From NCBI GenBank assembly GCA_025352065.1, contig JANXUC010000092.1, positions 62,001 through 126,000 of the forward strand: DNA of 64,000 nt. Reading direction: 5' to 3'. Positions 1 to 64,000 of this stretch are shown piece after piece. Every line of letters begins with the position of its first letter. The stretch's first letter is position 1. The notes under the pieces were generated by a model. That model had not been told where the DNA came from. It saw only the letters and a program-made list of their open reading frames with translations, and did not search any database. This stretch comes from Acidobacteriaceae bacterium (lineage in GTDB: Bacteria; Acidobacteriota; Terriglobia; Terriglobales; Acidobacteriaceae). The position numbers and the translations under genes were made by a program.

Positions 1-36
1 CGCTCGGCGTCAGAATGACAGCTCGCCCATAAAAAA

Positions 37-73
37 TTGTCATTCCGAACGGCTCTATCGTGAGGAATCTGCT
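37..73 (+). repeat. REP-like repeat, copy 1 (CATTCCGAACGG subtype)
   Basis: Runs from TTGTCATTCCGAACGG to GTGAGGAATCTGCT. It belongs to the commonest dispersed repeat of the window, with about 15 copies in both orientations, all in or at the edges of intergenic DNA. This copy lies just past the stop codon of the ParE-like gene. The CATTCCGA and GGAATC ends are loosely complementary, so an RNA copy could form a short hairpin. Confidence 0.75.
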
Positions 74-79
74 CTTGGG

Positions 80-355
80 TTACCGGTCTTCCCGAGTGTG
101 CCAGAGCCGCAACACAAAGATCGTCGGGTCCTGAACTTCATAGCGGATTTCGTACCGCCCGGCCAGGATGCGGCGTACCTCGCGGGGATCGAACTCGTCC
201 AGCCTCTCGCCGAGTCGCGGATGCCGGAGCAGTCTCGCCGGAGCGTTGACCAATGCCTGCACCGCCCGGGCGGCGGCTTGTGGGCTGGCTGACGCCAGAA
301 ATTCGTAGAGCCGCTCCAGATCGGCGAGGGCCCGGTGCGTCCATTGCAGTTGCAT
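80..355 (-). CDS. ParE/RelE-family toxin of a type II toxin-antitoxin pair
   Basis: A 91-residue basic protein with the ParE/RelE plan: an N-terminal stretch beginning MQLQWTHRALADLERLYEFL, a helical middle with HPRLGERLDEFDPREVRRIL, then strand segments GRYEIRYEVQD and FVLRLWHTRED. The conserved Arg/Tyr strand and the terminal W-H-T-R-E match the family. By family knowledge these toxins poison gyrase (ParE) or cleave mRNA on the ribosome (RelE); the target cannot be read from sequence. It lies 10 bp downstream of a ribbon-helix-helix antitoxin gene on the same strand, the usual antitoxin-first order. Confidence 0.85.
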   Translation of the reverse strand: MQLQWTHRALADLERLYEFLASASPQAAARAVQALVNAPARLLRHPRLGERLDEFDPREVRRILAGRYEIRYEVQDPTIFVLRLWHTREDR

Positions 356-365
356 GGGGTACGCT

Positions 366-662
366 CTATTTCGCGTTCCGTCGCTTCGGACTACGTTTGA
401 TCCCCGAGGGTGGCGACAAAGGTTTGTCGTTGGATAGACTCTTTGCCCAAGCCAGGACGGCCTCGTGGTCGATGACTTTTGAGGCGTCCACGTCAGCCAA
501 AGCCTCTAGCGTGAGCCGTCGACGCTCGTCTTCCTGCTCGATCCAGGCAGTCAATGCCTGTTTCACAATCCAGCCGCGGGAACGTTCCAGCCGCGCTGCA
601 AGTTGGTCGACTCTCTTGGCCAGAGGGAGCGGGACGTGGGCCGTGAAGACTTTGGTTTCCAC
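366..662 (-). CDS. Ribbon-helix-helix (CopG/ParD-like) antitoxin
   Basis: 98 residues. The N-terminal 45 residues fit a ribbon-helix-helix DNA-binding fold: strand TKVFTAHVPLPLAKRVDQLA followed by LERSRGWIVKQALTAWIEQE. The C-terminal half would be the flexible toxin-binding tail and ends in a basic stretch. The start is GTG, supported by AGGAG about 6 nt upstream. The product should neutralise the ParE-like protein encoded directly downstream and repress its own promoter, which must lie in the short gap near 663-692 shared with a divergent BrnA-like remnant. The function rests on family and gene order. Confidence 0.85.
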   Translation of the reverse strand: METKVFTAHVPLPLAKRVDQLAARLERSRGWIVKQALTAWIEQEDERRRLTLEALADVDASKVIDHEAVLAWAKSLSNDKPLSPPSGIKRSPKRRNAK

Positions 663-692
663 GGGAAACTCCTAATATCAGACTTAATCATA

Positions 693-842
693 ATGATTTA
701 TTCTGATTATTACAACGCGACGGTCCGGCTAGACGCCGATGTCCTCGCTTGGCTGAAAGCCCAAGGCAAGGGCTATCAGCCACGGATCAACAGTCTGTTG
801 CGTGCGGCAATGTCGAGTCAGGGGCGGAAGCGGCGGACTTAG
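693..842 (+). pseudogene. Truncated BrnA-like antitoxin (C-terminal half only)
   Basis: The 49-residue frame contains ATVRLDADVLAWLKAQGKGY followed by QPRINSLLRAAM, which closely matches the DNA-binding C-terminal half of BrnA antitoxins (pattern RLDxDVLxWxKxQGxGYQxRINxLLRxxM). The N-terminal half that normally contacts the BrnT toxin is absent and no brnT is nearby, so this is probably a remnant. Its last 56 bases overlap the 3' end of rmuC on the other strand. A reading frame extends upstream to 603, but that part is antisense to the ParD-like gene and not family-like. Confidence 0.6.
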
Positions 843-2508
843 GATCCACTTCCAAATCTTGGTCCAGTGACGCTGACGGCGGCGGGATTTTGAATTCGGT
901 GTCATCTTGTTCAGGCAGCATGTTCGCAGCTCTGAGTTCCTGTGATGAAAAGAGCCTTGGCTGGAGATCGATTGCCTCCGGAAGCTCAGCCTCGTCTCCC
1001 TTTCCCGAGCCAAGTTGCTTCAGCTTTCGCGATTTCGCGACGATGAAGCGATCCAGCGCCGGGATAGCATCGTTGTAGGCGCTAACAGTCGAATTAAGAC
1101 GATTGCCAATTTGGGCCATCTTCACTGCGAACCGCGCCACGTCACCATAGAGTTCCGTACCAACCTTGCTGATCTCCTCGGCGCTCTTGTTTAGCCGTTC
1201 CTGATCAAGTACGTAGCGAATGGCCTTCAGGAGCGGAATGAGTGTCATCGGGTTCGAAATGAATACCCGTCTTTCACAGGCCTCACGGATCAGTTCCGCC
1301 TCGTCTTGAATCGCAGCGTGGTACATGCCCTCGTGCGGGATGAACAGAATCACGCAGTCTAGTCCCTCGTATCGACGCGTATACTCCTTCCCCCAAAGGG
1401 CTTTGATGTGGCCTCTCAATGCTTTGGCATGGATGTTGGCGAGAACTACTTTTTGAGCCTCATCTGTAGCGTTTGCGAAAGCCAAGTACGACTCCATCAA
1501 ATTCTTGCTGTCGATGATCAACTTTCGACCTTTCGGCAAATTGATAATGGCATCAGTTCGCTTTCGACCATCCTCGGTGTCAGTGGTGTGTTGGAGCACA
1601 AAGTCAATCTCAGCTTCTAGTCCAGCATTCTCGAGCGCATTCTCAAGCGTCATCTCGCCCCAACTCCCCCTGACCACGGGCTTGCGCAGGGCATTGGTGA
1701 GTGACTCGCTTGCGTTGGCTAGCCGCCTGACTTGATCATCAAGGAGCGCCTCAGCCGTTGCTCTAGCGAGGTTGCTGTCGTTGACCTGCTTATCGAGTTG
1801 CTTGAGTGTATCCTCGACTGGCTTGAGCATTGTTTCGATGTGTTGTTGGTGTAACTTAACGTCGGAGGTCGTCTTCTCCCCGTGTTTCTCGATGATGCTG
1901 TCTGCTGTTTTGAGGAGTTGTGCAGAAGCTTCCTTCAGGTTGTCCGCCGAAAGGGCTTTGAACTCAGTTGTGAGAACACTTCGCGCTTGTGTAATGAACT
2001 CGTCTAATTTCGCGATCTGCTGGTCCTTCGCGTTAACAATCGCTTGCTGAGTCTCTTGTTCTTTGTCGACCATCTCGGTCGCACGTCTGTCTGCGGCCTG
2101 GGCATCTTTGACGGCCTCAGCCTTCTCGCGCTCGAGATCAATGATTCGGTTGTTTAGTATCTCGATGTGACGGTCCCGTTCTAGAATTGTTGCCTTCGTC
2201 TCTTGAACTCGAGCGGCCTCTGTTTGGAACTTGCCCTTTTCCACTAATGCAGCCTTTAACTCTTCATCAATTTTCGTAAGGCGTCCTTCGGACACTTCCG
2301 CCTTTTTCTTCGCTTCGTTTTCACGTTCGCGAGCATCGACGATGAATTTCTGCAACTCTCCTTGGCGTCCTTCAAATCCGGCGCTGCTGGTCACCAGCGC
2401 CTTTTTAGCTTCGGCAAGCTCACGGGCAGCTGAGCCGCGTGTCAAGAGGAAGGTAACCAAACCGACTGTGGCGGCTAGCAGGACTCCGATAATGAGATAC
2501 GATGCCAT
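787..2508 (-). CDS. rmuC: DNA recombination protein RmuC homologue
   Basis: 573 residues. An N-terminal membrane anchor (LIIGVLLAATVGLVTFLL, about residues 4-22) is followed by a long coiled coil rich in Glu/Lys/Ala (about 30-250) and then the RmuC domain with GSWGEMTLENALENAGLEAE at about residue 280 and VILFIPHEGMYHAAIQDEAE further on. E. coli RmuC is about 475 residues, so this one has a longer coil and an extra low-complexity C-terminus. The family is linked to limiting inversions and rearrangements at short inverted repeats, perhaps as a nuclease-fold protein. That is family knowledge, but it is notable in a repeat-rich genome. It is transcribed alone; its last codons overlap the BrnA-like remnant. 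Confidence 0.92.
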   Translation of the reverse strand: MASYLIIGVLLAATVGLVTFLLTRGSAARELAEAKKALVTSSAGFEGRQGELQKFIVDARERENEAKKKAEVSEGRLTKIDEELKAALVEKGKFQTEAARVQETKATILERDRHIEILNNRIIDLEREKAEAVKDAQAADRRATEMVDKEQETQQAIVNAKDQQIAKLDEFITQARSVLTTEFKALSADNLKEASAQLLKTADSIIEKHGEKTTSDVKLHQQHIETMLKPVEDTLKQLDKQVNDSNLARATAEALLDDQVRRLANASESLTNALRKPVVRGSWGEMTLENALENAGLEAEIDFVLQHTTDTEDGRKRTDAIINLPKGRKLIIDSKNLMESYLAFANATDEAQKVVLANIHAKALRGHIKALWGKEYTRRYEGLDCVILFIPHEGMYHAAIQDEAELIREACERRVFISNPMTLIPLLKAIRYVLDQERLNKSAEEISKVGTELYGDVARFAVKMAQIGNRLNSTVSAYNDAIPALDRFIVAKSRKLKQLGSGKGDEAELPEAIDLQPRLFSSQELRAANMLPEQDDTEFKIPPPSASLDQDLEVDPKSAASAPDSTLPHATDC

Positions 2509-2619
2509 CTTGGACCCTCTGATTCTAGCGCATCGAACCAGTTCTTAGCCCGAAACTTCAAAAATCGTAGAAGGAACAAAAGAGTTGGTGGTAAAAGTCT
2601 GTTATCAAGGAATTCGCTC

Positions 2620-3015
2620 GTGGCGAGATTCAATAGCCCCATAAACGGCGCGCTGGACATTGCCCTTCGTAACAAGCTTTGTTCGATGCTCTATTCTGCT
2701 CTGAATACTGCACTGCACTCCTACGAAAACCCGAAGGCGATGCTTCGGCGGTGGCGCAAGCTCGGTTCACTCGCTTTTACCGAAGTGCTGATCATCTCGT
2801 CGTCTTCGGATTGGGATCTCTACCCGAGCGCATTCTGGGTGCATCCGTGGATCGCACAGAATCTGCGCGACTCCGGCGCAGGCGAGATCCATTGCTTTGT
2901 GCAACAGTGGCTCGACAGCCAACCGCTAGAAGCGGGGATAAGCGAAAATCCGGAAGAGGAAGATGCGAAGGTGCAGCACTTGATGAAGTTGCTCGCCGCG
3001 CTGAATCCGGACTAA
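2620..3015 (+). CDS. Hypothetical protein
   Basis: 131-residue frame with GTG start. Composition is protein-like, with many aromatic and acidic residues in the middle and an acidic C-terminus (ISENPEEEDAKVQHLMKLLA). No recognised domain, signal peptide or membrane segment. Overlapping frames on both strands (2679-3119 plus, 2792-3214 minus) are richer in Arg/Ser and look like shadows, but the choice between them rests on composition only. No clear ribosome-binding site was seen at the proposed start. Confidence 0.35.
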   Translation: MARFNSPINGALDIALRNKLCSMLYSALNTALHSYENPKAMLRRWRKLGSLAFTEVLIISSSSDWDLYPSAFWVHPWIAQNLRDSGAGEIHCFVQQWLDSQPLEAGISENPEEEDAKVQHLMKLLAALNPD

Positions 3016-3169
3016 TGTCGAATGGGCGCGGCGGCCCCGGCCAGATTAATGGGTCGAACATCTGGTACCGACACAAAGAGTCGCTCTGCAAGAAACGCTT
3101 GCGTGGTCTGGGGTCCTGAGCGCAAAATTGTTTCCGTCTCCAATTCGAACTCTCGCGAAAGGTGACCCA

Positions 3170-3477
3170 ATGAAGCCGACGTTTGGGCTGGAGATGAGCC
3201 CAGCTTTTACGCAAGAAGTGCAGCTAATCTGCAATTGCTGCGGGCAACCTTACTATCCCAACAAATCTTGGAGGATCGGCTCCGCGCCGTAATCTTTGGA
3301 GCTGAGCGATTTGCTGTCTGCCCAATTTGCACGCAGTCCGCGCCATCGGATGTGTTTGACAATCCAGGGTATCGTCGTCGTTGCTTTCAGGAAGTACGCA
3401 GGCTGCAGAAGGCATATGAGAAAGCGATGAAAGCCAAGAACAAAGCCCACTCTTCGAGGCGCGAAAATGCGGACTAA
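3170..3477 (+). pseudogene. Zinc-ribbon protein gene with a probable 1-bp frameshift
   Basis: Two frames appear to be halves of one gene. The first starts ATG at 3170, encodes QLICNCCGQPYYPNKSW and stops at 3290. The second is open to 3477 and encodes EDRLRAVIFGAERFAVCPIC followed by a basic helical tail. Joining them at the GG of 3270-3271 by restoring one G gives ...NKSW-EDRLRAV... and brings CxxC (CNCC) and CPIC together as a four-cysteine zinc ribbon. Each half alone has only one Cys pair. This could be a real mutation or an assembly error in a G run. The product family is unknown. Confidence 0.5.
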
Positions 3478-3649
3478 CCGTGCATCATTGTTCGCACGCA
3501 TGGTCCAGGACATCAAGGTGCTCAACGCGAATACGGACTCTGAGGAATTGCAAAGTCTAATCGATGCGGCTCTGCGAACGGTTCGCGTGGAACGACGAGC
3601 CCGAAAGCAGGCCACCATCCTCCCGCCTTTCCCAAACCCCTTAAATTGA
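3467..3649 (+). CDS. Small hypothetical protein
   Basis: 60 residues. The ATG at 3467 overlaps the end of the preceding zinc-ribbon frame (stop 3477), an arrangement that suggests translational coupling. The protein has a helical core (DIKVLNANTDSEELQSLIDA) followed by a basic stretch RTVRVERRARKQA. No known family. Confidence comes from the overlap geometry and ordinary composition only. Confidence 0.4.
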   Translation: MRTNRASLFARMVQDIKVLNANTDSEELQSLIDAALRTVRVERRARKQATILPPFPNPLN

Positions 3650-3665
3650 GTATTCTGTTGAGCAC

Positions 3666-4376
3666 ATGAAACTCTCCCGGCTCAGGTTCTTTCTAGTTCT
3701 CTTGACGTTGGTGGGCTCTGCTTTCGGGCAAGACACTTCGGCGGCGCAGTCTGTCCAGAATGCATCGCAGAACACGCCTGCGCCTGTCTCTTACGCGTCG
3801 GTCAGCGAAGTCAGTGCCGTGCTGGCTCAGTTGAATCAGGCGTCGCAGACGTTGTCCACCGACCTCACCAAGCTCCGCATCGAGAAGTGGAAGACGGATG
3901 GCGACACCAAGAAACAATCGCTGGCCAACGTCGATTCCGTGCAACGCAACTTGCAAAACGCGTTGCCTGCGATGGTGACGCAGCTCAGCGGCGCTCCGGA
4001 TAGCCTTACCGCGACGTTCAAGCTCTATCGCAACGTGAGTGCGCTGCACGATGTGCTTTCCAATCTGGCGGAGTCGGCGGGAGCGTTTGGATCGAAGGAC
4101 GAGTTTCAGTCGCTGGCCAATGACACTACCAGCATCGACCAGGCGCGCCGCGCACTGGCAGAACGCATGGATAAACTTTCGGCCGCGAAAGAGACTGAGC
4201 TTACCGACCTGCACAAGCAAGTCAAGGCGTTGCAGGCTGCGGCGCCGCCCGAGCCTCCGAAGAAGATTATTGTGGATGACAATCCGGTGCCGAAGAAGCC
4301 GGTGAAGAAGAAGGCTGTGCCGAAGCCACCGGCGAAGCCTGCGGCGGGTGCGACTACACCGCCCAAGCCCCAGTAG
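3666..4376 (+). CDS. Exported coiled-coil protein, function unknown
   Basis: 236 residues. An N-terminal signal peptide (MKLSRLRFFLVLLTLVGSAFG, with likely cleavage before QDTSAAQS) indicates export. The body (about 40-190) is Leu/Ala/Lys-rich and predicted helical, with heptad-like stretches near DELQSLANDTTS and LHKQVKALQAAA. The last 50 residues are a Pro/Lys-rich tail (PPEPPKKIIV, KKPVKKKAVPKPPAKPAA) that could bind the cell wall or other acidic surfaces. No enzyme motif was seen. It stands alone upstream of the sigma/anti-sigma pair but is separated from it by about 400 bp of repeat-containing DNA. Confidence 0.75.
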   Translation: MKLSRLRFFLVLLTLVGSAFGQDTSAAQSVQNASQNTPAPVSYASVSEVSAVLAQLNQASQTLSTDLTKLRIEKWKTDGDTKKQSLANVDSVQRNLQNALPAMVTQLSGAPDSLTATFKLYRNVSALHDVLSNLAESAGAFGSKDEFQSLANDTTSIDQARRALAERMDKLSAAKETELTDLHKQVKALQAAAPPEPPKKIIVDDNPVPKKPVKKKAVPKPPAKPAAGATTPPKPQ

Positions 4377-4774
4377 CAGCGATCATTCAAGGAGTCCCGC
4401 GGAAAGCCGCTAACGTCCGACGGAGCAAGCTCCGTCGCCACACGAGCCAAAGCAGATTCCTCCCTGCTACGCCTCGCGTTGCTGGGCTCCGCGACGCTTC
4501 GGAATGACAAGCTTGAGGGATTTTTCCATTAAAGTACTTATTTTGTTCAAGCTACACTGGGTCGAGCCTGCCCTCGCCGCCCCAGCACCTCCGTAATCCC
4601 CGCCTTTCCTCCTTCCGTGGGAACATCTACATAGCCTGCGGAGTCTATGTATGTAGTTCCGTTTGCATCCAAATGCGGTAGGTGAAGACTTTGGGGCTAG
4701 CGGATCGACTGAACGAAGCAGCAAACGATTTTGTAAGCGATTCTGGAAACGATCCTATAATTGAGGCGAACGCC
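4377..4774. other. Intergenic region with repeats and a possible sigma-factor promoter
   Basis: Contains a short palindrome GACGGAGCAAGCTCCGTC near 4419-4437 and a long variant of the REP-like repeat in reverse orientation (4452-4510), in which the usual 10-base centre is replaced by about 30 bases. Closer to the sigma gene is a perfect TATAAT (4756-4761 region) with only a weak TTGTAA upstream at a 19-nt spacing. An in-frame GTG at 4682 could extend the sigma factor, so the exact promoter and start are undecided. Confidence 0.45.
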
Positions 4775-5527
4775 ATGAAGACCATGGCGGGAGTTGCTAT
4801 TTTGGGCGATCTCGCAGGCGCTATAGGAATTCGGACGGAAGTGCGGACGGAAGAGGCGGCCATCATCGCCGAGCTGCAGTCCGGCTCCGAGCAGGCCTAT
4901 GTCTGGCTCATTGGGCAATACCATGCCACCGTCTACAGCCTGGTCTACCGCGTATTGAACGATCCCTCCGACGCGGCCGATACTACGCAGGAAGTTTTTC
5001 TAAAAGTGTTTCGCGGCATCGGGCGTTTCCACGGCGGGTCGAGCCTGAAGACGTGGATTTACCGCATTGCGCTGCATGAGGCGTCCAACAAGCGGCGCTG
5101 GTGGTTTCGGCATAAGTCACGCGAGACGTCCATGGAACCGGTGGATGCTGAAACTGAATTCAGCGAAGGCGGCAACAGCGGCCTAAAAGAGACTCTGGTC
5201 GATTTGGCGGATTCTCCGTTCGACACTATGATGCACTCAGAAGTGCGGATCGAAGTGGAGAAGGAATTGCGCAATGTTCCGGAGCCATATCGGACAGCGT
5301 TGGTGCTGCGTGATCTGGAAGAGCTTTCGTACGAAGAAATTGCGGAAGTGACCAGCACGACTTTAGGAACCGTGAAATCCCGGATTACGCGAGGCAGGGA
5401 AGCGCTGCGGCAGAGGCTGGCAGCGTATGTTGAAAAAAATGGAGTGGGGTTGGGGATTGCCGTAAAGCCTGCGGCCAAAGTTCGAGCTGGTTCGGCTCAG
5501 GCCGAAAAGGTGCAAGTGACGCGATGA
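4775..5527 (+). CDS. ECF-type RNA polymerase sigma factor
   Basis: 250 residues from the chosen ATG (MKTMAGVAILGDL), preceded by GAGG with suitable spacing; a GTG at 4682 would add 31 residues. Sigma region 2 is seen in YHATVYSLVYRVLNDPSDAA and DTTQEVFLKVFRGIGRFHG with the -10 recognition segment KTWIYRIALHEASNKRR. Region 4 is the C-terminal helix-turn-helix (LRDLEELSYEEIAEVTSTTL followed by GTVKSRITRGREALRQRL). The two regions are joined by an acidic linker. It overlaps the anti-sigma gene by 4 bp (ATGA), so the pair is translationally coupled. It is expected to redirect RNA polymerase when the membrane-bound anti-sigma partner releases it. Confidence 0.93.
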   Translation: MKTMAGVAILGDLAGAIGIRTEVRTEEAAIIAELQSGSEQAYVWLIGQYHATVYSLVYRVLNDPSDAADTTQEVFLKVFRGIGRFHGGSSLKTWIYRIALHEASNKRRWWFRHKSRETSMEPVDAETEFSEGGNSGLKETLVDLADSPFDTMMHSEVRIEVEKELRNVPEPYRTALVLRDLEELSYEEIAEVTSTTLGTVKSRITRGREALRQRLAAYVEKNGVGLGIAVKPAAKVRAGSAQAEKVQVTR

Positions 5528-6213
5528 AGTGTACACAAGCCCGACAACTATTTTCACCGTATTTGGACAGCGCGCTGACCGGTCGTCAGATGCAAGCGCT
5601 GGGCGCGCACTTTGAAGAGTGCGATGGCTGCCAGCGCGAGTATACGCAGTTGCGGCAGACGCAGCAGTTGCTGGCATCGGTGCGCCGTCAGCAGGTTCCA
5701 CCGGACTTGCACTTGAAACTGAGAGTTGCGCTGTCGCAGGAAATGGCGCGCAGGCAGAATCCGTGGCTACAAATCGCGTTCGCAGAAATGCAAAGCGGAA
5801 TCAGCCGCTTCATGGTTCCGGCGACGGCAGGCCTGTTGACCGCTGTTTCCGTATTCCTGATTCTGATGGGATCGTTTGCGCTACCCGTGCAAGCTGCGAA
5901 TGACGTTCCTTTAATCATGTATGTGCCGCCGACCTTCAAAGCCTCGGCCTACATGCTGCAGCAGGGAATGATTCGGGAAGATTCAGTGGTGGTGGAAGCC
6001 TACATCGACCAGGCGGGGCGCGTGGAGGATTTTCGCGTGTTGTCGTCTCCGAAGGATGTACAGCAGTGGATGCCGCAGGTGAAGAACGCGCTGGTGTTCA
6101 CGGAATTCCAGCCCGCTATGGCCATGGGGCGGCCCACTCCGGGCCGCGTGGTTCTGGCGTTTACGCGCAGCAGACTGGAACGCATTCAGAAGATCGGCAA
6201 GGGTAAAATTTAG
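5524..6213 (+). CDS. Membrane-anchored zinc-finger anti-sigma factor with TonB-like C-terminal domain
   Basis: 229 residues. The N-terminal zf-HC2 anti-sigma domain is recognised by CTQARQLFSPYLDSALTGRQ and HFEECDGC (HxxxCxxC zinc motif, about residues 29-36). A single membrane helix (VPATAGLLTAVSVFLILMGS, about 98-120) separates it from a periplasmic domain whose DSVVVEAYIDQAGRVEDFRV and LVFTEFQPAMAMGRPTPGRV resemble TonB-type C-terminal domains. The model from family knowledge is that the cytoplasmic part holds the upstream sigma factor while the outer part senses the envelope. Fusion of a TonB-like sensor to a ZAS anti-sigma domain is less usual. Confidence 0.88.
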   Translation: MKCTQARQLFSPYLDSALTGRQMQALGAHFEECDGCQREYTQLRQTQQLLASVRRQQVPPDLHLKLRVALSQEMARRQNPWLQIAFAEMQSGISRFMVPATAGLLTAVSVFLILMGSFALPVQAANDVPLIMYVPPTFKASAYMLQQGMIREDSVVVEAYIDQAGRVEDFRVLSSPKDVQQWMPQVKNALVFTEFQPAMAMGRPTPGRVVLAFTRSRLERIQKIGKGKI

Positions 6214-6610
6214 GTTTCACGCCGTCGCCTCGCCCGTTTCCGTCGGGCTCGGGAACCAGCAAAATGTTCCACGTGGAACATTCTGAAATAAAGCCAGGCA
6301 TGTCAAGTGGTTGCCATTTTGGGACGAGAGTGTACCGGGGGCTGGGCCGCGATTTTCCCGAAATGGGAACGGGGCTAGCATGATTGAGAGGATAGACTCA
6401 AGGGTACTTACTCCCACCCTTCAAAAAACGAAGGGATGGGCACCCTGATCCCTGGTTGGGTGAGAGCGTCAAAAGCTGGCCCACCCGCCAAAAACACAAG
6501 GACGGGGCACCTTTTTGTGTTGACTTTGCCAGAGAGATCAATCCCAACGGCCTGCCACCTGTCCAGGTTTCTCGATAATCTATTCTGTGGTCAAGGCCTT
6601 AACCGATTCA
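6214..6610. other. Intergenic region holding the parS-like site and repeats
   Basis: After the anti-sigma stop codon there is no convincing gene for about 400 bp. It holds the 16-bp parS-like palindrome and, at 6411-6520, stacked short inverted repeats (CCCACCCTTC...GAAGGGATGGG and AAGGACGGGGCACC) related to those at 7.3 and 8.9 kb. A 66-codon frame on the minus strand (6417 to 6217) runs through the palindrome and is rejected as a shadow. Confidence 0.6.
6265..6280. promoter_or_regulatory. parS-like centromere site (ParB-binding palindrome)
   Basis: TGTTCCACGTGGAACA is a perfect 16-bp palindrome. It matches the bacterial parS consensus TGTTTCACGTGAAACA except for one symmetric T-to-C/A-to-G change, and that variant is the one used in several Proteobacteria. 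It is intergenic. A 16-bp match of this quality is very unlikely by chance in 64 kb. parS sites usually lie in the origin-proximal part of the chromosome. No parA or parB is in the window, so the identification rests on the motif. Confidence 0.8.
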
Positions 6611-7027
6611 ATGACTTATAGAGCGATTCGCGCTTACCTCGGTGAAACCGGACAGCATGAGTCTGATTTCGTATTCATCGCTGGCCATATCGGATACATC
6701 GATCAATGGCAATCATTTGCAGACGCTTGGAATAAGGCTTTGGGCCATCAGCGAAAGCGGCTCCACATGAAGAGTCTGAGATGGTCTAGCTCTGCGACTG
6801 AAACCTTGCTCAAGAGGCTTGGGCCGATTCCCGCGCAGTCTGGCCTAAAGCGCCTTTTTGGCGGAGTCCGGGTTTCTGATTATGCGGACCTAGTTCCCGG
6901 TCCTCAAGAGGCAAGAGTGTTGAACGGCTACGCGTGCTCTGTCCTTTCAGTTGCCGTGAGTCTATTGCTTTGTAACGTTCCAAAAGGTGAACGATTCGAG
7001 TTGATTTTTGAGCAGCAGGATCGATAA
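6611..7027 (+). pseudogene. Truncated DUF3800-like protein
   Basis: 138 residues from ATG 6611. The opening AIRAYLGETGQHESDFVFIA followed by GHIGYIDQWQSFADAWNKAL resembles DUF3800 proteins, which begin with a strand carrying D-E-S/T-G. Here the usual Asp is Gly (GETG). The protein ends near residue 138, whereas family members are typically around 200-300 residues, so the C-terminal acidic residues of the RNase H-like fold are missing. Both points suggest an inactive remnant. It neighbours the parS-like site and an IS remnant. Assignment to DUF3800 is from pattern memory and could be wrong. Confidence 0.45.
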
Positions 7028-7219
7028 GGCTCATGACGCGCGACGAAATTCGACAGGCTGTTCTCTCCCGTCGTACTGTCTAATTTGCTAGGCTGTTCTT
7101 ATGCAGGTCACTGCCAATCTCAATGACGCAGAGCTTCTAGGGAGACTCTGATTAAGTTCTTCAAAATCCACAACTGTAAAAGATAGAGTGGGAAGAGAAC
7201 TACGGAGGCTCCGAACGGA
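7028..7219. other. Short intergenic stretch
   Basis: No gene recognised. The stretch is AT-richer than its surroundings and ends at the transposase remnant; it may be part of the same decayed insertion. Confidence 0.4.
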
Positions 7220-7328
7220 ATGAAACAGCAAACGCTGGCAGTGGCGGGCGGATTCGAGCGGTATACGAAGAAGACGAAGCGGGCGCTGTTTTTGGAAGAG
7301 ATGGAGCAGGTGGTGGCGGCTGGCCCAG
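7220..7328 (+). pseudogene. IS5-family transposase N-terminal remnant
   Basis: The frame beginning MKQQTLAVAGGFERYTKKTK continues RALFLEEMEQVV, which matches the start of IS5-type transposases (MKQxTL...GFExYxKxTRRxxFLxxMxxVVPW). The match stops after about 35 codons, where the sequence runs into an intergenic repeat (7329 on). The DDE catalytic core and terminal inverted repeats are not found, so only the 5' end of a dead element remains. Confidence 0.6.
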
Positions 7329-7431
7329 ATTTTGATCTCCCTCGAATCACCAACACGAGGGGTGCCCCGTCCTTTGCGGTTTTTGCAAAGGACGGGAATT
7401 CGGAATGTTAACATATTGGAACGCATGGTCG
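7329..7431 (+). repeat. Dispersed ~100-bp repeat, copy A
   Basis: Shares the order TTTTGATCTC...TCGA...CAA(C/G)AC(A)AGGGGTG...stem-loop...AATGTTAACA...GAACGC with a second copy at 8895-8986. The centre is a hairpin (CCCCGTCCTTTGC / GCAAAGGACGGG here). It begins exactly where the transposase remnant stops, so it may have been involved in truncating it. Confidence 0.6.
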
Positions 7432-7520
7432 CGCTGCGCGATCCCGGAACTGAATCTCTTCTCAACCTTCGTTCATCCCCACCACCCTAAGCTTGCCTAA
7501 AGTCCTACTGATTTCGATTG

Positions 7521-8633
7521 CTAGCGTCGTAGATGTGCGGCATAGCGCGCACCCAACTTGATGCAGGGGTCTTCCACGAGATGGAAAACAGCGACCGGGA
7601 CGGCGATGATCGCAGCTATGCCCACCAGGATGCGTACGGCGAGGGGGAAGTGTCGCATGACATCTATCGCCAGCCAGAAAACCACAACATGGGATAAGTA
7701 GAGGCCGTAAGAATATTTCGCAATCAGATGCGCAGGGCGCGCCACCGCTGGCATTGTGACCTCGCTGAATTGGGGCACTAGCACGGCTAGGACGAGCGCA
7801 AATATCCAAGCGCGGTGCACCTCGGCCAGAAAGTTTGCGTTACCGAACGGAGTCCACACGGCAATGACCAGCGCCAACGTGAGGGGCCACAACCAAGCAG
7901 GAAGTCTCTTCGCAGACGCCTTGGATAGCTCAAACGCCACGATGCCCGCCACGAAGCAGGGCGCGTAGAGCAGCATATTGAGGCGTCCGAGAAAAATCAG
8001 AGGAATCGTAATCGCAGCCAGCGCCGCAAGCCCCCAGAATAGGAACGGACGGTAACGCCCTCCGCGCAGCCCCATGTAGAGGAACGGCAGCACACAATAC
8101 ATCTGCACTTCTACGGGGAGCGTCCACAGGGGTGCCAGCACCACGCGGGCGTTAGTCAGGTTTTGTGTTATCGCCAGATTCGACAAGAATGCGGGCCAGC
8201 CGACCCACGCATAAGCCTCACCTGGAAAATGTGGGACGCCGAAGACGGGAACCAGCAAAACAAACAAGATGCTGAGCGGATAGATGCGAAAAATCCGCCG
8301 GATCATGAAACCAAGCGCCAGCGGCCACGGTCTGGTAAAGCCAGCGACTTCGAGGCGAGCGAGTGAACCCATCAGGACAAAGCTGGTATGAATGAAAAAA
8401 AGAACGACTCCGAAGAAGCTCCAATTCCTGGGGAAAGGAAGTCCGGCGCTGACAAAAAAATGGCTCACAACCACGCAAAGCACGGCCGTCGAGCGCAGAA
8501 GATCGAGATTCGCGGATTCGCTAGCAGTCGTCGGGCCCAAAAGCTGAGACGAAGCGGAGAGACTGGCTTCTCCAGCATGTGATGACGCGGTTTGTCCTAG
8601 TTCGGTGTCGAGGGTGATGGCATTTGGTTTCAT
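7521..8633 (-). CDS. Acyltransferase 3 family membrane protein (OafA/YrhL type)
   Basis: 370 residues with about ten membrane segments. The family hallmark is the N-terminal NLDLLRSTAVLCVVVSHFF (about residues 42-60), which carries the conserved R and the H of the first helix, followed by FFGVVLFFIHTSFVLMGSL and the RRIFRIYPLS segment. Such proteins move acyl groups from the cytoplasm onto sugars or lipids on the outer face. The first 40 residues are a Ser/Ala-rich cytoplasmic extension. The substrate cannot be told. It is a single gene between repeat-bearing intergenic regions. Confidence 0.88.
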   Translation of the reverse strand: MKPNAITLDTELGQTASSHAGEASLSASSQLLGPTTASESANLDLLRSTAVLCVVVSHFFVSAGLPFPRNWSFFGVVLFFIHTSFVLMGSLARLEVAGFTRPWPLALGFMIRRIFRIYPLSILFVLLVPVFGVPHFPGEAYAWVGWPAFLSNLAITQNLTNARVVLAPLWTLPVEVQMYCVLPFLYMGLRGGRYRPFLFWGLAALAAITIPLIFLGRLNMLLYAPCFVAGIVAFELSKASAKRLPAWLWPLTLALVIAVWTPFGNANFLAEVHRAWIFALVLAVLVPQFSEVTMPAVARPAHLIAKYSYGLYLSHVVVFWLAIDVMRHFPLAVRILVGIAAIIAVPVAVFHLVEDPCIKLGARYAAHLRR

Positions 8634-8994
8634 GGAGTCCCGGTACGTGGTCTATTTTAGCCGCATCTTGAAAAGCCGCGTTCGGTGAAATCTGCAAATG
8701 TCCAGCGGTCCGCAGTTCCTAGGTTTTAGAAATTGCAATCTCGGAACGCTTTGTGGTTGTCCTATTTTACCGAGCGAGGGTTCGATAAGGGTGCAATAAG
8801 AGTTCCCAAGGGTGCCTTAACGCGCTAAAACGGGCCATCCGTACCGTTAGAATAGTACGGGGACAAGAATAATACGGGACGGGTGACCCAGGCTTTTGAT
8901 CTCTTCGATACAACCAAGACAAGGGGTGGCCCACCCTTCGTTTTTTGAAGGGTGGAGTTCACAATGTTAACAATATAGAACGCAAAACTTGGGG
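8634..8994. other. Intergenic region between acyltransferase and purB
   Basis: No gene seen in 361 bp. It contains an imperfect dyad CCGTACCGTTAGAATAGTACGG (about 8839-8861) and, at 8895-8986, the second copy of the ~100-bp repeat with a strong hairpin (CCACCCTTCGTTTTTTGAAGGGTGG) that could act as a terminator for purB. Confidence 0.55.
8895..8986 (+). repeat. Dispersed ~100-bp repeat, copy B
   Basis: Second copy of the repeat at 7329-7431. The outer blocks (TTTTGATCTC, CAAC/CAAG, AATGTTAACA, GAACGC) are kept, while the central hairpin has a different but still paired sequence. Conserved flanks with a compensated stem suggest that the RNA or DNA hairpin is selected or copied as a unit. Confidence 0.6.
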
Positions 8995-10320
8995 CTATGT
9001 CTTTTGCCCGACCTTCTTCTTCGGCTTCTTCCCAAACACGCGCGCGAAAATCTTATCCACATTCTTCAACTGCCGATCCAAATTAAACGCCTCTTCAATC
9101 TTCTTAATTGGAACACGGCCGGTAATTGCTTTGTCCTTCAGAATCTCTTTCTTGAAGTTCAACCCCTCTTTCCACGACCGCATGGCATGGTTCTGTACCA
9201 TGCGGTAGGCATCCTCGCGCGAGACCCCGCTTTCCACCAGATCCAGCAATAACTGTCCGCTGTAGACCAAGCCTCCGGTACTTTCCAGGTTTGCGCGCAT
9301 GCGGTCGGGGTAGACGAACATCGTTTCAATCAAATTTGTGGTCTTGGCCAGCAGGTAATCCATCAGGATCGTCGAGTCGGGAAAAATGACGCGCTCCACC
9401 GACGAATGCGAAATGTCTCTCTCATGCCAGAGGGCGACATTCTCAAACCCAGCCTGTGCGTTGCTGCGAATTACTCGAGCTAAACCGCTAATCTGTTCGC
9501 AGGTAATGGGGTTCCGCTTGTGAGGCATGGCCGAAGAGCCTTTTTGCTTTTCCGAAAAAAATTCCTCGGCCTCCCGAACCTCGGTGCGCTGCAAATGGCG
9601 AATCTCCGTCGCAATCTTGTCTAAACTCGACGCCACCACCGCCAGTGTGGCCAGATAAAAAGCATGACGGTCGCGCTGGATCACCTGCGAGGAAATTGCT
9701 GCTGGCTCCAAGCCCAGCCGCTTGCAGATCTTCTCTTCCAGCTCCGGCGTGAGATGCGCCAGCGTCCCCACCGCTCCGGAAAGCTTGCCCACGCGCATGT
9801 CTTCCGCCGCGTGACGAAAGCGAGCAAGGTTGCGCTGCGTTTCCGCATACCAGTTGGCCAGCTTCAACCCAAACGTGATCGGCTCGGCGTGAACACCGTG
9901 TGTGCGGCCAATCTGCGGCGTATCTTTGAATTCCCAGGCGCGCCGCTCCAACGCTTCGGAAAGCCCAACAATTCCGGCATCGATAATCTTAGACGCCTGC
10001 GCGATCAGCAGAGCCTGCGCCGTGTCCACCACGTCGTTCGAAGTGAGTCCGTAGTGGAACCAGCGAGAATCGGGGCCAACGAATTCTGAAACCGCCGTGG
10101 TGAACGCGATCACGTCGTGACGAACTTCGGCTTCGATTTCCTGAATGCGTTCCAGTTTGAAGTTGGCGCGCTCGCGAATCGCGCGGGCAGCTGATTTCGG
10201 TACCCATCCTGCTTCGGCCAGAGTTTCCGTGGCGGCTACTTCGACGGCAAGCCAGGTGCGAAAACGGTTTTCCTCACTCCAAATGCGTCCCATGTCGGTG
10301 CGAGTATAGCGATGGATCAC
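8995..10320 (-). CDS. purB: Adenylosuccinate lyase
   Basis: 441 residues from the GTG at 10320, chosen because AGGAG lies 6 nt upstream and the family start IHRYTRTDMGRIWSEENRF follows at once; the frame can be extended to 10371 without support. The fumarase/aspartase signature SSAMPHKRNPITCEQISGLA is intact, as are the catalytic-site segments GRTHGVHAEP and TSNDVVDTAQ. The enzyme acts twice in purine synthesis: SAICAR to AICAR, and adenylosuccinate to AMP, each releasing fumarate. The C-terminus carries a short Lys-rich extension (VFGKKPKKKVGQKT). It stands alone here, not in a pur operon. Confidence 0.97.
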   Translation of the reverse strand: MIHRYTRTDMGRIWSEENRFRTWLAVEVAATETLAEAGWVPKSAARAIRERANFKLERIQEIEAEVRHDVIAFTTAVSEFVGPDSRWFHYGLTSNDVVDTAQALLIAQASKIIDAGIVGLSEALERRAWEFKDTPQIGRTHGVHAEPITFGLKLANWYAETQRNLARFRHAAEDMRVGKLSGAVGTLAHLTPELEEKICKRLGLEPAAISSQVIQRDRHAFYLATLAVVASSLDKIATEIRHLQRTEVREAEEFFSEKQKGSSAMPHKRNPITCEQISGLARVIRSNAQAGFENVALWHERDISHSSVERVIFPDSTILMDYLLAKTTNLIETMFVYPDRMRANLESTGGLVYSGQLLLDLVESGVSREDAYRMVQNHAMRSWKEGLNFKKEILKDKAITGRVPIKKIEEAFNLDRQLKNVDKIFARVFGKKPKKKVGQKT

Positions 10321-10550
10321 GGTGGCTCCTGCGTAGCAAAGGATTCGGGGAACCTCAGATTCTAAACGCACAGGGCGAGGAAGGCTAGGCCGCGTACTAT
10401 GCCATCCGTCCTATGCCGGCAATGGCACAAGAGCGCTGGTTCATAAACTTCGCAACTGTTAATGGCCCGAATACCTCATTGCATCGATTTAACGTAGAAA
10501 ATTAACGTTCCATGTTTCAAGATTGATGTACGTGATTTATAATCCGCCCC

Positions 10551-10997
10551 ATGAAAAACCGTTGTCTCACTCCGGTCGAATATCAGTGCCTGGCTGAGAT
10601 TCGACACCAGATTCGCCGCTACCTGCATGCTGGCGAACTCGCTGCTCGAACCTTGGGGCTGGAGCCCCGGCAGCATCAGGTGCTCCTTGCCATTAAGGGG
10701 TTGCCCGCCGGAGTAAGGCCGAGAGTGGGCGAACTCGCCGAACGATTGAAGATTCAACACCACAGCGCTGTTGAGTTGGTCAACCGCTTAGCTGTCGCCG
10801 GATATGTCCGGAGGCACCGCGAGAATGGAGACCGCCGAGAAGTTTTTTTGGCGCTTACTCCCAAAGCACAGCGGACCCTGAGCAACTTAGCGGACTATCA
10901 CTACTGGGAACTCACAGAAGCTGCGCCGGTGTTAGTGCAAGCACTACGAAAGAACTTGCGACCGGTTCCGCGGGAGCGTAGCGCGGCAGCTTCGTAA
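10551..10997 (+). CDS. MarR-family transcriptional regulator
   Basis: 148 residues. A winged helix-turn-helix is visible: LEPRQHQVLLAIKGLP, VGELAERLKIQHHSAVELVN as the recognition unit, then the wing GYVRRHRENGDRREVFLALT and a C-terminal dimerisation helix. MarR proteins repress efflux or stress genes and often respond to small phenolic ligands, but nothing here identifies the target. It is divergent from purB and convergent with the protease gene. The gap before it (10321-10550) is AT-rich just upstream of the start and probably holds its promoter. Confidence 0.88.
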   Translation: MKNRCLTPVEYQCLAEIRHQIRRYLHAGELAARTLGLEPRQHQVLLAIKGLPAGVRPRVGELAERLKIQHHSAVELVNRLAVAGYVRRHRENGDRREVFLALTPKAQRTLSNLADYHYWELTEAAPVLVQALRKNLRPVPRERSAAAS

Positions 10998-11075
10998 GAA
11001 GGTATTTTCCCACCGAGGTGGCCAAGGACTTGTACCGACGTCGTTGGGAGGATTAGGGTTCCTATTTCAGAATAG

Positions 11076-12101
11076 CTATTGTATCTTTTGCGCGACCGCG
11101 ATCATGGGCTTGAGCGCGCCTACGGAGATGCCCAAAGTCCCGCCAGAGAAGCCGTCCATATATGCCGTGTTGATTCCAATTACATGGCCATGCGAGTCAA
11201 ACACAGGCCCGCCGCTGCCACCGTGCGCGGTAGGCGCGTCGTAAACAATCTTGCTGCCGACCACATCGCCAAGATGTCCGTAAGTCGCCGACGGACGAAT
11301 CAACGAAAGCGCAGCCAACTCACTCGCCGCCCCTGCATCGTCGTGACGATACGCCAGCCGCTCGTAAACCGCTTGCGGAGATTTCGCCACCATTCCCGCA
11401 ACGCCCATCGGATAGCCAACAACGGAGACTAACTCCCCGGGCGTTCCAGCCTGGTCAGCTAGCGGCAAGGGCGGAAAAGTCTTGCCCGGAACGTTATTCA
11501 TAAAGCGCACAATCGCCAAATCGTGCAACGGAGACACCACCACTGGATCAATATCAATCGGCGTAGGCATGTCCGGAAAGTAGGCCAACAGCTTTTCCAA
11601 CTTGCCCACCGCGCCGCGCTGGATCAAGGCTTCGGCCTCAGGGTCTCCATACCAAGGCTCAGCCACATGGCGATTCGTAGCAACCAGGCCATCGGCAACG
11701 ACAAATCCGGTCCCAGCCACCCGCGCCCGCAGCGACGACAGCCTATTATTCGGAAATCCGACCCGGTAAACGCCAAAAATGTAGCAAATTGACCCGCGAT
11801 AGCGATTCAACACCAGGCTGGGCATTTCCTGCTCCTGGCGCAGTTCGGCCACCTCGGAGGTCAGCTTAGCAACCTCGCCCTCCATGGGGTTCGCCGCATG
11901 ATGGTAGCGAGGCACCAGGTAGGCCGTAGTGGCTACCAGTATGGCCGCCAGCAGGGCAGCCGTCAGTGAGCGCCAGTCCATGTGGGGATGGCTCGGAGAG
12001 GCCTGCTGAGGCGAATGCTGCCCCTGTTCCTCCGTACCCCCACCGTCCAGGTTCTGATCCCCGTTTTGACTGCCTATTTGATCTTCGTCGTTATCCAGCA
12101 T
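11076..12101 (-). CDS. Membrane-anchored trypsin-like serine protease
   Basis: 341 residues. A polar, Gln/Gly-rich cytoplasmic N-terminus (1-42) precedes one membrane helix (LTAALLAAILVATTAYLVP, about 47-65), a short coiled coil (EVAKLTSEVAELRQEQE) and an S1C/trypsin-2 protease domain. The catalytic triad is visible as His in ATNRHVAE (about 145), Asp in PLHDLAIVRF (about 192) and Ser in AHGGSGGPVF (about 295). There is no PDZ domain, unlike DegP/DegS. It would work in the periplasm, tethered to the inner membrane. Substrate unknown. Confidence 0.88.
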   Translation of the reverse strand: MLDNDEDQIGSQNGDQNLDGGGTEEQGQHSPQQASPSHPHMDWRSLTAALLAAILVATTAYLVPRYHHAANPMEGEVAKLTSEVAELRQEQEMPSLVLNRYRGSICYIFGVYRVGFPNNRLSSLRARVAGTGFVVADGLVATNRHVAEPWYGDPEAEALIQRGAVGKLEKLLAYFPDMPTPIDIDPVVVSPLHDLAIVRFMNNVPGKTFPPLPLADQAGTPGELVSVVGYPMGVAGMVAKSPQAVYERLAYRHDDAGAASELAALSLIRPSATYGHLGDVVGSKIVYDAPTAHGGSGGPVFDSHGHVIGINTAYMDGFSGGTLGISVGALKPMIAVAQKIQ

Positions 12102-12239
12102 GTTCCTCTGTAAGCACGAGAGAGTCCCTGCCGGGCGGGGAATCCCGACACTCCATCATTACAAGCCAGAAGTAATCAGGCTACGGTACGGAAGGCAGTG
12201 GCCTAGGCGGAAGGGTCGTGGTAGGGAGGGCGCTCGCGT

Positions 12240-12262
12240 GGCAGCGGAGCTTGCTCCGCTGA
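12240..12262. repeat. Short palindrome repeat (GGAGC-TTGCTCC type)
   Basis: GCAGCGGAGCTTGCTCCGCTG forms a near-perfect hairpin. Relatives occur at about 4419, 41748, 54122 and 54195. Here it sits between the glutaredoxin gene and the protease gene, where it could terminate or insulate transcripts. Confidence 0.6.
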
Positions 12263-12291
12263 GGGTTTGTGTCGGCTCAACTTGTTGATTA

Positions 12292-12546
12292 TTAGAGCTT
12301 TACTCCCAATCGCGCAGACATTTCCTCATACAAGAAACCTGCTCCCGGGCGATACGGCTGCACCCACTCCCCATCAATCACAAACTGCGGAATCGCCCGC
12401 TTGCCAGCGTGTTTGATGACCTCGTCGGCGGCGCCGGGAGTGGCTTCGATGTCGATCTCTTCAAAAGGAATGTTGTGCTGAGCCAGGAATCGCTTGGCGA
12501 CGCGGCAGTCAGGGCACCAGGGAGCGGAGTAGACGGTGATTTGCAT
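12292..12546 (-). CDS. Glutaredoxin-family thiol-disulfide oxidoreductase
   Basis: 84 residues, the usual length of a bacterial glutaredoxin/NrdH-type protein. The redox motif is CPDC in ITVYSAPWCPDCRVAKRFL (about residues 11-14). The glutaredoxin fold is completed by the cis-proline segment RAIPQFVIDGEW. The central CxDC rather than CPYC leaves the exact electron donor open (glutathione or thioredoxin reductase). It is a single gene flanked by repeats and a vapBC locus. Confidence 0.88.
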   Translation of the reverse strand: MQITVYSAPWCPDCRVAKRFLAQHNIPFEEIDIEATPGAADEVIKHAGKRAIPQFVIDGEWVQPYRPGAGFLYEEMSARLGVKL

Positions 12547-12635
12547 AGTTGAGCATGATGCTAGCAGAAGGGGCCTTGCATTGGAGCCGCATCAAACCCA
12601 TTTACAAATGGGTTAAACCATAAGATAATACCATC

Positions 12636-12896
12636 ATGATCGCCAAACTGACCCTCGATAAAGCTGGACGCCTGGTTCTACCCAAGCCTTTGCGCGACGA
12701 GATGCAACTCGGCGCTGGCTCCGTCCTTGAGATGGAGCGAGAAGGCGAGCTCATCACCCTGCGGCCAATTCGTCCGAAAGCCAGCTTAAAGAAAGAGTTG
12801 GGTATATGGGTATATCAGGGCATCGGACCTGTCACGGATTCTATTCCTGACTTCATTGATCGCGAACGTGAAAAGCGGCTCCGCGAATTCATGTGA
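12636..12896 (+). CDS. vapB: AbrB/MazE-type antitoxin (VapB)
   Basis: 86 residues with an N-terminal swapped-hairpin DNA-binding domain (KLTLDKAGRLVLPKPLRDEM followed by LEMEREGELITLRPI). The C-terminal part (TDSIPDFIDREREKRLREFM) would bind the toxin. It is followed after 22 bp by a PIN-domain gene in the same direction, the normal vapBC order. Expected to bind its own promoter; the AT-rich stretch CCATAAGATAATACC just upstream of the start is the likely site. Confidence 0.88.
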   Translation: MIAKLTLDKAGRLVLPKPLRDEMQLGAGSVLEMEREGELITLRPIRPKASLKKELGIWVYQGIGPVTDSIPDFIDREREKRLREFM

Positions 12897-12918
12897 CAGG
12901 ATCCGTCCTCGCGATCCG

Positions 12919-13365
12919 ATGAGAGACTTTCTTGATACTTCCGTGCTGGTTGCTGCTTTCGTGCATACGCATGTGCATCATAGGGCTAGCGTGGAACTTC
13001 TAGCCTCCGCTGCTCCAGAACACTCCGCATGCGGAGTGCATACGCTGGCGGAAGTCTATGCGACCATGACGGCTTTGCCGGTGCAACCGATGATTCCGCC
13101 CGAGCAAGCCATGTTATTCCTGGAAGAAATTCGCAACCGGTTGACTCTCGTTGTGCTGAACGAAGAGGAGTATTTCGATACCATCCGAAAAACTGCCGAA
13201 CATGGTTTTACCACCGGACGCGTGTACGATGCGCTGCTCTTGCAGTGCGCTGTCAAAGCCAAGGCTCAAATTATCTATACGTGGAACGTGAAGCACTTCC
13301 AAGCCCTCGCCCCGCATCTCGCTGATCGCATTCGCAAGCCGTTAGGAGATGGGCGTAAAATTTAA
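12919..13365 (+). CDS. vapC: PIN-domain ribonuclease toxin (VapC)
   Basis: 149 residues from ATG 12919 (MRDFLDTSVLVAAF); an earlier in-frame ATG at 12856 lies inside vapB and is unlikely. The PIN-domain acidic residues are visible: Asp in FLDTSVLVA, Glu in HTLAEVYATM and Asp in GRVYDALLLQCA, with a further Asn/His stretch near IYTWNVKHFQAL. VapC toxins cleave tRNA or rRNA when VapB is degraded. The pair is compact and looks intact. Confidence 0.92.
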   Translation: MRDFLDTSVLVAAFVHTHVHHRASVELLASAAPEHSACGVHTLAEVYATMTALPVQPMIPPEQAMLFLEEIRNRLTLVVLNEEEYFDTIRKTAEHGFTTGRVYDALLLQCAVKAKAQIIYTWNVKHFQALAPHLADRIRKPLGDGRKI

Positions 13366-13371
13366 ACTGAG

Positions 13372-13776
13372 ATGGCAGACGCGATTGGACTTGCAGCCTT
13401 AGTATTGGCGGCGCTTCTAAGCCGGTGGATTTTTCCACACGACCTTCAAGATCCGTTGCTGTGGGCCATCGGCATCGCCGTGTTGGCTGGATCGGCGTTG
13501 CACTTCTGGCATAAAGACGATGATTTCAGGAAATATGTAAGTGAGCCTTCAGACTGTGTAGGTTTGGCAACTGTGAGCGTTTTTTTAGGCGGAGTGTCGT
13601 TCCTTGTCGACGCGGCTATAGGCAGTTCATTCGGCTCTCCGCACTCTTTGATTGAAGCTGCCGAACATGCGGGCAGTCCATTCGGGTTCCCGCTGACTTT
13701 ATTTCTATGTCCGGGACTGACTCTTCTTGCTATTTCAAGCTACATGCGCAACCTGTTTCTCAGGCAGATTCCTTAG
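13372..13776 (+). CDS. Small integral membrane protein, unknown
   Basis: 134 residues, mostly hydrophobic, with about four membrane segments (AIGLAALVLAALLSRWIF, LLWAIGIAVLAGSALHF, CVGLATVSVFLGGVSFLV, FPLTLFLCPGLTLLAISS). It starts 6 bp after the vapC stop, so it may be co-transcribed with the toxin-antitoxin pair. No known family and no link to toxin function is evident. Confidence 0.6.
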   Translation: MADAIGLAALVLAALLSRWIFPHDLQDPLLWAIGIAVLAGSALHFWHKDDDFRKYVSEPSDCVGLATVSVFLGGVSFLVDAAIGSSFGSPHSLIEAAEHAGSPFGFPLTLFLCPGLTLLAISSYMRNLFLRQIP

Positions 13777-13821
13777 GGCCGAAATGAAAAGTTTCCGGCC
13801 TTTCAATCTCGGTACAGCCAA

Positions 13822-14058
13822 TCACCCAAACAGATTGATCACACTCGCCTGCGTCTGATTGGCGACTTTCAGCACGGTAAGATCGACCGAGAACTGATTC
13901 TTCGCCGTCAGCAGCGCCACTACGGCGGTGCTCAAATCCACCGTATCGGTGCCTGCCGAGTTCGAAGCTGTGCTTGCTCCGGCAATACTGGCGGCAGCGG
14001 ACTCCAATTGAACTTGGGCTTGTGCTAATCCCTGTAAGGCGATGGCTGAGACGTCCAT
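13822..14058 (-). CDS. Small Ala/Ser-rich protein, possibly flagellar rod- or motility-like
   Basis: 78 residues from ATG 14058 (MDVSAIALQGLAQAQVQLES). The frame extends upstream to 14289, but that part crosses a repeat and is not protein-like. The C-terminal VDLSTAVVALLTAKNQFSVD followed by LTVLKVANQTQASVINLFG resembles the helical C-termini of flagellar rod/hook proteins (pattern VDLxxExVxLxxAxxxYxAN). No flagellar genes are nearby, so the resemblance is only a hint. Confidence 0.5.
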   Translation of the reverse strand: MDVSAIALQGLAQAQVQLESAAASIAGASTASNSAGTDTVDLSTAVVALLTAKNQFSVDLTVLKVANQTQASVINLFG

Positions 14059-14187
14059 ATCAACTCTATCGGCAGAAGCTGTTTTGGACTTTAGTGCGGT
14101 GCTAAGGGCTCTGGACCATGACAGCAGAAGTCCGGTGGAGCGACGGGCGTCCTCGTCCGTTGGTGACCAGCGCTGCCCCTCCCGCAC

Positions 14188-14212
14188 GGGCGAGGACGCC
14201 CATGCCTCCATC
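14188..14212. repeat. GGGCGAGGACGCCC repeat
   Basis: Short hairpin-forming repeat followed by ATGCCTCCATCG. Similar copies are at about 52873-52898 and 57772-57795. It lies between a small minus-strand gene and the HspR-like gene. Confidence 0.55.
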
Positions 14213-14269
14213 GCATATTCCGACTTGTTGTAAAGTAAAGACTTAGCGGTCTCCCGTGGCCAAACGCCC

Positions 14270-14677
14270 ATGACTAAACGCAAGTCCAAAGGCGCTTACA
14301 TGATTTCCGCGGTGGCGGAGATGTATGGCATTCATCCGCAGACGCTGCGTCTCTACGAGCGTGAAGGCCTGCTGAAGCCGTCGCGCACGGAAGGGAACAC
14401 GCGCCTTTACACCGATGAAGACCTGCTGCGGCTGGAGTTCATTCTTTCGCTGGCGCGCGATCTCGGCGTGAACATTGCCGGCATTGCCATCATTCTGCAA
14501 ATGCGCGAGCGCATGGAAGAGACACAGCACCAGATTCAGGATTTCGTGCAATACATCCAGCGCGAAGTCCTGGTGCGCGCCGCCGCCGCTGACCCTTCCA
14601 AAGGCGCGTTGGTGCCCGTGCGCAGGACCATGGTTACGGCGGTCACAAAGATTTCCGTGGGCCCGAAAAAGAGGTAG
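14270..14677 (+). CDS. hspR: MerR-family regulator, HspR-like
   Basis: 135 residues. The N-terminal MerR helix-turn-helix reads YMISAVAEMYGIHPQTLRLY followed by EREGLLKPSRTEGNTRLYTD, very close to HspR, the repressor of the dnaK/clpB heat-shock regulon in actinobacteria and relatives. A helical segment (about 75-115) should dimerise. It has no metal-binding Cys. HspR normally sits beside dnaK or clpB. Here it is followed by a methyltransferase-like gene, with clpC 3 kb away, and no HAIR-type inverted repeat (CTTGAGT-N7-ACTCAAG) was seen near clpC. Confidence 0.8.
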   Translation: MTKRKSKGAYMISAVAEMYGIHPQTLRLYEREGLLKPSRTEGNTRLYTDEDLLRLEFILSLARDLGVNIAGIAIILQMRERMEETQHQIQDFVQYIQREVLVRAAAADPSKGALVPVRRTMVTAVTKISVGPKKR

Positions 14678-14739
14678 AGCAGTTGCCAGTTGCCAGTGTA
14701 AGGCGGCTTTTGATCCCACTGGCAACTGACAGCTGCATT

Positions 14740-15351
14740 ATGCTTCTCCTCCACACCATCGCGTGGCTCGCCTGCGTCGTTTACTCGACCGTCCCCGCGT
14801 TCTGGCTGATGGTCCATCCCTTCGCCGATTTCTGGCGCGCGCGCAAAGGCAATCCCTATAAACTGCTGGTCCCGATCTGGATCGCAATGTGGATCGCTGT
14901 CGGCCTACTCACCGCGCCATTCCGACACGAGCATCTCTATTCAACTCGCTGGACCTGGCTCCCCGCCGCCGTTTTGCTCGTTGCAGGCATTTCCATCTAT
15001 CGTCGCGCTGGCGCTCGCTTCACCTGGTCGCAACTCGGAGGTCTTCCCGAAATTTGCGACCCTCAAACCACGCAGCATCCGCAACGCCTCGTCACCGAAG
15101 GCATTCGCAAGCGCGTGCGTCATCCGATTTATTTAGGGCATCTTTGCGAGATGCTGGCGTGGAGCCTGGGATCGGGGCTCATCGTTTGTTACGGACTGAC
15201 GGTGCTTGCCATCGTTACTGGAGCAGGCATGATCCGCATGGAAGACGCCGAGCTGGAAAAACGCTTCGGCGACGACTACCGCAGCTACAAAGCCAGCGTC
15301 CCGGCGATCTTTCCCAGCGCAACTCCTTATAATCCAGTTAAGCTGCACTAA
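14740..15351 (+). CDS. ICMT/PEMT-like membrane methyltransferase
   Basis: 203 residues from ATG 14740; the frame can start at 14683, but that stretch is a CAGTTGCCAGT repeat. There are about five membrane segments. The C-terminal signature of isoprenylcysteine carboxyl methyltransferase-type enzymes is present: LVTEGIRKRVRHPIYLGHLC, then EDAELEKRFGDDYRSYKASV, which bind S-adenosylmethionine and the substrate head group. Bacterial members methylate diverse small molecules or lipids, and the substrate here is unknown. The lolC-like gene follows after 30 bp. Confidence 0.82.
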   Translation: MLLLHTIAWLACVVYSTVPAFWLMVHPFADFWRARKGNPYKLLVPIWIAMWIAVGLLTAPFRHEHLYSTRWTWLPAAVLLVAGISIYRRAGARFTWSQLGGLPEICDPQTTQHPQRLVTEGIRKRVRHPIYLGHLCEMLAWSLGSGLIVCYGLTVLAIVTGAGMIRMEDAELEKRFGDDYRSYKASVPAIFPSATPYNPVKLH

Positions 15352-15381
15352 GCTGAGAGCCGACAGCCGACAGCCGCGCTT

Positions 15382-16746
15382 ATGCGTTTCGAACTCTTCA
15401 TCGCCGCCCGCTACCTGCGCGCTAAAAGACGCCAGGCGGTGGTCGGCCTCGTGACGGTCATCTCCGTGATCGGTGTAGCTGCCGGTGTTGCGTCGCTCAT
15501 CATCGCTCTCGCCATCAACAACGGTTTCCGTCAGGATTTGCAAGATCGACTCCTCGGCTCAACTTCCCATGTCAATCTATTACGCGTCGAGAGCGATGGC
15601 ATCCGCGACTGGCGCCCGCTTCTGGATCGCCTAAGCAAGCAGCCCCATGTCGTGGCGTCCGCTCCGGCAATTTACGAACAAGTTTTGGTATCGCGAGGCC
15701 CCCGAGCCCGCGGAGCGGTGCTGAAGGGAATGATTCCATCCCAAGAACGTCGTGTCAGTGACCTGTTGAACTCTGTCAAGACCGGTTCGGCGGATGCCTT
15801 GGAAGGTTCTCCGGCGGAAACTCAACAAAGTCAGAATCAAAATCAAGACCAAGCGGACAAGAGTGTCCGCTCCACACAAGCATCATCCGCGACAGTACCT
15901 GCACCACAAGACTCCCCCGACTCCCTCGCCGCCGTCCAAGCCCGTGTCGCCGCCATGCCTCCTATCGTTCTCGGCAAAGACATGGCTAGCGATCTCGGCG
16001 CGACGGTCAACTCCGTCGTCCTCGTCACCAGTCCCCAGGGAGAGCTCACGCCCTTCGGCATGGTTCCTAAATACATTCGCTTCCGCGTTGCCGGCATCTT
16101 CGATTCCGGCTTCTACGACTACGACAGTTCGTGGGGGTTCATCCGCCTCTCCGACGCGCAGCAGCTCTTCGGCCTCGGCGACGTTGTTTCTGTCTTGGAA
16201 TTAAAAATCGACGACATCTACCGAGCGCCAGAAGTCGCCAGGCAAATCGAATCCGCCGCCGGCAAAGGCTTCATGGCGACACAGTGGATGGAGCAAAATA
16301 AATCCCTTTTCCGTGCCCTTCGCCTGGAACGCCTCGTAACTTTTATTACGATCGGGCTGATCGTTTTTGTTGCTGCCCTCAACATCCTGATTTCTCTCAC
16401 CATGATGGTGATGGAAAAGACAAAAGACATCGCCGTCCTTATGTCCATGGGCGCGAAGAAAGCGCAAATTCGCCGCATCTTCATGTTGCAAGGCGTGCTC
16501 GTCGGAGTCGTGGGCACGCTGCTCGGTCTGATCCTCGGCTACGGAGCTTCTTGGGCTGGAGCACATTACCGCTTGATCTCGCTCTCCGCCGAGGTCTATT
16601 CCATCGACTACGTTCCTTTCGCGCCGCACTTGATGGACGGCGTGATCGTCGCCCTCATCGCCTTCGCCGTTTCGTTTCTAGCCACGCTCTACCCGTCTTC
16701 TTCCGCCGCGCGCGTTCTCCCCGCCGAAGCCCTGCGCTACGAATAG
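15382..16746 (+). CDS. lolC: LolC/LolE-family lipoprotein-releasing ABC transporter permease
   Basis: 454 residues. It begins MRFELFIAARYLRAKRRQAV, the family N-terminus, with a first membrane helix (VTVISVIGVAAGVASLIIAL), a long periplasmic MacB-type domain and three C-terminal helices (ITIGLIVFVAALNILISLTM, GVLVGVVGTLLGLILGYGA, GVIVALIAFAVSFLATLYP). It ends with the family motif RVLPAEALRYE. With LolD it should extract outer-membrane lipoproteins from the inner membrane. Residues about 149-185 are a Gln/Ser-rich insertion encoded by a sequence matching intergenic repeats at 31.0 and 38.6 kb. The start codon is preceded by a GCCGACAGCC repeat rather than a clear ribosome-binding site. Confidence 0.92.
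   Translation: MRFELFIAARYLRAKRRQAVVGLVTVISVIGVAAGVASLIIALAINNGFRQDLQDRLLGSTSHVNLLRVESDGIRDWRPLLDRLSKQPHVVASAPAIYEQVLVSRGPRARGAVLKGMIPSQERRVSDLLNSVKTGSADALEGSPAETQQSQNQNQDQADKSVRSTQASSATVPAPQDSPDSLAAVQARVAAMPPIVLGKDMASDLGATVNSVVLVTSPQGELTPFGMVPKYIRFRVAGIFDSGFYDYDSSWGFIRLSDAQQLFGLGDVVSVLELKIDDIYRAPEVARQIESAAGKGFMATQWMEQNKSLFRALRLERLVTFITIGLIVFVAALNILISLTMMVMEKTKDIAVLMSMGAKKAQIRRIFMLQGVLVGVVGTLLGLILGYGASWAGAHYRLISLSAEVYSIDYVPFAPHLMDGVIVALIAFAVSFLATLYPSSSAARVLPAEALRYE
15826..15880 (+). repeat. Dispersed repeat embedded in the lolC coding sequence
   Basis: Block with (C)AA(A)ATCAA tracts followed by CGGACAAGAGTGTCCGCT. The same composite is intergenic at 38571-38615 and, in reverse, at 31034-31110. 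In this frame it encodes about QSQNQNQDQADKSVRSTQ in a periplasmic loop. Confidence 0.7.
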
Positions 16747-16965
16747 ATAACTCTTTGATCATTTCAGTGACCGCCTTTATATTGCGCTCCATCCGCAGAG
16801 GTCTACAGTTGGCCTCTCGCGCAGATTCCCGCGATGGGACGGAACTTTAACGACACCTTCGTGATCTAATAAAGGGAGTGTTCAGCGACGAGGGCGATCC
16901 GCAACAATGGATTTTTCTTCACGTGACAACGACTCTGCAGGAAGATGTGACGGCGCAGCCTCCAA

Positions 16966-17679
16966 GTGCATCTAATGAACAAGACGCCGTTACTAGAGGT
17001 CAGTGGCCTGAGAAAGGCCTTCCGCTCCGGCGCTGCGGAAATCGTGCTCTTTGACAACCTGTCTTTTCAGCTACAGCCGGGCGAAATGCTTGCGCTGGTA
17101 GGAGATAGCGGTGCTGGGAAGAGCACTCTGCTGCACGTTCTAGGAGCGCTCGACCGCCCTTCCCAAGGCACCATCCAGTGCGCGGGGATGGATGTTGGCA
17201 CGCTCGCCGAAGAGGCCGCTGCCGAGTTTCGTAACCGCGAAATCGGCTATGTCTGGCAATTCCACTACCTCCTGCCGGAATTCACCGCGCTGGAAAATGC
17301 CGCCATGCCTTTGCTCATGCGTGGTGTAAAACCCGCCGAAGCCGAAAAACAAGCGGCATCGTGGCTAGGCAAAGTTGGCCTAGATCAGCGCGCGCACCAC
17401 CGCTCCGGCGAACTTTCCGGCGGCGAGCAGCAACGTGTGGCTTTGGCTCGGGCTTTAATCACGAATCCAAAGCTTTTGTTGGCCGATGAGCCCACCGGCG
17501 ATCTCGATAACCGAACCGCCGATGCAGTTTTTGAATTGATAGCCCGGTTGCATCGCGAGCACCAGTTGACATCGCTCATTGCGACCCATAATTTGGCGTT
17601 TGCGCGGCGCTGTCACCGGGTCCTCCGGCTACACCAAGGTCACGTAGAAGAGGTAACGCCGGAGTCGCTTTTGGCGTAA
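16966..17679 (+). CDS. lolD: LolD-family ABC transporter ATP-binding protein
   Basis: 237 residues. Walker A is GDSGAGKST (about 46-54), the ABC signature is LSGGEQQRVALARAL, Walker B is KLLLADEPTGDLDN and the switch histidine is in SLIATHNLAFA. The spacing and the LLPEFTALENAAMPLLMRG segment fit the LolD/MacB subfamily. It should power the LolC-like permease encoded 219 bp upstream. The gap between them (16747-16965) is AT-richer and could hold a separate promoter. Confidence 0.93.
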   Translation: MHLMNKTPLLEVSGLRKAFRSGAAEIVLFDNLSFQLQPGEMLALVGDSGAGKSTLLHVLGALDRPSQGTIQCAGMDVGTLAEEAAAEFRNREIGYVWQFHYLLPEFTALENAAMPLLMRGVKPAEAEKQAASWLGKVGLDQRAHHRSGELSGGEQQRVALARALITNPKLLLADEPTGDLDNRTADAVFELIARLHREHQLTSLIATHNLAFARRCHRVLRLHQGHVEEVTPESLLA

Positions 17680-17883
17680 AAGCTGTAGAGTTGGGATGTA
17701 GCGCAACAAGCTGTTGGTGTTTACGAAAAAGACAGGTACGGCTGATAGGTATCCTAAGAGCTATGCTCTAGCACGATCAGGCACTTGGGTTTCCGGCAGC
17801 TTAATTGCATAATGGAAGTGAGGCCAGGAACCTCCAAAGGGCGGCGTCGGGTTGCCCGGGATGTGGTTCCAGAAGAGGGCTAA

Positions 17884-20337
17884 ATGTTCGAACGCTATAC
17901 GGAAAAAGCTCGGCGCGTCATCTTCTTCGCTCGTTATGAAGCCAGCCAGTTTGGGTCTCCTTACATTGAGACCGAACACTTGCTACTGGGCCTCCTGCGC
18001 GAAGATAAGGCCCTTACCAACCGCTTCTTGCGTTCGCCATCGAATATCGAATCGATCCGTAAACAGATCGAAGGGCACACCACCATTCGCGAGAAGGTTT
18101 CGACCTCAGTCGATCTGCCTCTCAGCAATGAATGCAAGCGTGTGCTCGCTTACGCTGCGGAAGAAGCGGAACGCCTTTCGCACAAACACATTGGCACGGA
18201 GCATTTGCTGCTCGGCTTGCTCCGGGAAGAAAAATGTTTTGCCGCGGAAATCTTGCACGAGCGCGGCCTGCGACTCTCTACAGTTCGCGAAGAACTCGCG
18301 CGCACAACGCAGGAAAAGGCGCAGCCGCAGCGTCAGCGCGAATCCTCCCTCTTGGCTGAATTTTCTCGCGACCTCACCCAGGCCGCGCAGGAGACCCAGC
18401 TCGATCCTTTAGTCGGTCGTGACGGAGAAGTCGATCGCGTCATCCAGATTCTCTGCCGCCGCACTAAAAACAATCCCGTTCTGATCGGAGAACCAGGCGT
18501 TGGCAAGACCGCCATCGTTGAAGGCCTGGCGCAGCGCATTGCCGACGGTGAAGTTCCTTCGTTCCTCGCCGACAAGCGCATCTTGGCGTTGGATCTTTCT
18601 TTAATAGTGGCTGGCACCAAGTATCGCGGCCAGTTTGAAGAGCGCCTCAAGACCATCATGAAGGAATTGATGGAGTCGCAAAATTCCATCGTTTTCATCG
18701 ACGAACTGCACACTTTGGTCGGAGCTGGCTCGGCGGAAGGTTCGCTCGACGCCGCCAACATTCTGAAACCCGCTCTTTCGCGCGGAGAAATTCAGTGCAT
18801 CGGTGCAACCACGCCCGGCGAATATCGCAAGTCCATCGAGAAAGACCGCTCACTCGAGCGCCGCTTCCAGTCGGTCAAAGTTCCTCCGCCGAATGAAGCC
18901 GATGCCACCAAAATTCTTTTCGGCATTAAAGAACGTTACGAGAAATTTCACGCCGTCACCTACACCGACGACGCGATCACTTTCGCCGTCTCGCATTCGC
19001 ATCGCTACATCCCGGACCGCTTTCTGCCCGACAAGGCTATCGATTTAATCGATGAGGCGGGCGCTCGCGTCAAGCTGCGGCAAACTACAATGCCCGACGA
19101 CATCACCGAAGTGCAGAAGCGCATCAAGTTCATCGTGCACCGCATGGAAAACGCCATCGCCAGCCACGAGTTCGAAAAGGCGCGCTTCTACTCCGACGAA
19201 GAACGCAAGGAACGCGAAAACCTGCGCGCCCTCCGCGAGAAGCATCACCTCGACGAATCCTCCGGCGGCGTGGTTGGTCGTGAAGACATTGAAGATGTGG
19301 TTTCGCGCTGGACCGGCGTGCCGGTCATGTCGATTAAGGAAGAAGAGTCGGCCAAGCTCCTTCGCATTGAAGAAGAGTTGCATCGCCGCGTGATTTCGCA
19401 GGACAAGGCCGTCGTGGCCCTGGCTCGCGCCATCCGCCGTTCACGTGCTGGCCTCAAGAGTCCCAACCGTCCCATCGGCTCGTTCCTGTTCCTCGGACCG
19501 ACGGGCGTCGGCAAAACCGAAGTAGCGCGCACCTTGGCGCAATTCATGTTCGGCACAGAGAAGTCATTAATCCGCTTCGATATGTCCGAGTTCATGGAAA
19601 AGCATTCCGTCTCGAAGCTGATCGGCTCGCCTCCAGGATACGTGGGCTACGAGGAAGGCGGCCAGCTCACCGAACGCGTGAAGCGCGCTCCGTACTCCGT
19701 CGTCCTGCTTGACGAAATCGAGAAGGCGCACCCCGATGTCTTCAACATCCTGTTGCAGGTTTTTGAAGACGGCCACCTCAGCGACGGTCTTGGCAACACG
19801 GTCGATTTCAAAAATACCGTGATCATCATGACCTCGAACATTGGCGCCCGGCATTTACAGAAGCGCGAAGGTCTCGGCTTCCAGTCTTCCCAGGAAGACA
19901 TGGTTTCCGACAAGATTGAAGAACTGGTGAAAGGTGAAGTTAAACGCACCTTTAACCCCGAATTCCTCAATCGCCTCGACGAAATCATCATCTTCGGGGC
20001 GCTCAGCGAAACGGATCTCATTCAGATTCTCGAATTGATGATTGGCCAGCTCAACGCGAACCTGGCGCAACGTTCGATCACAGTTACGGTGACCGACGAA
20101 GCCAAGAAGTGGATTCTGGCGCAGACGGTAGTCGACCGCAGCTACGGTGCCAGGCCATTGCGTCGCGCGCTGCAAAAGTACATTGAAGACCCGCTCTCCG
20201 AAGCGCTGATCCAGGGCACGTTCGCTATGCGTCCAGCCTTCATCGAAGTTTTCCTCGATGGAACAAAACTGTTCTACCGCCCAGTAGACTCCAAGGATTC
20301 GAAAGAAGCCGAGGCAGTCTTGCTGTACAAAGACTAA
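17884..20337 (+). CDS. clpC: ClpC-type AAA+ ATPase
   Basis: 817 residues, the usual ClpC length. Two N-terminal Clp repeats ([11 protein letters not shown] and [11 protein letters not shown]) precede AAA-1 with Walker A GEPGVGKT at about 203-210, a middle domain containing a UVR-like helix ([19 protein letters not shown]), and AAA-2 with Walker A GPTGVGKT at about 538-545 and sensor segment [11 protein letters not shown]. The middle UVR-like helix marks ClpC rather than ClpA or ClpB. It unfolds substrates for the ClpP peptidase and in other bacteria needs adaptors such as MecA. AGAGGG lies just before the start. No ctsR-mcsAB genes are next to it. A strong terminator follows. Confidence 0.96.
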
Positions 20338-20342
20338 AGCAA

Positions 20343-20371
20343 GTGTAGGGCGAGCATTCCTGCTCGCCCGC
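20343..20371 (+). repeat. TGTAGGGCGAGCATTCCTGCTCGCC repeat
   Basis: Hairpin-forming GGCGAGCATTCCTGCTCGCC, directly after clpC. Other copies are at 23680-23706, 31121-31147 and 31364-31390. Confidence 0.7.
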
Positions 20372-20401
20372 TTTTGATCTTCGCTCTTGATCCTTAACTT
20401 A

Positions 20402-20429
20402 AAAAGCCGCCAGCAAACTGGCGGCTTTT
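20402..20429 (+). terminator. Rho-independent terminator after clpC
   Basis: A perfect 12-bp stem (AAAAGCCGCCAG paired with CTGGCGGCTTTT) with a 4-base loop CAAA, ending in a T-run. It is A-rich on the left arm, so it could stop transcripts from both sides, though no gene converges closely. Confidence 0.9.
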
Positions 20430-20490
20430 GTCTTTATGCAGTCGAAACTCCGTCCTTGCTCCAACCCTCTCCAAACCTTGTCATTCCGAG

Positions 20491-20584
20491 AGCCTGTGAC
20501 TTTATTGTTTGTTCCAAAAACTAACGCTGAAAACAAACAACTTACGCGCCTAAAAACCGCGTAATTTGAATAAAGTCACAGCCT
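20491..20584. mobile_element. 94-bp miniature inverted-repeat element inserted in a REP-like repeat
   Basis: The ends are 16-bp inverted repeats with one mismatch (AGCCTGTGACTTTATT and AATAAAGTCACAGCCT). The element is flanked on both sides by CCGAG (20486-20490 and 20585-20589). Removing it and one CCGAG restores TTGTCATTCCGAGCGCAGCGAGGAATCTGC, the normal form of the REP-like repeat seen for example at 26192. The interior pairs further (TTGTTTGTT with AACAAACAA; ACGCG with CGCGT) and is AT-rich with no coding capacity. This is the expected structure of a non-autonomous transposon with a 5-bp target duplication. No related transposase is in the window. Confidence 0.88.
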
Positions 20585-20628
20585 CCGAGCGCAGCGAGGA
20601 ATCTGCTTTCCTCCCCTCTGCAATCCAT

Positions 20629-20700
20629 CCCCACCGTGAAAGAGCGGCGCTTTAGCGCCCGCGTTAGCATCAAAATTGACGGGCTTTAGCCCCGGTCCCC
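20629..20700 (-). repeat. Bipartite palindrome repeat (GGGGCTAAAGCCC ... GCGGCGCTAAAGCGCC)
   Basis: In reverse orientation it reads GGGGCTAAAGCCC, about 25 spacer bases, then GCGCTAAAGCGCCGCTCTTTCACG. It belongs to the same family as the copies inside the isc operon. It abuts the stop codon of larB at 20701, so it may serve as that gene's transcript end. Confidence 0.7.
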
Positions 20701-21447
20701 TTACGTCCGGTTAATCATCGAAGCCACATACCCCGCCCCAAACCCGTTATCAATGTTCACCACGCTCACATTCGACGCGCAAGAATTCAGCATCCCCAGC
20801 AGCGCCGTCACGCCCTTAAACGACGCCCCATAACCCACGCTAGTCGGCACCGCAATCACAGGCACGCCCACCAGCCCGCCAACCACGCTGGGCAGCGCGC
20901 CTTCCATTCCCGCACAAACAATAATCACCCGCGCCCGCGACAAAGTATCTCCATGCGCCAATAACCGATGAATTCCAGCCACGCCTACGTCGTAAACATG
21001 CTCCACATCGTTGCCCATGACTTCCGCCGTCACCAGCGCTTCTTCCGCAACTGGAATATCGCTGGTCCCCGCCGAAACGACAACGATGAGCCCTTTCCCC
21101 GTCTTTGTCGAATCCCGCTGCAAAACAATCGCCCGCGCCAACTCGCGATACTTCGCCCCACGAACCTTCTTCTTCACCGCCGCAAACTGTTCCGGAGTCG
21201 CTCGCGTAGCCAAAACGTTTCCACCCCGCGCCGCCAGCTTTATAAAGATGGCCGCCAGATTCGCCGGAGTCTTCCCCGGCCCAAAAATCACCTCCTGCAC
21301 GCCCACCCGCAGCGCCCTGTGATGATCCACCTTGGCAAACCCCAGCTCCTCAAACGGCAAATGCCGCAGCCGCTCCACGGCCTCATCCGGAGACACCCCC
21401 CCGCGGCGCACCGACTGCATCAATTTCCGAAGTTCTGTTGAATTCAA
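20701..21447 (-). CDS. larB: LarB-type enzyme of nickel-pincer nucleotide cofactor synthesis
   Basis: 248 residues from a TTG start. The C-terminal two thirds are an AIR-carboxylase-like domain: GLIVVVSAGTSDIPVAEEAL, then HVYDVGVAGIHRLL, VIIVCAGMEGALPSVVGGLV and GVPVIAVPTSVGYGASFKGV. The N-terminal helical part with DHHRALRVGVQEVIFGPGKT is also typical of LarB. LarB carboxylates and hydrolyses nicotinic acid adenine dinucleotide as the first step to the nickel-pincer cofactor used by lactate racemase and other LarA-like epimerases. larC and larE are not adjacent, so the pathway must be completed elsewhere if present. Confidence 0.93.
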   Translation of the reverse strand: MNSTELRKLMQSVRRGGVSPDEAVERLRHLPFEELGFAKVDHHRALRVGVQEVIFGPGKTPANLAAIFIKLAARGGNVLATRATPEQFAAVKKKVRGAKYRELARAIVLQRDSTKTGKGLIVVVSAGTSDIPVAEEALVTAEVMGNDVEHVYDVGVAGIHRLLAHGDTLSRARVIIVCAGMEGALPSVVGGLVGVPVIAVPTSVGYGASFKGVTALLGMLNSCASNVSVVNIDNGFGAGYVASMINRT

Positions 21448-21526
21448 GAGAGATCGACCCTGCGGCTAATTCTAGACTGTTTCTGGCGAGAGCTAAAACT
21501 TGAGCGGTCGAAATAATCTTTCTAGA

Positions 21527-21563
21527 TTGTCATTCCGAACAGCTCTTCCGTGAGGAATCTGCT
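21527..21563 (+). repeat. REP-like repeat (CATTCCGAACAG subtype)
   Basis: TTGTCATTCCGAACAGCTC...GTGAGGAATCTGCT, between larB and the ChaN-like gene. Confidence 0.75.
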
Positions 21564-21594
21564 ATTTCTCGTAGGCCGTTCCGAAACGCGACCC

Positions 21595-22431
21595 CTACCC
21601 CTCCAAATACGCCTGATAACTCTCATACTTCTCCATCGGAGTCGCATTAAACACGCAAACCACATCCTCCGAAACTCTTACTGCGGGCGGATGCGCCCCG
21701 TTCCCATCCGCCACTTGCCAATAAATCGCGTCCACATTCTGCAACACCGTCACCACGCGCTCACCCGGCAACGCTTCCCGCACCAGCAGCGGCAAATGCT
21801 TGGGAGCCAGATGCGATTCCCCCATCAACACCGCCAACCGAGCGTCGGGATGAGCATCCCGCATCTCGACAATCCTGCTGACCGCATGACGATCCCGCAT
21901 CCGCAAACGTCGCAAATCTTTTCGCGGCTCACTGTCCAATCCCCACACAGCCTCACAATTCTTCCGCGCAACTTTAAACAGTTCGCGATAAGGCTCCCAG
22001 TCATAACCCCAGTCGCGCTCAAAGTGCAGGCGCTCGCGAAGTTGATCGGCATTGGTCGCGCTAGCCAGCCATGCATCCAGCACCCCCTGGCGGCTCGCAT
22101 AAATTGCTTCCAATCCAAGAACGGACGGACGATCTTCCAACCCCGCAAACTGCTGCAACAGGAAAGTCACGAATTCCTGGCAAGCTGGCAGCGCATGATA
22201 ATCCCCCACCAGCAAAACATCCGCCGACCGCAGCTCCGCCGCCAGCTCAATCGAGGTCAAAGATTTCTGGTAATGCCGAAATGCCCGCGTGAACTCGTGC
22301 AGATACCGGCTGCGCGGAGGCCGCACAGTCGAGCGAATGGCCTGTTCGACCGCGGCCACGATGGCGCGCTCGGGCCGCTGTCCCGAGATCCGCCCCGAAC
22401 GCCGTCCCCGAACTGTTGCGGAGGTTGCCAT
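21595..22431 (-). CDS. ChaN/Tiki-like domain protein
   Basis: 278 residues. Two conserved histidine motifs of the EreA/ChaN/Tiki fold are present: DVLLVGDYHALPACQEFVTF (about 70-89) and LAVLMGESHLAPKHLPLLVR (about 208-227), with acidic and Arg segments between them (LGLEAIYASRQG). ChaN proteins bind haem, and relatives in this superfamily are metal-dependent hydrolases; which applies here is unknown. There is no signal peptide, so it should be cytoplasmic, unlike lipoprotein ChaN. The N-terminal 45 residues are basic and variable. Confidence 0.8.
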   Translation of the reverse strand: MATSATVRGRRSGRISGQRPERAIVAAVEQAIRSTVRPPRSRYLHEFTRAFRHYQKSLTSIELAAELRSADVLLVGDYHALPACQEFVTFLLQQFAGLEDRPSVLGLEAIYASRQGVLDAWLASATNADQLRERLHFERDWGYDWEPYRELFKVARKNCEAVWGLDSEPRKDLRRLRMRDRHAVSRIVEMRDAHPDARLAVLMGESHLAPKHLPLLVREALPGERVVTVLQNVDAIYWQVADGNGAHPPAVRVSEDVVCVFNATPMEKYESYQAYLEG

Positions 22432-22594
22432 AAGAACGCAACCCGCCGCAGAACCGGATAATTCCCCACCGACACCAGCCGCCCGCCAGCCTTGCTGTCC
22501 GCTTGACGCGGGGCGACGCAGTTCCTAATACTCAGAAAATCAATTCCTCGTAAAATCATGAAGGGCTGCTACTTCGCGCCCTCCCGGAGATTCC

Positions 22595-23215
22595 TTGCCC
22601 AAATCCGTTTCCACCGCACTCGCCGCCACAAGAGTTCTCACCATCGCCACCACCGGAGCCAGCGGCGCACTGTTCCTCCGCGAACTCCTGCGCATCGTCG
22701 AGCAAGATTCCCGCATCGCTACCGTCAACTTCATCGCCTCCGATAGCGCCCTCCGCGTCATGGCCGAAGAGCTACAACTCACAGGCCGCAATAATCTGAT
22801 CCAGCAGCTACTCGGCAAAGCCTCCAAAAAGATCCACCTGCAATCCAACGCTGACATAGGAGCCAACATCGCCAGCGGCTCTTATCCCAGCGACGCCATG
22901 GTCGTACTCCCGTGCAGCGTCGGCACCCTGGCCCGCATCGCCAACGGAGTCGCCGCCCAACTCATCGAACGCGCCGCCGACGTCTGCCTCAAGGAGAAGC
23001 GTCCCCTAGTTCTTTGTGTTCGCGAGACCCCTCTCAATAAAATCCATATCCGGAACATGTACCGCGCCGCAGACGCCGGAGCCACCATCTACCCGCTGAT
23101 CCCCACCTTCTACAACCACCCCGACGGCTTCGACGAAATGGCTCGCCAGTTCGCCTACCGCGTTCTGGCCCACATTGGACTCCCCAACCCCAACGCCTAT
23201 AGCTGGAAGGGCTAG
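22595..23215 (+). CDS. ubiX: UbiX-family flavin prenyltransferase
   Basis: 206 residues from a TTG start with GGAGA 5 nt upstream. The flavin-binding signature TIATTGASGALFLRELLR is at the N-terminus; PCSVGTLARIANGVAAQLIE, VLCVRETPLNKIHIRNMYRA and the C-terminal YPLIPTFYNHP follow. UbiX attaches a dimethylallyl group to FMN to make prenyl-FMN, the cofactor of UbiD-type decarboxylases. No ubiD partner is in the window, so this gene serves decarboxylases encoded elsewhere. A candidate structured RNA lies just downstream on the same strand with its own promoter. Confidence 0.93.
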   Translation: MPKSVSTALAATRVLTIATTGASGALFLRELLRIVEQDSRIATVNFIASDSALRVMAEELQLTGRNNLIQQLLGKASKKIHLQSNADIGANIASGSYPSDAMVVLPCSVGTLARIANGVAAQLIERAADVCLKEKRPLVLCVRETPLNKIHIRNMYRAADAGATIYPLIPTFYNHPDGFDEMARQFAYRVLAHIGLPNPNAYSWKG

Positions 23216-23377
23216 GATTCTAAGTTTTCAGGGGATGCCTTAGTCTACGTCTGCGGCAGGGCCAGCCGTAGATGCCCCGCAGACATGTACCCAAGGGTCG
23301 AAAACCCCTAAAATTCAAGCCAGATTCAACTGCCATTCACAAATAGTGACTCGGACGATACAGCCCCCAAAGTGCAG

Positions 23378-23406
23378 TTGACCGCCACGCCAAACGGGAT
23401 TATGTT
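23378..23406 (+). promoter_or_regulatory. Sigma-70-type promoter of the candidate RNA
   Basis: TTGACC (-35, 5 of 6) and TATGTT (-10, 4 of 6) are separated by exactly 17 bases. The predicted start is near 23413. The next plus-strand feature is a structured stretch ending in a terminator, not a long ORF. Confidence 0.65.
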
Positions 23407-23434
23407 GGCCGTACATCTCAGAAAGGAGGGATCC

Positions 23435-23479
23435 ATGCCAAGTAGCGACAAACGACCGAGTGAGGTAGCTGTAACCTAG
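23435..23479 (+). CDS. Possible 14-residue peptide inside the candidate RNA
   Basis: ATG 23435 follows AAAGGAGG with 5-nt spacing, the best ribosome-binding site in the region. The frame encodes MPSSDKRPSEVAVT and ends at TAG 23477-23479. A ribosome at the stop would cover the 5' arm of the long-range helix, the geometry of a leader peptide or attenuator, but no gene follows. The short length makes chance occurrence possible. Confidence 0.3.
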   Translation: MPSSDKRPSEVAVT

Positions 23480-23629
23480 CTGATTGCTCGAACCACCTTT
23501 TAGATGACCGGTGTGTTTGGGAAACGCATTCGGATGCTGCCCGCTCCCGCCCAGCCAGTGGGAGAACCCGTAGTTTGATCGAGGACAACGGAAGGGCAAT
23601 CGGACTAGGGAATCTCACCAGTCTACCGG

Positions 23630-23664
23630 CGCCCCGTGGATGGCCTCCGCGGGGCGTTTATTTT
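23630..23664 (+). terminator. Rho-independent terminator of the candidate RNA
   Basis: A 10-bp stem CGCCCCGTGG / CCGCGGGGCG (one G-T pair), a 7-base loop, then TTTATTTT. It is directional: the T-run is only on the right, so it ends plus-strand transcripts rather than those of the NUDIX gene. Confidence 0.88.
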
Positions 23665-23740
23665 CGGAATAAAAAGATTGTGTAGGGCGAGCATTCCTGC
23701 TCGCCAACCGGGCGCAGCCCGACCATTAGGTGTGCCAGCG

Positions 23741-24214
23741 CTACCGCAACGCCCTCAACAACACCTTCCGCGCCTCTTCCTCAATCGGAAACGACTCCAA
23801 CTCCTCCCGCGACACCCACCGCGCCTCCGCCGCATCCTCCCCAGCCCGCAATTCCCCAGACTTCACGAAGCACAAGACATCAACAAGTACATAGTGAAAC
23901 CGAACTTTCTCAGCTTCATCCCGAACAATGCGGTCAAACACCCCCAGCACGCTCCCCACCCCCGACTCCGGTTGTCCCACAATCGTGCGACGCGGCTCAA
24001 CCAGTACACCCACGTCCACCACCAACCCAGTTTCCTCCAATGCCTCGCGCGCCACAGCCTCGCGCAAAGTCTCCCCCAACTCCAGCAACCCGCCGGGAAT
24101 CGACCACTGCCCCTGCAGCGGAGGCCGCCCGCGCTTGATCACGACCACCCGCCCAGCATCCACAATCACCGCCCCAACTCCAACCAGAGGCGCCTTAGGA
24201 TATTCACGCTGCAT
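23741..24214 (-). CDS. NUDIX hydrolase
   Basis: 157 residues. The Nudix box GLLELGETLREAVAREALEE followed by TG fits GX5EX7REUXEEXGU exactly (about residues 42-64). The N-terminal LVGVGAVIVDAGRVVVIKRG and the C-terminal EARWVSREELESFPIEEEAR are typical of the ADP-ribose pyrophosphatase/MutT-like subgroup. The likely substrate is a nucleoside diphosphate linked to a small moiety; the exact one cannot be inferred. It is convergent with the candidate RNA and divergent from ligD, with 77 bp between the two starts. Confidence 0.93.
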   Translation of the reverse strand: MQREYPKAPLVGVGAVIVDAGRVVVIKRGRPPLQGQWSIPGGLLELGETLREAVAREALEETGLVVDVGVLVEPRRTIVGQPESGVGSVLGVFDRIVRDEAEKVRFHYVLVDVLCFVKSGELRAGEDAAEARWVSREELESFPIEEEARKVLLRALR

Positions 24215-24291
24215 ACGTAGGATTGTAGCCGCACCAAGTTTCCTCCGCGCACCTCTGTGTTCTCCGTGGTAAACCGCAGTAGAATTCCTCC

Positions 24292-26154
24292 ATGTCCCTC
24301 GACGAATACCAGCGCAAGCGCCGCTTCGAAGCTACACCCGAGCCCCCGCCCAAACTCGAGCTCAACTCCGGCCACCGCTTCGTAGTCCAGCGCCACGAAG
24401 CCACCCGCCTGCACTATGATTTCCGCCTCGAAATGGAAGGTGTTCTGAAATCCTGGGCCGTCCCCAAAGGCCCCTCCCTCGATCCCGACGACAAGCGCCT
24501 CGCCATGCAAGTCGAGGATCATCCCGTTTCCTACTTCGATTTCGAGGGCATCATCCCCGAAGGCAACTACGGTGCTGGCACAGTCATGGTCTGGGATGTC
24601 GGCACCTGGCAGCCCCTCTTGCCCAAGCCAGTAGATGGGAAGTATCTCCCCGGTACCGACAAAGAAGCCGCAACCATGCTCGCGCAAGGCGATCTCAAAT
24701 TTCGTCTCGAAGGCAAAAAGCTGCACGGAGATTTCGCCATCGTCAAAATGAAAGGCCGCCGCCCCGGAAGCAAAGGCAACGAGTGGCTCCTCATCAAAAA
24801 ACGCGACGAGCATGTTGAAGAAGGCTACGACGCCGAAAGCGACGATTCCTCCGCGCTCACCGGCCGCACCATGCGCGAAATTGCATCGCAACACGATGCC
24901 ACATGGGTCAGCCGCCCAGCAACCCGCGGCAAGCTGAAGGCCCCCTGGCTCGCCGATGCCGTCGCCAAGCTGGATGCAAAGAAGAATCCGCAAGTCCTCC
25001 CAACTCCAGCAGAGGAGCCGGAAGCAGTTGATCAGAAGCCTAAAGACAAGAAGCCCAAAGACAAGAAGGCGAGCGCCAACCCCAAAGCTACTTCCAAGAA
25101 AGCCAACTCTCCGACCAAAGAACCTCAACCAGACCTATTTCGCTCAGTGCCCTCTATGCTCTCTGTGGTAAATCGGGTTTCCCCGATGCCAACCGCCATC
25201 CACCCCATGTTAGCCACCACCACCGACAAGCCTTTCAACAACGATGCCTGGCTCTTCGAAATCAAATGGGATGGCTATCGCGCCGTCGCCTTCATCCAAG
25301 ACGGCAAAGCTCGCTTCGTGTCGAGAAATCAAAACGACCTCACCCCGCAATATCCGGAACTTGCGGAAATTCCCGGCCACTTGAAAGCCATCACCGCCGT
25401 TCTAGACGGAGAAATCGTCGCCCTCGACGAAGAAGGACGTTCTTCCTTCAGTCTGATGCAGCAGCGTGCCGGATTCTCCTCGCTCGCGAAGCACAGGGCT
25501 CGTAACCCGGCAATCCCGGTTCTTTATTACGCCTTCGACCTGCTCTATCTCGATGGCCGAGATCTCCGCAAGTTTCCGTTAGAAGAACGCAAGCGGACTC
25601 TGGTCAGCATCATCCAACCGAACGAAATTCTCCTCTACTCCGATCACTTCGAAGGGCAGGGAATCGCCCTCTTCAAAGCTGCCCAGCAAAAAGGTCTCGA
25701 AGGAATCGTAGCCAAGCGCCGCGTCAGCACCTACGAAGAACGCCGTAGCCCCAACTGGCTCAAAATCAAAATTACGCACCGCACCGAATGCGTAATCGGC
25801 GGCTACACGAAGCCGAAGGGCTCGCGTGAATTCTTCGGCTCAATCGTGTTAGGCCTCTACGACAACCAAGGCCAGCTATTCCACGTCGGCCAGGCAGGCA
25901 GCGGTTTTGATGAAGATTCTCAACGCCAGGTATGGGAGGAGCTGCAGGCTCGCAAAACCAAGAAGAGCCCCTTCACAGACAAAGTCGAGGCGCTCAGCGA
26001 AGTTCACTGGGTCAAGCCGGAACTCGTAGCAGAAATCAAATTCAGCGAATGGACTCACGAAGGCGAATCCGGAAAGAAACTCCGTGCCCCAGTCTTCCTA
26101 GGACTACGCCAGGATAAATCACCAACAGAATGCCAAATGGAAGAAACTCCCTAG
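24292..26154 (+). CDS. ligD: LigD-type ATP-dependent DNA ligase with 3'-phosphoesterase domain, no polymerase domain
   Basis: 620 residues. The N-terminal phosphoesterase domain (about 15-190) is marked by FVVQRHEATRLHYDFRLEME, HPVSYFDFEGIIPEGNYGAG and FAIVKMKGRR. After a Lys/Pro-rich linker (about 230-290) comes an ATP-dependent ligase with the nucleotidyl lysine in WLFEIKWDGYRAV (about K325), followed by DGEIVALDEEGRSSF and the OB-fold segment ECVIGGYTKPKGSREFFGSI. Full LigD also has a primase-polymerase domain, which is absent; no ku gene is nearby. By family it would heal and seal breaks in non-homologous end joining. The linker contains a stretch resembling an intergenic repeat found just upstream of the gene. 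Confidence 0.93.
   Translation: MSLDEYQRKRRFEATPEPPPKLELNSGHRFVVQRHEATRLHYDFRLEMEGVLKSWAVPKGPSLDPDDKRLAMQVEDHPVSYFDFEGIIPEGNYGAGTVMVWDVGTWQPLLPKPVDGKYLPGTDKEAATMLAQGDLKFRLEGKKLHGDFAIVKMKGRRPGSKGNEWLLIKKRDEHVEEGYDAESDDSSALTGRTMREIASQHDATWVSRPATRGKLKAPWLADAVAKLDAKKNPQVLPTPAEEPEAVDQKPKDKKPKDKKASANPKATSKKANSPTKEPQPDLFRSVPSMLSVVNRVSPMPTAIHPMLATTTDKPFNNDAWLFEIKWDGYRAVAFIQDGKARFVSRNQNDLTPQYPELAEIPGHLKAITAVLDGEIVALDEEGRSSFSLMQQRAGFSSLAKHRARNPAIPVLYYAFDLLYLDGRDLRKFPLEERKRTLVSIIQPNEILLYSDHFEGQGIALFKAAQQKGLEGIVAKRRVSTYEERRSPNWLKIKITHRTECVIGGYTKPKGSREFFGSIVLGLYDNQGQLFHVGQAGSGFDEDSQRQVWEELQARKTKKSPFTDKVEALSEVHWVKPELVAEIKFSEWTHEGESGKKLRAPVFLGLRQDKSPTECQMEETP
25145..25176 (+). repeat. Intergenic-type repeat within the ligD linker
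   Basis: CCTCTATGCTCTCTGTGGTAAATCG matches CCTCTGTGTTCTCCGTGGTAAACCG at 24251-24275 (upstream of ligD) at about 21 of 25 positions. In frame it encodes PSMLSVVNR in the flexible linker between the phosphoesterase and ligase domains. Confidence 0.55.
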
Positions 26155-26191
26155 GATATGTTTCAGATAAAGAAATTACCCTCCACAGGGT

Positions 26192-26280
26192 TTGTCATTC
26201 CGAGCGCAGCGAGGAATCCCTGTAGCTGAAATACCCTTGAAGTTTGTCATTCCGAACGGCTCCATCGTGAGGAATCTGCT
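26192..26280 (+). repeat. Two REP-like repeats in tandem, one of each subtype
   Basis: 26192-26219 is the CATTCCGAGCGCAGCGAGGAATC subtype; 26244-26280 is the CATTCCGAACGG...GTGAGGAATCTGC subtype. They lie in the gap between convergent ligD and a minus-strand gene. The first is the uninterrupted form of the site into which the 94-bp element inserted at 20.5 kb. Confidence 0.75.
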
Positions 26281-26309
26281 GTTTGTTCTTCTGTCGGCCC
26301 GTGACCCTT

Positions 26310-27374
26310 CTACTTCAACTCCCCCATCCCCACCAGCGTACCGTAGTCTTTCCCAGAAGCCTCCGTTGCTCGGGTCACAATCGCTCTAAACCCATCTCGC
26401 AATTCCGGCCACTTCGCAACCAGCGCTCGCGCCACCGCTTGATTCTCCGCATAAGTCTTCGCCGCATCGGAGACATCCGCCCAATCATACTTCACCACCA
26501 AATTCACTTCGCCAGCCGCGCCATACGCAAAAATAGTTCTAATCTTGTAAACCTTCCAGCCAGCCAGAAGTTCCATCGGTGCCTCTCCCGGCAAATCCGC
26601 AGGCACAAGTTTCTGAGCTTCGTCATACAGCCGATCTGTCTCCCTCGTACTCATAAATGGAACAACGGTAGCCAGATTCCGCGCCTGCAGGAAATAGAAC
26701 CACGCATTGTGCGTTTGTCCCTTGGCCACAAAGGCCCGCGCTCGTTCCGCAAACCATGCACTATCATGTCCAGCCGATTCCCCAGCCTTCGCATAGAAGC
26801 CGCCCAGTTTCCATTCTCCCGCCACTTGCTGCAGCACAAACGACACAACGTAAGCATCCCCCTTGCTCGCGCCATCTTGTCTCGCGCTGTCTTTGCCCGT
26901 GCCGTCCGCAGCAACCACATCCAAAATCGTCACCGCATATCGCCCGGCGGGGAGGCCGTTCAAAACGAAGACCGCGCTCGATCCCGTCTGCCCCGACTTA
27001 CCAAACACTCCACACAAAAACTCCAATCGCTGCGCTGCAGGCTGAGCAGACGCCTGCCCCGGTGTTGGTTCATCAACCGTCAACGCGAAAACTCCGCGTA
27101 CCGCCGCCTTAGCAGCGGCAAAATTACCTTGGTTCTCCTGCACCGCAGCCGCAATCCCCGAAAAGCTCTCCGCCACGCTCGGAATCGCGCTCTGCTTCAG
27201 TCCCGCTACGTCGCCCTTGGCGGCTAGGCCAAAGTAGCCCTGCGCGGTTGCCTCCAAGCCTGTTCGGGTGGGTACGTCCATCTCATCACCTGTGGCACAG
27301 GTTTGTGCCAGCGCCAGCCCCACCGGCACCAAACCAAGGCAAATGAGCAACTTACACGCCGTTCTCGTCGTCAT
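26310..27374 (-). CDS. Exported protein of unknown function
   Basis: 354 residues from ATG 27374, chosen because a clear signal peptide starts there (MTTRTACKLLICLGLVPVGL, cleavage after ALA-Q) behind a G-rich ribosome-binding site; the frame itself runs to 27440. The mature protein has a helical N-terminal part (ARGYFGLAAKGDVAGLKQSA-type repeats), a middle with FVLNGLPAGRYAVTILDVVA and a C-terminal GEVNLVVKYDWADVSDAAKT. No enzyme motif recognised. It is divergent from the STN-like gene, sharing a 195-bp promoter region. Confidence 0.7.
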   Translation of the reverse strand: MTTRTACKLLICLGLVPVGLALAQTCATGDEMDVPTRTGLEATAQGYFGLAAKGDVAGLKQSAIPSVAESFSGIAAAVQENQGNFAAAKAAVRGVFALTVDEPTPGQASAQPAAQRLEFLCGVFGKSGQTGSSAVFVLNGLPAGRYAVTILDVVAADGTGKDSARQDGASKGDAYVVSFVLQQVAGEWKLGGFYAKAGESAGHDSAWFAERARAFVAKGQTHNAWFYFLQARNLATVVPFMSTRETDRLYDEAQKLVPADLPGEAPMELLAGWKVYKIRTIFAYGAAGEVNLVVKYDWADVSDAAKTYAENQAVARALVAKWPELRDGFRAIVTRATEASGKDYGTLVGMGELK

Positions 27375-27569
27375 GCCTACCCCCAATTTCAGCCCGTTCC
27401 TCAACATTGTCTGCAAGATGATTGTACGATGCCGTTCCATCCTAGAGAGCTGTCCAGGACCTTTCCCAATCCTTGCACCGCCGACTTTTTGCCGAGTCCG
27501 AGGTGCTTGCCAACGGTGCTAGAATTAATCTGTCCGGCGCAGTTGAGCCCGTCGGAAGCGGGGTCTACC

Positions 27570-28355
27570 ATGATGAAGCAACGCACGGTCGCGGTCGGTT
27601 TGTTCAGCGTAGTCGCATTGTGCGCGAGCAGCGCGTTGGCCACCCAGCGTCGAACCCATCACGCTCAGAAACCGGTCCAAGTCACAGCCCCGGCTCCGAT
27701 CCCTGCCCCTGCAATTCCTTCCGTTCCCGCTCGCGAAGCTGCCGTTCCTCCTCAAGTCAGCTATGAAAACGGTCAGCTCCTGATCGATGCCAAGAATTCC
27801 ACCTTGAAGGATATTCTCAGTGCGGTCGAGAAGCATACGGGTGCTTCTTTTGATATCAGCTCGGGAGATACCAGTGAGCGCGTTGTAGGACGCCTTGGCC
27901 CCGGTTCGGCTCGCGATGTCCTTGCCGATTTACTCAATGGCTCGCACTTCAACTATGTCATGCTGAGTCCCGCGAACGATCCCAGTGCTTTGTCGCGAGT
28001 TGTGCTGACCGCTCGCGGCGCCGCTTCTCCGCAAGCTGGCGGAGCCCAAAACGACGCCCCGCAGTTCCAGCCGCAGCAGTTCCAGCAGCCGCCAGGGCAG
28101 ATGCCCAACGGTGTTGCCATGCAGCAAGTGCAGCCCGATCCCAATAATCCAGATGCGGCGCAGGAAACCACCGACGCCACGGATGAAAATGCCGAGAATC
28201 AGGATCCCGCGGAAGAGGCGCAACCCGATCAATCGCAACACCAGGAAGGTGTGAAAACGCCGGAACAGCTCTTGCAGGACTTGCAGCGCCAGCAGCAAAT
28301 CATCCAGCAGCAGCAACTCCGCCCAGGCGCAATAGTCCAGCCACAAAATCAATAG
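27570..28355 (+). CDS. Exported protein with STN/secretin-N-like domain
   Basis: 261 residues from ATG 27570 (MMKQRTVAVGLFSVVALCAS), a signal peptide ending near ALATQ; the upstream frame to 27303 is antisense to the neighbour. A Pro/Ala linker (about 30-60) leads to QLLIDAKNSTLKDILSAVEK followed by HTGASFDISSGDTSERVVG, which fits the STN/secretin short domain found in TonB receptors, secretins and AMIN-type proteins. The C-terminal half is Gln/Asn/Pro-rich (PQFQPQQFQQPPGQ; QQQQIIQQQQ) and probably disordered. It may contact a secretin or pilus machine, but no such genes are nearby. Confidence 0.72.
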   Translation: MMKQRTVAVGLFSVVALCASSALATQRRTHHAQKPVQVTAPAPIPAPAIPSVPAREAAVPPQVSYENGQLLIDAKNSTLKDILSAVEKHTGASFDISSGDTSERVVGRLGPGSARDVLADLLNGSHFNYVMLSPANDPSALSRVVLTARGAASPQAGGAQNDAPQFQPQQFQQPPGQMPNGVAMQQVQPDPNNPDAAQETTDATDENAENQDPAEEAQPDQSQHQEGVKTPEQLLQDLQRQQQIIQQQQLRPGAIVQPQNQ

Positions 28356-28436
28356 AGGTCAGTGAAGAAACCTGAACCTTGTTTACTGGATTTGTCGTTC
28401 CAAGGCGCTCTAGCACCCAGCAATCTCCACTCTCTG

Positions 28437-28497
28437 CAAGGAACCGGGTACCCCGTCCTTGTCGCGTTTCTTGCGACAGGGCGGGGGGCTCCTCAGA
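28437..28497 (+). repeat. CCCCGTCCTTGTCGC hairpin repeat
   Basis: GGTACCCCGTCCTTGTCGC...GCGACAGGGCGGGG forms a long hairpin. It recurs at 30230-30272 and 31230-31272 in this orientation and at about 41797-41842 and 47684-47719 in reverse. The surrounding 28356-28619 gap shows no gene. Confidence 0.7.
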
Positions 28498-28619
28498 TTC
28501 GACCACCCAATCCCGTGATCCTAACCCAACCTGAAACAGCGAACTTTCAGCGCTGTCCAATTCCATGACATGCTTTACAAAATGGTCGCGACATCCGTTA
28601 TGCTCCGCGTCCTCTTCGG

Positions 28620-29294
28620 TTACGCCTTCTCCGAAAGCCGCCATCCCGGAATCTCCGTGGCCAGCCACCGCAACCCTTCGCTCGCATCCGGCACTTCAAC
28701 TTGAATCGACGGCACGTTCTTACTTCTCAAGAACGCCAGCATTGAAAATATGTTCACTTTCTGGAAATACGAACCAACACAATCAACCGCAAAAAACGGC
28801 TCCAGCGCACCCTTCGGATGCACCGCATCCCATATGCAAGCCAGCGGCTCCACTGGAACGCCCGCAACCGGCGGGTTCATCGGCGTCAAAACCTTATTCA
28901 GCTCCCGGTCGCTGAACTGCCCTTCGTCCCAGTAGCGTTCCCACCGTTGCATTTTGAAACGCGCCGCCTGCGCCGCCGTTGCCGCCAGATCAAGATGCCG
29001 TCCCCGCACAGAAAGCCGCGACCAAGTCTTCACCTGCACCTGATACAACGTCACCCCGCTCGGGCTTTTTACCTGGAGCCAGCCATCCAAATGCGGTCCT
29101 CGCGCATTCCCCGTATCGCACAGTCCCGGAAGAATCTCAGCCTCGTGACGCCGTTCGCGAAAGTAGCGCACCAACAAAGGCAGTGCCAGTTCTTCACCAA
29201 CAATTTCCTTAGCCGCCTTCGCATTACGGCGCGCACTATCCTCTTCATCACAAAAAGCAATCAGTTCGCGAATGTCGATCGTCAAATTGTGCAT
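28620..29294 (-). CDS. Hypothetical protein, possibly with a PD-(D/E)XK-like core
   Basis: 224 residues, no signal peptide or membrane segment. The stretch GPHLDGWLQVKSPSGVTLYQ followed by VQVKTWSRL has an Asp followed by a Q-x-K strand, as in restriction-endonuclease-like folds with Gln replacing Glu. The N-terminal half is helical (AKAAKEIVGEELALPLLVRY) and the C-terminal half aromatic (YFQKVNIFSMLAFLRSKNVP). The nuclease reading is weak. A single gene between repeats. Confidence 0.6.
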   Translation of the reverse strand: MHNLTIDIRELIAFCDEEDSARRNAKAAKEIVGEELALPLLVRYFRERRHEAEILPGLCDTGNARGPHLDGWLQVKSPSGVTLYQVQVKTWSRLSVRGRHLDLAATAAQAARFKMQRWERYWDEGQFSDRELNKVLTPMNPPVAGVPVEPLACIWDAVHPKGALEPFFAVDCVGSYFQKVNIFSMLAFLRSKNVPSIQVEVPDASEGLRWLATEIPGWRLSEKA

Positions 29295-29334
29295 TGAGTA
29301 GAGGCGCTTCGTTCAGTCTGTTCTGAAAGTGTAA

Positions 29335-29362
29335 TTGTCATTCCGAGCGCAGCGAGGAATCC
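29335..29362 (+). repeat. REP-like repeat (CATTCCGAGCGC subtype)
   Basis: TTGTCATTCCGAGCGC...GAGGAATCC in the short gap between the glycosyltransferase and the minus-strand hypothetical gene. Confidence 0.75.
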
Positions 29363-29406
29363 CTTTCGTTGCCAAGGCTGTTGAGGTTGGCAACCTGGGA
29401 AACCGG

Positions 29407-30147
29407 CTACCGCTTCGCCGAACCATACCGCCCCATCAACGCATACCCCCGAATCTTCAACAACTCCGTAAACATCCTCAACCCATCCTTGATCGGACTA
29501 ATCTTCGTGTTCTCCTGATGCGCCCATTTCACCGCCACCTCATCCACTCGAAACCCAAGCCGCCGCGCCACAAATACAATTTCCGGATCGAATCCCCACC
29601 GCTCAATAATCTGCAATGGAAACACCGCCTGCGCCGCCGTCCGCCTGAACGCCTTAAATCCACACTGCGTGTCCCGATACTTCATTCCCAGAATCACCCG
29701 CAACGCCAGATTAAAGATGCGCCCCAAAATTCGCCGGTAAAACGGCTGCTTCCTCGTCTGCAACGACGGGTCCAGCCAACGCGACCCAATCGCCACGTCC
29801 GCTCCGCGTTCCAATGCCGCCAGCAATTTTTCCGATTCCTCAATCGGCGACGCCATGTCCGCATCCGTAAACACAATCCATTCGCCTTTCGAATGCAGAA
29901 CACCGTTTCGCACGCTGAATCCCTTTCCATGATTCCCCGGATTATCCACCAGCCGCAACATCGGATGCGCCGCCGCATAACGCAAAATAATGTCCCGCGT
30001 CGCATCGCGCGATCCGTCGTTCACCACCAGAATTTCCGCATCCCACTTCTGCGCATACACGTATTCCAGCACTCGGTCGAGCGTCGCTTCGATCCGAATC
30101 TCCTCGTTGTATGCCGGAATGACAATGCTGTGCGTGACAGGACCCAT
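29407..30147 (-). CDS. Family 2 glycosyltransferase, dolichyl/polyprenyl-phosphate sugar transferase type
   Basis: 246 residues. The GT-A fold motifs are clear: HSIVIPAYNEEIRIEATLDR at the N-terminus, EILVVNDGSRDATRDII, GKGFSVRNGVLHSKG, the metal-binding FTDADMASPIEE (DxD-like) and CGFKAFRRTAAQAVF with a downstream ERWGFDPEIVFVARRLG. This combination matches the dolichyl-phosphate beta-glucosyltransferase/polyprenyl-phosphate mannosyltransferase group, which charges a lipid carrier with a single sugar at the inner membrane. No C-terminal membrane domain is present. The sugar and acceptor are not known. Confidence 0.92.
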   Translation of the reverse strand: MGPVTHSIVIPAYNEEIRIEATLDRVLEYVYAQKWDAEILVVNDGSRDATRDIILRYAAAHPMLRLVDNPGNHGKGFSVRNGVLHSKGEWIVFTDADMASPIEESEKLLAALERGADVAIGSRWLDPSLQTRKQPFYRRILGRIFNLALRVILGMKYRDTQCGFKAFRRTAAQAVFPLQIIERWGFDPEIVFVARRLGFRVDEVAVKWAHQENTKISPIKDGLRMFTELLKIRGYALMGRYGSAKR

Positions 30148-30333
30148 GCCTTGTGAAAAACTGCGTCCCTAAATACTACATGGATCGACACCACCTACCC
30201 CAGAGAAAGGACGGGTGCCCCAGAGCGAGCCGGGTGCCCCGTCCTTGTCGCGCTCTTTGCGACAGGGCGGGGATTTCAGCCCTACCTCTCAAAGTAGACT
30301 TGCCCCAGTCCACTCCCAACGCTACGCTCCATC

Positions 30334-31032
30334 ATGCGCAAGCTTTCGATTCTCTTCCTCCTTATACTCGCCACCCTCTCTCTGCACGCCGCCCGCAAAC
30401 CTCACCTCGTAGCCTTCGGCAAATGGCAAACTATCAAGCTCTTCGCCGACACCGCCGTCGCGCCCAATGCCGCCAAGTCGCCCGCCACTCTCGGTCAAGA
30501 CCTCAAAGTCCGCCCTCTCTATGTCGATACCAAACTCAAAGAATTTACCACCGGCCCTCCGCACGAAATCACCGACTACCTCTTCGCAGTCCGCCGCGCC
30601 TACCGCCTCAACGATAGCCTCCCCGCCGAGGAGGCCAAGCCTCTCCGCTGGCGCTGGCAGCTCGGAGGCTGGCTCCAAGTCGATCGCGTAACCGGCCGCG
30701 TCTCCGCCTTCAACCTCCCCGACTTCGACCCCTACTACTCCACCGCCACCTGGTATCGCGATTACACCGCCTACTGCGGCGTCTCCGATGACGGCAAAAA
30801 GCTCTACGCGGTAGTCACCCAGCTAGGCCGCCGCAAACCCATCCTCAAAAAGCCTCTAGGCGATGCCGCAGATGCTGGCCCCGACGCCAATTGCCCTCCC
30901 CCCACCTGGCAGCGCCAGCCCGTCCGCGTCACCTTCGATCCCAAACAAGACGACCCAGCCACCTTCACAGTCCGCGGCCACAGCGCCGACCTACTCCCCG
31001 AAGAACAGGAAGAAGACACCCCGTCGAAGTAA
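30334..31032 (+). CDS. Exported protein, unknown
   Basis: 232 residues with a signal peptide (MRKLSILFLLILATLSLHAA). The mature part is rich in aromatic residues and Pro (HLVAFGKWQTIKLFADTAVA, FNLPDFDPYYSTATWYRDYT, YCGVSDDGKKLYAVVTQLGR) and ends in an acidic tail. Aromatic beta-strand-like segments suggest a compact extracytoplasmic domain. No family recognised. Strongly C-rich third codon positions, like its neighbours. Confidence 0.72.
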   Translation: MRKLSILFLLILATLSLHAARKPHLVAFGKWQTIKLFADTAVAPNAAKSPATLGQDLKVRPLYVDTKLKEFTTGPPHEITDYLFAVRRAYRLNDSLPAEEAKPLRWRWQLGGWLQVDRVTGRVSAFNLPDFDPYYSTATWYRDYTAYCGVSDDGKKLYAVVTQLGRRKPILKKPLGDAADAGPDANCPPPTWQRQPVRVTFDPKQDDPATFTVRGHSADLLPEEQEEDTPSK

Positions 31033-31992
31033 AAATGTAGCGCGGACACTCCTCTCCGCGACCTTTGACGTTGCTCTTGATCTGTTGACTTTGCTCTTGA
31101 TGTCGCTCTTGCCTCTGTCCGTGTAGGGCGAGCATTCCTGCTCGCCGCTCTGAACTCGACCAATTGCCCTCTCTGCAAAATTGTCATTCCGAAACGCAGT
31201 GAGGAATCTGCTCTTTCCTGCGAGCACCCGGGTGCCCCGTCCTTGTCGCGCCCTTTGCGACAGGGCGGGGATTTTCCCAGATTCAACCCCACCACCGACC
31301 CCCACGTGAAAGAACGGCCCTTCAGGGCCTCGTCAAGCCGCCAAAAACTGGGCTTCAGCCCCAGTGTAGAGCGAGCATTCCTGCTCGCCGTTCTGAACTC
31401 GACCAATCGCCTTCTTTGCAAAATTGTCATTCGAAACGCAGTGAGGAGTCCCTTTACTTCCCGCGCACTCTCGGCGGAGCAGGGATTCCCTCACCAAAGC
31501 TTTCAATCACAAATAATGCCGACCTAACGTGAAAGAGCGGCCCTTCAGGGCCGCGTCAAGCCAAATGCAGATGGCCTTCAGGCCCGGCGGGAAGCTATCC
31601 TAAGGCAGCGGTTCTTGGATGCTCGCGCCTCTCGTCCAAATCACTCTCCACCAAGTGGCTTTGAAAGCCGACAGCCGATAGCCCACCCCGCACTTTCTGC
31701 ATTTCCTGTGCGCCCTCTGTGGAAATCCAAACCCACGCATCCACCAAACTTTCCCGCTCAAAATTCTCTCCACCTCAAACCCCGCTCTCAGCGCCCACTT
31801 CCACGCCCAACACAAACTCCTGCCGCTCAGGAAAACTTCCGTCACAGCTCACTCCATCTTTTTCCAAACTGCACCAAACTTATGGGATTGACCACTCGGC
31901 TTCCTCTGCGTAACTTCATTAAACGACTTCAAAGCTTCACGACTTAGAAAAATATTCGCGTCGCGGTCCCACGCCCCCGCCCGCATCTCCCG
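31033..31992. other. 960-bp block of stacked repeats, no gene
   Basis: Contains, in order: a reverse copy of the GTCAA-tract/GAGTGTCCGC repeat (31034-31110), two GGCGAGCATTCCTGCTCGCC units (31121, 31364), two REP-like repeats (31181-31212, 31424-31452), a CCCCGTCCTTGTCGC hairpin (31230-31272) and two CGTGAAAGA(A/G)CGGCCCTTCAGGGCC units (31302, 31526). The segments 31121-31222 and 31364-31465 are diverged direct repeats 243 bp apart. The last 330 bp are C/T-rich without clear signals. Frames at 31600-31947 on both strands are judged spurious. Confidence 0.7.
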
Positions 31993-32412
31993 GTGAACAC
32001 GACTGTGCTAAGAACATCTGCTCCAAAAACGACGGCTTCGAAAACCGATAAGAAAATCCCCGCTGAAAATCCAACTCAGCCTCCCAGTGACTGGCAAGCT
32101 TATCGCACGCGCTTCACCATCCGCGCGCGCATCCTCAGTGCGCCTCTCAGCTTCGTCGACGCGCTCGGTCGCGAGCAAAACGGTAAACGCGGCGACTACC
32201 TCGTCGAATCCAACGGCATGGTTACCATCACTCCGCGCCACATCTTCGAGGATGTCTACGTTCCGCTCGAATCTGGCGACCCGAACCGCAAGGTCGGAAA
32301 CGGGACAAACTCCGATTCCGCTGCCAGCCCTTCGGCGCAGCCGCCGAAAAAGGCTCCGATTTCCACAATAAAAAGGAGCTACATGACCGGCTCCCGTCAC
32401 CGCCCCGGTTAA
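31993..32412 (+). CDS. Small protein with a PGDYG-like segment
   Basis: 139 residues. The core RTRFTIRARILSAPLSFVDA, GKRGDYLVESNGMVTITPRH and IFEDVYVPLE resembles short PGDYG-type domains, where a GDYL(V) strand is followed by a phenylalanine/tyrosine pair. The N-terminus (Thr/Lys-rich) and C-terminus (Ser/Pro/Lys-rich) look disordered. Position 300 bp upstream of the nrdJ promoter suggests no operon link. Function unknown. Confidence 0.55.
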   Translation: MNTTVLRTSAPKTTASKTDKKIPAENPTQPPSDWQAYRTRFTIRARILSAPLSFVDALGREQNGKRGDYLVESNGMVTITPRHIFEDVYVPLESGDPNRKVGNGTNSDSAASPSAQPPKKAPISTIKRSYMTGSRHRPG

Positions 32413-32477
32413 CACAACTGTAATAATTCCCTTAAAAAGAGGGACTTACAGAGGGAATCTTCGCGGTCACTTCGATA

Positions 32478-32529
32478 GCCCAATATCTTGTACTAGGCTA
32501 TTGACAGGCCCAAGATACAGGCGTAACTT
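32478..32529 (+). promoter_or_regulatory. Promoter of the nrdJ transcript with two NrdR-box-like sites
   Basis: A perfect -35 TTGACA (32501-32506) with a 17-bp spacer and a weak -10 TAACTT (32524-32529). Site 1, CAATATCTTG at 32481-32490, fits the NrdR-box core CWATATATWG at 9 of 10 positions. Site 2, CAAGATACAG at 32511-32520, fits at 8 of 10 and lies inside the promoter spacer. The cores start 30 bp apart, close to the three-turn spacing of paired NrdR boxes, and both are preceded by GCC. NrdR with ATP/dATP would repress ribonucleotide reductase from here. nrdR itself is not in the window. Confidence 0.65.
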
Positions 32530-32705
32530 CACAACTCCAAGCAGTTTTATTCCACCCAACGGGCTGGCAAAACTGCTGGGGAACATTAGGCGTAGTAGCC
32601 GTTTCCGGGTCCCCCTCCTGGCAAACGACATGCCATTGAAAACAAAATAGTTATTCCCCGGCGAGGGTGCTGAAAATCACTCCGCTGGCACTATGGAGGA
32701 GCCCC
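32530..32705 (+). other. Leader between the nrdJ-region promoter and the first gene
   Basis: About 175 nt with a stem CAGCAGTTTT-like pairing (GCAGTTTT at 32551 with AAAACTGC at 32570) and a GGGCTGGC... segment. No cobalamin riboswitch core was recognised, although the downstream enzyme needs B12. Confidence 0.4.
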
Positions 32706-33173
32706 ATGGAAGGACTGGTACGCCTCGTCTCAGAGTCGCTCGCGCGCCACGGCATGAACCTGCCGCCCGCTCGCCTCGAGTGGTCGGATTGGAAGCAGCT
32801 TGAATCCAGCCTCTGCCTCTCCGCTCCCAGCTACCCTGGCCTCTACTCCGTCGCCGAACGCGTGGTTGACCACAACCTCGCTCCAGAGGGTCTGCAAGCT
32901 CCCCATTTCGCCATCTTCCACGAGGGCCACACGCAGGACTTGGGATTCGAAATGGGACGCCTCTGCTCCCCCTACAGCCTCCTGCGCGACCGCATCTCCA
33001 AAGGGGACTGCTGGGTCCGCTTCGCCGTAATGCCATTCTCGACCACACAAAACTCAGGTCTAGCCGAGAGCTTGGAATCTGCCGAAAGCCGAAAGTCGAT
33101 AGCCGATAGCCAGAGCTTTCCCGATAGTCCTCACGAAACCGAAATACCTATGCCTCTGCCTTCCGGCTTCTAG
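32706..33173 (+). CDS. Hypothetical protein encoded between the NrdR-type promoter and nrdJ
   Basis: 155 residues from ATG 32706, preceded by GGAGGAG; an upstream in-frame GTG at 32667 has no such site. The body (1-115) is globular with MEGLVRLVSESLARHGMNLP, YPGLYSVAERVVDHNLAPEG and FAIFHEGHTQDLGFEMGRLC. The last 40 residues are Ser/Glu-rich and encoded by an intergenic-type repeat (GCCGAAAGCC, GCCGATAGCC units at 33080-33113), which looks like a later extension of the gene. nrdJ starts 82 bp downstream, so they probably share a transcript. No function known. Confidence 0.6.
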   Translation: MEGLVRLVSESLARHGMNLPPARLEWSDWKQLESSLCLSAPSYPGLYSVAERVVDHNLAPEGLQAPHFAIFHEGHTQDLGFEMGRLCSPYSLLRDRISKGDCWVRFAVMPFSTTQNSGLAESLESAESRKSIADSQSFPDSPHETEIPMPLPSGF

Positions 33174-33255
33174 AAGCCTAAAATGGCAGTAGGCGATACT
33201 CCTGCAACCCAATACAACAACCGATCCCATAGAAGAATCGGAGGAAGCGATTACG

Positions 33256-36200
33256 ATGCCTCAAGTAACTGAAAAAAATTTGACCACCGCGCCGTCCATG
33301 CCAGCGGCTGCCGCCCCCACCCCCCCAGCTAGCAATGCTGCGAATGCTTCGAATAAGAAAAAAGGCCCCGGCCTCCAGTTCCGTCGCCACTTCACCAAGC
33401 CCGGTGTCTCTCCTTACGACGAAATCGAATGGGAAACCCGTCTCGCTCAGATCACCGATGCCCAGGGCAAAGCGATCTTCGAGCAAAAGGATGTCGAAGT
33501 CCCCAAAGATTGGTCCATCACCGCCACCAACATCGTGGCCAGCAAATATCTGCATGGACACGTCGGCACCCCCGAGCGTGAAACCGGAGTGCGCCAGCTC
33601 GTCACCCGCGTCGCTGAAACCGTCCGCGACTGGGGCATGAACGACGGCTACTTCCGTTCAGCCGAAGATGCCTCCGCCTTCCACGACGAACTTGCATACT
33701 TGCTCCTGCGCCAGTACGCCGCCTTCAACAGCCCCGTATGGTTCAACGTTGGATGCGATCGCATCGAACCCAATTCCGACGCCCAAAATTGGCACTGGAA
33801 CGCCACCACCAGCACAGTAGAATTCGGTGCCGTCGGCTACACCAAGCCACAATGCTCGGCCTGCTTCATCAACGCCGTGCAGGATTCGCTCGATTCCATC
33901 CTGACCTTGGCCAAGACCGAAGGCATGCTCTTTAAATGGGGATCCGGCACCGGCAGCAACCTCTCTCCGCTGCGCTCTTCTACCGAAGAACTCAGTGGCG
34001 GCGGCACCGCCAGCGGCCCTCTCAGCTTCATGCGCGGCTTCGACGCCTTCGCGGGCGTCATCAAGTCCGGCGGCAAAACCCGTCGCGCCGCCAAGATGGT
34101 CATCCTCAACATGGACCACCCCGACATCGTCGACTTCATCGAGTGCAAATCCAAAGAAGAAGCCAAGGCCTGGGCACTGGTCGATGCCGGATACGACGGC
34201 TCCTCCCCCGATTCCGACGCCTACTCTTCCATCTTCTTCCAAAACGCGAACAACTCCGTCCGCGTCACCGATGACTTCATGTACGCCGTCGTTCGCGACA
34301 CTGACTTCTCCACCAAAGCCGTCAAAGATGGCCGCGTAGTTGAGACTTTCAAGGCTCGCACGCTTCTGCAAAAACTCGCCGACGCCACCTGGCGCTGCGG
34401 CGACCCCGGCATGCAGTTCGATACCACCACCAATCGCTGGCACACCAGCAAGAATACGGCTCGCATCAACGCCTCCAATCCGTGTTCCGAATACATGTTC
34501 CTCGACGATTCCGCCTGCAACCTCTCAAGCCTCAACCTGCTGAAGTTCGCGCCCAACGGCACTTTCGACGTGACCGCCTACCGCCACGCCGTCGATATCA
34601 TGATCACCGCCCAGGAAATTCTGGTCGACAACGCCGGATATCCCACCGAAGCCATCGGACGCAACAGCCACGACTACCGCCCACTCGGCTTAGGCTATGC
34701 CAACTTAGGCGCGCTGCTGATGGCCTCCGGCCTGCCCTACGATTCCGACGGCGGTCGCGATTACGCCGCCTGCGTAACAGCCATCATGTGCGGCCAAGCG
34801 TACCTACAGAGCTCAAAAATCGCCGAGCTCTGCCAGCCTCTCTGTCCCGCCAGTGAAACAGTGCAGCGCAGCCTCGGCCTCAGCCACACCGACACCATGC
34901 CCGACGGCGCAGCCTGCCCCGGCTGGTACATCAACCGCGAACCGTTCCTGGACGTGATCCGCATGCACCGCGCCTCCGTCAACAACATCAATAAGTCCAA
35001 CGTCCCCACCGCCCTCTACGAAGGCAGCAAAGCCGCCTGGGACGAAGCTTTGGCGCACGGTGAGAAGTTCGGATATCGGAACGCGCAAGTTGCGGTCTTG
35101 GCTCCAACAGGAACAATCGGCTTCATGATGGACTGCGACACAACCGGCGTTGAGCCGGATCTTGCGCTGGTGAAGTACAAGAAGCTGGTGGGTGGGGGGA
35201 TGATTAAGATCGTCAACCAGACTGTGCCGGCGGCGTTGTTCAAGCTGGGATACACGCATGATCAGGCGGATGCGATTGTTTCTTACATTGACGCGACCGG
35301 AACGATTGAAGGTGCGCCGCATATTAAAGATGAGCATCTGGCTGTGTTTGATTGCTCCTTTAAGCCTGCGAAGGGGACGCGCTTCATCCACTACAACGGG
35401 CACATCAAGATGATGGCGGCGGCGCAGCCGTTTATTTCTGGAGCGATTTCGAAGACGGTGAACCTGCCTGAAAACGCCACGGTTGAAGAAATCATGGAAG
35501 TTTACATTGAATCCTGGAAGCTGGGGCTCAAGGCAGTCGCCGTCTATCGCGATGGCTGCAAGAAGAGTCAGCCGCTTTCCGCTGCTGGAACAAAGACTGC
35601 GCTGTCGAAGAAAGACGATGCGTCGAACGCGGTTGCCGCGGCGGCGCAGGCTCTCGCCGACGACAACCCGGATGGCCCGCCCCGCGCGGTTCGTCACAGA
35701 TTGCAGGACGAGCGCGCCTCCGTCACCCACAAATTCAACGTCTCGGGACACGAGGGCTACATCACAGTCGGCCTCTACCCCGATGGCACCCCCGGAGAGC
35801 TCTTCATCACCATGGCCAAGGAAGGCTCCACGGTCAGCGGTCTGATGGATAGCTTCGCCTGCGCCACCAGCCTCGCGCTGCAGCATGGCGTTCCGCTGAA
35901 GCTGTTCTGCGAAAAGTTCGAGCACACCCGCTTCGAGCCCAGCGGATGGAGTTCCAATCCTGAAATTGGCTACGCCAAGTCGATCATGGATTACATCTTC
36001 CGCTGGCTGCACCTGCGCTTCCTGACGGGCCAGCAGGGCAGCCTGTTCGAAGGCTTCCGCATGAAACCGGCGCATTCAGCCAGCAGCGAGACCGCGTCCT
36101 CACCGACAGCCGACAGCCGCGAGCCAAGAACAGGTTCCGCCCACGTAGCCGACCAGCTGGCAGGCATCATCGACCTGGGCGACGCCCCAAGCTGCTCCTT

Positions 36201-36276
36201 CTGCGGCAGCATCATGACGCGGAACGGCAGCTGCTACCGCTGCGGAAGCTGCGGCAGCACGAGCGGTTGTAGCTAG
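33256..36276 (+). CDS. nrdJ: Vitamin B12-dependent (class II) ribonucleoside-diphosphate reductase
   Basis: 1006 residues. After a Pro/Ala-rich N-terminus the catalytic barrel shows FNSPVWFNVG, PQCSACFINAVQDSLDSILT (redox Cys), GGGTASGPLSFMRGFDAFAG, NPCSEYMFLDDSACNLSSLN with the active-site Cys/Glu, and LAPTGTIGFMMDCDTTGVEP. The C-terminus carries a four-cysteine zinc ribbon (CSFCG, CYRCGSCG). It reduces ribonucleotides using adenosylcobalamin, so needs no oxygen and no NrdB. The linker near residue 950 contains a GCCGACAGCC repeat (36103-36125). Codon choice changes abruptly: C-ending until about 35040, G/T-ending from 35040 to 35690, then mixed. Confidence 0.97.
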   Translation: MPQVTEKNLTTAPSMPAAAAPTPPASNAANASNKKKGPGLQFRRHFTKPGVSPYDEIEWETRLAQITDAQGKAIFEQKDVEVPKDWSITATNIVASKYLHGHVGTPERETGVRQLVTRVAETVRDWGMNDGYFRSAEDASAFHDELAYLLLRQYAAFNSPVWFNVGCDRIEPNSDAQNWHWNATTSTVEFGAVGYTKPQCSACFINAVQDSLDSILTLAKTEGMLFKWGSGTGSNLSPLRSSTEELSGGGTASGPLSFMRGFDAFAGVIKSGGKTRRAAKMVILNMDHPDIVDFIECKSKEEAKAWALVDAGYDGSSPDSDAYSSIFFQNANNSVRVTDDFMYAVVRDTDFSTKAVKDGRVVETFKARTLLQKLADATWRCGDPGMQFDTTTNRWHTSKNTARINASNPCSEYMFLDDSACNLSSLNLLKFAPNGTFDVTAYRHAVDIMITAQEILVDNAGYPTEAIGRNSHDYRPLGLGYANLGALLMASGLPYDSDGGRDYAACVTAIMCGQAYLQSSKIAELCQPLCPASETVQRSLGLSHTDTMPDGAACPGWYINREPFLDVIRMHRASVNNINKSNVPTALYEGSKAAWDEALAHGEKFGYRNAQVAVLAPTGTIGFMMDCDTTGVEPDLALVKYKKLVGGGMIKIVNQTVPAALFKLGYTHDQADAIVSYIDATGTIEGAPHIKDEHLAVFDCSFKPAKGTRFIHYNGHIKMMAAAQPFISGAISKTVNLPENATVEEIMEVYIESWKLGLKAVAVYRDGCKKSQPLSAAGTKTALSKKDDASNAVAAAAQALADDNPDGPPRAVRHRLQDERASVTHKFNVSGHEGYITVGLYPDGTPGELFITMAKEGSTVSGLMDSFACATSLALQHGVPLKLFCEKFEHTRFEPSGWSSNPEIGYAKSIMDYIFRWLHLRFLTGQQGSLFEGFRMKPAHSASSETASSPTADSREPRTGSAHVADQLAGIIDLGDAPSCSFCGSIMTRNGSCYRCGSCGSTSGCS
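36103..36125 (+). repeat. GCCGACAGCC repeat within the nrdJ linker
   Basis: CCGACAGCCGACAGCCGCG is identical to the stretch immediately upstream of the lolC start codon (15358-15376). In nrdJ it encodes TADSRE between the reductase core and the zinc ribbon. Confidence 0.7.
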
Positions 36277-36302
36277 GCCGCATTCGCTATTCGCTTTGAA
36301 AG

Positions 36303-36322
36303 GGCACGGCTTAAGCCGTGCC
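36303..36322. terminator. 20-bp perfect palindrome after nrdJ
   Basis: GGCACGGCTTAAGCCGTGCC lies 27 bp after the nrdJ stop codon. It forms a 10-bp stem without a T-run, so it may be a transcript-end stabiliser. It is related to the bipartite palindrome repeat family: a second dyad CGGCTTTAGCCG follows at 36341. Confidence 0.6.
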
Positions 36323-36406
36323 GCAGATCAACCGATCTCTCCGGCTTTAGCCGCTGAGGTCACACAATTCGCGCTTAGATAGACAGAGGTCTCGGGTGGC
36401 GGGTGA

Positions 36407-36616
36407 TTTATCCGCCACCCATCCCCAATCCTCAATGTATCCGATATTTCAGCTAGCTTTGCTTGGGTGGAGGACGTGGACGCGGTTCATGCGGAGTGTG
36501 TGGCGGCCGGGTTGGACATCACGTTTCCTCCGACGGACATGCCGTGGGGCGTTCGCGAAGTGCACCTGCGGCATCCGGATGGGCATGTGTTTCGGATCAG
36601 TCGTGGGAGCAAGTAG
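36407..36616 (+). pseudogene. Glyoxalase/VOC-family gene with a large internal deletion
   Basis: An open frame bounded upstream by TGA encodes PILNVSDISASFAW, the first beta-strand of a VOC protein, joined directly to VEDVDAVHAECVAAGLDITF followed by PPTDMPWGVREVHLRHPDGH and VFRISRGSK, the second half of the domain. Roughly 50-60 residues of the family are missing between FAW and VED, and no start codon is in place. The ends are well preserved, so the loss seems recent. Family members bind metal and act on glyoxal-type or antibiotic substrates. Confidence 0.75.
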
Positions 36617-36881
36617 ACTTTTCTGACGGCGAAAACGGTCTATTTCCAGCTTTTTGCCAATTCTTGTCAAGCCCCCTAAAAGGCTGAATTCCCGCTAACT
36701 TACTCATTCCAATCATGAAATAGATTGCATAATAGTGGCGGAGTACCCCCCTCTGGGTTGGTATACTGGAGATATAGGCATAATTCGGGAATTTTGAGTG
36801 GGCCGGTGTGCGTTGATCGCATCCCGGCCCATTTTTCGTTGGGGACGGTGGGAGGGAATCTTAGCGTCGAAAGGGGTTCAC
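36617..36881. other. Intergenic region upstream of the endonuclease-like gene
   Basis: AT-rich stretch (36700-36790) with GGTATACTGGAGATATAGGCAT-like signals that may hold the promoter for the next gene, and CGAAAGGGG as its ribosome-binding site. Nothing else recognised. Confidence 0.4.
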
Positions 36882-37331
36882 GTGACGAGACAAGAGTTAG
36901 TGTGGCTGGGGGATCGCAAGGATCAGGGGGACTGGGCGGAGCTGTGTTTTATGGCGCGGGCGGCGCGGGAGGGGTTGTTGGTTTCGCGTCCGTTTAGCGG
37001 GTCGGCGCGGTATGACGTTGGGGTGGAGTATCGCGGGCTGCATATGCGAGTGCAGGTGAAATCGACTTTGTACCGGAGGCGAGGGGAGTCGTACAGCTTG
37101 AATGTGATGGGTCCGAAGCGGCAGCCGTATGCGGAGGGGGAGATTGATTTTCTGGCGGTGTATTTGATTCCGATCGAGCAGTGGTACATTGTGCCGCAGG
37201 CGAGTTTGCGAACGCGGCGGGGGCCGATGTGCACGTTTCACATTACTCCGGAGAGTAAGCGACAGAAGTGGGTGGAATATCGGGAGGCATGGCATTTGTT
37301 GCGGGGGGAGCGGTCGTCCCATAAGGGGTGA
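36882..37331 (+). CDS. PD-(D/E)XK endonuclease-like protein ('group I intron-associated' family)
   Basis: 149 residues from GTG 36882 with AAAGGGG 5 nt upstream. The sequence KDQGDWAELCFMARAAREGL, SARYDVGVEYRGLHMRVQVK and DFLAVYLIPIEQWYIVP shows the D-(x)n-QVKST arrangement of a small PD-(D/E)XK nuclease fold. Databases name this family after members found with group I introns, but stand-alone copies are common in Acidobacteriota, and no intron was recognised here. Third positions are strongly G-biased, unlike the genes to the left. Confidence 0.8.
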   Translation: MTRQELVWLGDRKDQGDWAELCFMARAAREGLLVSRPFSGSARYDVGVEYRGLHMRVQVKSTLYRRRGESYSLNVMGPKRQPYAEGEIDFLAVYLIPIEQWYIVPQASLRTRRGPMCTFHITPESKRQKWVEYREAWHLLRGERSSHKG

Positions 37332-37346
37332 GGGCCGAAGAGCGCT

Positions 37347-38300
37347 TTAGTCTCCGGCGATTTCTACTGCGGGTAAAGGGGCTTCGGGCTGCTTCGTTGC
37401 CTCAACCTTAGCGCTGGTGACTAGAATGACCGACGCAATGATGATGGCGGTGCCGAGGAGGATGAAGTGGTCGACGCGTTCGTGGAGGACGAGCCATCCG
37501 AGGAAGACGGCTACGACTGGGTTGACGTAGGCGTAGGTGGAGACTTTCGAAGTTGGAACGTGAGTCAGCAGATAGATATAGGAGGTGTAGCCGATCCAGG
37601 AGCCGCAGACGACGAGGTAGGCGATGGCGGCCATACCACGTGAGGTCCAGAGGGCGCGATGGTAGTCGCCGAGGAACGCGGAGATGACCAGGCTGCCGAG
37701 GCCGCCGAAGGTGGCTTGCCATCCGGTGCCGACTAATGGGTCGACGCCGGACTTCCAGCGCTTGGAGAGGACAGAGCCTAAAGCCCAACTGGCGGCACCG
37801 AACAAGATGCTGGTGGCGGCAATGAACTGCATGGGTCCGAGCGTGCGGACGGCTAGAAGTTTGGGCCACAGTAGAACGACCATGCCAGCGATGCCGAGGA
37901 GCAGTCCGAGTATTCCTCGAGACGAAATTTTGTGATGGCCGATCAGTTTGGAATCCAAGACTAGGAACCACAGCGGAGAGATGGCGACTAGCAGGGCGGC
38001 GAGTCCGGTGGAGATGTATTGTTCGGCCCAGGCGAGGGTCATGTTTCCGCCTACGAGGAGGAGGCATCCGATGGCGGCCTGGTGAGCCAGTTGGTGGGTT
38101 TGGAGATTTATTTTGCGTCCGGTGAAGGAGCAATAGAGCAGCATGAGCACGCCGGCTATCAAGAAGCGCACGGCGCACATGATTGCGGGTGGGATGTGTT
38201 CGACGGCGATGCCGATGCCGAGGTAGGTAGACCCCCAGAAGACGTAGACCAGCGCGAAGGCCAAGAGGATGCGGAATCGGGGCTGGGCGGCGGGGTTCAT
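37347..38300 (-). CDS. EamA/DMT-family transporter (first of two)
   Basis: 317 residues with ten predicted membrane helices in two repeats of five. FRILLAFALVYVFWGSTYLG at the N-terminus and PVVAVFLGWLVLHERVDHFI in the second EamA domain are hallmark segments. The family exports amino acids, metabolites or drugs; the direction and substrate are not inferable. Single gene, 15 bp from the convergent endonuclease-like gene. Confidence 0.9.
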   Translation of the reverse strand: MNPAAQPRFRILLAFALVYVFWGSTYLGIGIAVEHIPPAIMCAVRFLIAGVLMLLYCSFTGRKINLQTHQLAHQAAIGCLLLVGGNMTLAWAEQYISTGLAALLVAISPLWFLVLDSKLIGHHKISSRGILGLLLGIAGMVVLLWPKLLAVRTLGPMQFIAATSILFGAASWALGSVLSKRWKSGVDPLVGTGWQATFGGLGSLVISAFLGDYHRALWTSRGMAAIAYLVVCGSWIGYTSYIYLLTHVPTSKVSTYAYVNPVVAVFLGWLVLHERVDHFILLGTAIIIASVILVTSAKVEATKQPEAPLPAVEIAGD

Positions 38301-38619
38301 AGGATTTCTTTTAGATGTTTTTTGGAGTAGTGTGGATTCGGAAAATTGGAAGTGCGGGTGACCGTTCGTATATTGTTAAAATGGAACAAAAGCCGGACCC
38401 AGGTGCAAGGCTCTGGGTTGAGATACCTGCCGAGAGTCGAAATTCAAAAGTCAAAAGCAAAAGTCAAAAGTTAAAGTCAAATTAAAAGCAGATTCCTCAC
38501 GATGAAACCGTTCGGAATGACAACTTCTCAGAAGCCCTCTTTTTTCGAGAGCCATTTTGTTGGCGCCGGTCAAAAGTCAAAGTCAAAGTCGGCAGACAGG
38601 AGTGTCCGTTCTACATTTC
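38301..38619. other. Intergenic repeat region before galT
   Basis: Holds low-complexity AAAAGTCAAAAGC tracts (38445-38490), a reverse REP-like repeat (38488-38523) and the GTCAA-tract/GGAGTGTCCG repeat (38571-38615), which is the intergenic relative of the block inside lolC. No gene supported. Confidence 0.65.
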
Positions 38620-39657
38620 TTAGCGTGCTGTTGCCGATTCGGTTTCTTCCACGCTGGCTTCGCGGAGGAAGCGGGCGGCTTCTTCCGGTGGCGTGGGGTT
38701 GATGTAGAAGCCCGTACCCCACTCGAAGCCCGCGGTCTTGGTCAATTTCGGCATGAACTCGATGTGCCAGTGGTAGTGATCGTTGGTGGACTCTTGCACT
38801 GGCGAGGTGTGAATGACCAGGTTGTAGGGCGGGTTATCGAGGACGCGGTCGGCTTTGGTGACTAGCGTTTTGAGGGCGACAGCGAGGCTCTCAAACATTT
38901 GGGTGGAGGAATGTTCGAAGGCGGATTCGTGGCGCTTGGGTAGAATCCAAGTTTCAAAAGGGAAACGAGGCGCGTAGGGAGCGATGGTGAGGAAGTCGGC
39001 ATTTTCGGCGACAACGCGAATGCCTGCGTCGGTTTCCTGGCGGATGACGTCACAAAAAACGCAACGTTCCTTGTACAGGAAATATTGCTTGGCGCCAGTG
39101 ATTTCCTCGCTGACATAGATGGGGACGATGGGTAGGGCGATGAGCTGGGAATGGGCGTGTTCCAAGGATGCGCCAGCGGGCTCGCCGTGATTTTTGAAGA
39201 TAAGGATGTACTTGAAACGACGATCTTTTTTGAGGTCGAGAATGCGGTCGCGGTAAGCCCAAAGAATGTCTTCAATCTTTTTCGCTGGCAGGGTGGCCAG
39301 GCTGGTGTTGTGGTCGGGCGTTTCAATAATTACTTCATGTGCGCCGACACCGTTCATGCGGTCGAACATGCCGTCGGCTTGGCGGTCGAGCGTACCTTCG
39401 ATGCCGAGGGCGGGGAACTTATTGGGGACCACGCGGACCGACCAGCCGGGGGTGTCTTTTTGGGGCGGAGGACCGCCGTTCGCTGGGCGATAGGCTTGGA
39501 TTTCCGGTGGCGTCTTGTTCTCATTGCCCGGGCAGAAGGGGCAAAAGCCGCCCCGCATCTTCATGTCTTCGCGGGTGAAGTCAGTCGGGCGCTTGGCACG
39601 GTCGGTGGAAATGATGACCCACCGGCCCACAATTGGATCTTTTCTTAACTCAGGCAC
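38620..39657 (-). CDS. galT: Galactose-1-phosphate uridylyltransferase
   Basis: 345 residues from a GTG start (PELRKDPIVGRWVIISTDRA). Zinc/structural Cys are in CPFCPGNENKTPPEI, and the HIT-like active site is SLEHAHSQLIALP, where His-x-His flanks the nucleotidylated residue; the second half has HWHIEFMPKL. It exchanges UMP between UDP-glucose and galactose-1-phosphate in the Leloir pathway, or a related sugar phosphate. It is monocistronic here with no galK/galE. The C-terminal 20 residues (EEAARFLREASVEETESATA) are acidic. Confidence 0.93.
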   Translation of the reverse strand: MPELRKDPIVGRWVIISTDRAKRPTDFTREDMKMRGGFCPFCPGNENKTPPEIQAYRPANGGPPPQKDTPGWSVRVVPNKFPALGIEGTLDRQADGMFDRMNGVGAHEVIIETPDHNTSLATLPAKKIEDILWAYRDRILDLKKDRRFKYILIFKNHGEPAGASLEHAHSQLIALPIVPIYVSEEITGAKQYFLYKERCVFCDVIRQETDAGIRVVAENADFLTIAPYAPRFPFETWILPKRHESAFEHSSTQMFESLAVALKTLVTKADRVLDNPPYNLVIHTSPVQESTNDHYHWHIEFMPKLTKTAGFEWGTGFYINPTPPEEAARFLREASVEETESATAR

Positions 39658-39691
39658 TCAGGCAGCTCCGTTAGAAAATCGAATTACTATT

Positions 39692-40138
39692 TTACGTCAC
39701 CGGGAAAGCATTCCTAAACAATTCCATGCTGGGGGCGGTGCCGGGTTCCTCGAAATACACGCTTAAGACATCGAAGCGCCAAGCGGGTTTGCACGGGAAA
39801 TGGTGCAGGTATTCGTGAGCCATAGCGATCAGTTCATGTTGTTTGTCGCGGTCGACGGCCAAGTGGGCGGGCTTAACGTCGCGCGTAGTGCGTGATTTTA
39901 CTTCAACAAAACAAAGGACATCGCCATCCCATGCGATGAGGTCGAGTTCGCCACGGCGCCGTGGAGAGCGGAAATTTCTGGCGACTACGATATAGCCGAG
40001 CTGGCGCAGATAGAAGTACGCCGCTTCTTCTCCGCGCCGCCCGGTCTGTTGGTGCTTAGGTGATTCTTCGGCGCGGGTGGTGTGTTCAATGAGCCAATCG
40101 AGGGTTTGGAGAGTGACTTTGGTGAGAAGGCGCGGCAT
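39692..40138 (-). CDS. yraN: YraN/UPF0102-family putative endonuclease
   Basis: 148 residues. GRRGEEAAYFYLRQLGYIVV followed by ARNFRSPRRRGELDLIAWDG and DVLCFVEVKSRTT reproduces the family signature, a PD-(D/E)XK-like core with E, D and E-x-K. The family resembles Holliday-junction resolvases, but its role is not established. The N-terminal 30 residues are an extension. It is followed by galT, 34 bp away on the same strand. Confidence 0.93.
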   Translation of the reverse strand: MPRLLTKVTLQTLDWLIEHTTRAEESPKHQQTGRRGEEAAYFYLRQLGYIVVARNFRSPRRRGELDLIAWDGDVLCFVEVKSRTTRDVKPAHLAVDRDKQHELIAMAHEYLHHFPCKPAWRFDVLSVYFEEPGTAPSMELFRNAFPVT

Positions 40139-40240
40139 GTGGACCGCCGTTCCGGCGCGAGAGGCGCGGATTTGGGAGCATGGCCCGAGGCCTCCGAGGT
40201 AGAGAATCTCCGAGTCCGTCTCTGTATAGAGTACTCCTCT

Positions 40241-41188
40241 TTAGAGGGCGACGGAGGGCCGGTCGGAAGCAGGTTGGTTCGGAATCTCCACGGCTTTGGA
40301 TCGAGGTGCGAGCGCACTGCTGCGTCCGAGGAGATTCACGACGAGGACTCCCGCGAGAGCTAAGGCTCCTCCGACGAGGGAGAGAGGTTTGGGGATTTCT
40401 CCCAGCCAGAGCCACGCGATCAAGATGGCGAGCACGGGGATGAGGTAAAGCAGGCTTGCGGTTTTCGAGGCGGGGGCGTGGGAGAGTACATAGGCCCAAG
40501 CGACGTAAGCGAGTGCTGCGGGAAAGATTCCGAGATAGATGACGGCAAGGGTTGCGTGTAGCGGGGCTGCGGCGATGCCGCGGAAAATACCGCCACTGAA
40601 TGGGAGCATGAGGATAGTGCCAGCCCAGATAGAGTATGCCGTGAACTCGAGCGCGGTGTAGCGGCCGAGGAAATGTTTCTGCATGACCATGTAGATTCCG
40701 GACATGAAGGATGACGCGAGAATGATGAGCGCGTGGCGCGAGAGGTGAACGCCGTGACCTTCACTGAGCGCGATGGTGGCCGCGCCGCTGAAACTGAGGA
40801 AGATGCCGATCCACCCCCAGGGACGAAGGCGTTCTTTGAGGCCGATCCAGGCGAAAAGCGCTGTCCAGATAGGGGTTGAGGCGATCAGAAGGCTGGCGGT
40901 GCCAGCGGGGACTTTGGTTTCGCCGTAATTGAGGGCGAGATTGTAGAAGGTGATTCCGAGGAATCCGGTGAGGATGAGTCCGGGAATATCTTTCGGCTGC
41001 GGCAGGCGGAAGTGGCTGACCGCTGCGTAGACTGCGAGAACCGCCGATGCAATGACGAAGCGAACAATGGCAAGATGCGCGGGGCCGTAGCCTTGCAGTC
41101 CGACACGGATGGCGGCGAAGGCCGACGCCCAGAGGGTGACGGCGGCCAGGAGGGCCAGCAGGACGCGGGTTGTGAGGAAGACTCTCAT
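40241..41188 (-). CDS. EamA/DMT-family transporter (second)
   Basis: 315 residues from ATG 41188; a TTG at 41200 would add four. Ten membrane helices in two EamA repeats: [20 protein letters not shown] in the first and [20 protein letters not shown] in the second. It is not closely similar in sequence to the transporter at 37.3 kb. Substrate unknown. It lies on the same strand as yraN but with a 102-bp gap. Confidence 0.88.
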
Positions 41189-41272
41189 TTTAGAACTCAA
41201 ATTTCAGAAAGAGCGCGCGAAGCAAAGCTTTGCAGATATTCCGGGGTGAGTTCCGGATTTGTTTCTTAGTTC

Positions 41273-41731
41273 CTAATACGAAACGACATCTCCGGTGCGT
41301 ATAGGGCCTTCCGTTAGAATCTGCGCGCGCAATCCGCCGCGATGGACTAGCGCCTTGATTACTGGCTGGCCGGTTAGAGCTTGCAGATGGCTGCAGGGTT
41401 CGCACAGGCGGATACCGTGCGCTTTGACGGCGCCGATCTGGAAATCCCTGCCGACCAGGTCGTTGAGCGGGACGCCGCGGGTTACGACATTGCGGCGGCT
41501 TTCAGCGGGAGTGAGTTGCAGCCCGAATTCTTTTCGCGCGGCTTCGACCGCCTCCGCTTCGATTAGCGTGAGTTCGAAGTCTGGCTCGGGCTTGAAGAAA
41601 GTCCCTTGCTTTTGGGCATAGCGGTCGCCTTCGAGACCCACTTCTGGAACGGCGTTGATCTCGTGGACTTGCACCATGGGAGCCTTGGCTGCAGTTGCAA
41701 TGTGGATGGATTCCACGCGTCCTTGCGGCAT
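41273..41731 (-). CDS. MOSC-domain protein
   Basis: 152 residues covering one MOSC domain: GRVESIHIATAAKAPMVQVH, PEVGLEGDRYA, FGLQLTPAESRRNVVTRGVP, LNDLVGRDFQIGAV and LCEPCSHLQALT with the conserved Cys, then VHRGGLRAQILTEGPIRTGD. MOSC proteins bind molybdenum cofactor or related sulfur carriers; YiiM/YuaD-like members reduce N-hydroxylated compounds. No partner gene is adjacent. Confidence 0.9.
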   Translation of the reverse strand: MPQGRVESIHIATAAKAPMVQVHEINAVPEVGLEGDRYAQKQGTFFKPEPDFELTLIEAEAVEAARKEFGLQLTPAESRRNVVTRGVPLNDLVGRDFQIGAVKAHGIRLCEPCSHLQALTGQPVIKALVHRGGLRAQILTEGPIRTGDVVSY

Positions 41732-41747
41732 GTTGGCCTCGCTTTTG

Positions 41748-41842
41748 CTCGTGTGGCTCCGGAGCTTGCTCCGTCGTTAGGTTAGGGAAGAAGATCCCCG
41801 CCCCTGCCGCAGAGTGCGCGACAAGGACGGGGCACGCGGTAG
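41748..41842. repeat. Two repeats between the MOSC and aminotransferase genes
   Basis: CTCCGGAGCTTGCTCCGTCG (about 41757-41776) and a reverse CCCCGCCCCTGCC...GCGACAAGGACGGGGCAC hairpin (about 41797-41842). Both are members of families seen elsewhere in the window. Confidence 0.6.
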
Positions 41843-41851
41843 TTGTGAGGA

Positions 41852-43210
41852 CTACTTGGCGGCTGCGACTTTTATGATCGCGGCTTCCAGCACATCGATA
41901 GCTACATCGGCTTCTTCGCGCGTCACGACCAGCGGCGGGCACAGGCGAACTGTGCTGGGACCGCAGCCGAGGAACAGCAAGCCCTTCTCAAACGACTCTT
42001 CGACGATTTTGTCGCGGAGTTCGGGAGCGTATTCTTTCGTCTTTTGATCCTTGACGATTTCGACGCCGAGCATGAGACCGCGACCACGTACATCGCCCAC
42101 GATCTTGTGTTTTGCCGGCCAGTCGGCCATGCGTTTCAGCATGTGGTTGCCGACTTCTTCGGAGCTTTTCAGCAAACCTTCTTTTTCGATTACATCGAGC
42201 GAAGCCATGGCTGCGGCGATGCAGACCGGGTTGCCGCCGAAGGTGGAAGCGTGTGAGCCGGGGACCCAATCCATGATGTCGGCGCGCGACATGGTGATGC
42301 CGAGCGGCATGCCGGAAGCGATGCCCTTGGCCATGCAAACGATGTCTGGCTGGACGCCGGTGTGCTCGACGGCCCACCATTTGCCGGTGCGTCCGACGCC
42401 GCTTTGGACTTCATCGACGACGAGCAGGATGCCGTGACGATCGCAAATGCGGCGCAGTTCCTGCATAAACGGCGTGGGAGCGACTACGTAACCACCCTCA
42501 CCCTGAATGGGCTCGACGAAGATTGCGGCGACTTCTTCCGGAGCAAGAACAGTTTTGAAGAGCTTGTCTTCAATAAAGCGCGCACAGCCGAGAGCGAATT
42601 TTTCAGCATCTTGCACCCCGCCCGCGCAGCCGCGGTAAACATCTGGGTAGCGGATGTGCGTGACGCCCGGCATGAGTGGACCGAAGCGGCGCTTCTGTTG
42701 CGGCTTGGAGGCGGTTAGAGAAACTGCGCCCATGGTGCGTCCGTGGAAGGCTCCGAAGAAGGCGATGATGTTCTGGCGCTTGGTGTGGTAGCGCGAGAGC
42801 TTCAGGGCGCACTCGATGGCTTCCGCGCCGGAGTTTCCGTAATAGAACTTGTGCGGGCCGGGCATGGGAGCAATTTTGGACAGACGCTCGGCGAGTTCGA
42901 CCATGCTGGAGTAGTAGAAGTCGGTGCCCGACATGTGAATCAGCTCGGCAGCCTGCTTCTGGATAGCGGCGACCACATGCGGATGGCAATGGCCAGTGGA
43001 AGTAACGGCAATGCCAGCGGAGAAATCAAAGAACTCGTTACCATCGACGTCTGTGACGACGATGCCGCGGCCGCTCTTGGCGACCATTGGATACGAACGC
43101 GTGTAGGAAGGAGAAATATATTTGTTGTCGCCGTCGAGCACGAGCTTGGCGTTGGGCCCGGGCAGGGCGGTCTTGATTTTGGGACCGATCATCATTGTGT
43201 TGGTCGTCAT
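41852..43210 (-). CDS. Class III PLP-dependent aminotransferase (acetylornithine/4-aminobutyrate type)
   Basis: 452 residues, preceded by GGAGG. Signatures: GIVVTDVDGNEFFDFSAGIA, FYYGNSGAEAIECALKLSRY, FFGAFHGRTMGAVSLTAS, EPIQGEGGYVVAPTPFMQEL, LLVVDEVQSGVGRTGKWWA and the PLP lysine in CMAKGIASGMPLG. It fits the group annotated as acetylornithine or 4-aminobutyrate aminotransferase; specificity cannot be decided. No arg or gab genes are adjacent, so a catabolic or stand-alone role is more likely. Confidence 0.92.
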   Translation of the reverse strand: MTTNTMMIGPKIKTALPGPNAKLVLDGDNKYISPSYTRSYPMVAKSGRGIVVTDVDGNEFFDFSAGIAVTSTGHCHPHVVAAIQKQAAELIHMSGTDFYYSSMVELAERLSKIAPMPGPHKFYYGNSGAEAIECALKLSRYHTKRQNIIAFFGAFHGRTMGAVSLTASKPQQKRRFGPLMPGVTHIRYPDVYRGCAGGVQDAEKFALGCARFIEDKLFKTVLAPEEVAAIFVEPIQGEGGYVVAPTPFMQELRRICDRHGILLVVDEVQSGVGRTGKWWAVEHTGVQPDIVCMAKGIASGMPLGITMSRADIMDWVPGSHASTFGGNPVCIAAAMASLDVIEKEGLLKSSEEVGNHMLKRMADWPAKHKIVGDVRGRGLMLGVEIVKDQKTKEYAPELRDKIVEESFEKGLLFLGCGPSTVRLCPPLVVTREEADVAIDVLEAAIIKVAAAK

Positions 43211-43550
43211 GGAAATCCTCCAAACAGACTTTTGGCTGGCACGCTGGGCGTGCAGTTACAGAATTTGGAACGGCTGGTTTACGGAAAATGGCCTGAACGA
43301 AACCTAAAACGAAGGGAAAACTAGTCCGAGCCGAAGAGGCACGGTCGTGTTTGCGAGGGTAGCAACGCGAGATAGCGGCGTGGGCCGACCAGGCTTTCGA
43401 GCCAGCACTCGGGCTTGTGCGAATTGAGGCAAAATCCACGCATAAGAGTCAGTTCCGATCAACTACTAACTCTATTGTATCCCGCGCGGAGCCGTTCCGT
43501 AACCCCCTCGGAAGGCAGTAAAAATGGGGGTTAGCTCGCTTTGACGAGAA
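43211..43550. other. Long 5' region of the aminotransferase gene
   Basis: 340 bp. On the minus strand a TACAAT -10 (43474-43479) with a weak -35 is a possible promoter, giving a leader of about 260 nt. The leader contains a 40-codon frame (ATG 43443 to TAG 43321) with many Cys, Arg and Leu codons. It could be an upstream peptide or chance. Confidence 0.4.
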
Positions 43551-43769
43551 TCAGCCTTGCGCGTCGAGGTACTCTTCATGCCATGCCATTTGGATGGCTT
43601 CGAGCTTGGCTTCGTTTGACTTTTGGGTGTCGTCCTTGAAGTCAGCGAGCTCGGTTACGTAGCGATGAAGGTCGGTAAAGCGGACGGTGAGTGGGTCGAC
43701 GTCCGGATGTTTTTCGGCTAAAAGGATGCCGATATCTTCGGAGTCGGTCCAGGTGATTTCTTTTGGCAT
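43551..43769 (-). CDS. iscX: IscX (Fe-S cluster assembly accessory protein)
   Basis: 72 residues from ATG 43769 (PKEITWTDSEDIGILLAEKH), the normal IscX length; an in-frame start at 43811 adds 14 unlikely residues. The acidic helical signature DPLTVRFTDLHRYVTELADF followed by DDTQKSNEAKLEAIQMAWHE is intact. IscX binds IscS at the site used by frataxin and is thought to tune or donate iron. It is the last gene of the isc operon, 117 bp after fdx; a REP-like repeat (43837-43864) lies in that gap. Confidence 0.93.
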   Translation of the reverse strand: MPKEITWTDSEDIGILLAEKHPDVDPLTVRFTDLHRYVTELADFKDDTQKSNEAKLEAIQMAWHEEYLDAQG

Positions 43770-43836
43770 GAGTTTAGCCTTTTCTGAAAGTGAGGAGTTG
43801 GATCCCAACAATCCTCAAGAGTGTTTGCAGCGAGAG

Positions 43837-43864
43837 GGATTCCTCGCTACGCTCGGAATGACAA
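43837..43864 (-). repeat. REP-like repeat between fdx and iscX
   Basis: GGGATTCCTCGCTACGCTCGGAATGACAA, reverse orientation, inside the isc transcript. Confidence 0.75.
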
Positions 43865-43886
43865 GGGAAAACTGGATTGTAATTTC

Positions 43887-44327
43887 TCAGTGTTCTTCCG
43901 AAACGTAGTTGCGGTTCCAGGCGGGAATCTCTACAACGATTCGCCCCGGTTTCTTGATGGCGGCCTGGCAGCCGAGACGTGAGTTCAGTTGCAGGTCGGC
44001 TGCGCCGTCGAGCTTGTCGGCTTCGTCGTCTTCCAATTCTGTAACGCAGTCCGCGCCTTCTTTAATCCAGACGTGGCAGGTGGTGCAGGCGCAGTTGCCG
44101 CCGCAGGCGTGATCGAGGTGGATGCCGGCGTTGATGGCAACGTCGAGGAAAGACTGCTCTTTGCCGTGATCTTTATAGGGCAGTTGGCCGTGTTCGAAAG
44201 TCACGACTCTGCCTTCGGGTAGGAATGTGACTTCGACGGTGTTGGGGCCAAGAGTTGGCTTTGGCCTCTCGTTCGTCGGCGCGTCGAGTGTAGCCGCTCC
44301 GGAAGACTGCGATTTTTCGTCTGACAT
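43887..44327 (-). CDS. fdx: ISC-type [2Fe-2S] ferredoxin
   Basis: 146 residues. The adrenodoxin-type cluster motif is HACGGNCACTTCHVW (C-x5-C-x2-C, with an extra Cys) and the fourth ligand is in NSRLGCQAAIKKP. The region EDDEADKLDGAADLQLNSRL is typical of ISC ferredoxins. There is a 30-residue N-terminal extension. It supplies electrons for sulfur reduction during cluster assembly on IscU. In the operon it follows hscA after an 85-bp gap filled with a bipartite palindrome repeat. Confidence 0.93.
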   Translation of the reverse strand: MSDEKSQSSGAATLDAPTNERPKPTLGPNTVEVTFLPEGRVVTFEHGQLPYKDHGKEQSFLDVAINAGIHLDHACGGNCACTTCHVWIKEGADCVTELEDDEADKLDGAADLQLNSRLGCQAAIKKPGRIVVEIPAWNRNYVSEEH

Positions 44328-44345
44328 GGGAACTCCTTAAGCTTT

Positions 44346-44412
44346 ACCTCAGGGGCTAAAGCCCCACAAGTTTGTAGCACCTTACGCGGCGCAGAAGCGC
44401 CGCTCTACCTGG
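44346..44412 (+). repeat. Bipartite palindrome repeat between hscA and fdx
   Basis: AGGGGCTAAAGCCCC, spacer, then GCGGCGCAGAAGCGCCGCTC TACCTG. It matches the copy between iscR and iscS in order, spacing and flanks. Confidence 0.8.
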
Positions 44413-46311
44413 TTATTCAAATTCCGCTTTGCCAATCGGGTGCGGTGCCGTGGGGCCTTGCCCTACGTTCACCGTTTCCATCGACTGGCCTTTCAAAGCG
44501 CTGGTTACGGCAGTATCCATCATCAGTTCCGCCAGACGCGTTGTGCCCTGATTCAGCGTATCGATTGCGCTGCGAATCTTCTTGTAGTCGGTGCCGTCTT
44601 TGACTTCGAGCAGAGCCTGCTCCTGTTCCGCGATCTCGCGCTTTTCGCTTTCCGTCAGGGCCGACCAGGCTGGGCTTTTACGGCCTTTGGCGAGAGCGAC
44701 CAGAATTGTGTCGGCTTCGTTGCGCGCTTCGATGACTTGACGTTGTTCCAAATCCTGTTCAGCGTAGTCGAAGGATTCGAGGATCATGGTTTCGACCTGG
44801 TCGTCTGTGAGGCCGTAGCTGGGTTGTACGGAAATTTGGGCTTCTTTGCCGCTGCGCTGCTCGCGGGCGGAGACTTGCAGGATGCCGTTGGCGTCAATCA
44901 ACAGGCGGACTTCAATGCGCGGCAGGCCTGCCGGCATGGGCGGGATTCCGCGGAGATCGAAGCGGGCCAGGGAGCGACAGTCTTTTGCCAACTCGCGTTC
45001 CCCCTGTAGAACGTGAATGGCGACGTTCGTCTGCCCGTCGATCCCTGTAGTAAAGTGCTCGGTGGCTGAGGCCGGGATTGTCGAGTTGCGATGGATGATT
45101 TTGGCGACCACACCGCCAAGGGCTTCAATGCCAAGCGAAAGCGGAGTGATGTCGAGCAGCAGCATGTTGTTGGTGGCTTCGGAGCTGCCGCCCAAAATGC
45201 TGGCTTGCACGGCTGCGCCGAGAGCGACCACTTCATCGGGATTGAGTTCAGTGTGCGGCACGCGGTGGAAGAGCTTCTCGACGAGCTGCCGCACGCGCGG
45301 GATCCTTGTCGATCCGCCGACTAGAACCACTTCTTCGATTTGGTCTGCTTCAAGGCCAGCATCTTTGAGGGCTTGTTTGCAGGGAGCCATCGTGCGTTGC
45401 AGCACGGGCTCGATGAGGGTCTCGAATTGCTCGCGCGTGATTTCGCGCTGGTAGCGCTGGCCGCTGGGAAGTTCGATCTCGAGTTTGGTGGAAGGCTCCG
45501 ACGAGAGCAGGATCTTGGCATCGATAACGGCTTTGCGAACGGCTTGCACGACTTCTCCGTTGCGACGCACATCGAGCCTGTGTTCGTTAGCGATTTCGTC
45601 GAGGGCGATGGTGATGAGCAGATTGTCGATGTCGTCGCCGCCCAGATGCGTGTCGCCGTTGGTGGCGATGACTTCGAAAATGCCGTCGTGCAGTTTCAGA
45701 ATCGAAATATCGAACGTGCCGCCGCCGAAATCGTAAACCGCTACGATGCCGTTCTTCTTTTTGTCGAGGCCGTAGGCCAGCGCGGCTGCCGTGGGCTCGT
45801 TGACCAGGCGCAAGACTTCGAGTCCGGCGATGCGGCCAGCGTCTTTCGTGGCTTGGCGTTGGGCATCATTGAAGTAAGCAGGGACTGTGATGACGGCTTT
45901 GGTAACTGGTGCGGCAAAGTAACGCTCGGCATTGCGCTTGAGCTGGCGCAGAATGTAAGCCGATATTTCCGGCGGCGTGAACGTCTTTTCGCCAAGATGG
46001 ATGCGGATGACTTCGCCGGGATCGAGATCACTGGCGAGACGGAACGGGAAGAACTTCAATTCGTCGTGCACGTCCTCAACACCGCGTCCCATAAGGCGTT
46101 TGACGGAATAGATGGCGCGATCGGAAGTCTCGATCAGGAATTTACGCGCGGCGTTGCCGACGATAGTCTGATTTGCGGCATCGAGTGCGACTACCGATGG
46201 AACGAGGTTCACCCCGTCCTCGCCGGGGATGACGACAGGCGTGCCGCCCTCCATGAAGGCGATGAGCGAGTTGGTGGTGCCGAGATCGATTCCTACGATG
46301 CGTTCAGACAT
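44413..46311 (-). CDS. hscA: HscA, Hsp70-type chaperone for Fe-S cluster transfer
   Basis: 632 residues, slightly longer than E. coli HscA (616). Hsp70 nucleotide-binding signatures are present: [39 protein letters not shown] and [20 protein letters not shown]. The substrate-binding half contains [20 protein letters not shown] and a C-terminal helical lid. Its place between hscB and fdx identifies it as HscA rather than DnaK. It binds the LPPVK motif of IscU (present in the neighbouring iscU) and releases the cluster with HscB's help. Confidence 0.95.
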
Positions 46312-46350
46312 AGCGTGATTCTAATGGTGTCGTTTGTGGTTCAAGTTCAA

Positions 46351-46438
46351 TTTGTCATTCTGAACGAAGCGAAGAATCCCTTTCGAAGGAAAGACTCCCT
46401 GAGATAAACGGATTCTTCGCTTCGCTCGAAATGACAAT
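46351..46438. repeat. Two REP-like repeats in inverted orientation
   Basis: TTTGTCATTCTGAACGAAGCGAAGAATCCC (46350-46380) and GGATTCTTCGCTTCGCTCGAAATGACAATTC (46409-46438) face each other in the hscB-hscA gap and could pair into one long hairpin in the operon mRNA. Confidence 0.75.
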
Positions 46439-46480
46439 TCTTCAAGATGACAAATTCTCAATGCGCATTCTAAAAGTGCC

Positions 46481-47248
46481 CTAAGCTCCAACTGCTTCTA
46501 GTGCGTCGTTCACGTCGCGAACCAGGTTTCGGATGTAGCTGCGGCGGTTGAGGATATCGACGAGCCTGTCGATGACTTTCTTCCGTTCCTCGTCGGATGC
46601 TGTGCCGCTTTGGCTATGCGTCAACAGACCGTCCCACTGCAACCAGCCGGCTTGCAATTCTTTATCTACCGAAGCTAACCTTTGCCGGAATGACGCCTTA
46701 TGTTCTTCGAGTTGGCAGATCAGATCCGGGTCGCTTGCGCCCATTTTCTGATTCATGCGCAGCTCTTCAATCTGCATGTTCAGCTCGAAAACTTCTTCGA
46801 GCATGTCGGGCGGGACGACCTGCTTCTTCGCGGTGCCGCTGGCCCTGGCAGCTTCGGTTGCATTCGTAGACTGCTCGTCGAGATCAACGCCTTGCAGGCG
46901 GAGCAGATACTCTGTGCGAGCAATCGGATCTTTCAACGTGCGATAGGCGTCGTTGAGCTGCGAGCTTTTTTCCAGACTCCACTGCTGCTGTTCGTCTGCA
47001 TCACCCGCGTGTAGATCGGGGTGCAGCTTGCGGCTGAGTGCGTAAAAATCTCGTTCCAAAGCAGCAAGGTCCAGTTGAAGATTTCTGTCCAAACCGAAGA
47101 ACTGGAAATAATCTACGGGGGTCGCCGGCTGTACCGTGCCGCAAGATTGGCAGAAGTGTGCGGCGCGCATGGAGCCGCACGACCAGCACGCATTCGTACT
47201 CTTGTCGGAAACAATGGATAGAGCGGCGGTTGGGGAGGTGTCTGTCAT
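46481..47248 (-). CDS. hscB: HscB, J-domain co-chaperone with N-terminal tetracysteine motif
   Basis: 255 residues; E. coli HscB is 171. The N-terminal part has CWSCG (C21, C24) and CQSCG (C33, C36), a probable zinc-binding knuckle that E. coli HscB lacks but eukaryotic HSC20 has. The J-domain follows: VDYFQFFGLDRNLQLDLAAL with HPD at 76-78 in RKLHPDLHAGD. The C-terminal IscU-binding helices include VFELNMQIEELRMNQKMGAS and DKELQAGWLQWDGLLTHSQS. It delivers IscU to HscA and stimulates its ATPase. Confidence 0.94.
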   Translation of the reverse strand: MTDTSPTAALSIVSDKSTNACWSCGSMRAAHFCQSCGTVQPATPVDYFQFFGLDRNLQLDLAALERDFYALSRKLHPDLHAGDADEQQQWSLEKSSQLNDAYRTLKDPIARTEYLLRLQGVDLDEQSTNATEAARASGTAKKQVVPPDMLEEVFELNMQIEELRMNQKMGASDPDLICQLEEHKASFRQRLASVDKELQAGWLQWDGLLTHSQSGTASDEERKKVIDRLVDILNRRSYIRNLVRDVNDALEAVGA

Positions 47249-47263
47249 ACGGGCCTGACCGGC

Positions 47264-47644
47264 TTACGCCGAGAACGACGTGCCGCATCCACACGATTTT
47301 GTCGCATTCGGGTTCACGAATGCGAAACCTTGCTGCATCAACGTCTCCTGGTAATCGAGCACCATGCCGTGCAGGTAGATGAACGATTTGGGATCGACGA
47401 AGACGCGGATTTCGCCGTAGTTGAAAACACGGTCGCGCTCACGGGGCTGCGTGTCGAAGCGGACATTGTAGCTCAGCCCGGAACACCCGCCGCCCTGCAC
47501 GCCGAGGCGCACGCCGCCCTCTTCGGGCGCGACGCCTTCTTTGGCGAGCGCGATGCGAATTTTGGCCAGGGCTTTGTCGGTGATCTGTATGCCTTTGGTC
47601 GCTGGCTTCGTGGCTTCGGTCGGGTTGTCGGTCGTTGTGGTCAT
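47264..47644 (-). CDS. iscA: IscA-type A-type Fe-S carrier
   Basis: 126 residues, with a 15-20 residue Thr/Pro-rich N-terminal extension. The three conserved cysteines are in LGVQGGGCSGLSYNVRFD and KSCGCGTSFSA; the segment RVFVDPKSFIYLHGMVLDYQ is typical. A-type carriers hold iron or a [2Fe-2S]/[4Fe-4S] cluster in transit from IscU to apo-targets. 15 bp upstream of the hscB start. Confidence 0.95.
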   Translation of the reverse strand: MTTTTDNPTEATKPATKGIQITDKALAKIRIALAKEGVAPEEGGVRLGVQGGGCSGLSYNVRFDTQPRERDRVFNYGEIRVFVDPKSFIYLHGMVLDYQETLMQQGFAFVNPNATKSCGCGTSFSA

Positions 47645-47683
47645 GAAATAGCCAAACTTCTAGCTGGGCGGTTTCGCGTCCTC

Positions 47684-47719
47684 CCGCCCTGTCGCACAGA
47701 ACGCGACAAGGACGGGGCA
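47684..47719 (-). repeat. Reverse CCCCGTCCTTGTCGC hairpin between iscU and iscA
   Basis: CCCGCCCTGTCGCACAGAACGCGACAAGGACGGGGCAC lies inside the isc transcript, so several repeat families have entered this operon's gaps. Confidence 0.65.
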
Positions 47720-47745
47720 CCCGAGTTCACTTATGAAACAAAGAG

Positions 47746-48171
47746 CTAGTTAGCGTGGACTGGAGTTGCTATAGGCGCGCCTTTTACGGCTTCCTGCTTC
47801 TTCTTCCAGTCGCCAATGGCGGCGCGAATGGCATCTTCGGCCAGCACCGAGCAGTGAATCTTTACCGGCGGCAGCGCCAGCTCCTTCACGATTTCGGTGT
47901 TCTTGATTTCGAGCGCTTCGTCGATGGTCTTGCCCTTCACCCATTCGGTGGCGAGCGAGGACGAGGCGATGGCCGAACCGCAGCCGAAGGTCTTGAATTT
48001 CGCATCTTCGATCACGTTGGTTACGGGGTTGACCTTGATTTGCAGCTTCATCACGTCGCCGCATTCGGGTGCTCCCACCAGACCTGTGCCTACGTCCGCG
48101 CTGGACTTATCCATGGCGCCAACGTTGCGGGGGTGGGAGTAATGGTCCAAGACCTTATCGCTGTATGACAT
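47746..48171 (-). CDS. iscU: IscU, Fe-S cluster scaffold
   Basis: 141 residues. The three cluster-ligand cysteines are in VGAPECGDVMKLQIKV, FKTFGCGSAIASSSLATEWV and PPVKIHCSVLAEDAIRAAIG; the HscA-recognition motif LPPVK is at ELALPPVKIH. It begins MSYSDKVLDHYSHPRNVGAM, the usual N-terminus. Clusters are built here from IscS-supplied sulfur and reducing power from Fdx, then handed on with HscA/HscB. 70 bp downstream of iscS. Confidence 0.97.
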   Translation of the reverse strand: MSYSDKVLDHYSHPRNVGAMDKSSADVGTGLVGAPECGDVMKLQIKVNPVTNVIEDAKFKTFGCGSAIASSSLATEWVKGKTIDEALEIKNTEIVKELALPPVKIHCSVLAEDAIRAAIGDWKKKQEAVKGAPIATPVHAN

Positions 48172-48240
48172 GATTGTTCTCCTGATTCCTAAACTCTTCG
48201 TTCTGAATCACAAATCACAAATTACAAATCATCAAATTGT

Positions 48241-49515
48241 TTAGTGCGCTGGTTCTGCCGCCCACTTCACGCTTTTCAAATCAATGCCCTCTTTCGCCAT
48301 TTCGTAAAGCGGTGAAAGTTCGCGCAGGCGCAGCACGGTATCAATCAGCTTGTTGGCGACGTAATCGACTTCGGCTTCGGTGTTGAAGCGGCCGAGTCCG
48401 AAACGGATCGAGCTGTGTGCCAAGTCGTCCCCCGCGCCAAGTGCTTTCAGAACATACGAGGGCTCGAGCGTTGCCGAGGTGCAGGCCGAACCGCTGGAGA
48501 CTGCAACGTCGTTGATGCCCATCAGAAGCGATTCGCCTTCCACGTAGGCGAAGCTAATGTTCAGGTTGTTCGGCAGGCGGTGTTCCATTGAACCATTGAT
48601 GTAACACTCGTCGAGCGAACTCATGATCTTGTCCTGCAGGCGCTGACGCAATGCGAGCACGCGCTTGGTGTCTTCGGCCATATCGTTCATGCAAATTTCG
48701 CAGGCTTTGCCGAGCCCCACGATTCCGGGGACGTTCAGCGTGCCGGAGCGCATACCGCGTTCGTGACCGCCGCCGTCAATCTGTGCGGAAATCTGGACCC
48801 GAGGATTCTTGCGGCGAACATACAAAGCGCCGACGCCCTTCGGTCCGTAGAGCTTATGACCCGTGATCGACAAAACGTCGATGTTCATTTTGTTGACATC
48901 GATGGGAATCTTGCCGACAGCTTGCACGGCGTCGGTGTGGAAGATCACGCCGCGCTCGCGACAAATGGCGCCAATTTCGGCGATGGGTTGAACGACGCCG
49001 ATTTCGTTGTTGGCGGCCATGATGCTGACGAGAATTGTCTTGTCGTCAATGGCGCGCTTGAGTTCGTCGAGGTCGATCAGGCCATCTTTTGAAACCGGCA
49101 GGTACGTCACGCGGTGACCCAGCTTCTCGAGGTGCTTGCAGGTATCGAGGACAGCCTTGTGCTCGATGACCTGAGTGATGATGTGATTGCCCTTTTCGCG
49201 GTACATTTCCGCGACGCCCTTGATGGCGAGGTTATTGCTCTCGGTGGCACCGGAGGTGAAGATGATTTCCTTTGCGGTCGCGCCGATTAATTTCGCGATG
49301 CGTTCACGCGACTGTTCCACGCCTTCTTCGGCGGCCCATCCAAACGGATGGTTGCGGCTGGCGGCGTTGCCGAATTTCTCGCGGAAGTAGGGCAGCATTT
49401 CATCCAGCACGCGGGGATCGACTGGCGTGGTGGCGTGGTTATCCATGTAGACGGGCAGCTTGACGCCTTCGGCGGTGACCGTCTGATCTAAGACTGCGGA
49501 GTTAGGGGTTGTCAT
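48241..49515 (-). CDS. iscS: IscS cysteine desulfurase
   Basis: 424 residues from ATG 49515, with GGAG upstream and the family start [20 protein letters not shown]; the frame itself extends to 49662 through a repeat and is not used. The PLP lysine is in [12 protein letters not shown] (about K221), and the sulfur-carrying cysteine is in [13 protein letters not shown] (about C345). It turns cysteine into alanine plus enzyme-bound persulfide for IscU, tRNA thiolation and other uses. A C-terminal [12 protein letters not shown]-like tail matches IscU-binding IscS proteins. Confidence 0.97.
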
Positions 49516-49574
49516 TTCGTCGTTCTCCTGAACTTCAAATCCAAATTTCGATGTCGAAAACGTTGTCAGCCTGT

Positions 49575-49640
49575 TACCTCGGGGGGCTAAAGCCCGATCT
49601 TCTTGGAGCTGTTTGCGGCGCTGAAGCGCCGCACTACCTG
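49575..49640 (+). repeat. Bipartite palindrome repeat between iscR and iscS
   Basis: CTCGGGGGGCTAAAGCCC, spacer, then GCGGCGCTGAAGCGCCGCAC TACCTG. Near-copy of 44346-44412. It lies in the position where proteobacterial isc mRNAs carry regulatory structure separating iscR from the rest. Confidence 0.8.
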
Positions 49641-49680
49641 AATCCAAACATCCTGAAACCACAAATCCAAAATCTAAAAG

Positions 49681-50157
49681 CTACCGTGCCGGCTGACTGA
49701 TCTTTACCAGTTCAGCCAGGGTCGCGTGAACCTCGGCGGGGTCGTCGGCCTTCGAGTCTTCGCGCATTTCGGAAAGCGTGATGCCTTTGAGCACATCTTC
49801 TATGCTCTGATTCACCTTGCGCAACGGCTCGCGAATCGTGCAGCGCTCCGACTGGCCGCATTCGCCTCGTACCGTAATGCAAGACGTAATAAACAACGGC
49901 CCGTCAATGGCGCGAATCACTTCATAGGCCGAAATCGCTCGGGGATCGCGCGTGAGCGTGTATCCACCGTTGATGCCGTGCTGCGATTGCAACAGTCCCG
50001 CACGAGCCAGACGCTGCAGAATCTTGGCCAAAGCTTCCTGCGGGATGCCGTAGGCTTCGGCGACGTCCTTGGCGCTGCAAGCACCCTGGTCGGCGTGTTC
50101 GGCCAAGTGCTTCATGGCCATGAGGCCGTAATCCGCTTTTTTGGTCAGCCTCAACAT
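49681..50157 (-). CDS. iscR: IscR/Rrf2-family Fe-S regulator
   Basis: 158 residues from ATG 50157 (LRLTKKADYGLMAMKHLAEH). The Rrf2 winged helix shows SAKDVAEAYGIPQEALAKIL followed by QRLARAGLLQSQHGINGGYT. The three cluster cysteines are in SCITVRGECGQSERCTI, the IscR pattern, followed by VNQSIEDVLKGITLSEM. It should bind a [2Fe-2S] cluster and repress its operon when clusters are plentiful. It is the first gene of the operon; a dyad just upstream is a candidate operator. Confidence 0.93.
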   Translation of the reverse strand: MLRLTKKADYGLMAMKHLAEHADQGACSAKDVAEAYGIPQEALAKILQRLARAGLLQSQHGINGGYTLTRDPRAISAYEVIRAIDGPLFITSCITVRGECGQSERCTIREPLRKVNQSIEDVLKGITLSEMREDSKADDPAEVHATLAELVKISQPAR

Positions 50158-50193
50158 GTAAATGTGGTCGGGTAACTTGGTCCTTAGAAACTC

Positions 50194-50208
50194 CGACTGA
50201 TTTGGTCG
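50194..50208 (-). promoter_or_regulatory. Candidate IscR operator dyad
   Basis: CGACCAAATCAGTCG (minus strand) has half-sites CGACC and AGTCG around an AT-rich centre. It matches the core of the type 1 IscR site (GACT-N-AGTC) with one mismatch, but the outer bases match poorly. It lies directly downstream of the predicted -10, at the expected transcription start. Confidence 0.55.
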
Positions 50209-50215
50209 TAGATTG

Positions 50216-50244
50216 ATATTAGTCCCTCCCAAGGCTTATGGCAA
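50216..50244 (-). promoter_or_regulatory. Promoter of the isc operon
   Basis: On the minus strand TTGCCA (-35, 50239-50244) and TAATAT (-10, 50216-50221) are separated by 17 bases. The predicted start is near 50209, giving a leader of about 50 nt to iscR. No other promoter of this quality was seen within the operon. Confidence 0.7.
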
Positions 50245-50416
50245 GGCCTTCCAGCCAGCGGTGGAAAATGGGGTCTGACGGGTAACTCCTATGGGCTGAA
50301 TGGCTTCAAGGATTGCGATCAAATTGGTCGGATTTCGGAGTTGAGGGAGTCTGGCACACTGCGGAGCTGAGAGCCAGGTTACCTGGACAGGTTACCTAGC
50401 AGGTTTCCGGAAGGGC
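50245..50416. other. Intergenic region between divergent iscR and the zinc-ribbon gene
   Basis: No gene seen. It contains a direct repeat CAGGTTACCTGGACAGGTTACCTAGCAGGTTTCC (50381-50407, three CAGGTT(A/T)CC units), possibly an operator for the strong promoter that follows. Confidence 0.4.
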
Positions 50417-50444
50417 TTGACACAATCCCTGACCCATCTACAAT
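50417..50444 (+). promoter_or_regulatory. Near-consensus promoter of the small zinc-ribbon gene
   Basis: TTGACA (6 of 6) and TACAAT (5 of 6) with a 16-bp spacer. The leader includes hairpin GTCTC-TCC-GAGAC at about 50487-50499. Three CAGGTT(A/T)CC units lie just upstream. Confidence 0.8.
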
Positions 50445-50525
50445 AAGCGCAATCTTCCCTGCACGTGGCTATGACCGTTTCTGCCCGTCTCTCCGAGACT
50501 TGTAGCACCAGAAAGGAAGAAGAAC

Positions 50526-50702
50526 TTGGCCTGTAAGCATCCGCGCGTGAAGGTGGTGAGCCGCGAGGAGGACACTGAGTTTGTAGAGTGCCTCGAATGC
50601 GGCGACGTTTTTGAATCCAGTGAATTCAAGGACATGGCGATCGAGGAGCAGGAGGAAGGTAAGGACGAAGAGGAAGAAAAACCTCCGGCCCGCCGCAAGT
50701 AG
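50526..50702 (+). CDS. Small acidic zinc-ribbon-like protein
   Basis: 58 residues from TTG 50526, with AGGAAG upstream. The N-terminal half has C-x-H (ACKHPRV) and CLECG (C-x2-C), a possible zinc ribbon; the C-terminal half is very acidic (AIEEQEEGKDEEEEKPPARR) with a basic end. The high-quality promoter argues for a real and well-expressed gene. It follows iscR divergently and precedes a receiver-domain gene after 230 bp. Function unknown; zinc binding is inferred from Cys/His spacing only. Confidence 0.65.
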   Translation: MACKHPRVKVVSREEDTEFVECLECGDVFESSEFKDMAIEEQEEGKDEEEEKPPARRK

Positions 50703-50934
50703 ATTTTCTTGCTGAGAAAAGCAGATTTATCACGATAGTGCAGTTGGGAATGACAGGGGTCAGTTTGCGGCAGGACGGCTTTGGGCGTGCTCTGGCGGTC
50801 TCTTTCCCGAATCGGAACTCTTCGTAGGCTTTCCCGCAACGGTAAGCGCGCCCCCTTACGTAGGTCACGGGAGGCACCCCATCGCTATTGGTTCCAGCCG
50901 CCAGCTTTGCTAGCTTGGGTGGAGGAGATTTCAC

Positions 50935-51318
50935 GTGGCCATTGCTGAAGTCCGCCCGAAACTTGCGTTGGTGGTGGACGACTCCATGCTGATCCGCTAT
51001 ACCATCTGCCGTTTTCTTGAGGATGCGGGGTTTGTGGTGGAGACAGCGACGAATGGCCTGGAGGCTCTGGAAATGCTGGCGACGCTGGAGCCGGATATTG
51101 TGATCACGGATATCCAGATGCCGAAGATGTCGGGTGTGGAGCTGATCACGGTGTTGAAGAGCGATCTGCGGACGGCGAAGATTCCGATCATTGCGCTCTC
51201 TAGCCTCAAGTGCGGCACGAAAGGCCCTGCCGAGGATGCCCGGGCGGATTTTTCCATCCTAAAAGACATTGATATTGAGTCGCAGCTGAAGACTACGCTG
51301 GAAGCCGCGCTGGGGTAG
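50935..51318 (+). CDS. Single-domain response regulator (CheY-like receiver)
   Basis: 127 residues from GTG 50935 behind GGAGGAG. A receiver domain only: acidic pocket LALVVDDSMLIRY, phosphoacceptor Asp in PDIVITDIQMPKMSGVELIT (about D62), Ser/Thr in IIALSSLKCGTKG and Lys in FSILKDIDIESQL. There is a 7-residue N-terminal lead. No output domain, so it must act through a partner as in chemotaxis or phosphorelay. The adjacent genes give no kinase. Confidence 0.92.
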   Translation: MAIAEVRPKLALVVDDSMLIRYTICRFLEDAGFVVETATNGLEALEMLATLEPDIVITDIQMPKMSGVELITVLKSDLRTAKIPIIALSSLKCGTKGPAEDARADFSILKDIDIESQLKTTLEAALG

Positions 51319-51399
51319 GGGGGGCGGTGCCTAAAAGTTCCCAACCGCCCAATGTCGGACTGTCGTCCAGCGGCGTGCGCCTGATAGTATTATTCCGAG

Positions 51400-52584
51400 A
51401 TGTTCGGCCTTCCAGAACCAGTAACCGCAAGCGCTACTCCTATTCTTGATTCGACGGTTTTGCCGCCAGCTGGCCAGAGGGTTCATGGCACACTGATTAC
51501 AACCTTTGTGTGTGCCGTTGGAGCGCTGGTCTTGAGTCAGGCTGGAAATGATGGTTCAGACCCGCGTCTTGGAGCGGGTTCCGTGTTGCTTTCGTGGGCG
51601 TTTGTTTTTACTTTCGCGATCTTGGTTCACGAACTCGGACACCTCGTCGCAGGCTGGGCCGTGGGGTTCCGTTTTAATTCTTTTTCCGTTGGGCTGTTCT
51701 TGCTTCATTCAGAGTACGGCGCACTGAAGATGCGTCTGGTTCGGGGGCTACCCTTTCTTGGGATGGCCGCAATGCACATAAAGGGCGTGCGGAGGATGCG
51801 CCGCCGATTGCTGATCATGACCATTGCTGGCCCCGGCGCAAACCTGCTATCCGTGCCAGTAACGGTCCTTCTTGCCAACAATGTTTTTCCGAGTGTCGGT
51901 CGCAGTTGGATGTCGATTCCTGCCGCACAGTTCGCTTTCTTGTCTTTACTAATCGGCATGATGAGTCTCATCCCTATCGGTGGCATGAGCGATGGTGCGC
52001 GCATTTCGATGTTGCTGACTTCGTTTTACCCCGCACGCAGGTGGATGAGTTGTGCCGCGCTTGATTGTGAGCAACAGCGCGGCGTGCGACCGAAGGCTTG
52101 GAAGCGGAGCTGGCTCCGCGCCGCGACCTATATTCCCGACCGCTGTTACGATGATTTCGCGGCGAACTGGCTGGCGTACATGGTGGCTTGCGACGAGTCA
52201 GATGCGACTTTAGCTGCTAGCCAACTAGAAAAATGTTTGGAGGTGGTGGGCCTGGCCGGAGGCTACATGCTGGAGCATGCGGCAATGGAAGCGGCGTTCT
52301 TTACGGCGTGGTTTCGCAAAGATGTTTTGACGTCAGGTAGATGGGTCGCGCAGGTGAAGAGGCCAAAGCAGTTGCCTCGGTTGTTACGCATTCGATTGCA
52401 GACTGCGTTGTCGTGCGCCAGCGGCGATTTTGATGCGGGGTTAGCTGGTTGGCGGGAGGGGCTTGACTGGATCGACCGTCTCCCTGCGACGCCGAGTAAC
52501 GTTCGGTTGAAGGGTTCATGGTTGGAGTGGCAAGACGAAATCGAAGAGCAGCGAAATCAGAGTATTGCGAGACCTGTTTCGTAA
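51400..52584 (+). CDS. M50-like membrane metalloprotease with C-terminal helical domain
   Basis: 394 residues. The zinc motif is HELGH in FAILVHELGHLVAGWAVGF (about residues 76-80), and a second motif SLIPIGGMSDGARI provides the distal Asp as in site-2 proteases. About five membrane helices lie in residues 25-215. The C-terminal part (220-394) is soluble and helical, TPR-like (LAASQLEKCLEVVGLAGGYM; LRIRLQTALSCASGDFDAGL). Such proteases cut regulatory proteins in the membrane. No substrate is suggested by neighbours. Confidence 0.82.
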   Translation: MFGLPEPVTASATPILDSTVLPPAGQRVHGTLITTFVCAVGALVLSQAGNDGSDPRLGAGSVLLSWAFVFTFAILVHELGHLVAGWAVGFRFNSFSVGLFLLHSEYGALKMRLVRGLPFLGMAAMHIKGVRRMRRRLLIMTIAGPGANLLSVPVTVLLANNVFPSVGRSWMSIPAAQFAFLSLLIGMMSLIPIGGMSDGARISMLLTSFYPARRWMSCAALDCEQQRGVRPKAWKRSWLRAATYIPDRCYDDFAANWLAYMVACDESDATLAASQLEKCLEVVGLAGGYMLEHAAMEAAFFTAWFRKDVLTSGRWVAQVKRPKQLPRLLRIRLQTALSCASGDFDAGLAGWREGLDWIDRLPATPSNVRLKGSWLEWQDEIEEQRNQSIARPVS

Positions 52585-52922
52585 ATCTGTTTGTCAACAG
52601 AACCTTCCCTCAGGGGCTGAAGCCCAGTTCATTTCTGACCTTAACGGCACGGCTGAAGCCATGCCCTTCCCAAGTGCGCGTGGTGGTGGGATTCCATCCG
52701 GCCTCTGCAAACAGCAGATTCCTCACGATAGGGCCGTTCGGAATGACGAACTTTGGAGGGATTGCATGATCCTTTTAAAGCAAGAGAAATAGCAGATTCC
52801 TCACGATAGGGCTGTTCGGAATGACAAATTTTGGAGGGGTTTCGCAAGGCATCAAGCGTTTCGGCCAGCGCACGGGCGAGGACGCCCGCGCCTCCATCGT
52901 ACTAATTGATCGGTCAAGCAAA
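52585..52922. other. Intergenic region with tandem REP-like repeats
   Basis: No gene. It holds GGGGCTGAAGCCC and GGCACGGCTGAAGCCATGCCC dyads (52613-52667), two reverse REP-like repeats (52713-52748 and 52792-52827) repeated together with following AAATTTTGGAGGG-type sequence 79 bp apart, and GGGCGAGGACGCCC (about 52873). The M50-like gene and tsaD converge on it. Confidence 0.7.
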
Positions 52923-54101
52923 TTACCGCAGCGCCAGGCCGGGTTCGGCGCAGAAATCTGCTGCTGCGAATTGTTTTGCTAGGAATTTTGGGTAGGCTGC
53001 GGCGGCGATCATGGCGGCGTTGTCGGTGGAGAGGGGGCGCGATGGGAAGAAGACGGGAAGGCCTTCCATGGCGGCTTGCCGCTCGAAGGCTGTGCGGAGT
53101 TCGCTGTTGGCCGCGACGCCTCCGGTGACGAACAGGGTGGCGGCTTCGCAGGCGCGGGCGGCGGTTAGAGTCTTGCTGACCAGGTCATCGACGACGGCTC
53201 GCTGGAAGGACGCGACTACATTCAAGACCTCGCGGTCGCAGTGAGCGAGGTAATCTTCCAACGTAGGCTTCGCGATGGCGGAGAGGGCGCGGTGGCGGGC
53301 GTCTGCCGTTTCGCGCATGTTGTGGGTTTCGACGTAGCGCAGGACTCCGGTCTTGATTCCGCTGTAGGAGAAATCGAAGTGCGGGCGCGGGTTTTCGGAC
53401 GTGGCTTGGTCTGTCTTGCTGTCGCGCTTATTCCGGTCGGGGTGTTTCATTTGCGAAATCATGAATTTTACTGCGGTTGGGTCACCGTGCGGGGCCAGAC
53501 GGTCGATGACCGGGCCGCCGGGGTAGCCGAGGCCTAGCAGCTTGGCCACTTTGTCGAAGGCTTCGCCAGCGGCGTCGTCACGGGTGCGGCCTACGTTTTC
53601 GTAGACCCATCCTGAGCCAGGATCGCCTGCTGCAATCTGGCTGGCTAGATAAAGATGCGTGTGGCCGCCGGAGACAACCAGGGCCAGGACGGGGAAGTTT
53701 ACGGCGTGATTTCCTTTTTGACGTTCTTCCAGCAGAACAGCGTGAATGTGGCCTTCCAGATGATTGACCGCGATCAGCGGCTTGTCGAGCGCGAAGGCTA
53801 ACGCCTTCGTAAAACTAATACCAACCAGCAAAGCTCCGGCCAAACCCGGGCCCTGAGTGACGGCAATAGCGTCGAGGTCGGCGTAGGAGCGTCCCGCCTT
53901 GGCTAACGCTTCGCGGACGACGGGGATAATGGCGCGGAGATGCTCGCGGGAAGCGAGTTCGGGGACGACGCCTCCATAGGGCTGATGCAGCGCGATTTGC
54001 GAGGCTACGATGTTGGAGAGAGTCTCTTCGCCCGAGCGTACGACGGCGGCGCTGGTCTCGTCGCAGGAGCTTTCAATACCGAGGATGAGGGTGTCGGGCA
54101 T
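52923..54101 (-). CDS. tsaD: TsaD (tRNA A37 threonylcarbamoyltransferase)
   Basis: 392 residues from ATG 54101 (PDTLILGIESSCDETSAAVV); the upstream frame to 54281 is intergenic. Metal/adenylate-binding residues lie in PLIAVNHLEGHIHAVLLEER (HxxxH) and the ASKHA ATPase motif in ALVVSGGHTHLYLA; FVTGGVAANSELR is also conserved. An extra hydrophilic insert (KHPDRNKRDSKTDQATSENP, about residue 200) makes it about 50 residues longer than E. coli TsaD (337). It makes t6A37 with TsaB/TsaE/TsaC, which are elsewhere. Essential in most bacteria. Confidence 0.96.
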   Translation of the reverse strand: MPDTLILGIESSCDETSAAVVRSGEETLSNIVASQIALHQPYGGVVPELASREHLRAIIPVVREALAKAGRSYADLDAIAVTQGPGLAGALLVGISFTKALAFALDKPLIAVNHLEGHIHAVLLEERQKGNHAVNFPVLALVVSGGHTHLYLASQIAAGDPGSGWVYENVGRTRDDAAGEAFDKVAKLLGLGYPGGPVIDRLAPHGDPTAVKFMISQMKHPDRNKRDSKTDQATSENPRPHFDFSYSGIKTGVLRYVETHNMRETADARHRALSAIAKPTLEDYLAHCDREVLNVVASFQRAVVDDLVSKTLTAARACEAATLFVTGGVAANSELRTAFERQAAMEGLPVFFPSRPLSTDNAAMIAAAAYPKFLAKQFAAADFCAEPGLALR

Positions 54102-54121
54102 AATAGTTGCGAGCCGCAAAA

Positions 54122-54222
54122 AATCGTGTGGCGACGGAGCTGGCTCCGTCGGATTTGACTTCGAGCGGCTTTCAATGTTTTGCAGATCAAGAGGCAGCGG
54201 AGCAAGCTCCGCTGCCACACAA
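54122..54222. repeat. Two GGAGC-GCTCC palindromes between tsaD and cca
   Basis: GCGACGGAGCTGGCTCCGTCG (about 54131-54151) and AGCGGAGCAAGCTCCGCTG (about 54197-54215) sit between the divergent tsaD and cca starts, 148 bp apart, where the two promoters must lie. Confidence 0.6.
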
Positions 54223-54249
54223 GCAATTCCGCATCCTGATTCTACCAAG

Positions 54250-55590
54250 ATGAAGCCGCATGCCATCTCGATTGTTCGCACGCTGCGCGAAGCGGGGTAT
54301 CAATCCTACTTTGTGGGCGGATGTGTGCGCGATTTGATTGTCGGGCGCGAGCCAGCGGATTACGACGTTGCGACCAACGCTACCCCATCCGAAGTGATGC
54401 GTCTTTTCCCGGTGACATTTGCTGTCGGCGCACAGTTTGGCGTGGTGTTGGTGCCGCCTCCGAATGGGGGGCGCGATGATAGCCGGGTGGTGGAGGTGGC
54501 GACGTTTCGTAGCGATGTGAGCTATTCGGATGGTCGGCGTCCCGATGAAGTCCGGTATAGCCAGGATGCGCGGGAGGATGTGGAGCGGCGCGATTTTACG
54601 ATCAACGGGCTGTTGCTGGACCCATTGAAGCTGGGATCGCTGGAAGATGAAGTTATAGATTTTGTTGGCGGGCGGAAAGATATTGCGGCCAAGATCATTC
54701 GCACGATTGGCGATCCTGAGCTGCGGCTTACGGAAGATAAGCTGCGATTGCTGCGGGCTGTACGTTTTGCAGCGCGTTTCGATTATGAAATTGAACCGCG
54801 AACTTTTGCGGCTGTGTGCAGACTGGCTCCGGTGATTCATCAAGTGAGCCGCGAGCGCGTGGCCGACGAGCTGACCAAGATGTTGACCGAAGGTCGGGCG
54901 CGGAGAGCGTTTGAATTGCTCGATTCGTCTGGCTTGCTGCATGAAGTTTTGCCGGAAATTTCTGCGATGAAGGGCGTGGCGCAGCCTCCGCAATACCATC
55001 CGGAGGGCGACGTGTGGACGCATACGTTGAAGCTGCTGGAAAATCTTCCGCAGGGTTGTTCGCGCACATTGGCTTGGGGAGCGTTGCTGCACGATGTGGG
55101 CAAGCCTCCCACGTTTCGCGTGGCGCCGGATCGCATTCGCTTTGATCGGCACGTGGATGTTGGCGTGAAGATGGCGGAAGAAATTTGCAAGCGGCTGCGG
55201 CTTTCCAATGCTGATACGGAACAAATTCTTTCGTTGATTCATCATCATATGCAGTTTGCGGATATGCCGCGGATGAAGGAATCGACCTTAAAGCGCTTTT
55301 TGCGGTTACCGCAGTTTGAGGAGCATTTGGAACAGCATCGTTTAGATTGTTTAGCGAGCCATCGCGATCTTGCTCTGTATGAGTTTGCGCGTGAGAAGTT
55401 GGCGGCGACTCCGGAAGAAAAAATGCGACCCGCGCCATTGCTGACGGGGGATGATCTAATTCAGCATGGTTACGGGCCGGGGCCGCGCTTTAAGGAGATT
55501 CTTTCGGCTGTGGAGGATGCGCAGCTGGAGGGCCGATTGCATTCGAAAGAGGAAGCGCTGGCTTGGGCGCAGGCGGAGTTTCCTGTGTGA
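54250..55590 (+). CDS. cca: CCA tRNA nucleotidyltransferase with HD domain
   Basis: 446 residues from ATG 54250 (KPHAISIVRTLREAGYQSYF). The class II nucleotidyltransferase head is clear: GGCVRDLIVGREPADYDVAT with G-x-x-R-D and the metal pair DYD, then RRDFTINGLLLD and EDKLRLLRAVRFAARFDYEI. The C-terminal half has an HD phosphohydrolase motif WGALLHDVGKPPTFR. It adds or repairs CCA at tRNA 3' ends, or is a poly(A) polymerase relative; the HD domain favours CCA-adding/repair. First gene of the cca-dciA-gatC-gatA cluster. Confidence 0.92.
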   Translation: MKPHAISIVRTLREAGYQSYFVGGCVRDLIVGREPADYDVATNATPSEVMRLFPVTFAVGAQFGVVLVPPPNGGRDDSRVVEVATFRSDVSYSDGRRPDEVRYSQDAREDVERRDFTINGLLLDPLKLGSLEDEVIDFVGGRKDIAAKIIRTIGDPELRLTEDKLRLLRAVRFAARFDYEIEPRTFAAVCRLAPVIHQVSRERVADELTKMLTEGRARRAFELLDSSGLLHEVLPEISAMKGVAQPPQYHPEGDVWTHTLKLLENLPQGCSRTLAWGALLHDVGKPPTFRVAPDRIRFDRHVDVGVKMAEEICKRLRLSNADTEQILSLIHHHMQFADMPRMKESTLKRFLRLPQFEEHLEQHRLDCLASHRDLALYEFAREKLAATPEEKMRPAPLLTGDDLIQHGYGPGPRFKEILSAVEDAQLEGRLHSKEEALAWAQAEFPV

Positions 55591-55630
55591 ACTTCGATGT
55601 TAGAATCGGAGTTTCTGCGAAGGTGGGTTC

Positions 55631-55915
55631 ATGCAGCAGGCGGGGTCGGGTTTACAGAAAATCGTGGCGCAAGCTTTGCGCAAGGCGGGGGACGAGCCAA
55701 GCGCGCTGATGGCTTGGCCGATTGCTTGCGGAGCGATGATTGCGGAGAAGACTCGCGCAGTGTCGCTGGAAGATGGCATCCTTCGCGTGGAAGTGCCGGA
55801 TCGGACCTGGCGCGGGGAATTGAAGACGCTGGCACCGCGTTACTTGGCGACGATTAATCAATATTCCAGCAAGCGCGTGATGGGGATTGCGTTTATTGTG
55901 GCGGGAGAACGATGA
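55631..55915 (+). CDS. DUF721/DciA-family protein
   Basis: 94 residues. The conserved DUF721 fold is recognised from AWPIACGAMIAEKTRAVSLE followed by DGILRVEVPDRTWRGELKTL and the start LQKIVAQALRKAG. DciA proteins help load the replicative helicase DnaB in bacteria that lack DnaC; whether this short member does so is uncertain. Overlaps the gatC start by 4 bp (ATGA). Confidence 0.85.
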   Translation: MQQAGSGLQKIVAQALRKAGDEPSALMAWPIACGAMIAEKTRAVSLEDGILRVEVPDRTWRGELKTLAPRYLATINQYSSKRVMGIAFIVAGER

Positions 55916-56274
55916 GCGATTCAAACAAAGCTAATGGAAAAGTTTCCGATAAAGATGTGGCTTACGTGGCGGAGCTGGCGAACCTCGAATTGACTGAGGA
56001 AGAAAGGCCGCGCATGTTGCGAGATTTGAATTCCATTCTCGGCTACATTGATCGGCTGAATGAGCTTGATACAAAAGATGTTCCACCGATGGCACAAGTT
56101 TCGGATAGGTTTGGCGTGGATCCGGATAAGACGGGTAGCGATCGGTTTGCTTATGCGCGTCGCGAGGACGTAAACGAAGGGCTGCGAAAATCTCTTCCGC
56201 ATGACGCTGCGCTGGCGAATGCTCCGGAGAGCGATGGGACGTTTTTCAAAGTACCGAAGGTGATTGAGAAGTAA
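55912..56274 (+). CDS. gatC: Asp/Glu-tRNA amidotransferase subunit C
   Basis: 120 residues. [20 protein letters not shown] at the N-terminus and the conserved [17 protein letters not shown]-type middle fit GatC. The C-terminal [20 protein letters not shown] followed by FFKVPKVIE is the usual end. It stabilises the GatA-GatB complex that converts Glu-tRNA(Gln) or Asp-tRNA(Asn) to the amide form. gatB is not in the window. The 20-residue N-terminal lead is slightly long. Confidence 0.93.
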
Positions 56275-56329
56275 GAGCAGCTGCCAGTTTCCAGTTGTCA
56301 GTGCAAGAAACAAGTTGAACGAAGAACTC

Positions 56330-57766
56330 ATGGACCTGAAGAATCTAACTATTGCTGCCGCTCGTGCCGATGTGCAGGAGCGCAAGACGTCCGCCACCGC
56401 GCTTGCCGAGTCTTTCTACGCGAAGATTGCGAGCGACGATCCTCAGATTGGCGCGTATTTGACGCTGTCGAAAGATCGTGCTTTGGAACAGGCTGCGCGG
56501 ATGGATGTGCTTGCGGCCAAAGGCGAGGCGCTGCCTCCGCTGGGCGGAGTGCCGGTTGGAATTAAAGACGTTCTTGTGACGCGCGGGCTGCGGACGACGG
56601 CGGGTTCGAAGATTTTGGAGAACTACATTCCGCCCAATGATTGCACGGCGGTTGCGCGCCTGGAAGCTGCGGGCGCGGTGATTCTTGGCAAGCTGAACTG
56701 CGATGAGTTTGCTATGGGCTCGTCGAATGAAAACTCCGCGTACAAGCCAGTGCGAAATCCTCGGGATTTGGAGCGCGTGCCTGGAGGGTCGTCGGGAGGT
56801 TCGGCTGCTGCAGTGGCGGCTGGGATGGCAGTGGCGACGCTAGGTTCGGATACAGGCGGATCAATTCGCCAACCTGCTTCGTTTTGCGGAGTAGTTGGGT
56901 TAAAGCCGACTTATGGGCGAGTGTCGCGCTATGGATTGATCGCATTTGCGTCCTCGCTGGATCACATTGGGCCGTTTGCAAACACGGTTACCGACTCTGC
57001 ACTTGTGCTGCGGACGATGGCTGGGCGCGATCCGATGGATTCGACTTCGGCGGATGTTCCGGTTCCGGACTACGTCGCCGAGTTGCAAAAGGGCGTGCGT
57101 GGGCTGCGGATTGGAGTGGCCAAGGAATATTTTGCCGAAGGGCTGGATGCGGAAGTTCGAGCGTCGCTGGAAGCTGCGATTCAAAAACTTGCCAGTCTGG
57201 GCTGCGAAGTGGTTCCGGTTTCCCTTCCGCATACGGAATATGCGATTCCGGCGTATTACATTGTTGCTACGGCCGAAGCCTCTGCGAATTTGGCGCGGTT
57301 TGATGGCGTGCGTTATGGGCTACGCAGCAAGGAAGCGCGAACGCTCTCGGATATGTATCGCAAGACTCGCGATGAGGGGTTTGGACCGGAGGTGAAACGT
57401 CGCATCATGCTGGGGACCTACGCGCTCAGTACCGGCTACTACGACGCCTACTATTTGAAAGCGCAGAGGGTGCGGACTTTACTTACGCGGGACTTCGAGA
57501 GCGCATTCCAGAAAGTGGATGTGATTGTAACGCCGACCAGTCCTACGGCGGCTTTCAAGCTGGGCGAAAAGTCGGATGATCCATTGGCTATGTATTTGGC
57601 GGATATTTATACGGTGACCGCGAATCTGGCGGGGATACCGGGGATTTCGGTGCCTTGCGGAGATACGAGGTCTGGGTTGCCGATTGGGCTGCAGATTCTG
57701 GGGCGGCACTTCGATGAGGCTACGATTTTGCGGCTGGCGCATGCGTACGAGCAGGCTCGCGGGTAA
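56330..57766 (+). CDS. gatA: Asp/Glu-tRNA amidotransferase subunit A
   Basis: 478 residues from ATG 56330 ([20 protein letters not shown]); the upstream frame overlaps gatC and contains a CAGTTTCCAGTTGTCAGTG repeat. The amidase signature holds the Ser-cisSer-Lys triad: Lys in [13 protein letters not shown], the glycine/serine block [20 protein letters not shown] and [20 protein letters not shown]. It hydrolyses glutamine and passes ammonia to GatB. Convergent with cysS; their ends are 39 bp apart. Confidence 0.97.
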
Positions 57767-57771
57767 AGGAT

Positions 57772-57795
57772 GCGGGCGAGGACGCCCGTAGCTCC
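57772..57795. repeat. GGGCGAGGACGCCC repeat between gatA and cysS
   Basis: GCGGGCGAGGACGCCCGTAGCTCC forms a short hairpin in the convergent gap and may act as a bidirectional transcript end. Confidence 0.6.
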
Positions 57796-57805
57796 ACAAA
57801 TTCTT

Positions 57806-59293
57806 CTATTTCCTTCGCCAGCGGATTCCGTCTTTTGTGATTTCCACCAGGATGCCCGCGGAGGCTAGTTCAGCGCGTAGCTTGTCCGAGGCTGCGAAGT
57901 TTTTTGCTTTGCGGGCTTGTTCCATTTCAGCGATCTTCGCGTTTACATCCTGATCGGAGGGGCCTGAATTTCCAGCTAGTGCCAGGAGTTCCGGTGAAAT
58001 GTCTTTCTCGCGACTCTCTGTCTTTGCCCATTCCAGAATCTGCTGCATCTTAGGGATGTCGTCGTCGTGCAGCACGGCGAAGATTTCGTCGAATTTTTCC
58101 AGAGCCGCCAAAAACGGCGCGACGTCGGGTTTGTTCATCTGCCCGGCGTCCATGGCGATGTTGGCGGCGCGCACCATTTCGAAGATCGCGGCTTGCGCTT
58201 GAGCGGTGTTGAGGTCGTCGTCGAGGGCGGCTTTCATGCGAGCTGCAGCGTCTGTCGCGACCTTTTGCAATTCGCTATGGGCGCCTTCGGCGAAAGTACT
58301 CTCAGTGAGTCGCTGACGAAAATTTCGTAGCCGCTCAACCGAGGTTGCCGCCTGTCGCAGTCCATCAAAAGTGAAGTTGAGTTGGTTGCGATAGGGAACG
58401 GACGCGAGGAGGTAGCGGATGGAAGATGGTTTGTAGCCTTTGAGAATCAGATCGCGTGGAGTATAGAAGTTGCCGAGGCTCTTCGACATCTTCTCGCCTT
58501 CGACTAACAGAAATCGCGCGTGCATCCAAAAATGTGCGAAAGGCTTGCCAGTTGCCGCTTCGGACTGGGCAATTTCATTCTCGTGATGCGGGAACGCCAA
58601 ATCTTCGCCGCCAGCATGGATATCCAGCGTTTCTCCCTGGGTATCCATCGCCATTACGGAGCATTCGAGGTGCCAGCCGGGGCGTCCCGGACCGATCACG
58701 GTATCCCAGGAGGCTTCGCCAGGCTTCGGTGCTTTCCAGAGCGCGAAATCGCGGGCGCTGTCTTTTTCGTACTCGTCCACATCGACGCGAGCGCCGTCGG
58801 TCATGCCCTCAAAATCCTTTTTCGAAAGCTTGCCGTAGCCCTTGAATTTGGCGATGCGGAAATAGTACGAACCGTCTTCCGTGCGGTAGGCGAATCCTTT
58901 GGATTCCAGATCGGAAACAAATTTGCCCATCGCAGCGATGTAGTCTGTCGCATGTGGCATCGCTTCGGGCTTCCGAATGTTGAGCAGTGCGGAATCCTCG
59001 ATAAAAGCTTTGTAGTATTTGGCGGTGTATTGCTGCACGGTGACGCCATCGCGCGCGGCGTTACGAATAATCTTGTCGTCCACATCGGTAATGTTCATGA
59101 CGTAGCGGACGGGATGGCCGCTCTGGCGCAGAAAGCGGCTCAATAGGTCGACTGCAACGAACGTGCGGAAGTTGCCAATGTGTCCGTAGTCGTAGACGGT
59201 CGGCCCGCAAGCGTACATGCGAACGAGCCTGGGGTCGAGCGGCTGGAATTCCTCGATGCGGCCGGAAAGTGTGTTGTAAAGATGGAGGGCCAT
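57806..59293 (-). CDS. cysS: Cysteinyl-tRNA synthetase
   Basis: 495 residues. MALHLYNTLSGRIEEFQPLD leads to the zinc/HIGH region CGPTVYDYGHIGNFRTFVAV; the second zinc ligand set is in GWHLECSVMAMDTQGETLDI and HHENEIAQSEAATG, and KMSKS is in EKMSKSLGNFYTP. The C-terminal anticodon domain is helical, ending with IKDGIRWRRK. It charges tRNA(Cys) and includes the usual DALR-type linker. Its 5' end and upstream flank are duplicated 2 kb away at 61.1-61.3 kb. Confidence 0.97.
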   Translation of the reverse strand: MALHLYNTLSGRIEEFQPLDPRLVRMYACGPTVYDYGHIGNFRTFVAVDLLSRFLRQSGHPVRYVMNITDVDDKIIRNAARDGVTVQQYTAKYYKAFIEDSALLNIRKPEAMPHATDYIAAMGKFVSDLESKGFAYRTEDGSYYFRIAKFKGYGKLSKKDFEGMTDGARVDVDEYEKDSARDFALWKAPKPGEASWDTVIGPGRPGWHLECSVMAMDTQGETLDIHAGGEDLAFPHHENEIAQSEAATGKPFAHFWMHARFLLVEGEKMSKSLGNFYTPRDLILKGYKPSSIRYLLASVPYRNQLNFTFDGLRQAATSVERLRNFRQRLTESTFAEGAHSELQKVATDAAARMKAALDDDLNTAQAQAAIFEMVRAANIAMDAGQMNKPDVAPFLAALEKFDEIFAVLHDDDIPKMQQILEWAKTESREKDISPELLALAGNSGPSDQDVNAKIAEMEQARKAKNFAASDKLRAELASAGILVEITKDGIRWRRK

Positions 59294-59417
59294 GAATCAG
59301 AACCGAAGTTCGATTCTAGGGTGAAGGGGAAAGGGGGGTCAAATGGGGATCATCGCGTGGACGCCGGTGACGGACCTTCACCGGCGTGGCTTCAACGGAA
59401 CACTAACGGAACAGCCG

Positions 59418-60311
59418 CTATTGCTGCGCGCGCTGGGTGTGCCCCCAGCGATAGGCGAAGGTGAACGACACCGTATCCGTCGAGTAATGCAAGCTGCGGT
59501 TGTAGGTCAGCTCCGCATCCACTCGTGGAGAAGGATGCACGGAGAATACGGCGGCCAGCCCGTGATCCGCCGCAAGACTGCCGGATCCCTGCGTGAGGTA
59601 AGCGAGGTCAAAAGGCCGTTTGCCGGAACCGCCAACAAGTCCTTTACCGACGCGCCGACTGTAAAGTTTCTGGTTGCCGAACCCCACATCGTCATAGGCG
59701 GAACCTTCCAGGCTGAAAAGCCTGGAGAGTTTCACCGAGGCTCCAACCTGGAACTCCGAGACCAGGCCGAGTGTAGTGAAGGCACGATGGTAGCGGCGGG
59801 TACTCGCCAAGCTGTTGCCAATGCTTCCCTCGGCAAAGGGGGTCACGGTGTTGAACCCATGTTCGATGCGGTTGTTCCAGGTGAAAGTCGCGCGCCCGGT
59901 GCTGATGCCCGCCTTCGTGTCGCCGGACGGAGCCGTGCCGGTCAGTGTGGCCGAGTAATCCACCACGTCGAAATCTTTGCCCGCCTCGAAGGTGAGATAG
60001 GCGTCGCCGAGTGAGTTGTAGTGATTCCGCTGGTCCTGCTGTCCCGCTGCATCAATGCGGGTGGTACTGGTCAGGCCATAAAACGGCATTCCGGCAGCGA
60101 CACCGAAATGGTCGGACCAGTCGTAGCCGAACTCTGAATTCAGATCGCTGGACCATCCCGAAGATGAGCTATGGCTGGTTCCCGCGGAACTGGAGAAGTA
60201 GCCGCCCCCGCGAGTCGTCGGCGAGGCTGGAGCAAAACTGGGCGACTGCGCCGGGGCGGAAAGTGTCACGCCGAACAACGCGATCAACACCACTAGAATG
60301 GATTTGGACAA
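59418..60311 (-). CDS. Exported beta-barrel-like outer membrane protein
   Basis: 297 residues from TTG 60311 with AAGGAG upstream. A signal peptide (SKSILVVLIALFGVTLSAPA) is followed by repeated amphipathic strands with alternating aromatic/polar residues (GWSSDLNSEFGYDWSDHFGV; NHYNSLGDAYLTFEAGKDFD; TDTVSFTFAYRWGHTQRAQQ) and many short Gly/Asp/Ser turns, the pattern of a transporter- or OmpW/alpha-amylase-type barrel. The C-terminus does not end in the classic aromatic residue. No substrate. Confidence 0.7.
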   Translation of the reverse strand: MSKSILVVLIALFGVTLSAPAQSPSFAPASPTTRGGGYFSSSAGTSHSSSSGWSSDLNSEFGYDWSDHFGVAAGMPFYGLTSTTRIDAAGQQDQRNHYNSLGDAYLTFEAGKDFDVVDYSATLTGTAPSGDTKAGISTGRATFTWNNRIEHGFNTVTPFAEGSIGNSLASTRRYHRAFTTLGLVSEFQVGASVKLSRLFSLEGSAYDDVGFGNQKLYSRRVGKGLVGGSGKRPFDLAYLTQGSGSLAADHGLAAVFSVHPSPRVDAELTYNRSLHYSTDTVSFTFAYRWGHTQRAQQ

Positions 60312-60407
60312 AGCGATTCTCCTTCGGGCAGATACGAATAACCGTATTGGCGGAGTCTGGACAGGTCAAGACACCACAGACGCCGATCTTCGGTAATGCG
60401 CACTGTG

Positions 60408-60440
60408 TATAATTTTTTATAAAGTAGCGCTGTAAGCGCA
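60408..60440 (+). promoter_or_regulatory. Possible promoter and hairpin upstream of the D/H-rich exported protein
   Basis: A perfect TATAAT (60408-60413) without a good -35, followed by hairpin GCGCT-GTA-AGCGC (about 60427-60439). The downstream gene starts 90 bp later. Confidence 0.45.
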
Positions 60441-60530
60441 GGACCTTCGTAATCGTGCGCGGTAACCTGCTGAAAAGTTAAGATCAAGGCTTGATGGCAG
60501 TTGGTTTGTACCAGGAAGCGTGGAGGACTT

Positions 60531-60950
60531 ATGAGCAAACGCTGGTTCGCAATACTCACACTCGTTGCCGTAATCGGTTTAGGGGCGCCCGCACTGCTGG
60601 CGGATGACGACCACCACGGCAACGGGCACCGGCACGGCAACAAGCACCATGATCGCGACAACGATCGCGACAACGACCGTGACCATGATAACGGTCCAGG
60701 CTGGGAACAGCGCGACGGGTATGAATACCAGACTTACGGCGATCATGGAGAACGTCCGCGAGGGTGGAGTCGCGGACGAAAGACTGGCTGGCGCAATTGC
60801 GGGCTGCCTCCGGGTCAAGCCAAGAAGTATGGTTGCCGAAGCTACGTCTATCAGGGTCGTCCGCACTACTATTACGAGGATGAGGGTGGGCGGATCGTGA
60901 TTCGGCGGCCGATCATTCGCCTGCATGGTGGCATCGATATCATTCCTTAA
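60531..60950 (+). CDS. Exported His/Asp-rich protein
   Basis: 139 residues from ATG 60531, preceded by GGAGG. A signal peptide (SKRWFAILTLVAVIGLGAPA, about 1-24) is followed by a His/Asp-rich stretch with DDDHHGNGHRHGNKHH and DND(R) repeats (about 25-55), a likely divalent-metal binding zone. Then comes a conserved-looking NCGLPPGQAKKYGCRSYVYQ followed by GRPHYYYEDEGGRIVIRRP, where two Cys may form a disulfide. The tail resembles RcnB/YXXW-type periplasmic proteins. Metal binding is inferred only from composition. Confidence 0.7.
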   Translation: MSKRWFAILTLVAVIGLGAPALLADDDHHGNGHRHGNKHHDRDNDRDNDRDHDNGPGWEQRDGYEYQTYGDHGERPRGWSRGRKTGWRNCGLPPGQAKKYGCRSYVYQGRPHYYYEDEGGRIVIRRPIIRLHGGIDIIP

Positions 60951-61011
60951 GTCAGTGGGGAAAGGGATGTTGACGGTAACTTAGCGCGCAGGCCGAGTAA
61001 GAGGCAGTGCG

Positions 61012-61251
61012 TTAACTCGCAACTGCAGTCTCATCCGGCGTTTCTCCCGCGCCCCGAGCCACAATCTCTGGCCTACAGAGGATCACGTAGTGCAGGGCGG
61101 ACAGGGTCGTGAAGGTGAAGGTGCTGAAGTTGCTAATGTGTCCGTAGTCGTAGACACTTGGCCCGCAGGCGAACATGCGGACGAGATTGGGGTCGAGCGG
61201 CTGGAATTCCTTGATCGTGCCGAAGAGTGTGTTGTAGAGATGCAGGGCCAT
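61012..61251 (-). pseudogene. Duplicated 5' fragment of cysS
   Basis: From ATG 61251 the frame reads MALHLYNTLFGTIKEFQPLD followed by PNLVRMFACGPSVYDYGHIS, clearly a diverged copy of the first ~43 residues of CysS. It then loses similarity and runs to a stop at 61012. The upstream flank of cysS (through GATTCTAGGGTG...GGGGTCAAAT...CGTGGAC) is copied too, so about 195 bp (61125-61316) correspond to 59168-59362 in the same orientation. It encodes no working synthetase: no KMSKS, no second zinc motif. Confidence 0.85.
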
Positions 61252-61323
61252 GAGTCGGAACCGAAGTCCGATTCTAGGGTGGAGCGGAGGAGGGGTCAAA
61301 TCCCGGGGCGTGGACTGTACGGA

Positions 61324-63603
61324 CTAGTTCAGACGGCGATCAACCGAAACCTCGTTGGTTTTGATCGATGGATCGGTGATCGGCAACATATCGTTCAGTA
61401 GCCTCTCCAGCAGCCGCTCACGCTCCTCAGTGTTGAGTTTGTCCTCCAGCTCGTGAAGTGCAAGCGCAACAACGTGATAGTGATGCAAGCCGCTGAATTC
61501 TGCGTCTCGGGTGAGTTCGAGCCAAAGCTTGTGCATTAAGGCGATGTCCTCAGGACGTAATCTTGGAGTGTGCGGGCCAAGATGGTATTCCACGGACTTG
61601 CCGTCGCGGCCGATGAGCTCCAGAGCGATGCGCGGCCTAGGTTCGGGCAATCGTTCCCAGGCATCGCCTGTCATCTTGCCTTGTAGGTCGGGCGGAAGTT
61701 TTTCGGACATGCCTGTAATGACTCTGGCGGATTGCAATTGTTGAGCAGTCAGCAGGATGGTGTCGAAAACGTCGGTGCCGGGCACCACCAGCAGGGATAC
61801 GGTCTTGCCTTCCTTCTCGGCGACGGTGACGACGTTGGTAAAGAGGTTCTGTTCGTACTGGTCGAAAATATCTTTGGCTTCGAAGACGGCATTGCCCGAA
61901 AATGCCGGTTCGCGATGATAGAGACGCGCGGTCATGACAACCACGTCTTGCTTGCTGGTGTCGACCTTTTGCAGAACTTGCCGCAAGCTGGCTAGATTGC
62001 GGGGATCGCGCACGGCAACCAGAACATTGCCTGGACGCACGTCGAGCACCTGGTTGGTCAAAGCAGAGTTGCTGTAAACGCGGAATTGCTCCGTGCTTTC
62101 TGCTTTTTCTGTGCGCGATTTTGCGGTGATGCGCTCTGAGATGCTGAAGATGGCGAAGAACAAGGCGCTGAATGCAGTGCCCGCAATTGTGGCATCAGGT
62201 TTGGTGAATAGGTTGACTACGGCTACGAGGAATAGAACAAGCGCGATCAAGCCGAGTCCGACCGGAATTTCCGTTTGGCCAATCTTGATGTTGCCTGGGA
62301 CCTTCCATTCGCGTTTTTCCTTGTGGGTGAAGCGAAGCACCAGGACTGCGAGCGCTTTGAATGCGAAGCTCCAGATAACGCCAAAAGCATAGAGTGCGGC
62401 CAGCAAATAGACGTTGCCACGGCTTATTACAATGGTCAGAATCTGCAGGCCGACGATCAGGTTAATGAGGCGGGAGCTTGTTCCGAAACGAGTATGCGGC
62501 TTCAGGAACCAGGGCGACATGACTCCGTCTTCGCTCACGCGATTGAGCACGCCGTTGGCGCCGACGATGGCTGTATTTACCGCGCCGGAAAGGATGAGTA
62601 CGCCGACCAGCACCACGAAGCCCTGAAAGATCAGTCGTAGGATGTACGGACCCGTCATGTACATGGCGAGGCCACTGATCAAATTGGCGAAGTAGCCCGG
62701 GCGTGCGCCATCCGGAATAATCATGACGGCGAAGAACGAAACCAGCGAAGTGAAGAGCAGGCTGTAAAGGAAGATAACGAAGCCTGCGCGTTCGAGGTTC
62801 TTCAGCTTCGGCGCTTCGATTTCCCGATTCACTTGCGCCAACGATTCCTCTCCACTCATGGCAAGAACGGAATGCCCGAAGCCGACGAGTAGCACGACCA
62901 CCGTCAGGTGCGAGAACCACGATCCCCAGAGCCAGCCTAGCGAATCTTTATCTAGCTTCATGTTCTGGATGGAGGGAGCGGGCGGAAGGTGGGCGCCGGT
63001 TTTCGCAATGGTGATCAGACACCAGGCGATTAGGATTACAACCATCACGGTGGTGATTTTCATGATCCAGAGCGCCTTTCCGCTGGATTCATGAATGCCT
63101 TGGATATTCTTCCACCAGAAATAGAGAGTCACGGCAATGCCGAACGCGGCAGCGAAAGCATTCGTAGGAATCTGGATTGGGTGGCCCAGATGAGCCAGCG
63201 AGTCCTGCACGAATCCTGCCATGTATTGGCCTGCCGATACGGCGCTGATGGGGCCGGTGAGAACGTAATCGAAGAGCAAGGCTGAGACGGATAGCTTGGC
63301 TAGGGTGCCACCCATAGCCTCTTTGACGACGCGGTAAACTCCGCCGCGGACGAACATACTGCTAGATTCGATATAGATCGCCCGGACGGCATAGCTAAAC
63401 AACATGACGCCAAGGACGAACCAGGCTGCGCTTTTGCCGATTACATTTTCGGTGTCTCCCCCGACATAGTAAGCCGAAGAGGCAAGGTCGGAAAGAACAA
63501 TGGCGGCAGCGCGCCAGAAAGAAATGAAAGAAAGCATGACCGTGGTCGCCACAAAGACTGGAACGGCTGGCCGCTTAATTTTGTCGAGTGTGCTGGAACT
63601 CAT
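61324..63603 (-). CDS. APC-superfamily permease with large C-terminal cytoplasmic domain
   Basis: 759 residues. The first 480 residues have 12 membrane helices of the amino acid/polyamine/organocation type (AVPVFVATTVMLSFISFWRA at the start; LLFDYVLTGPISAVSAGQYM; ALWIMKITTVMVVILIAWCL). The remaining 280 residues are soluble and contain DVRPGNVLVAVRDPRNLASL and IALELIGRDGKSVEYHLGPH. Large APC members with such tails include potassium importers of the KimA type as well as amino acid permeases. The tail (RPGNVLVAVRDP...VDTSKQDVVVMTARL) looks like a USP/regulatory domain. A KdpE-like regulator lies next to it, which would fit potassium, but substrate is unproven. Confidence 0.82.
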   Translation of the reverse strand: MSSSTLDKIKRPAVPVFVATTVMLSFISFWRAAAIVLSDLASSAYYVGGDTENVIGKSAAWFVLGVMLFSYAVRAIYIESSSMFVRGGVYRVVKEAMGGTLAKLSVSALLFDYVLTGPISAVSAGQYMAGFVQDSLAHLGHPIQIPTNAFAAAFGIAVTLYFWWKNIQGIHESSGKALWIMKITTVMVVILIAWCLITIAKTGAHLPPAPSIQNMKLDKDSLGWLWGSWFSHLTVVVLLVGFGHSVLAMSGEESLAQVNREIEAPKLKNLERAGFVIFLYSLLFTSLVSFFAVMIIPDGARPGYFANLISGLAMYMTGPYILRLIFQGFVVLVGVLILSGAVNTAIVGANGVLNRVSEDGVMSPWFLKPHTRFGTSSRLINLIVGLQILTIVISRGNVYLLAALYAFGVIWSFAFKALAVLVLRFTHKEKREWKVPGNIKIGQTEIPVGLGLIALVLFLVAVVNLFTKPDATIAGTAFSALFFAIFSISERITAKSRTEKAESTEQFRVYSNSALTNQVLDVRPGNVLVAVRDPRNLASLRQVLQKVDTSKQDVVVMTARLYHREPAFSGNAVFEAKDIFDQYEQNLFTNVVTVAEKEGKTVSLLVVPGTDVFDTILLTAQQLQSARVITGMSEKLPPDLQGKMTGDAWERLPEPRPRIALELIGRDGKSVEYHLGPHTPRLRPEDIALMHKLWLELTRDAEFSGLHHYHVVALALHELEDKLNTEERERLLERLLNDMLPITDPSIKTNEVSVDRRLN

Positions 63604-63689
63604 AGGCGTTGCCTTGGTGCCGATTCAGACTAGAAGAGAAGTGCGTAAAGAAGTTGCAAAGATGTCATAAGGAGGCCGTAGAGATAGGG

Positions 63690-64000
63690 TCATTGAGGGT
63701 CGAAGCGGTAACCGATCCAGGGTTCAGTCTTGAGGTACTTGGGCGCTCTGGGATTGGTTTCGAGCTTTTTACGCAGGTTGCCGATGAAGACCCGCAGGTA
63801 TTCGTTCTGTTCGACGCTATTGCTTCCCCAGATGGCTAAGAGGATTGCGCGATGGGTCAAAACTCTTCCTCGGTTGGCGAGAAAGAATTGGATGAGCTCA
63901 AATTCTTTGGGAGTAAGATGAACGGCTTTGCCTCGAACTTCGACGAGGTGCTGCTGCGGATCGATTTTGAAATCTCCGGATTCAAATGGCGTCTCTGCAG
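63690..64000 (-). CDS. KdpE-like OmpR/PhoB response regulator, C-terminal part (cut by window end)
   Basis: The stop codon is at 63690-63692; the 5' end lies beyond the window. The visible 103 codons are a winged-helix DNA-binding domain: GDFKIDPQQHLVEVRGKAVH, LTPKEFELIQFFLANRGRVL, THRAILLAIWGSNSVEQNEY, LRVFIGNLRKKLETNP and KTEPWIGYRF. The order and the LRVFIGNLRKKLE segment are closest to KdpE, which controls potassium uptake. The receiver domain is outside. It lies 86 bp before the permease gene on the same strand, so both may share a transcript. Confidence 0.85.
   Translation of the reverse strand, partial: AETPFESGDFKIDPQQHLVEVRGKAVHLTPKEFELIQFFLANRGRVLTHRAILLAIWGSNSVEQNEYLRVFIGNLRKKLETNPRAPKYLKTEPWIGYRFDPQ

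Follow-up and report, generated by a model that had tools for sequence, protein, structure and literature searches.

What lies between ubiX and a NUDIX gene in this member of the Acidobacteriaceae: a structured RNA, a messenger for a very short peptide, or both? The original prediction, made on the window (the whole 64,000-nucleotide stretch of DNA that was analyzed), proposed a structured RNA that is independent, has a promoter and a terminator of its own, and carries a 14-codon ORF whose stop falls within the 5' arm of a long helix. Comparison with relatives indicates that the element is almost certainly a structured RNA that is conserved, contains a coding ORF, and is related to the Ms_IGR-5 RNA of Rfam.

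Layout of the Locus

The features of the RNA gene are collected in Table 1. The anticipated sigma-70-type promoter is present exactly where it had been placed, and a TTGAC..TAnnnT layout is found at equal distance upstream of relatives too; the 5' end of the window RNA is probably near 23413. The terminator is also present, although its stem is 13 bp in the free fold of the window copy and not 10 bp as first described, and nearly all inspected relatives have a GC-rich stem and T-rich tail after helix P1. The predicted long helix, in which CCTAGCTGATTGCTC (23475-23489) pairs with GGGCAATCGGACTAGG (23594-23609) around one bulged A, was recovered both in the sequence and in the free fold, as was the outer GGTAG/CTACC pairing. 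Free folding of 23405-23670 gave -101.9 kcal/mol (z = -2.53, with 3 of 200 shuffles equally good) and contained P1, P2, and the terminator helices, with P1 formed only ~45% of the time. The fold energy of the window copy is, on its own, weak evidence; the comparative evidence is decisive.

Table 1. Features of the RNA gene in window coordinates
Feature	Position	Strand	Sequence	Basis
Promoter, sigma-70-type	23378-23383 and 23401-23406	+	TTGACC, 17-nt spacer, TATGTT	Sequence
Extended Shine-Dalgarno (SD)	23422-23434	+	AAAGGAGG(GATCC), with AAAGGAGG at 23422-23429	16S-tail complementarity
Micro-ORF (14 codons)	23435-23479	+	MPSSDKRPSEVAVT*, ATG 23435 to TAG 23477-23479	Conserved frame
P1, 5' strand	23464-23471 (partner 23619-23627)	+	GGUAGCUG, codons ..G GTA GCT G	RNAalifold, covariation
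P2 and inner extension, 5' strand	23475-23489	+	CCUAGCUGAUUGCUC, stop codon included	P2 covariation
Variable middle with local hairpins	23490-23593	+		Length and sequence vary among relatives
P2 and inner extension, 3' strand	23594-23609	+	GGGCAAUCGGACUAGG	Fold, P2 covariation, model alignment
Internal loop, 3' side	23610-23618	+	GAAUCUCAC in the window, AAUCCCAA in most relatives	Near-invariant in alignments A1 and A2
P1, 3' strand	23619-23627	+	CAG-U-CUACC	RNAalifold, covariation, model alignment
Intrinsic terminator	23630-23664	+	GC-rich stem, then TTTATTTT (23657-23664)	Free fold

Relatives of the RNA

A DNA similarity search of 61 related genomes returned no homologue. Homologues were first found by reading the DNA downstream of ubiX in genomes of the same family. 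About half of these regions carry a related transcript, with promoter, extended SD, an ORF ending EVAE[TA]*, and terminator, and these transcripts share the 3' box GGYCAAUCCCAACAG-n-CYACCGG. A gapped pattern matched 74 of 250 same-family genomes, and the reversed pattern none.

Two covariance models were used: R1, which is acidobacterial and includes the window copy, and R2, which was built from 39 sequences with the window copy left out. When R2 was run blind over the 64 kb, a single match was obtained (23409-23629, + strand, 43.4 bits, E = 1.5e-10); the whole genome likewise gave a single match (E = 1e-8). R1 and R2 match every same-family genome sampled (31/31 and 26/26, respectively), with one copy in each, and several other acidobacterial families are matched as well. 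Outside the phylum, R1 finds relatives in Deltaproteobacteria/Binatia, Tectomicrobia, Spirochaetes (Spirochaetia, Leptospiraceae), Sumerlaeota (Sumerlaeaceae), and Actinobacteria, with E values from 1e-22 to 7e-7, and gave no match on 20 control loci that fit the search pattern by chance. Judged by these model matches, the superfamily spans at least six bacterial phyla.

Helices P1 and P2

Two helices emerged unprompted when RNAalifold was run on 26 acidobacterial sequences: P1, formed by GGUGGCUG and CAG-n-CYACC, and P2, formed by GRCU and NGGYC. Across these sequences 97.4% of cells are paired, compared with at most 45% for slid versions of the helices, and the covariation score is 0.252 against 0.161 in shuffled alignments (0/500 reach it). 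An alignment of 39 sequences, drawn from at least six phyla, is 94.4% paired, and five pairs show double changes; none of 500 shuffles equals the real set on any of five measures. The original prediction had staked the RNA on its presence in relatives and on compensatory changes, and both were found. P1/P2 is, by this covariation, a conserved RNA structure.

The ORF's last codons and its stop supply the 5' strands of both helices. The final sense codon contributes three positions to P2, where pairs are formed in 95%, 97%, and 87% of relatives versus 55%, 72%, and 67% after shuffling (0/2000 each), and they use G-C, A-U, and C-G. This pairing constraint means that the last amino acid (Ala, Thr, Arg, or Gln) tracks base pairing. 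In the window copy of P1, GGTAG (from 23464) pairs with CTACC (23623-23627), with an A-U pair at a place held by G-C or G-U in most relatives, and the start of P2 is delayed by one or two pairs compared with relatives. The inner extension (P4), a long-range alternative to a local hairpin at the stop codon (P3), is suggestive only. A pseudoknot between AAUCCCAA and the variable middle was considered and is unsupported (mean z = 0.10).

The Micro-ORF and Its Ribosome-Binding Site

The 14-codon ORF, whose stop lies within the long helix's 5' arm, proved genuine. ORFs of the superfamily have 11-22 codons and end EV[AT]xx*. In 122 distinct relatives found by pattern, the expected frame is open from the start codon to the EV end in 121, and the other two frames in 0 and 16. 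ORF length is a multiple of three in all 85 relatives with a fixed start, over 11 different lengths. These frame counts could be biased by the search pattern, so the 43 relatives found by model only were read separately. Every one of them has the ORF (L153 by eye), examples being MEYCRCGLMEVAAP*, MSLPSNYSETREVPVT*, and MISDCTDLVEVAFP*. The ends of the peptide are conserved (M-x-S-S-[DE] in the window's own family, EV[AT]xx* everywhere), the middle hardly at all. Such regularity of frame argues that the micro-ORF is under coding constraint.

Composition before EV is unusual. Ser makes up 29% of residues, versus 6% in neighboring genes; AGT accounts for 64% of Ser codons and AGA for 75% of Arg codons (9% and 6% in neighboring genes), and TGT for 86% of Cys codons (versus 23%). 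This codon bias could stem from selection for an unstructured start region and not from slow decoding.

The ORF is preceded by an SD that extends far along the complement of the 16S rRNA 3' tail, GGAUCACCUCCUUU. Pairing runs over 14-15 contiguous nt in 121 of the 122 pattern-found relatives, 10 nt of which were preselected, against a mean of 4.4 in neighboring genes. Among the 43 model-only relatives it reaches 14-15 nt in 18 and 9-12 nt in 25, the shorter pairing mostly reflecting a one-base insertion. The window has 9 contiguous nt, then a gap, then GATCC, and 22 of the 43 are likewise interrupted to 9 nt. This genome's assembly holds no exact match to the 16S tail, so the complement rests on the general consensus. 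Free-fold models leave the SD core only half open (0.44 unpaired), and in some clades the start codon is unusually distant from it. Sequestration of the SD by a 3' GACCRCCUC was rejected by eye: compensation is absent and the pairing is missing in several clades. An association by class between GGUC in the SD and GACC just before P1 was seen, but is confounded by phylogeny. In one clade of same-family genomes (within L142-L166) the extended SD has gained a single base (GGAGGATGRTCC) and the ATG is shifted downstream; several members of the clade have an extra in-frame upstream ATG.

Independence from Neighboring Genes

The window RNA lies between ubiX and the NUDIX gene, and its downstream gene is convergent. 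Of the genes next downstream of relatives, 54 are on the opposite strand and 52 on the same; the neighbors differ between phyla. Because many relatives are located elsewhere and downstream orientation is random, the ubiX/NUDIX neighborhood is without functional meaning. The comparison supports a stand-alone RNA gene, with its own promoter and terminator and independent of its neighbors.

A second conserved element lies directly 3' of ubiX (window 23228-23310), with the form CAGTGTAG..CAGATG..GGGACATGTCC and often a palindromic GGACATGTCC. It showed no consensus structure and no Rfam match. Since it occurs both with and without the adjoining RNA (L004, L005, L008, L009, L012, L024), it belongs to ubiX and not to the RNA.

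Relationship to Ms_IGR-5

The window copy stays below the gathering threshold (45 bits) of RF02471, the Rfam family of Ms_IGR-5, and gives no match to it even at E ≤ 10; the window's own genome has none at E ≤ 1. The idea of an undescribed system holds only in part, because intermediates connect the locus to a known family, a catalogued sRNA of no known function. Two relatives found by R1, L178 (Ornithinimicrobium, 4970-5184, - strand) and L245 (Tectomicrobia, 6748-6953, + strand), score 55.4 and 52.3 bits with RF02471 at exactly the positions of the RNA. As these are RF02471 members by Rfam's own cut-off, the window is linked to Ms_IGR-5 through them. Four others fall below the cut-off (L215, 39.9 bits; L265, 37.5; L010, 25.1; L030, 23.6).

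The RF02471 consensus has, like the RNAs described here, a ACACnnGGAAGGAGGUGGUCC start, GUGAGGUGGCUG, an AG-U-CACC 3' partner, and a terminator. The order of extended SD, GUGAGGUGGCUG, P1 partner, and terminator is common to the consensus and the window, which carries GUGAGGUAGCUG, a compensated variant of GUGAGGUGGCUG. The consensus can moreover be read as UUG-AUU-GAU-UUA-UGG-ACA-UGU-GAG-GUG-GCU-GCC-CGC-UAG (M-IDLWTCEVAAR*), close to the acidobacterial ..TWTCEVAEG* (L265) and the deltaproteobacterial MIDQCTDCEVAET* (L244). In Rfam's model P1 as found here is absent, the ORF is unannotated, and the family is labeled an actinobacterial noncoding sRNA; the entry could be rebuilt with P1 and the ORF. 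Placed by its intermediates, the window copy is a divergent acidobacterial branch of the superfamily to which RF02471 also belongs.

Published data show transcripts of Ms_IGR-5 in S. lividans (PMC8079986), S. avermitilis (PMC8780764), and M. smegmatis (PMC10454040); its homologues in M. abscessus and M. smegmatis carry ribosome footprints (PMC4974804). We found no function for it in the literature on Ms_IGR-5. As far as that literature goes, the breadth of the superfamily, the P1/P2 structure, and the conserved ORF appear to be undescribed.

Other known RNAs were considered and rejected. Across the whole window no Rfam family reaches its gathering score, and a search of 23215-23740 relaxed to E ≤ 10 brought up nothing relevant. 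As the original prediction held, the element is not tmRNA, RNase P, or SRP RNA; neither these nor riboswitches give an Rfam gathering match in the 64 kb. Nor is it 6S RNA (RF00013), which has no match in the window; the genome's own 6S is elsewhere (G000:C105:743-932, 60.9 bits).

A Possible Link between Translation and Fold

Sequence evolution attests to the structure, the frame, the overlap of ORF and helices, the independence from neighbors, and the phylogenetic spread. We propose, at a probability of about 0.5, that the locus encodes a stand-alone dual-function RNA whose form depends on its own translation and whose closed form or peptide acts in trans. An RNA of ~250 nt would be transcribed from its own promoter and end at its own terminator. 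The unusually long SD would recruit ribosomes, which would translate the rare-codon micro-ORF, whose last codons and stop double as the 5' sides of P1 and P2. Once at the stop codon, a ribosome would have to open both helices; an untranslated RNA could close them, exposing the structured 3' part with its conserved AAUCCCAA loop. The form of the RNA would thus be set by its translation state, with the closed form, or the peptide, acting in trans. Because the 5' strands of P1/P2 coincide with the last codons and the stop, a terminating ribosome and closed P1/P2 are, as a matter of geometry, mutually exclusive, and from this exclusion we infer that the RNA folds according to its translation and acts in trans. 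Reasoning from where the ribosome sits to what the RNA does is a step of our own. It presumes that the RNA is translated in this organism, that the two states exclude each other in the cell, that action is in trans, and that translation is sensed.

The simplest competitor is a mini-mRNA, in which the peptide is the sole functional product and the 3' structure does no more than protect the transcript or terminate it. Strict frame conservation, the strong SD, and the conserved peptide ends all suit it, and a given member of the superfamily could act solely through its peptide. We nevertheless consider it unlikely, because the peptide shows hardly any conservation in its middle and its C-terminal residues follow base pairing: the Ala/Thr alternation at the last codon tracks G-C/A-U pairs, and the position following Val, which may be Ala, Leu, Ser, or Thr, varies partly with its P1 partner. 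The AAUCCCAA loop, moreover, is conserved despite being noncoding. The RNA might alternatively be a ribosome trap, whose 16S-tail complement holds the 30S subunit or titrates anti-SD while ORF and structure tune the dwell time. The long 16S pairing kept across phyla and the distant start codons of some clades point that way; the reduction of this pairing to 9 nt in the window and in about half of the model-only relatives, the half-open SD core, and a 16S complement taken from the general consensus point the other, and leave the trap, in our estimate, quite improbable.

Two further accounts fare worse. Like the leader-peptide attenuators of amino acid genes, the RNA has a strong SD, a short ORF of rare or biased codons, a stop codon inside a helix, and a terminator; those attenuators, however, control the downstream gene in cis, which the RNA here does not. 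Random orientation of the downstream gene largely refutes a cis-acting attenuator of the neighboring gene, the window's own downstream gene is convergent, the neighbors vary by phylum, and no conserved antiterminator pairing was seen, so that this account has very little left to recommend it. A purely noncoding sRNA with an incidental ORF is Rfam's classification of Ms_IGR-5 and might draw on the pairing that constrains some end codons. For the superfamily it is refuted by the frame statistics, the presence of the ORF in all 43 model-only relatives, and the ribosome footprints on homologues (PMC4974804), unless frame conservation has another cause, and we find it scarcely credible.

The proposed dual-function RNA has partial counterparts in SgrS/SgrT, SR1/SR1P, Spot 42, and rnTrpL, which are likewise small, folded, and peptide-encoding (PMC11133741, PMC10117765). 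Those RNAs have a narrow phylogeny, unlike the one described here. We know of none among them whose closing helices draw their 5' strand from the ORF.

Breadth and Significance

All sampled genomes of one large acidobacterial family contain this RNA, as do several distant phyla, yet it has been recorded only as an actinobacterial "noncoding" fragment. The frame, the helices built from the ORF's own codons, and the full-length 16S-tail complement offer specific handles for experiment. A wider proposal, which we make tentatively and ourselves regard with some doubt, is that Ms_IGR-5, perhaps CC2171, and the acidobacterial RNAs are branches of one ancient and widely distributed RNA gene, in which a micro-ORF with a complete anti-SD complement lets the fold report translation initiation or elongation. 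If this were true, it would be a general translation-status RNA with a breadth comparable to that of 6S or tmRNA, and it would have escaped notice because its branches were each filed as local noncoding sRNAs or went unseen.

The consensus of CC2171 (RF01867), a Caulobacter sRNA, opens with GAAAGGAGGUGAUCCAGUG, where a start codon follows the same extended SD. One deltaproteobacterial relative scores 25.5 bits with RF01867 (gathering 75), and the window's own genome has no match at E ≤ 1. The RF01867 model has another helix layout, and no EVA end can be read in its consensus. The likeness is at present an analogy only; alphaproteobacterial CC2171 may be another branch of the superfamily. Locus L183 (2351-2528, - strand) has the same GAAAGGAGGUGAUCCAGUG start as the CC2171 consensus.

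Ten viral contigs carry the search pattern. Only one of them, IMGVR_UViG_2931122664_000001 (L318, 634-813, - strand), gives a model match, a weak one (22.2 bits, E = 5e-5) that possibly represents a prophage-borne copy.
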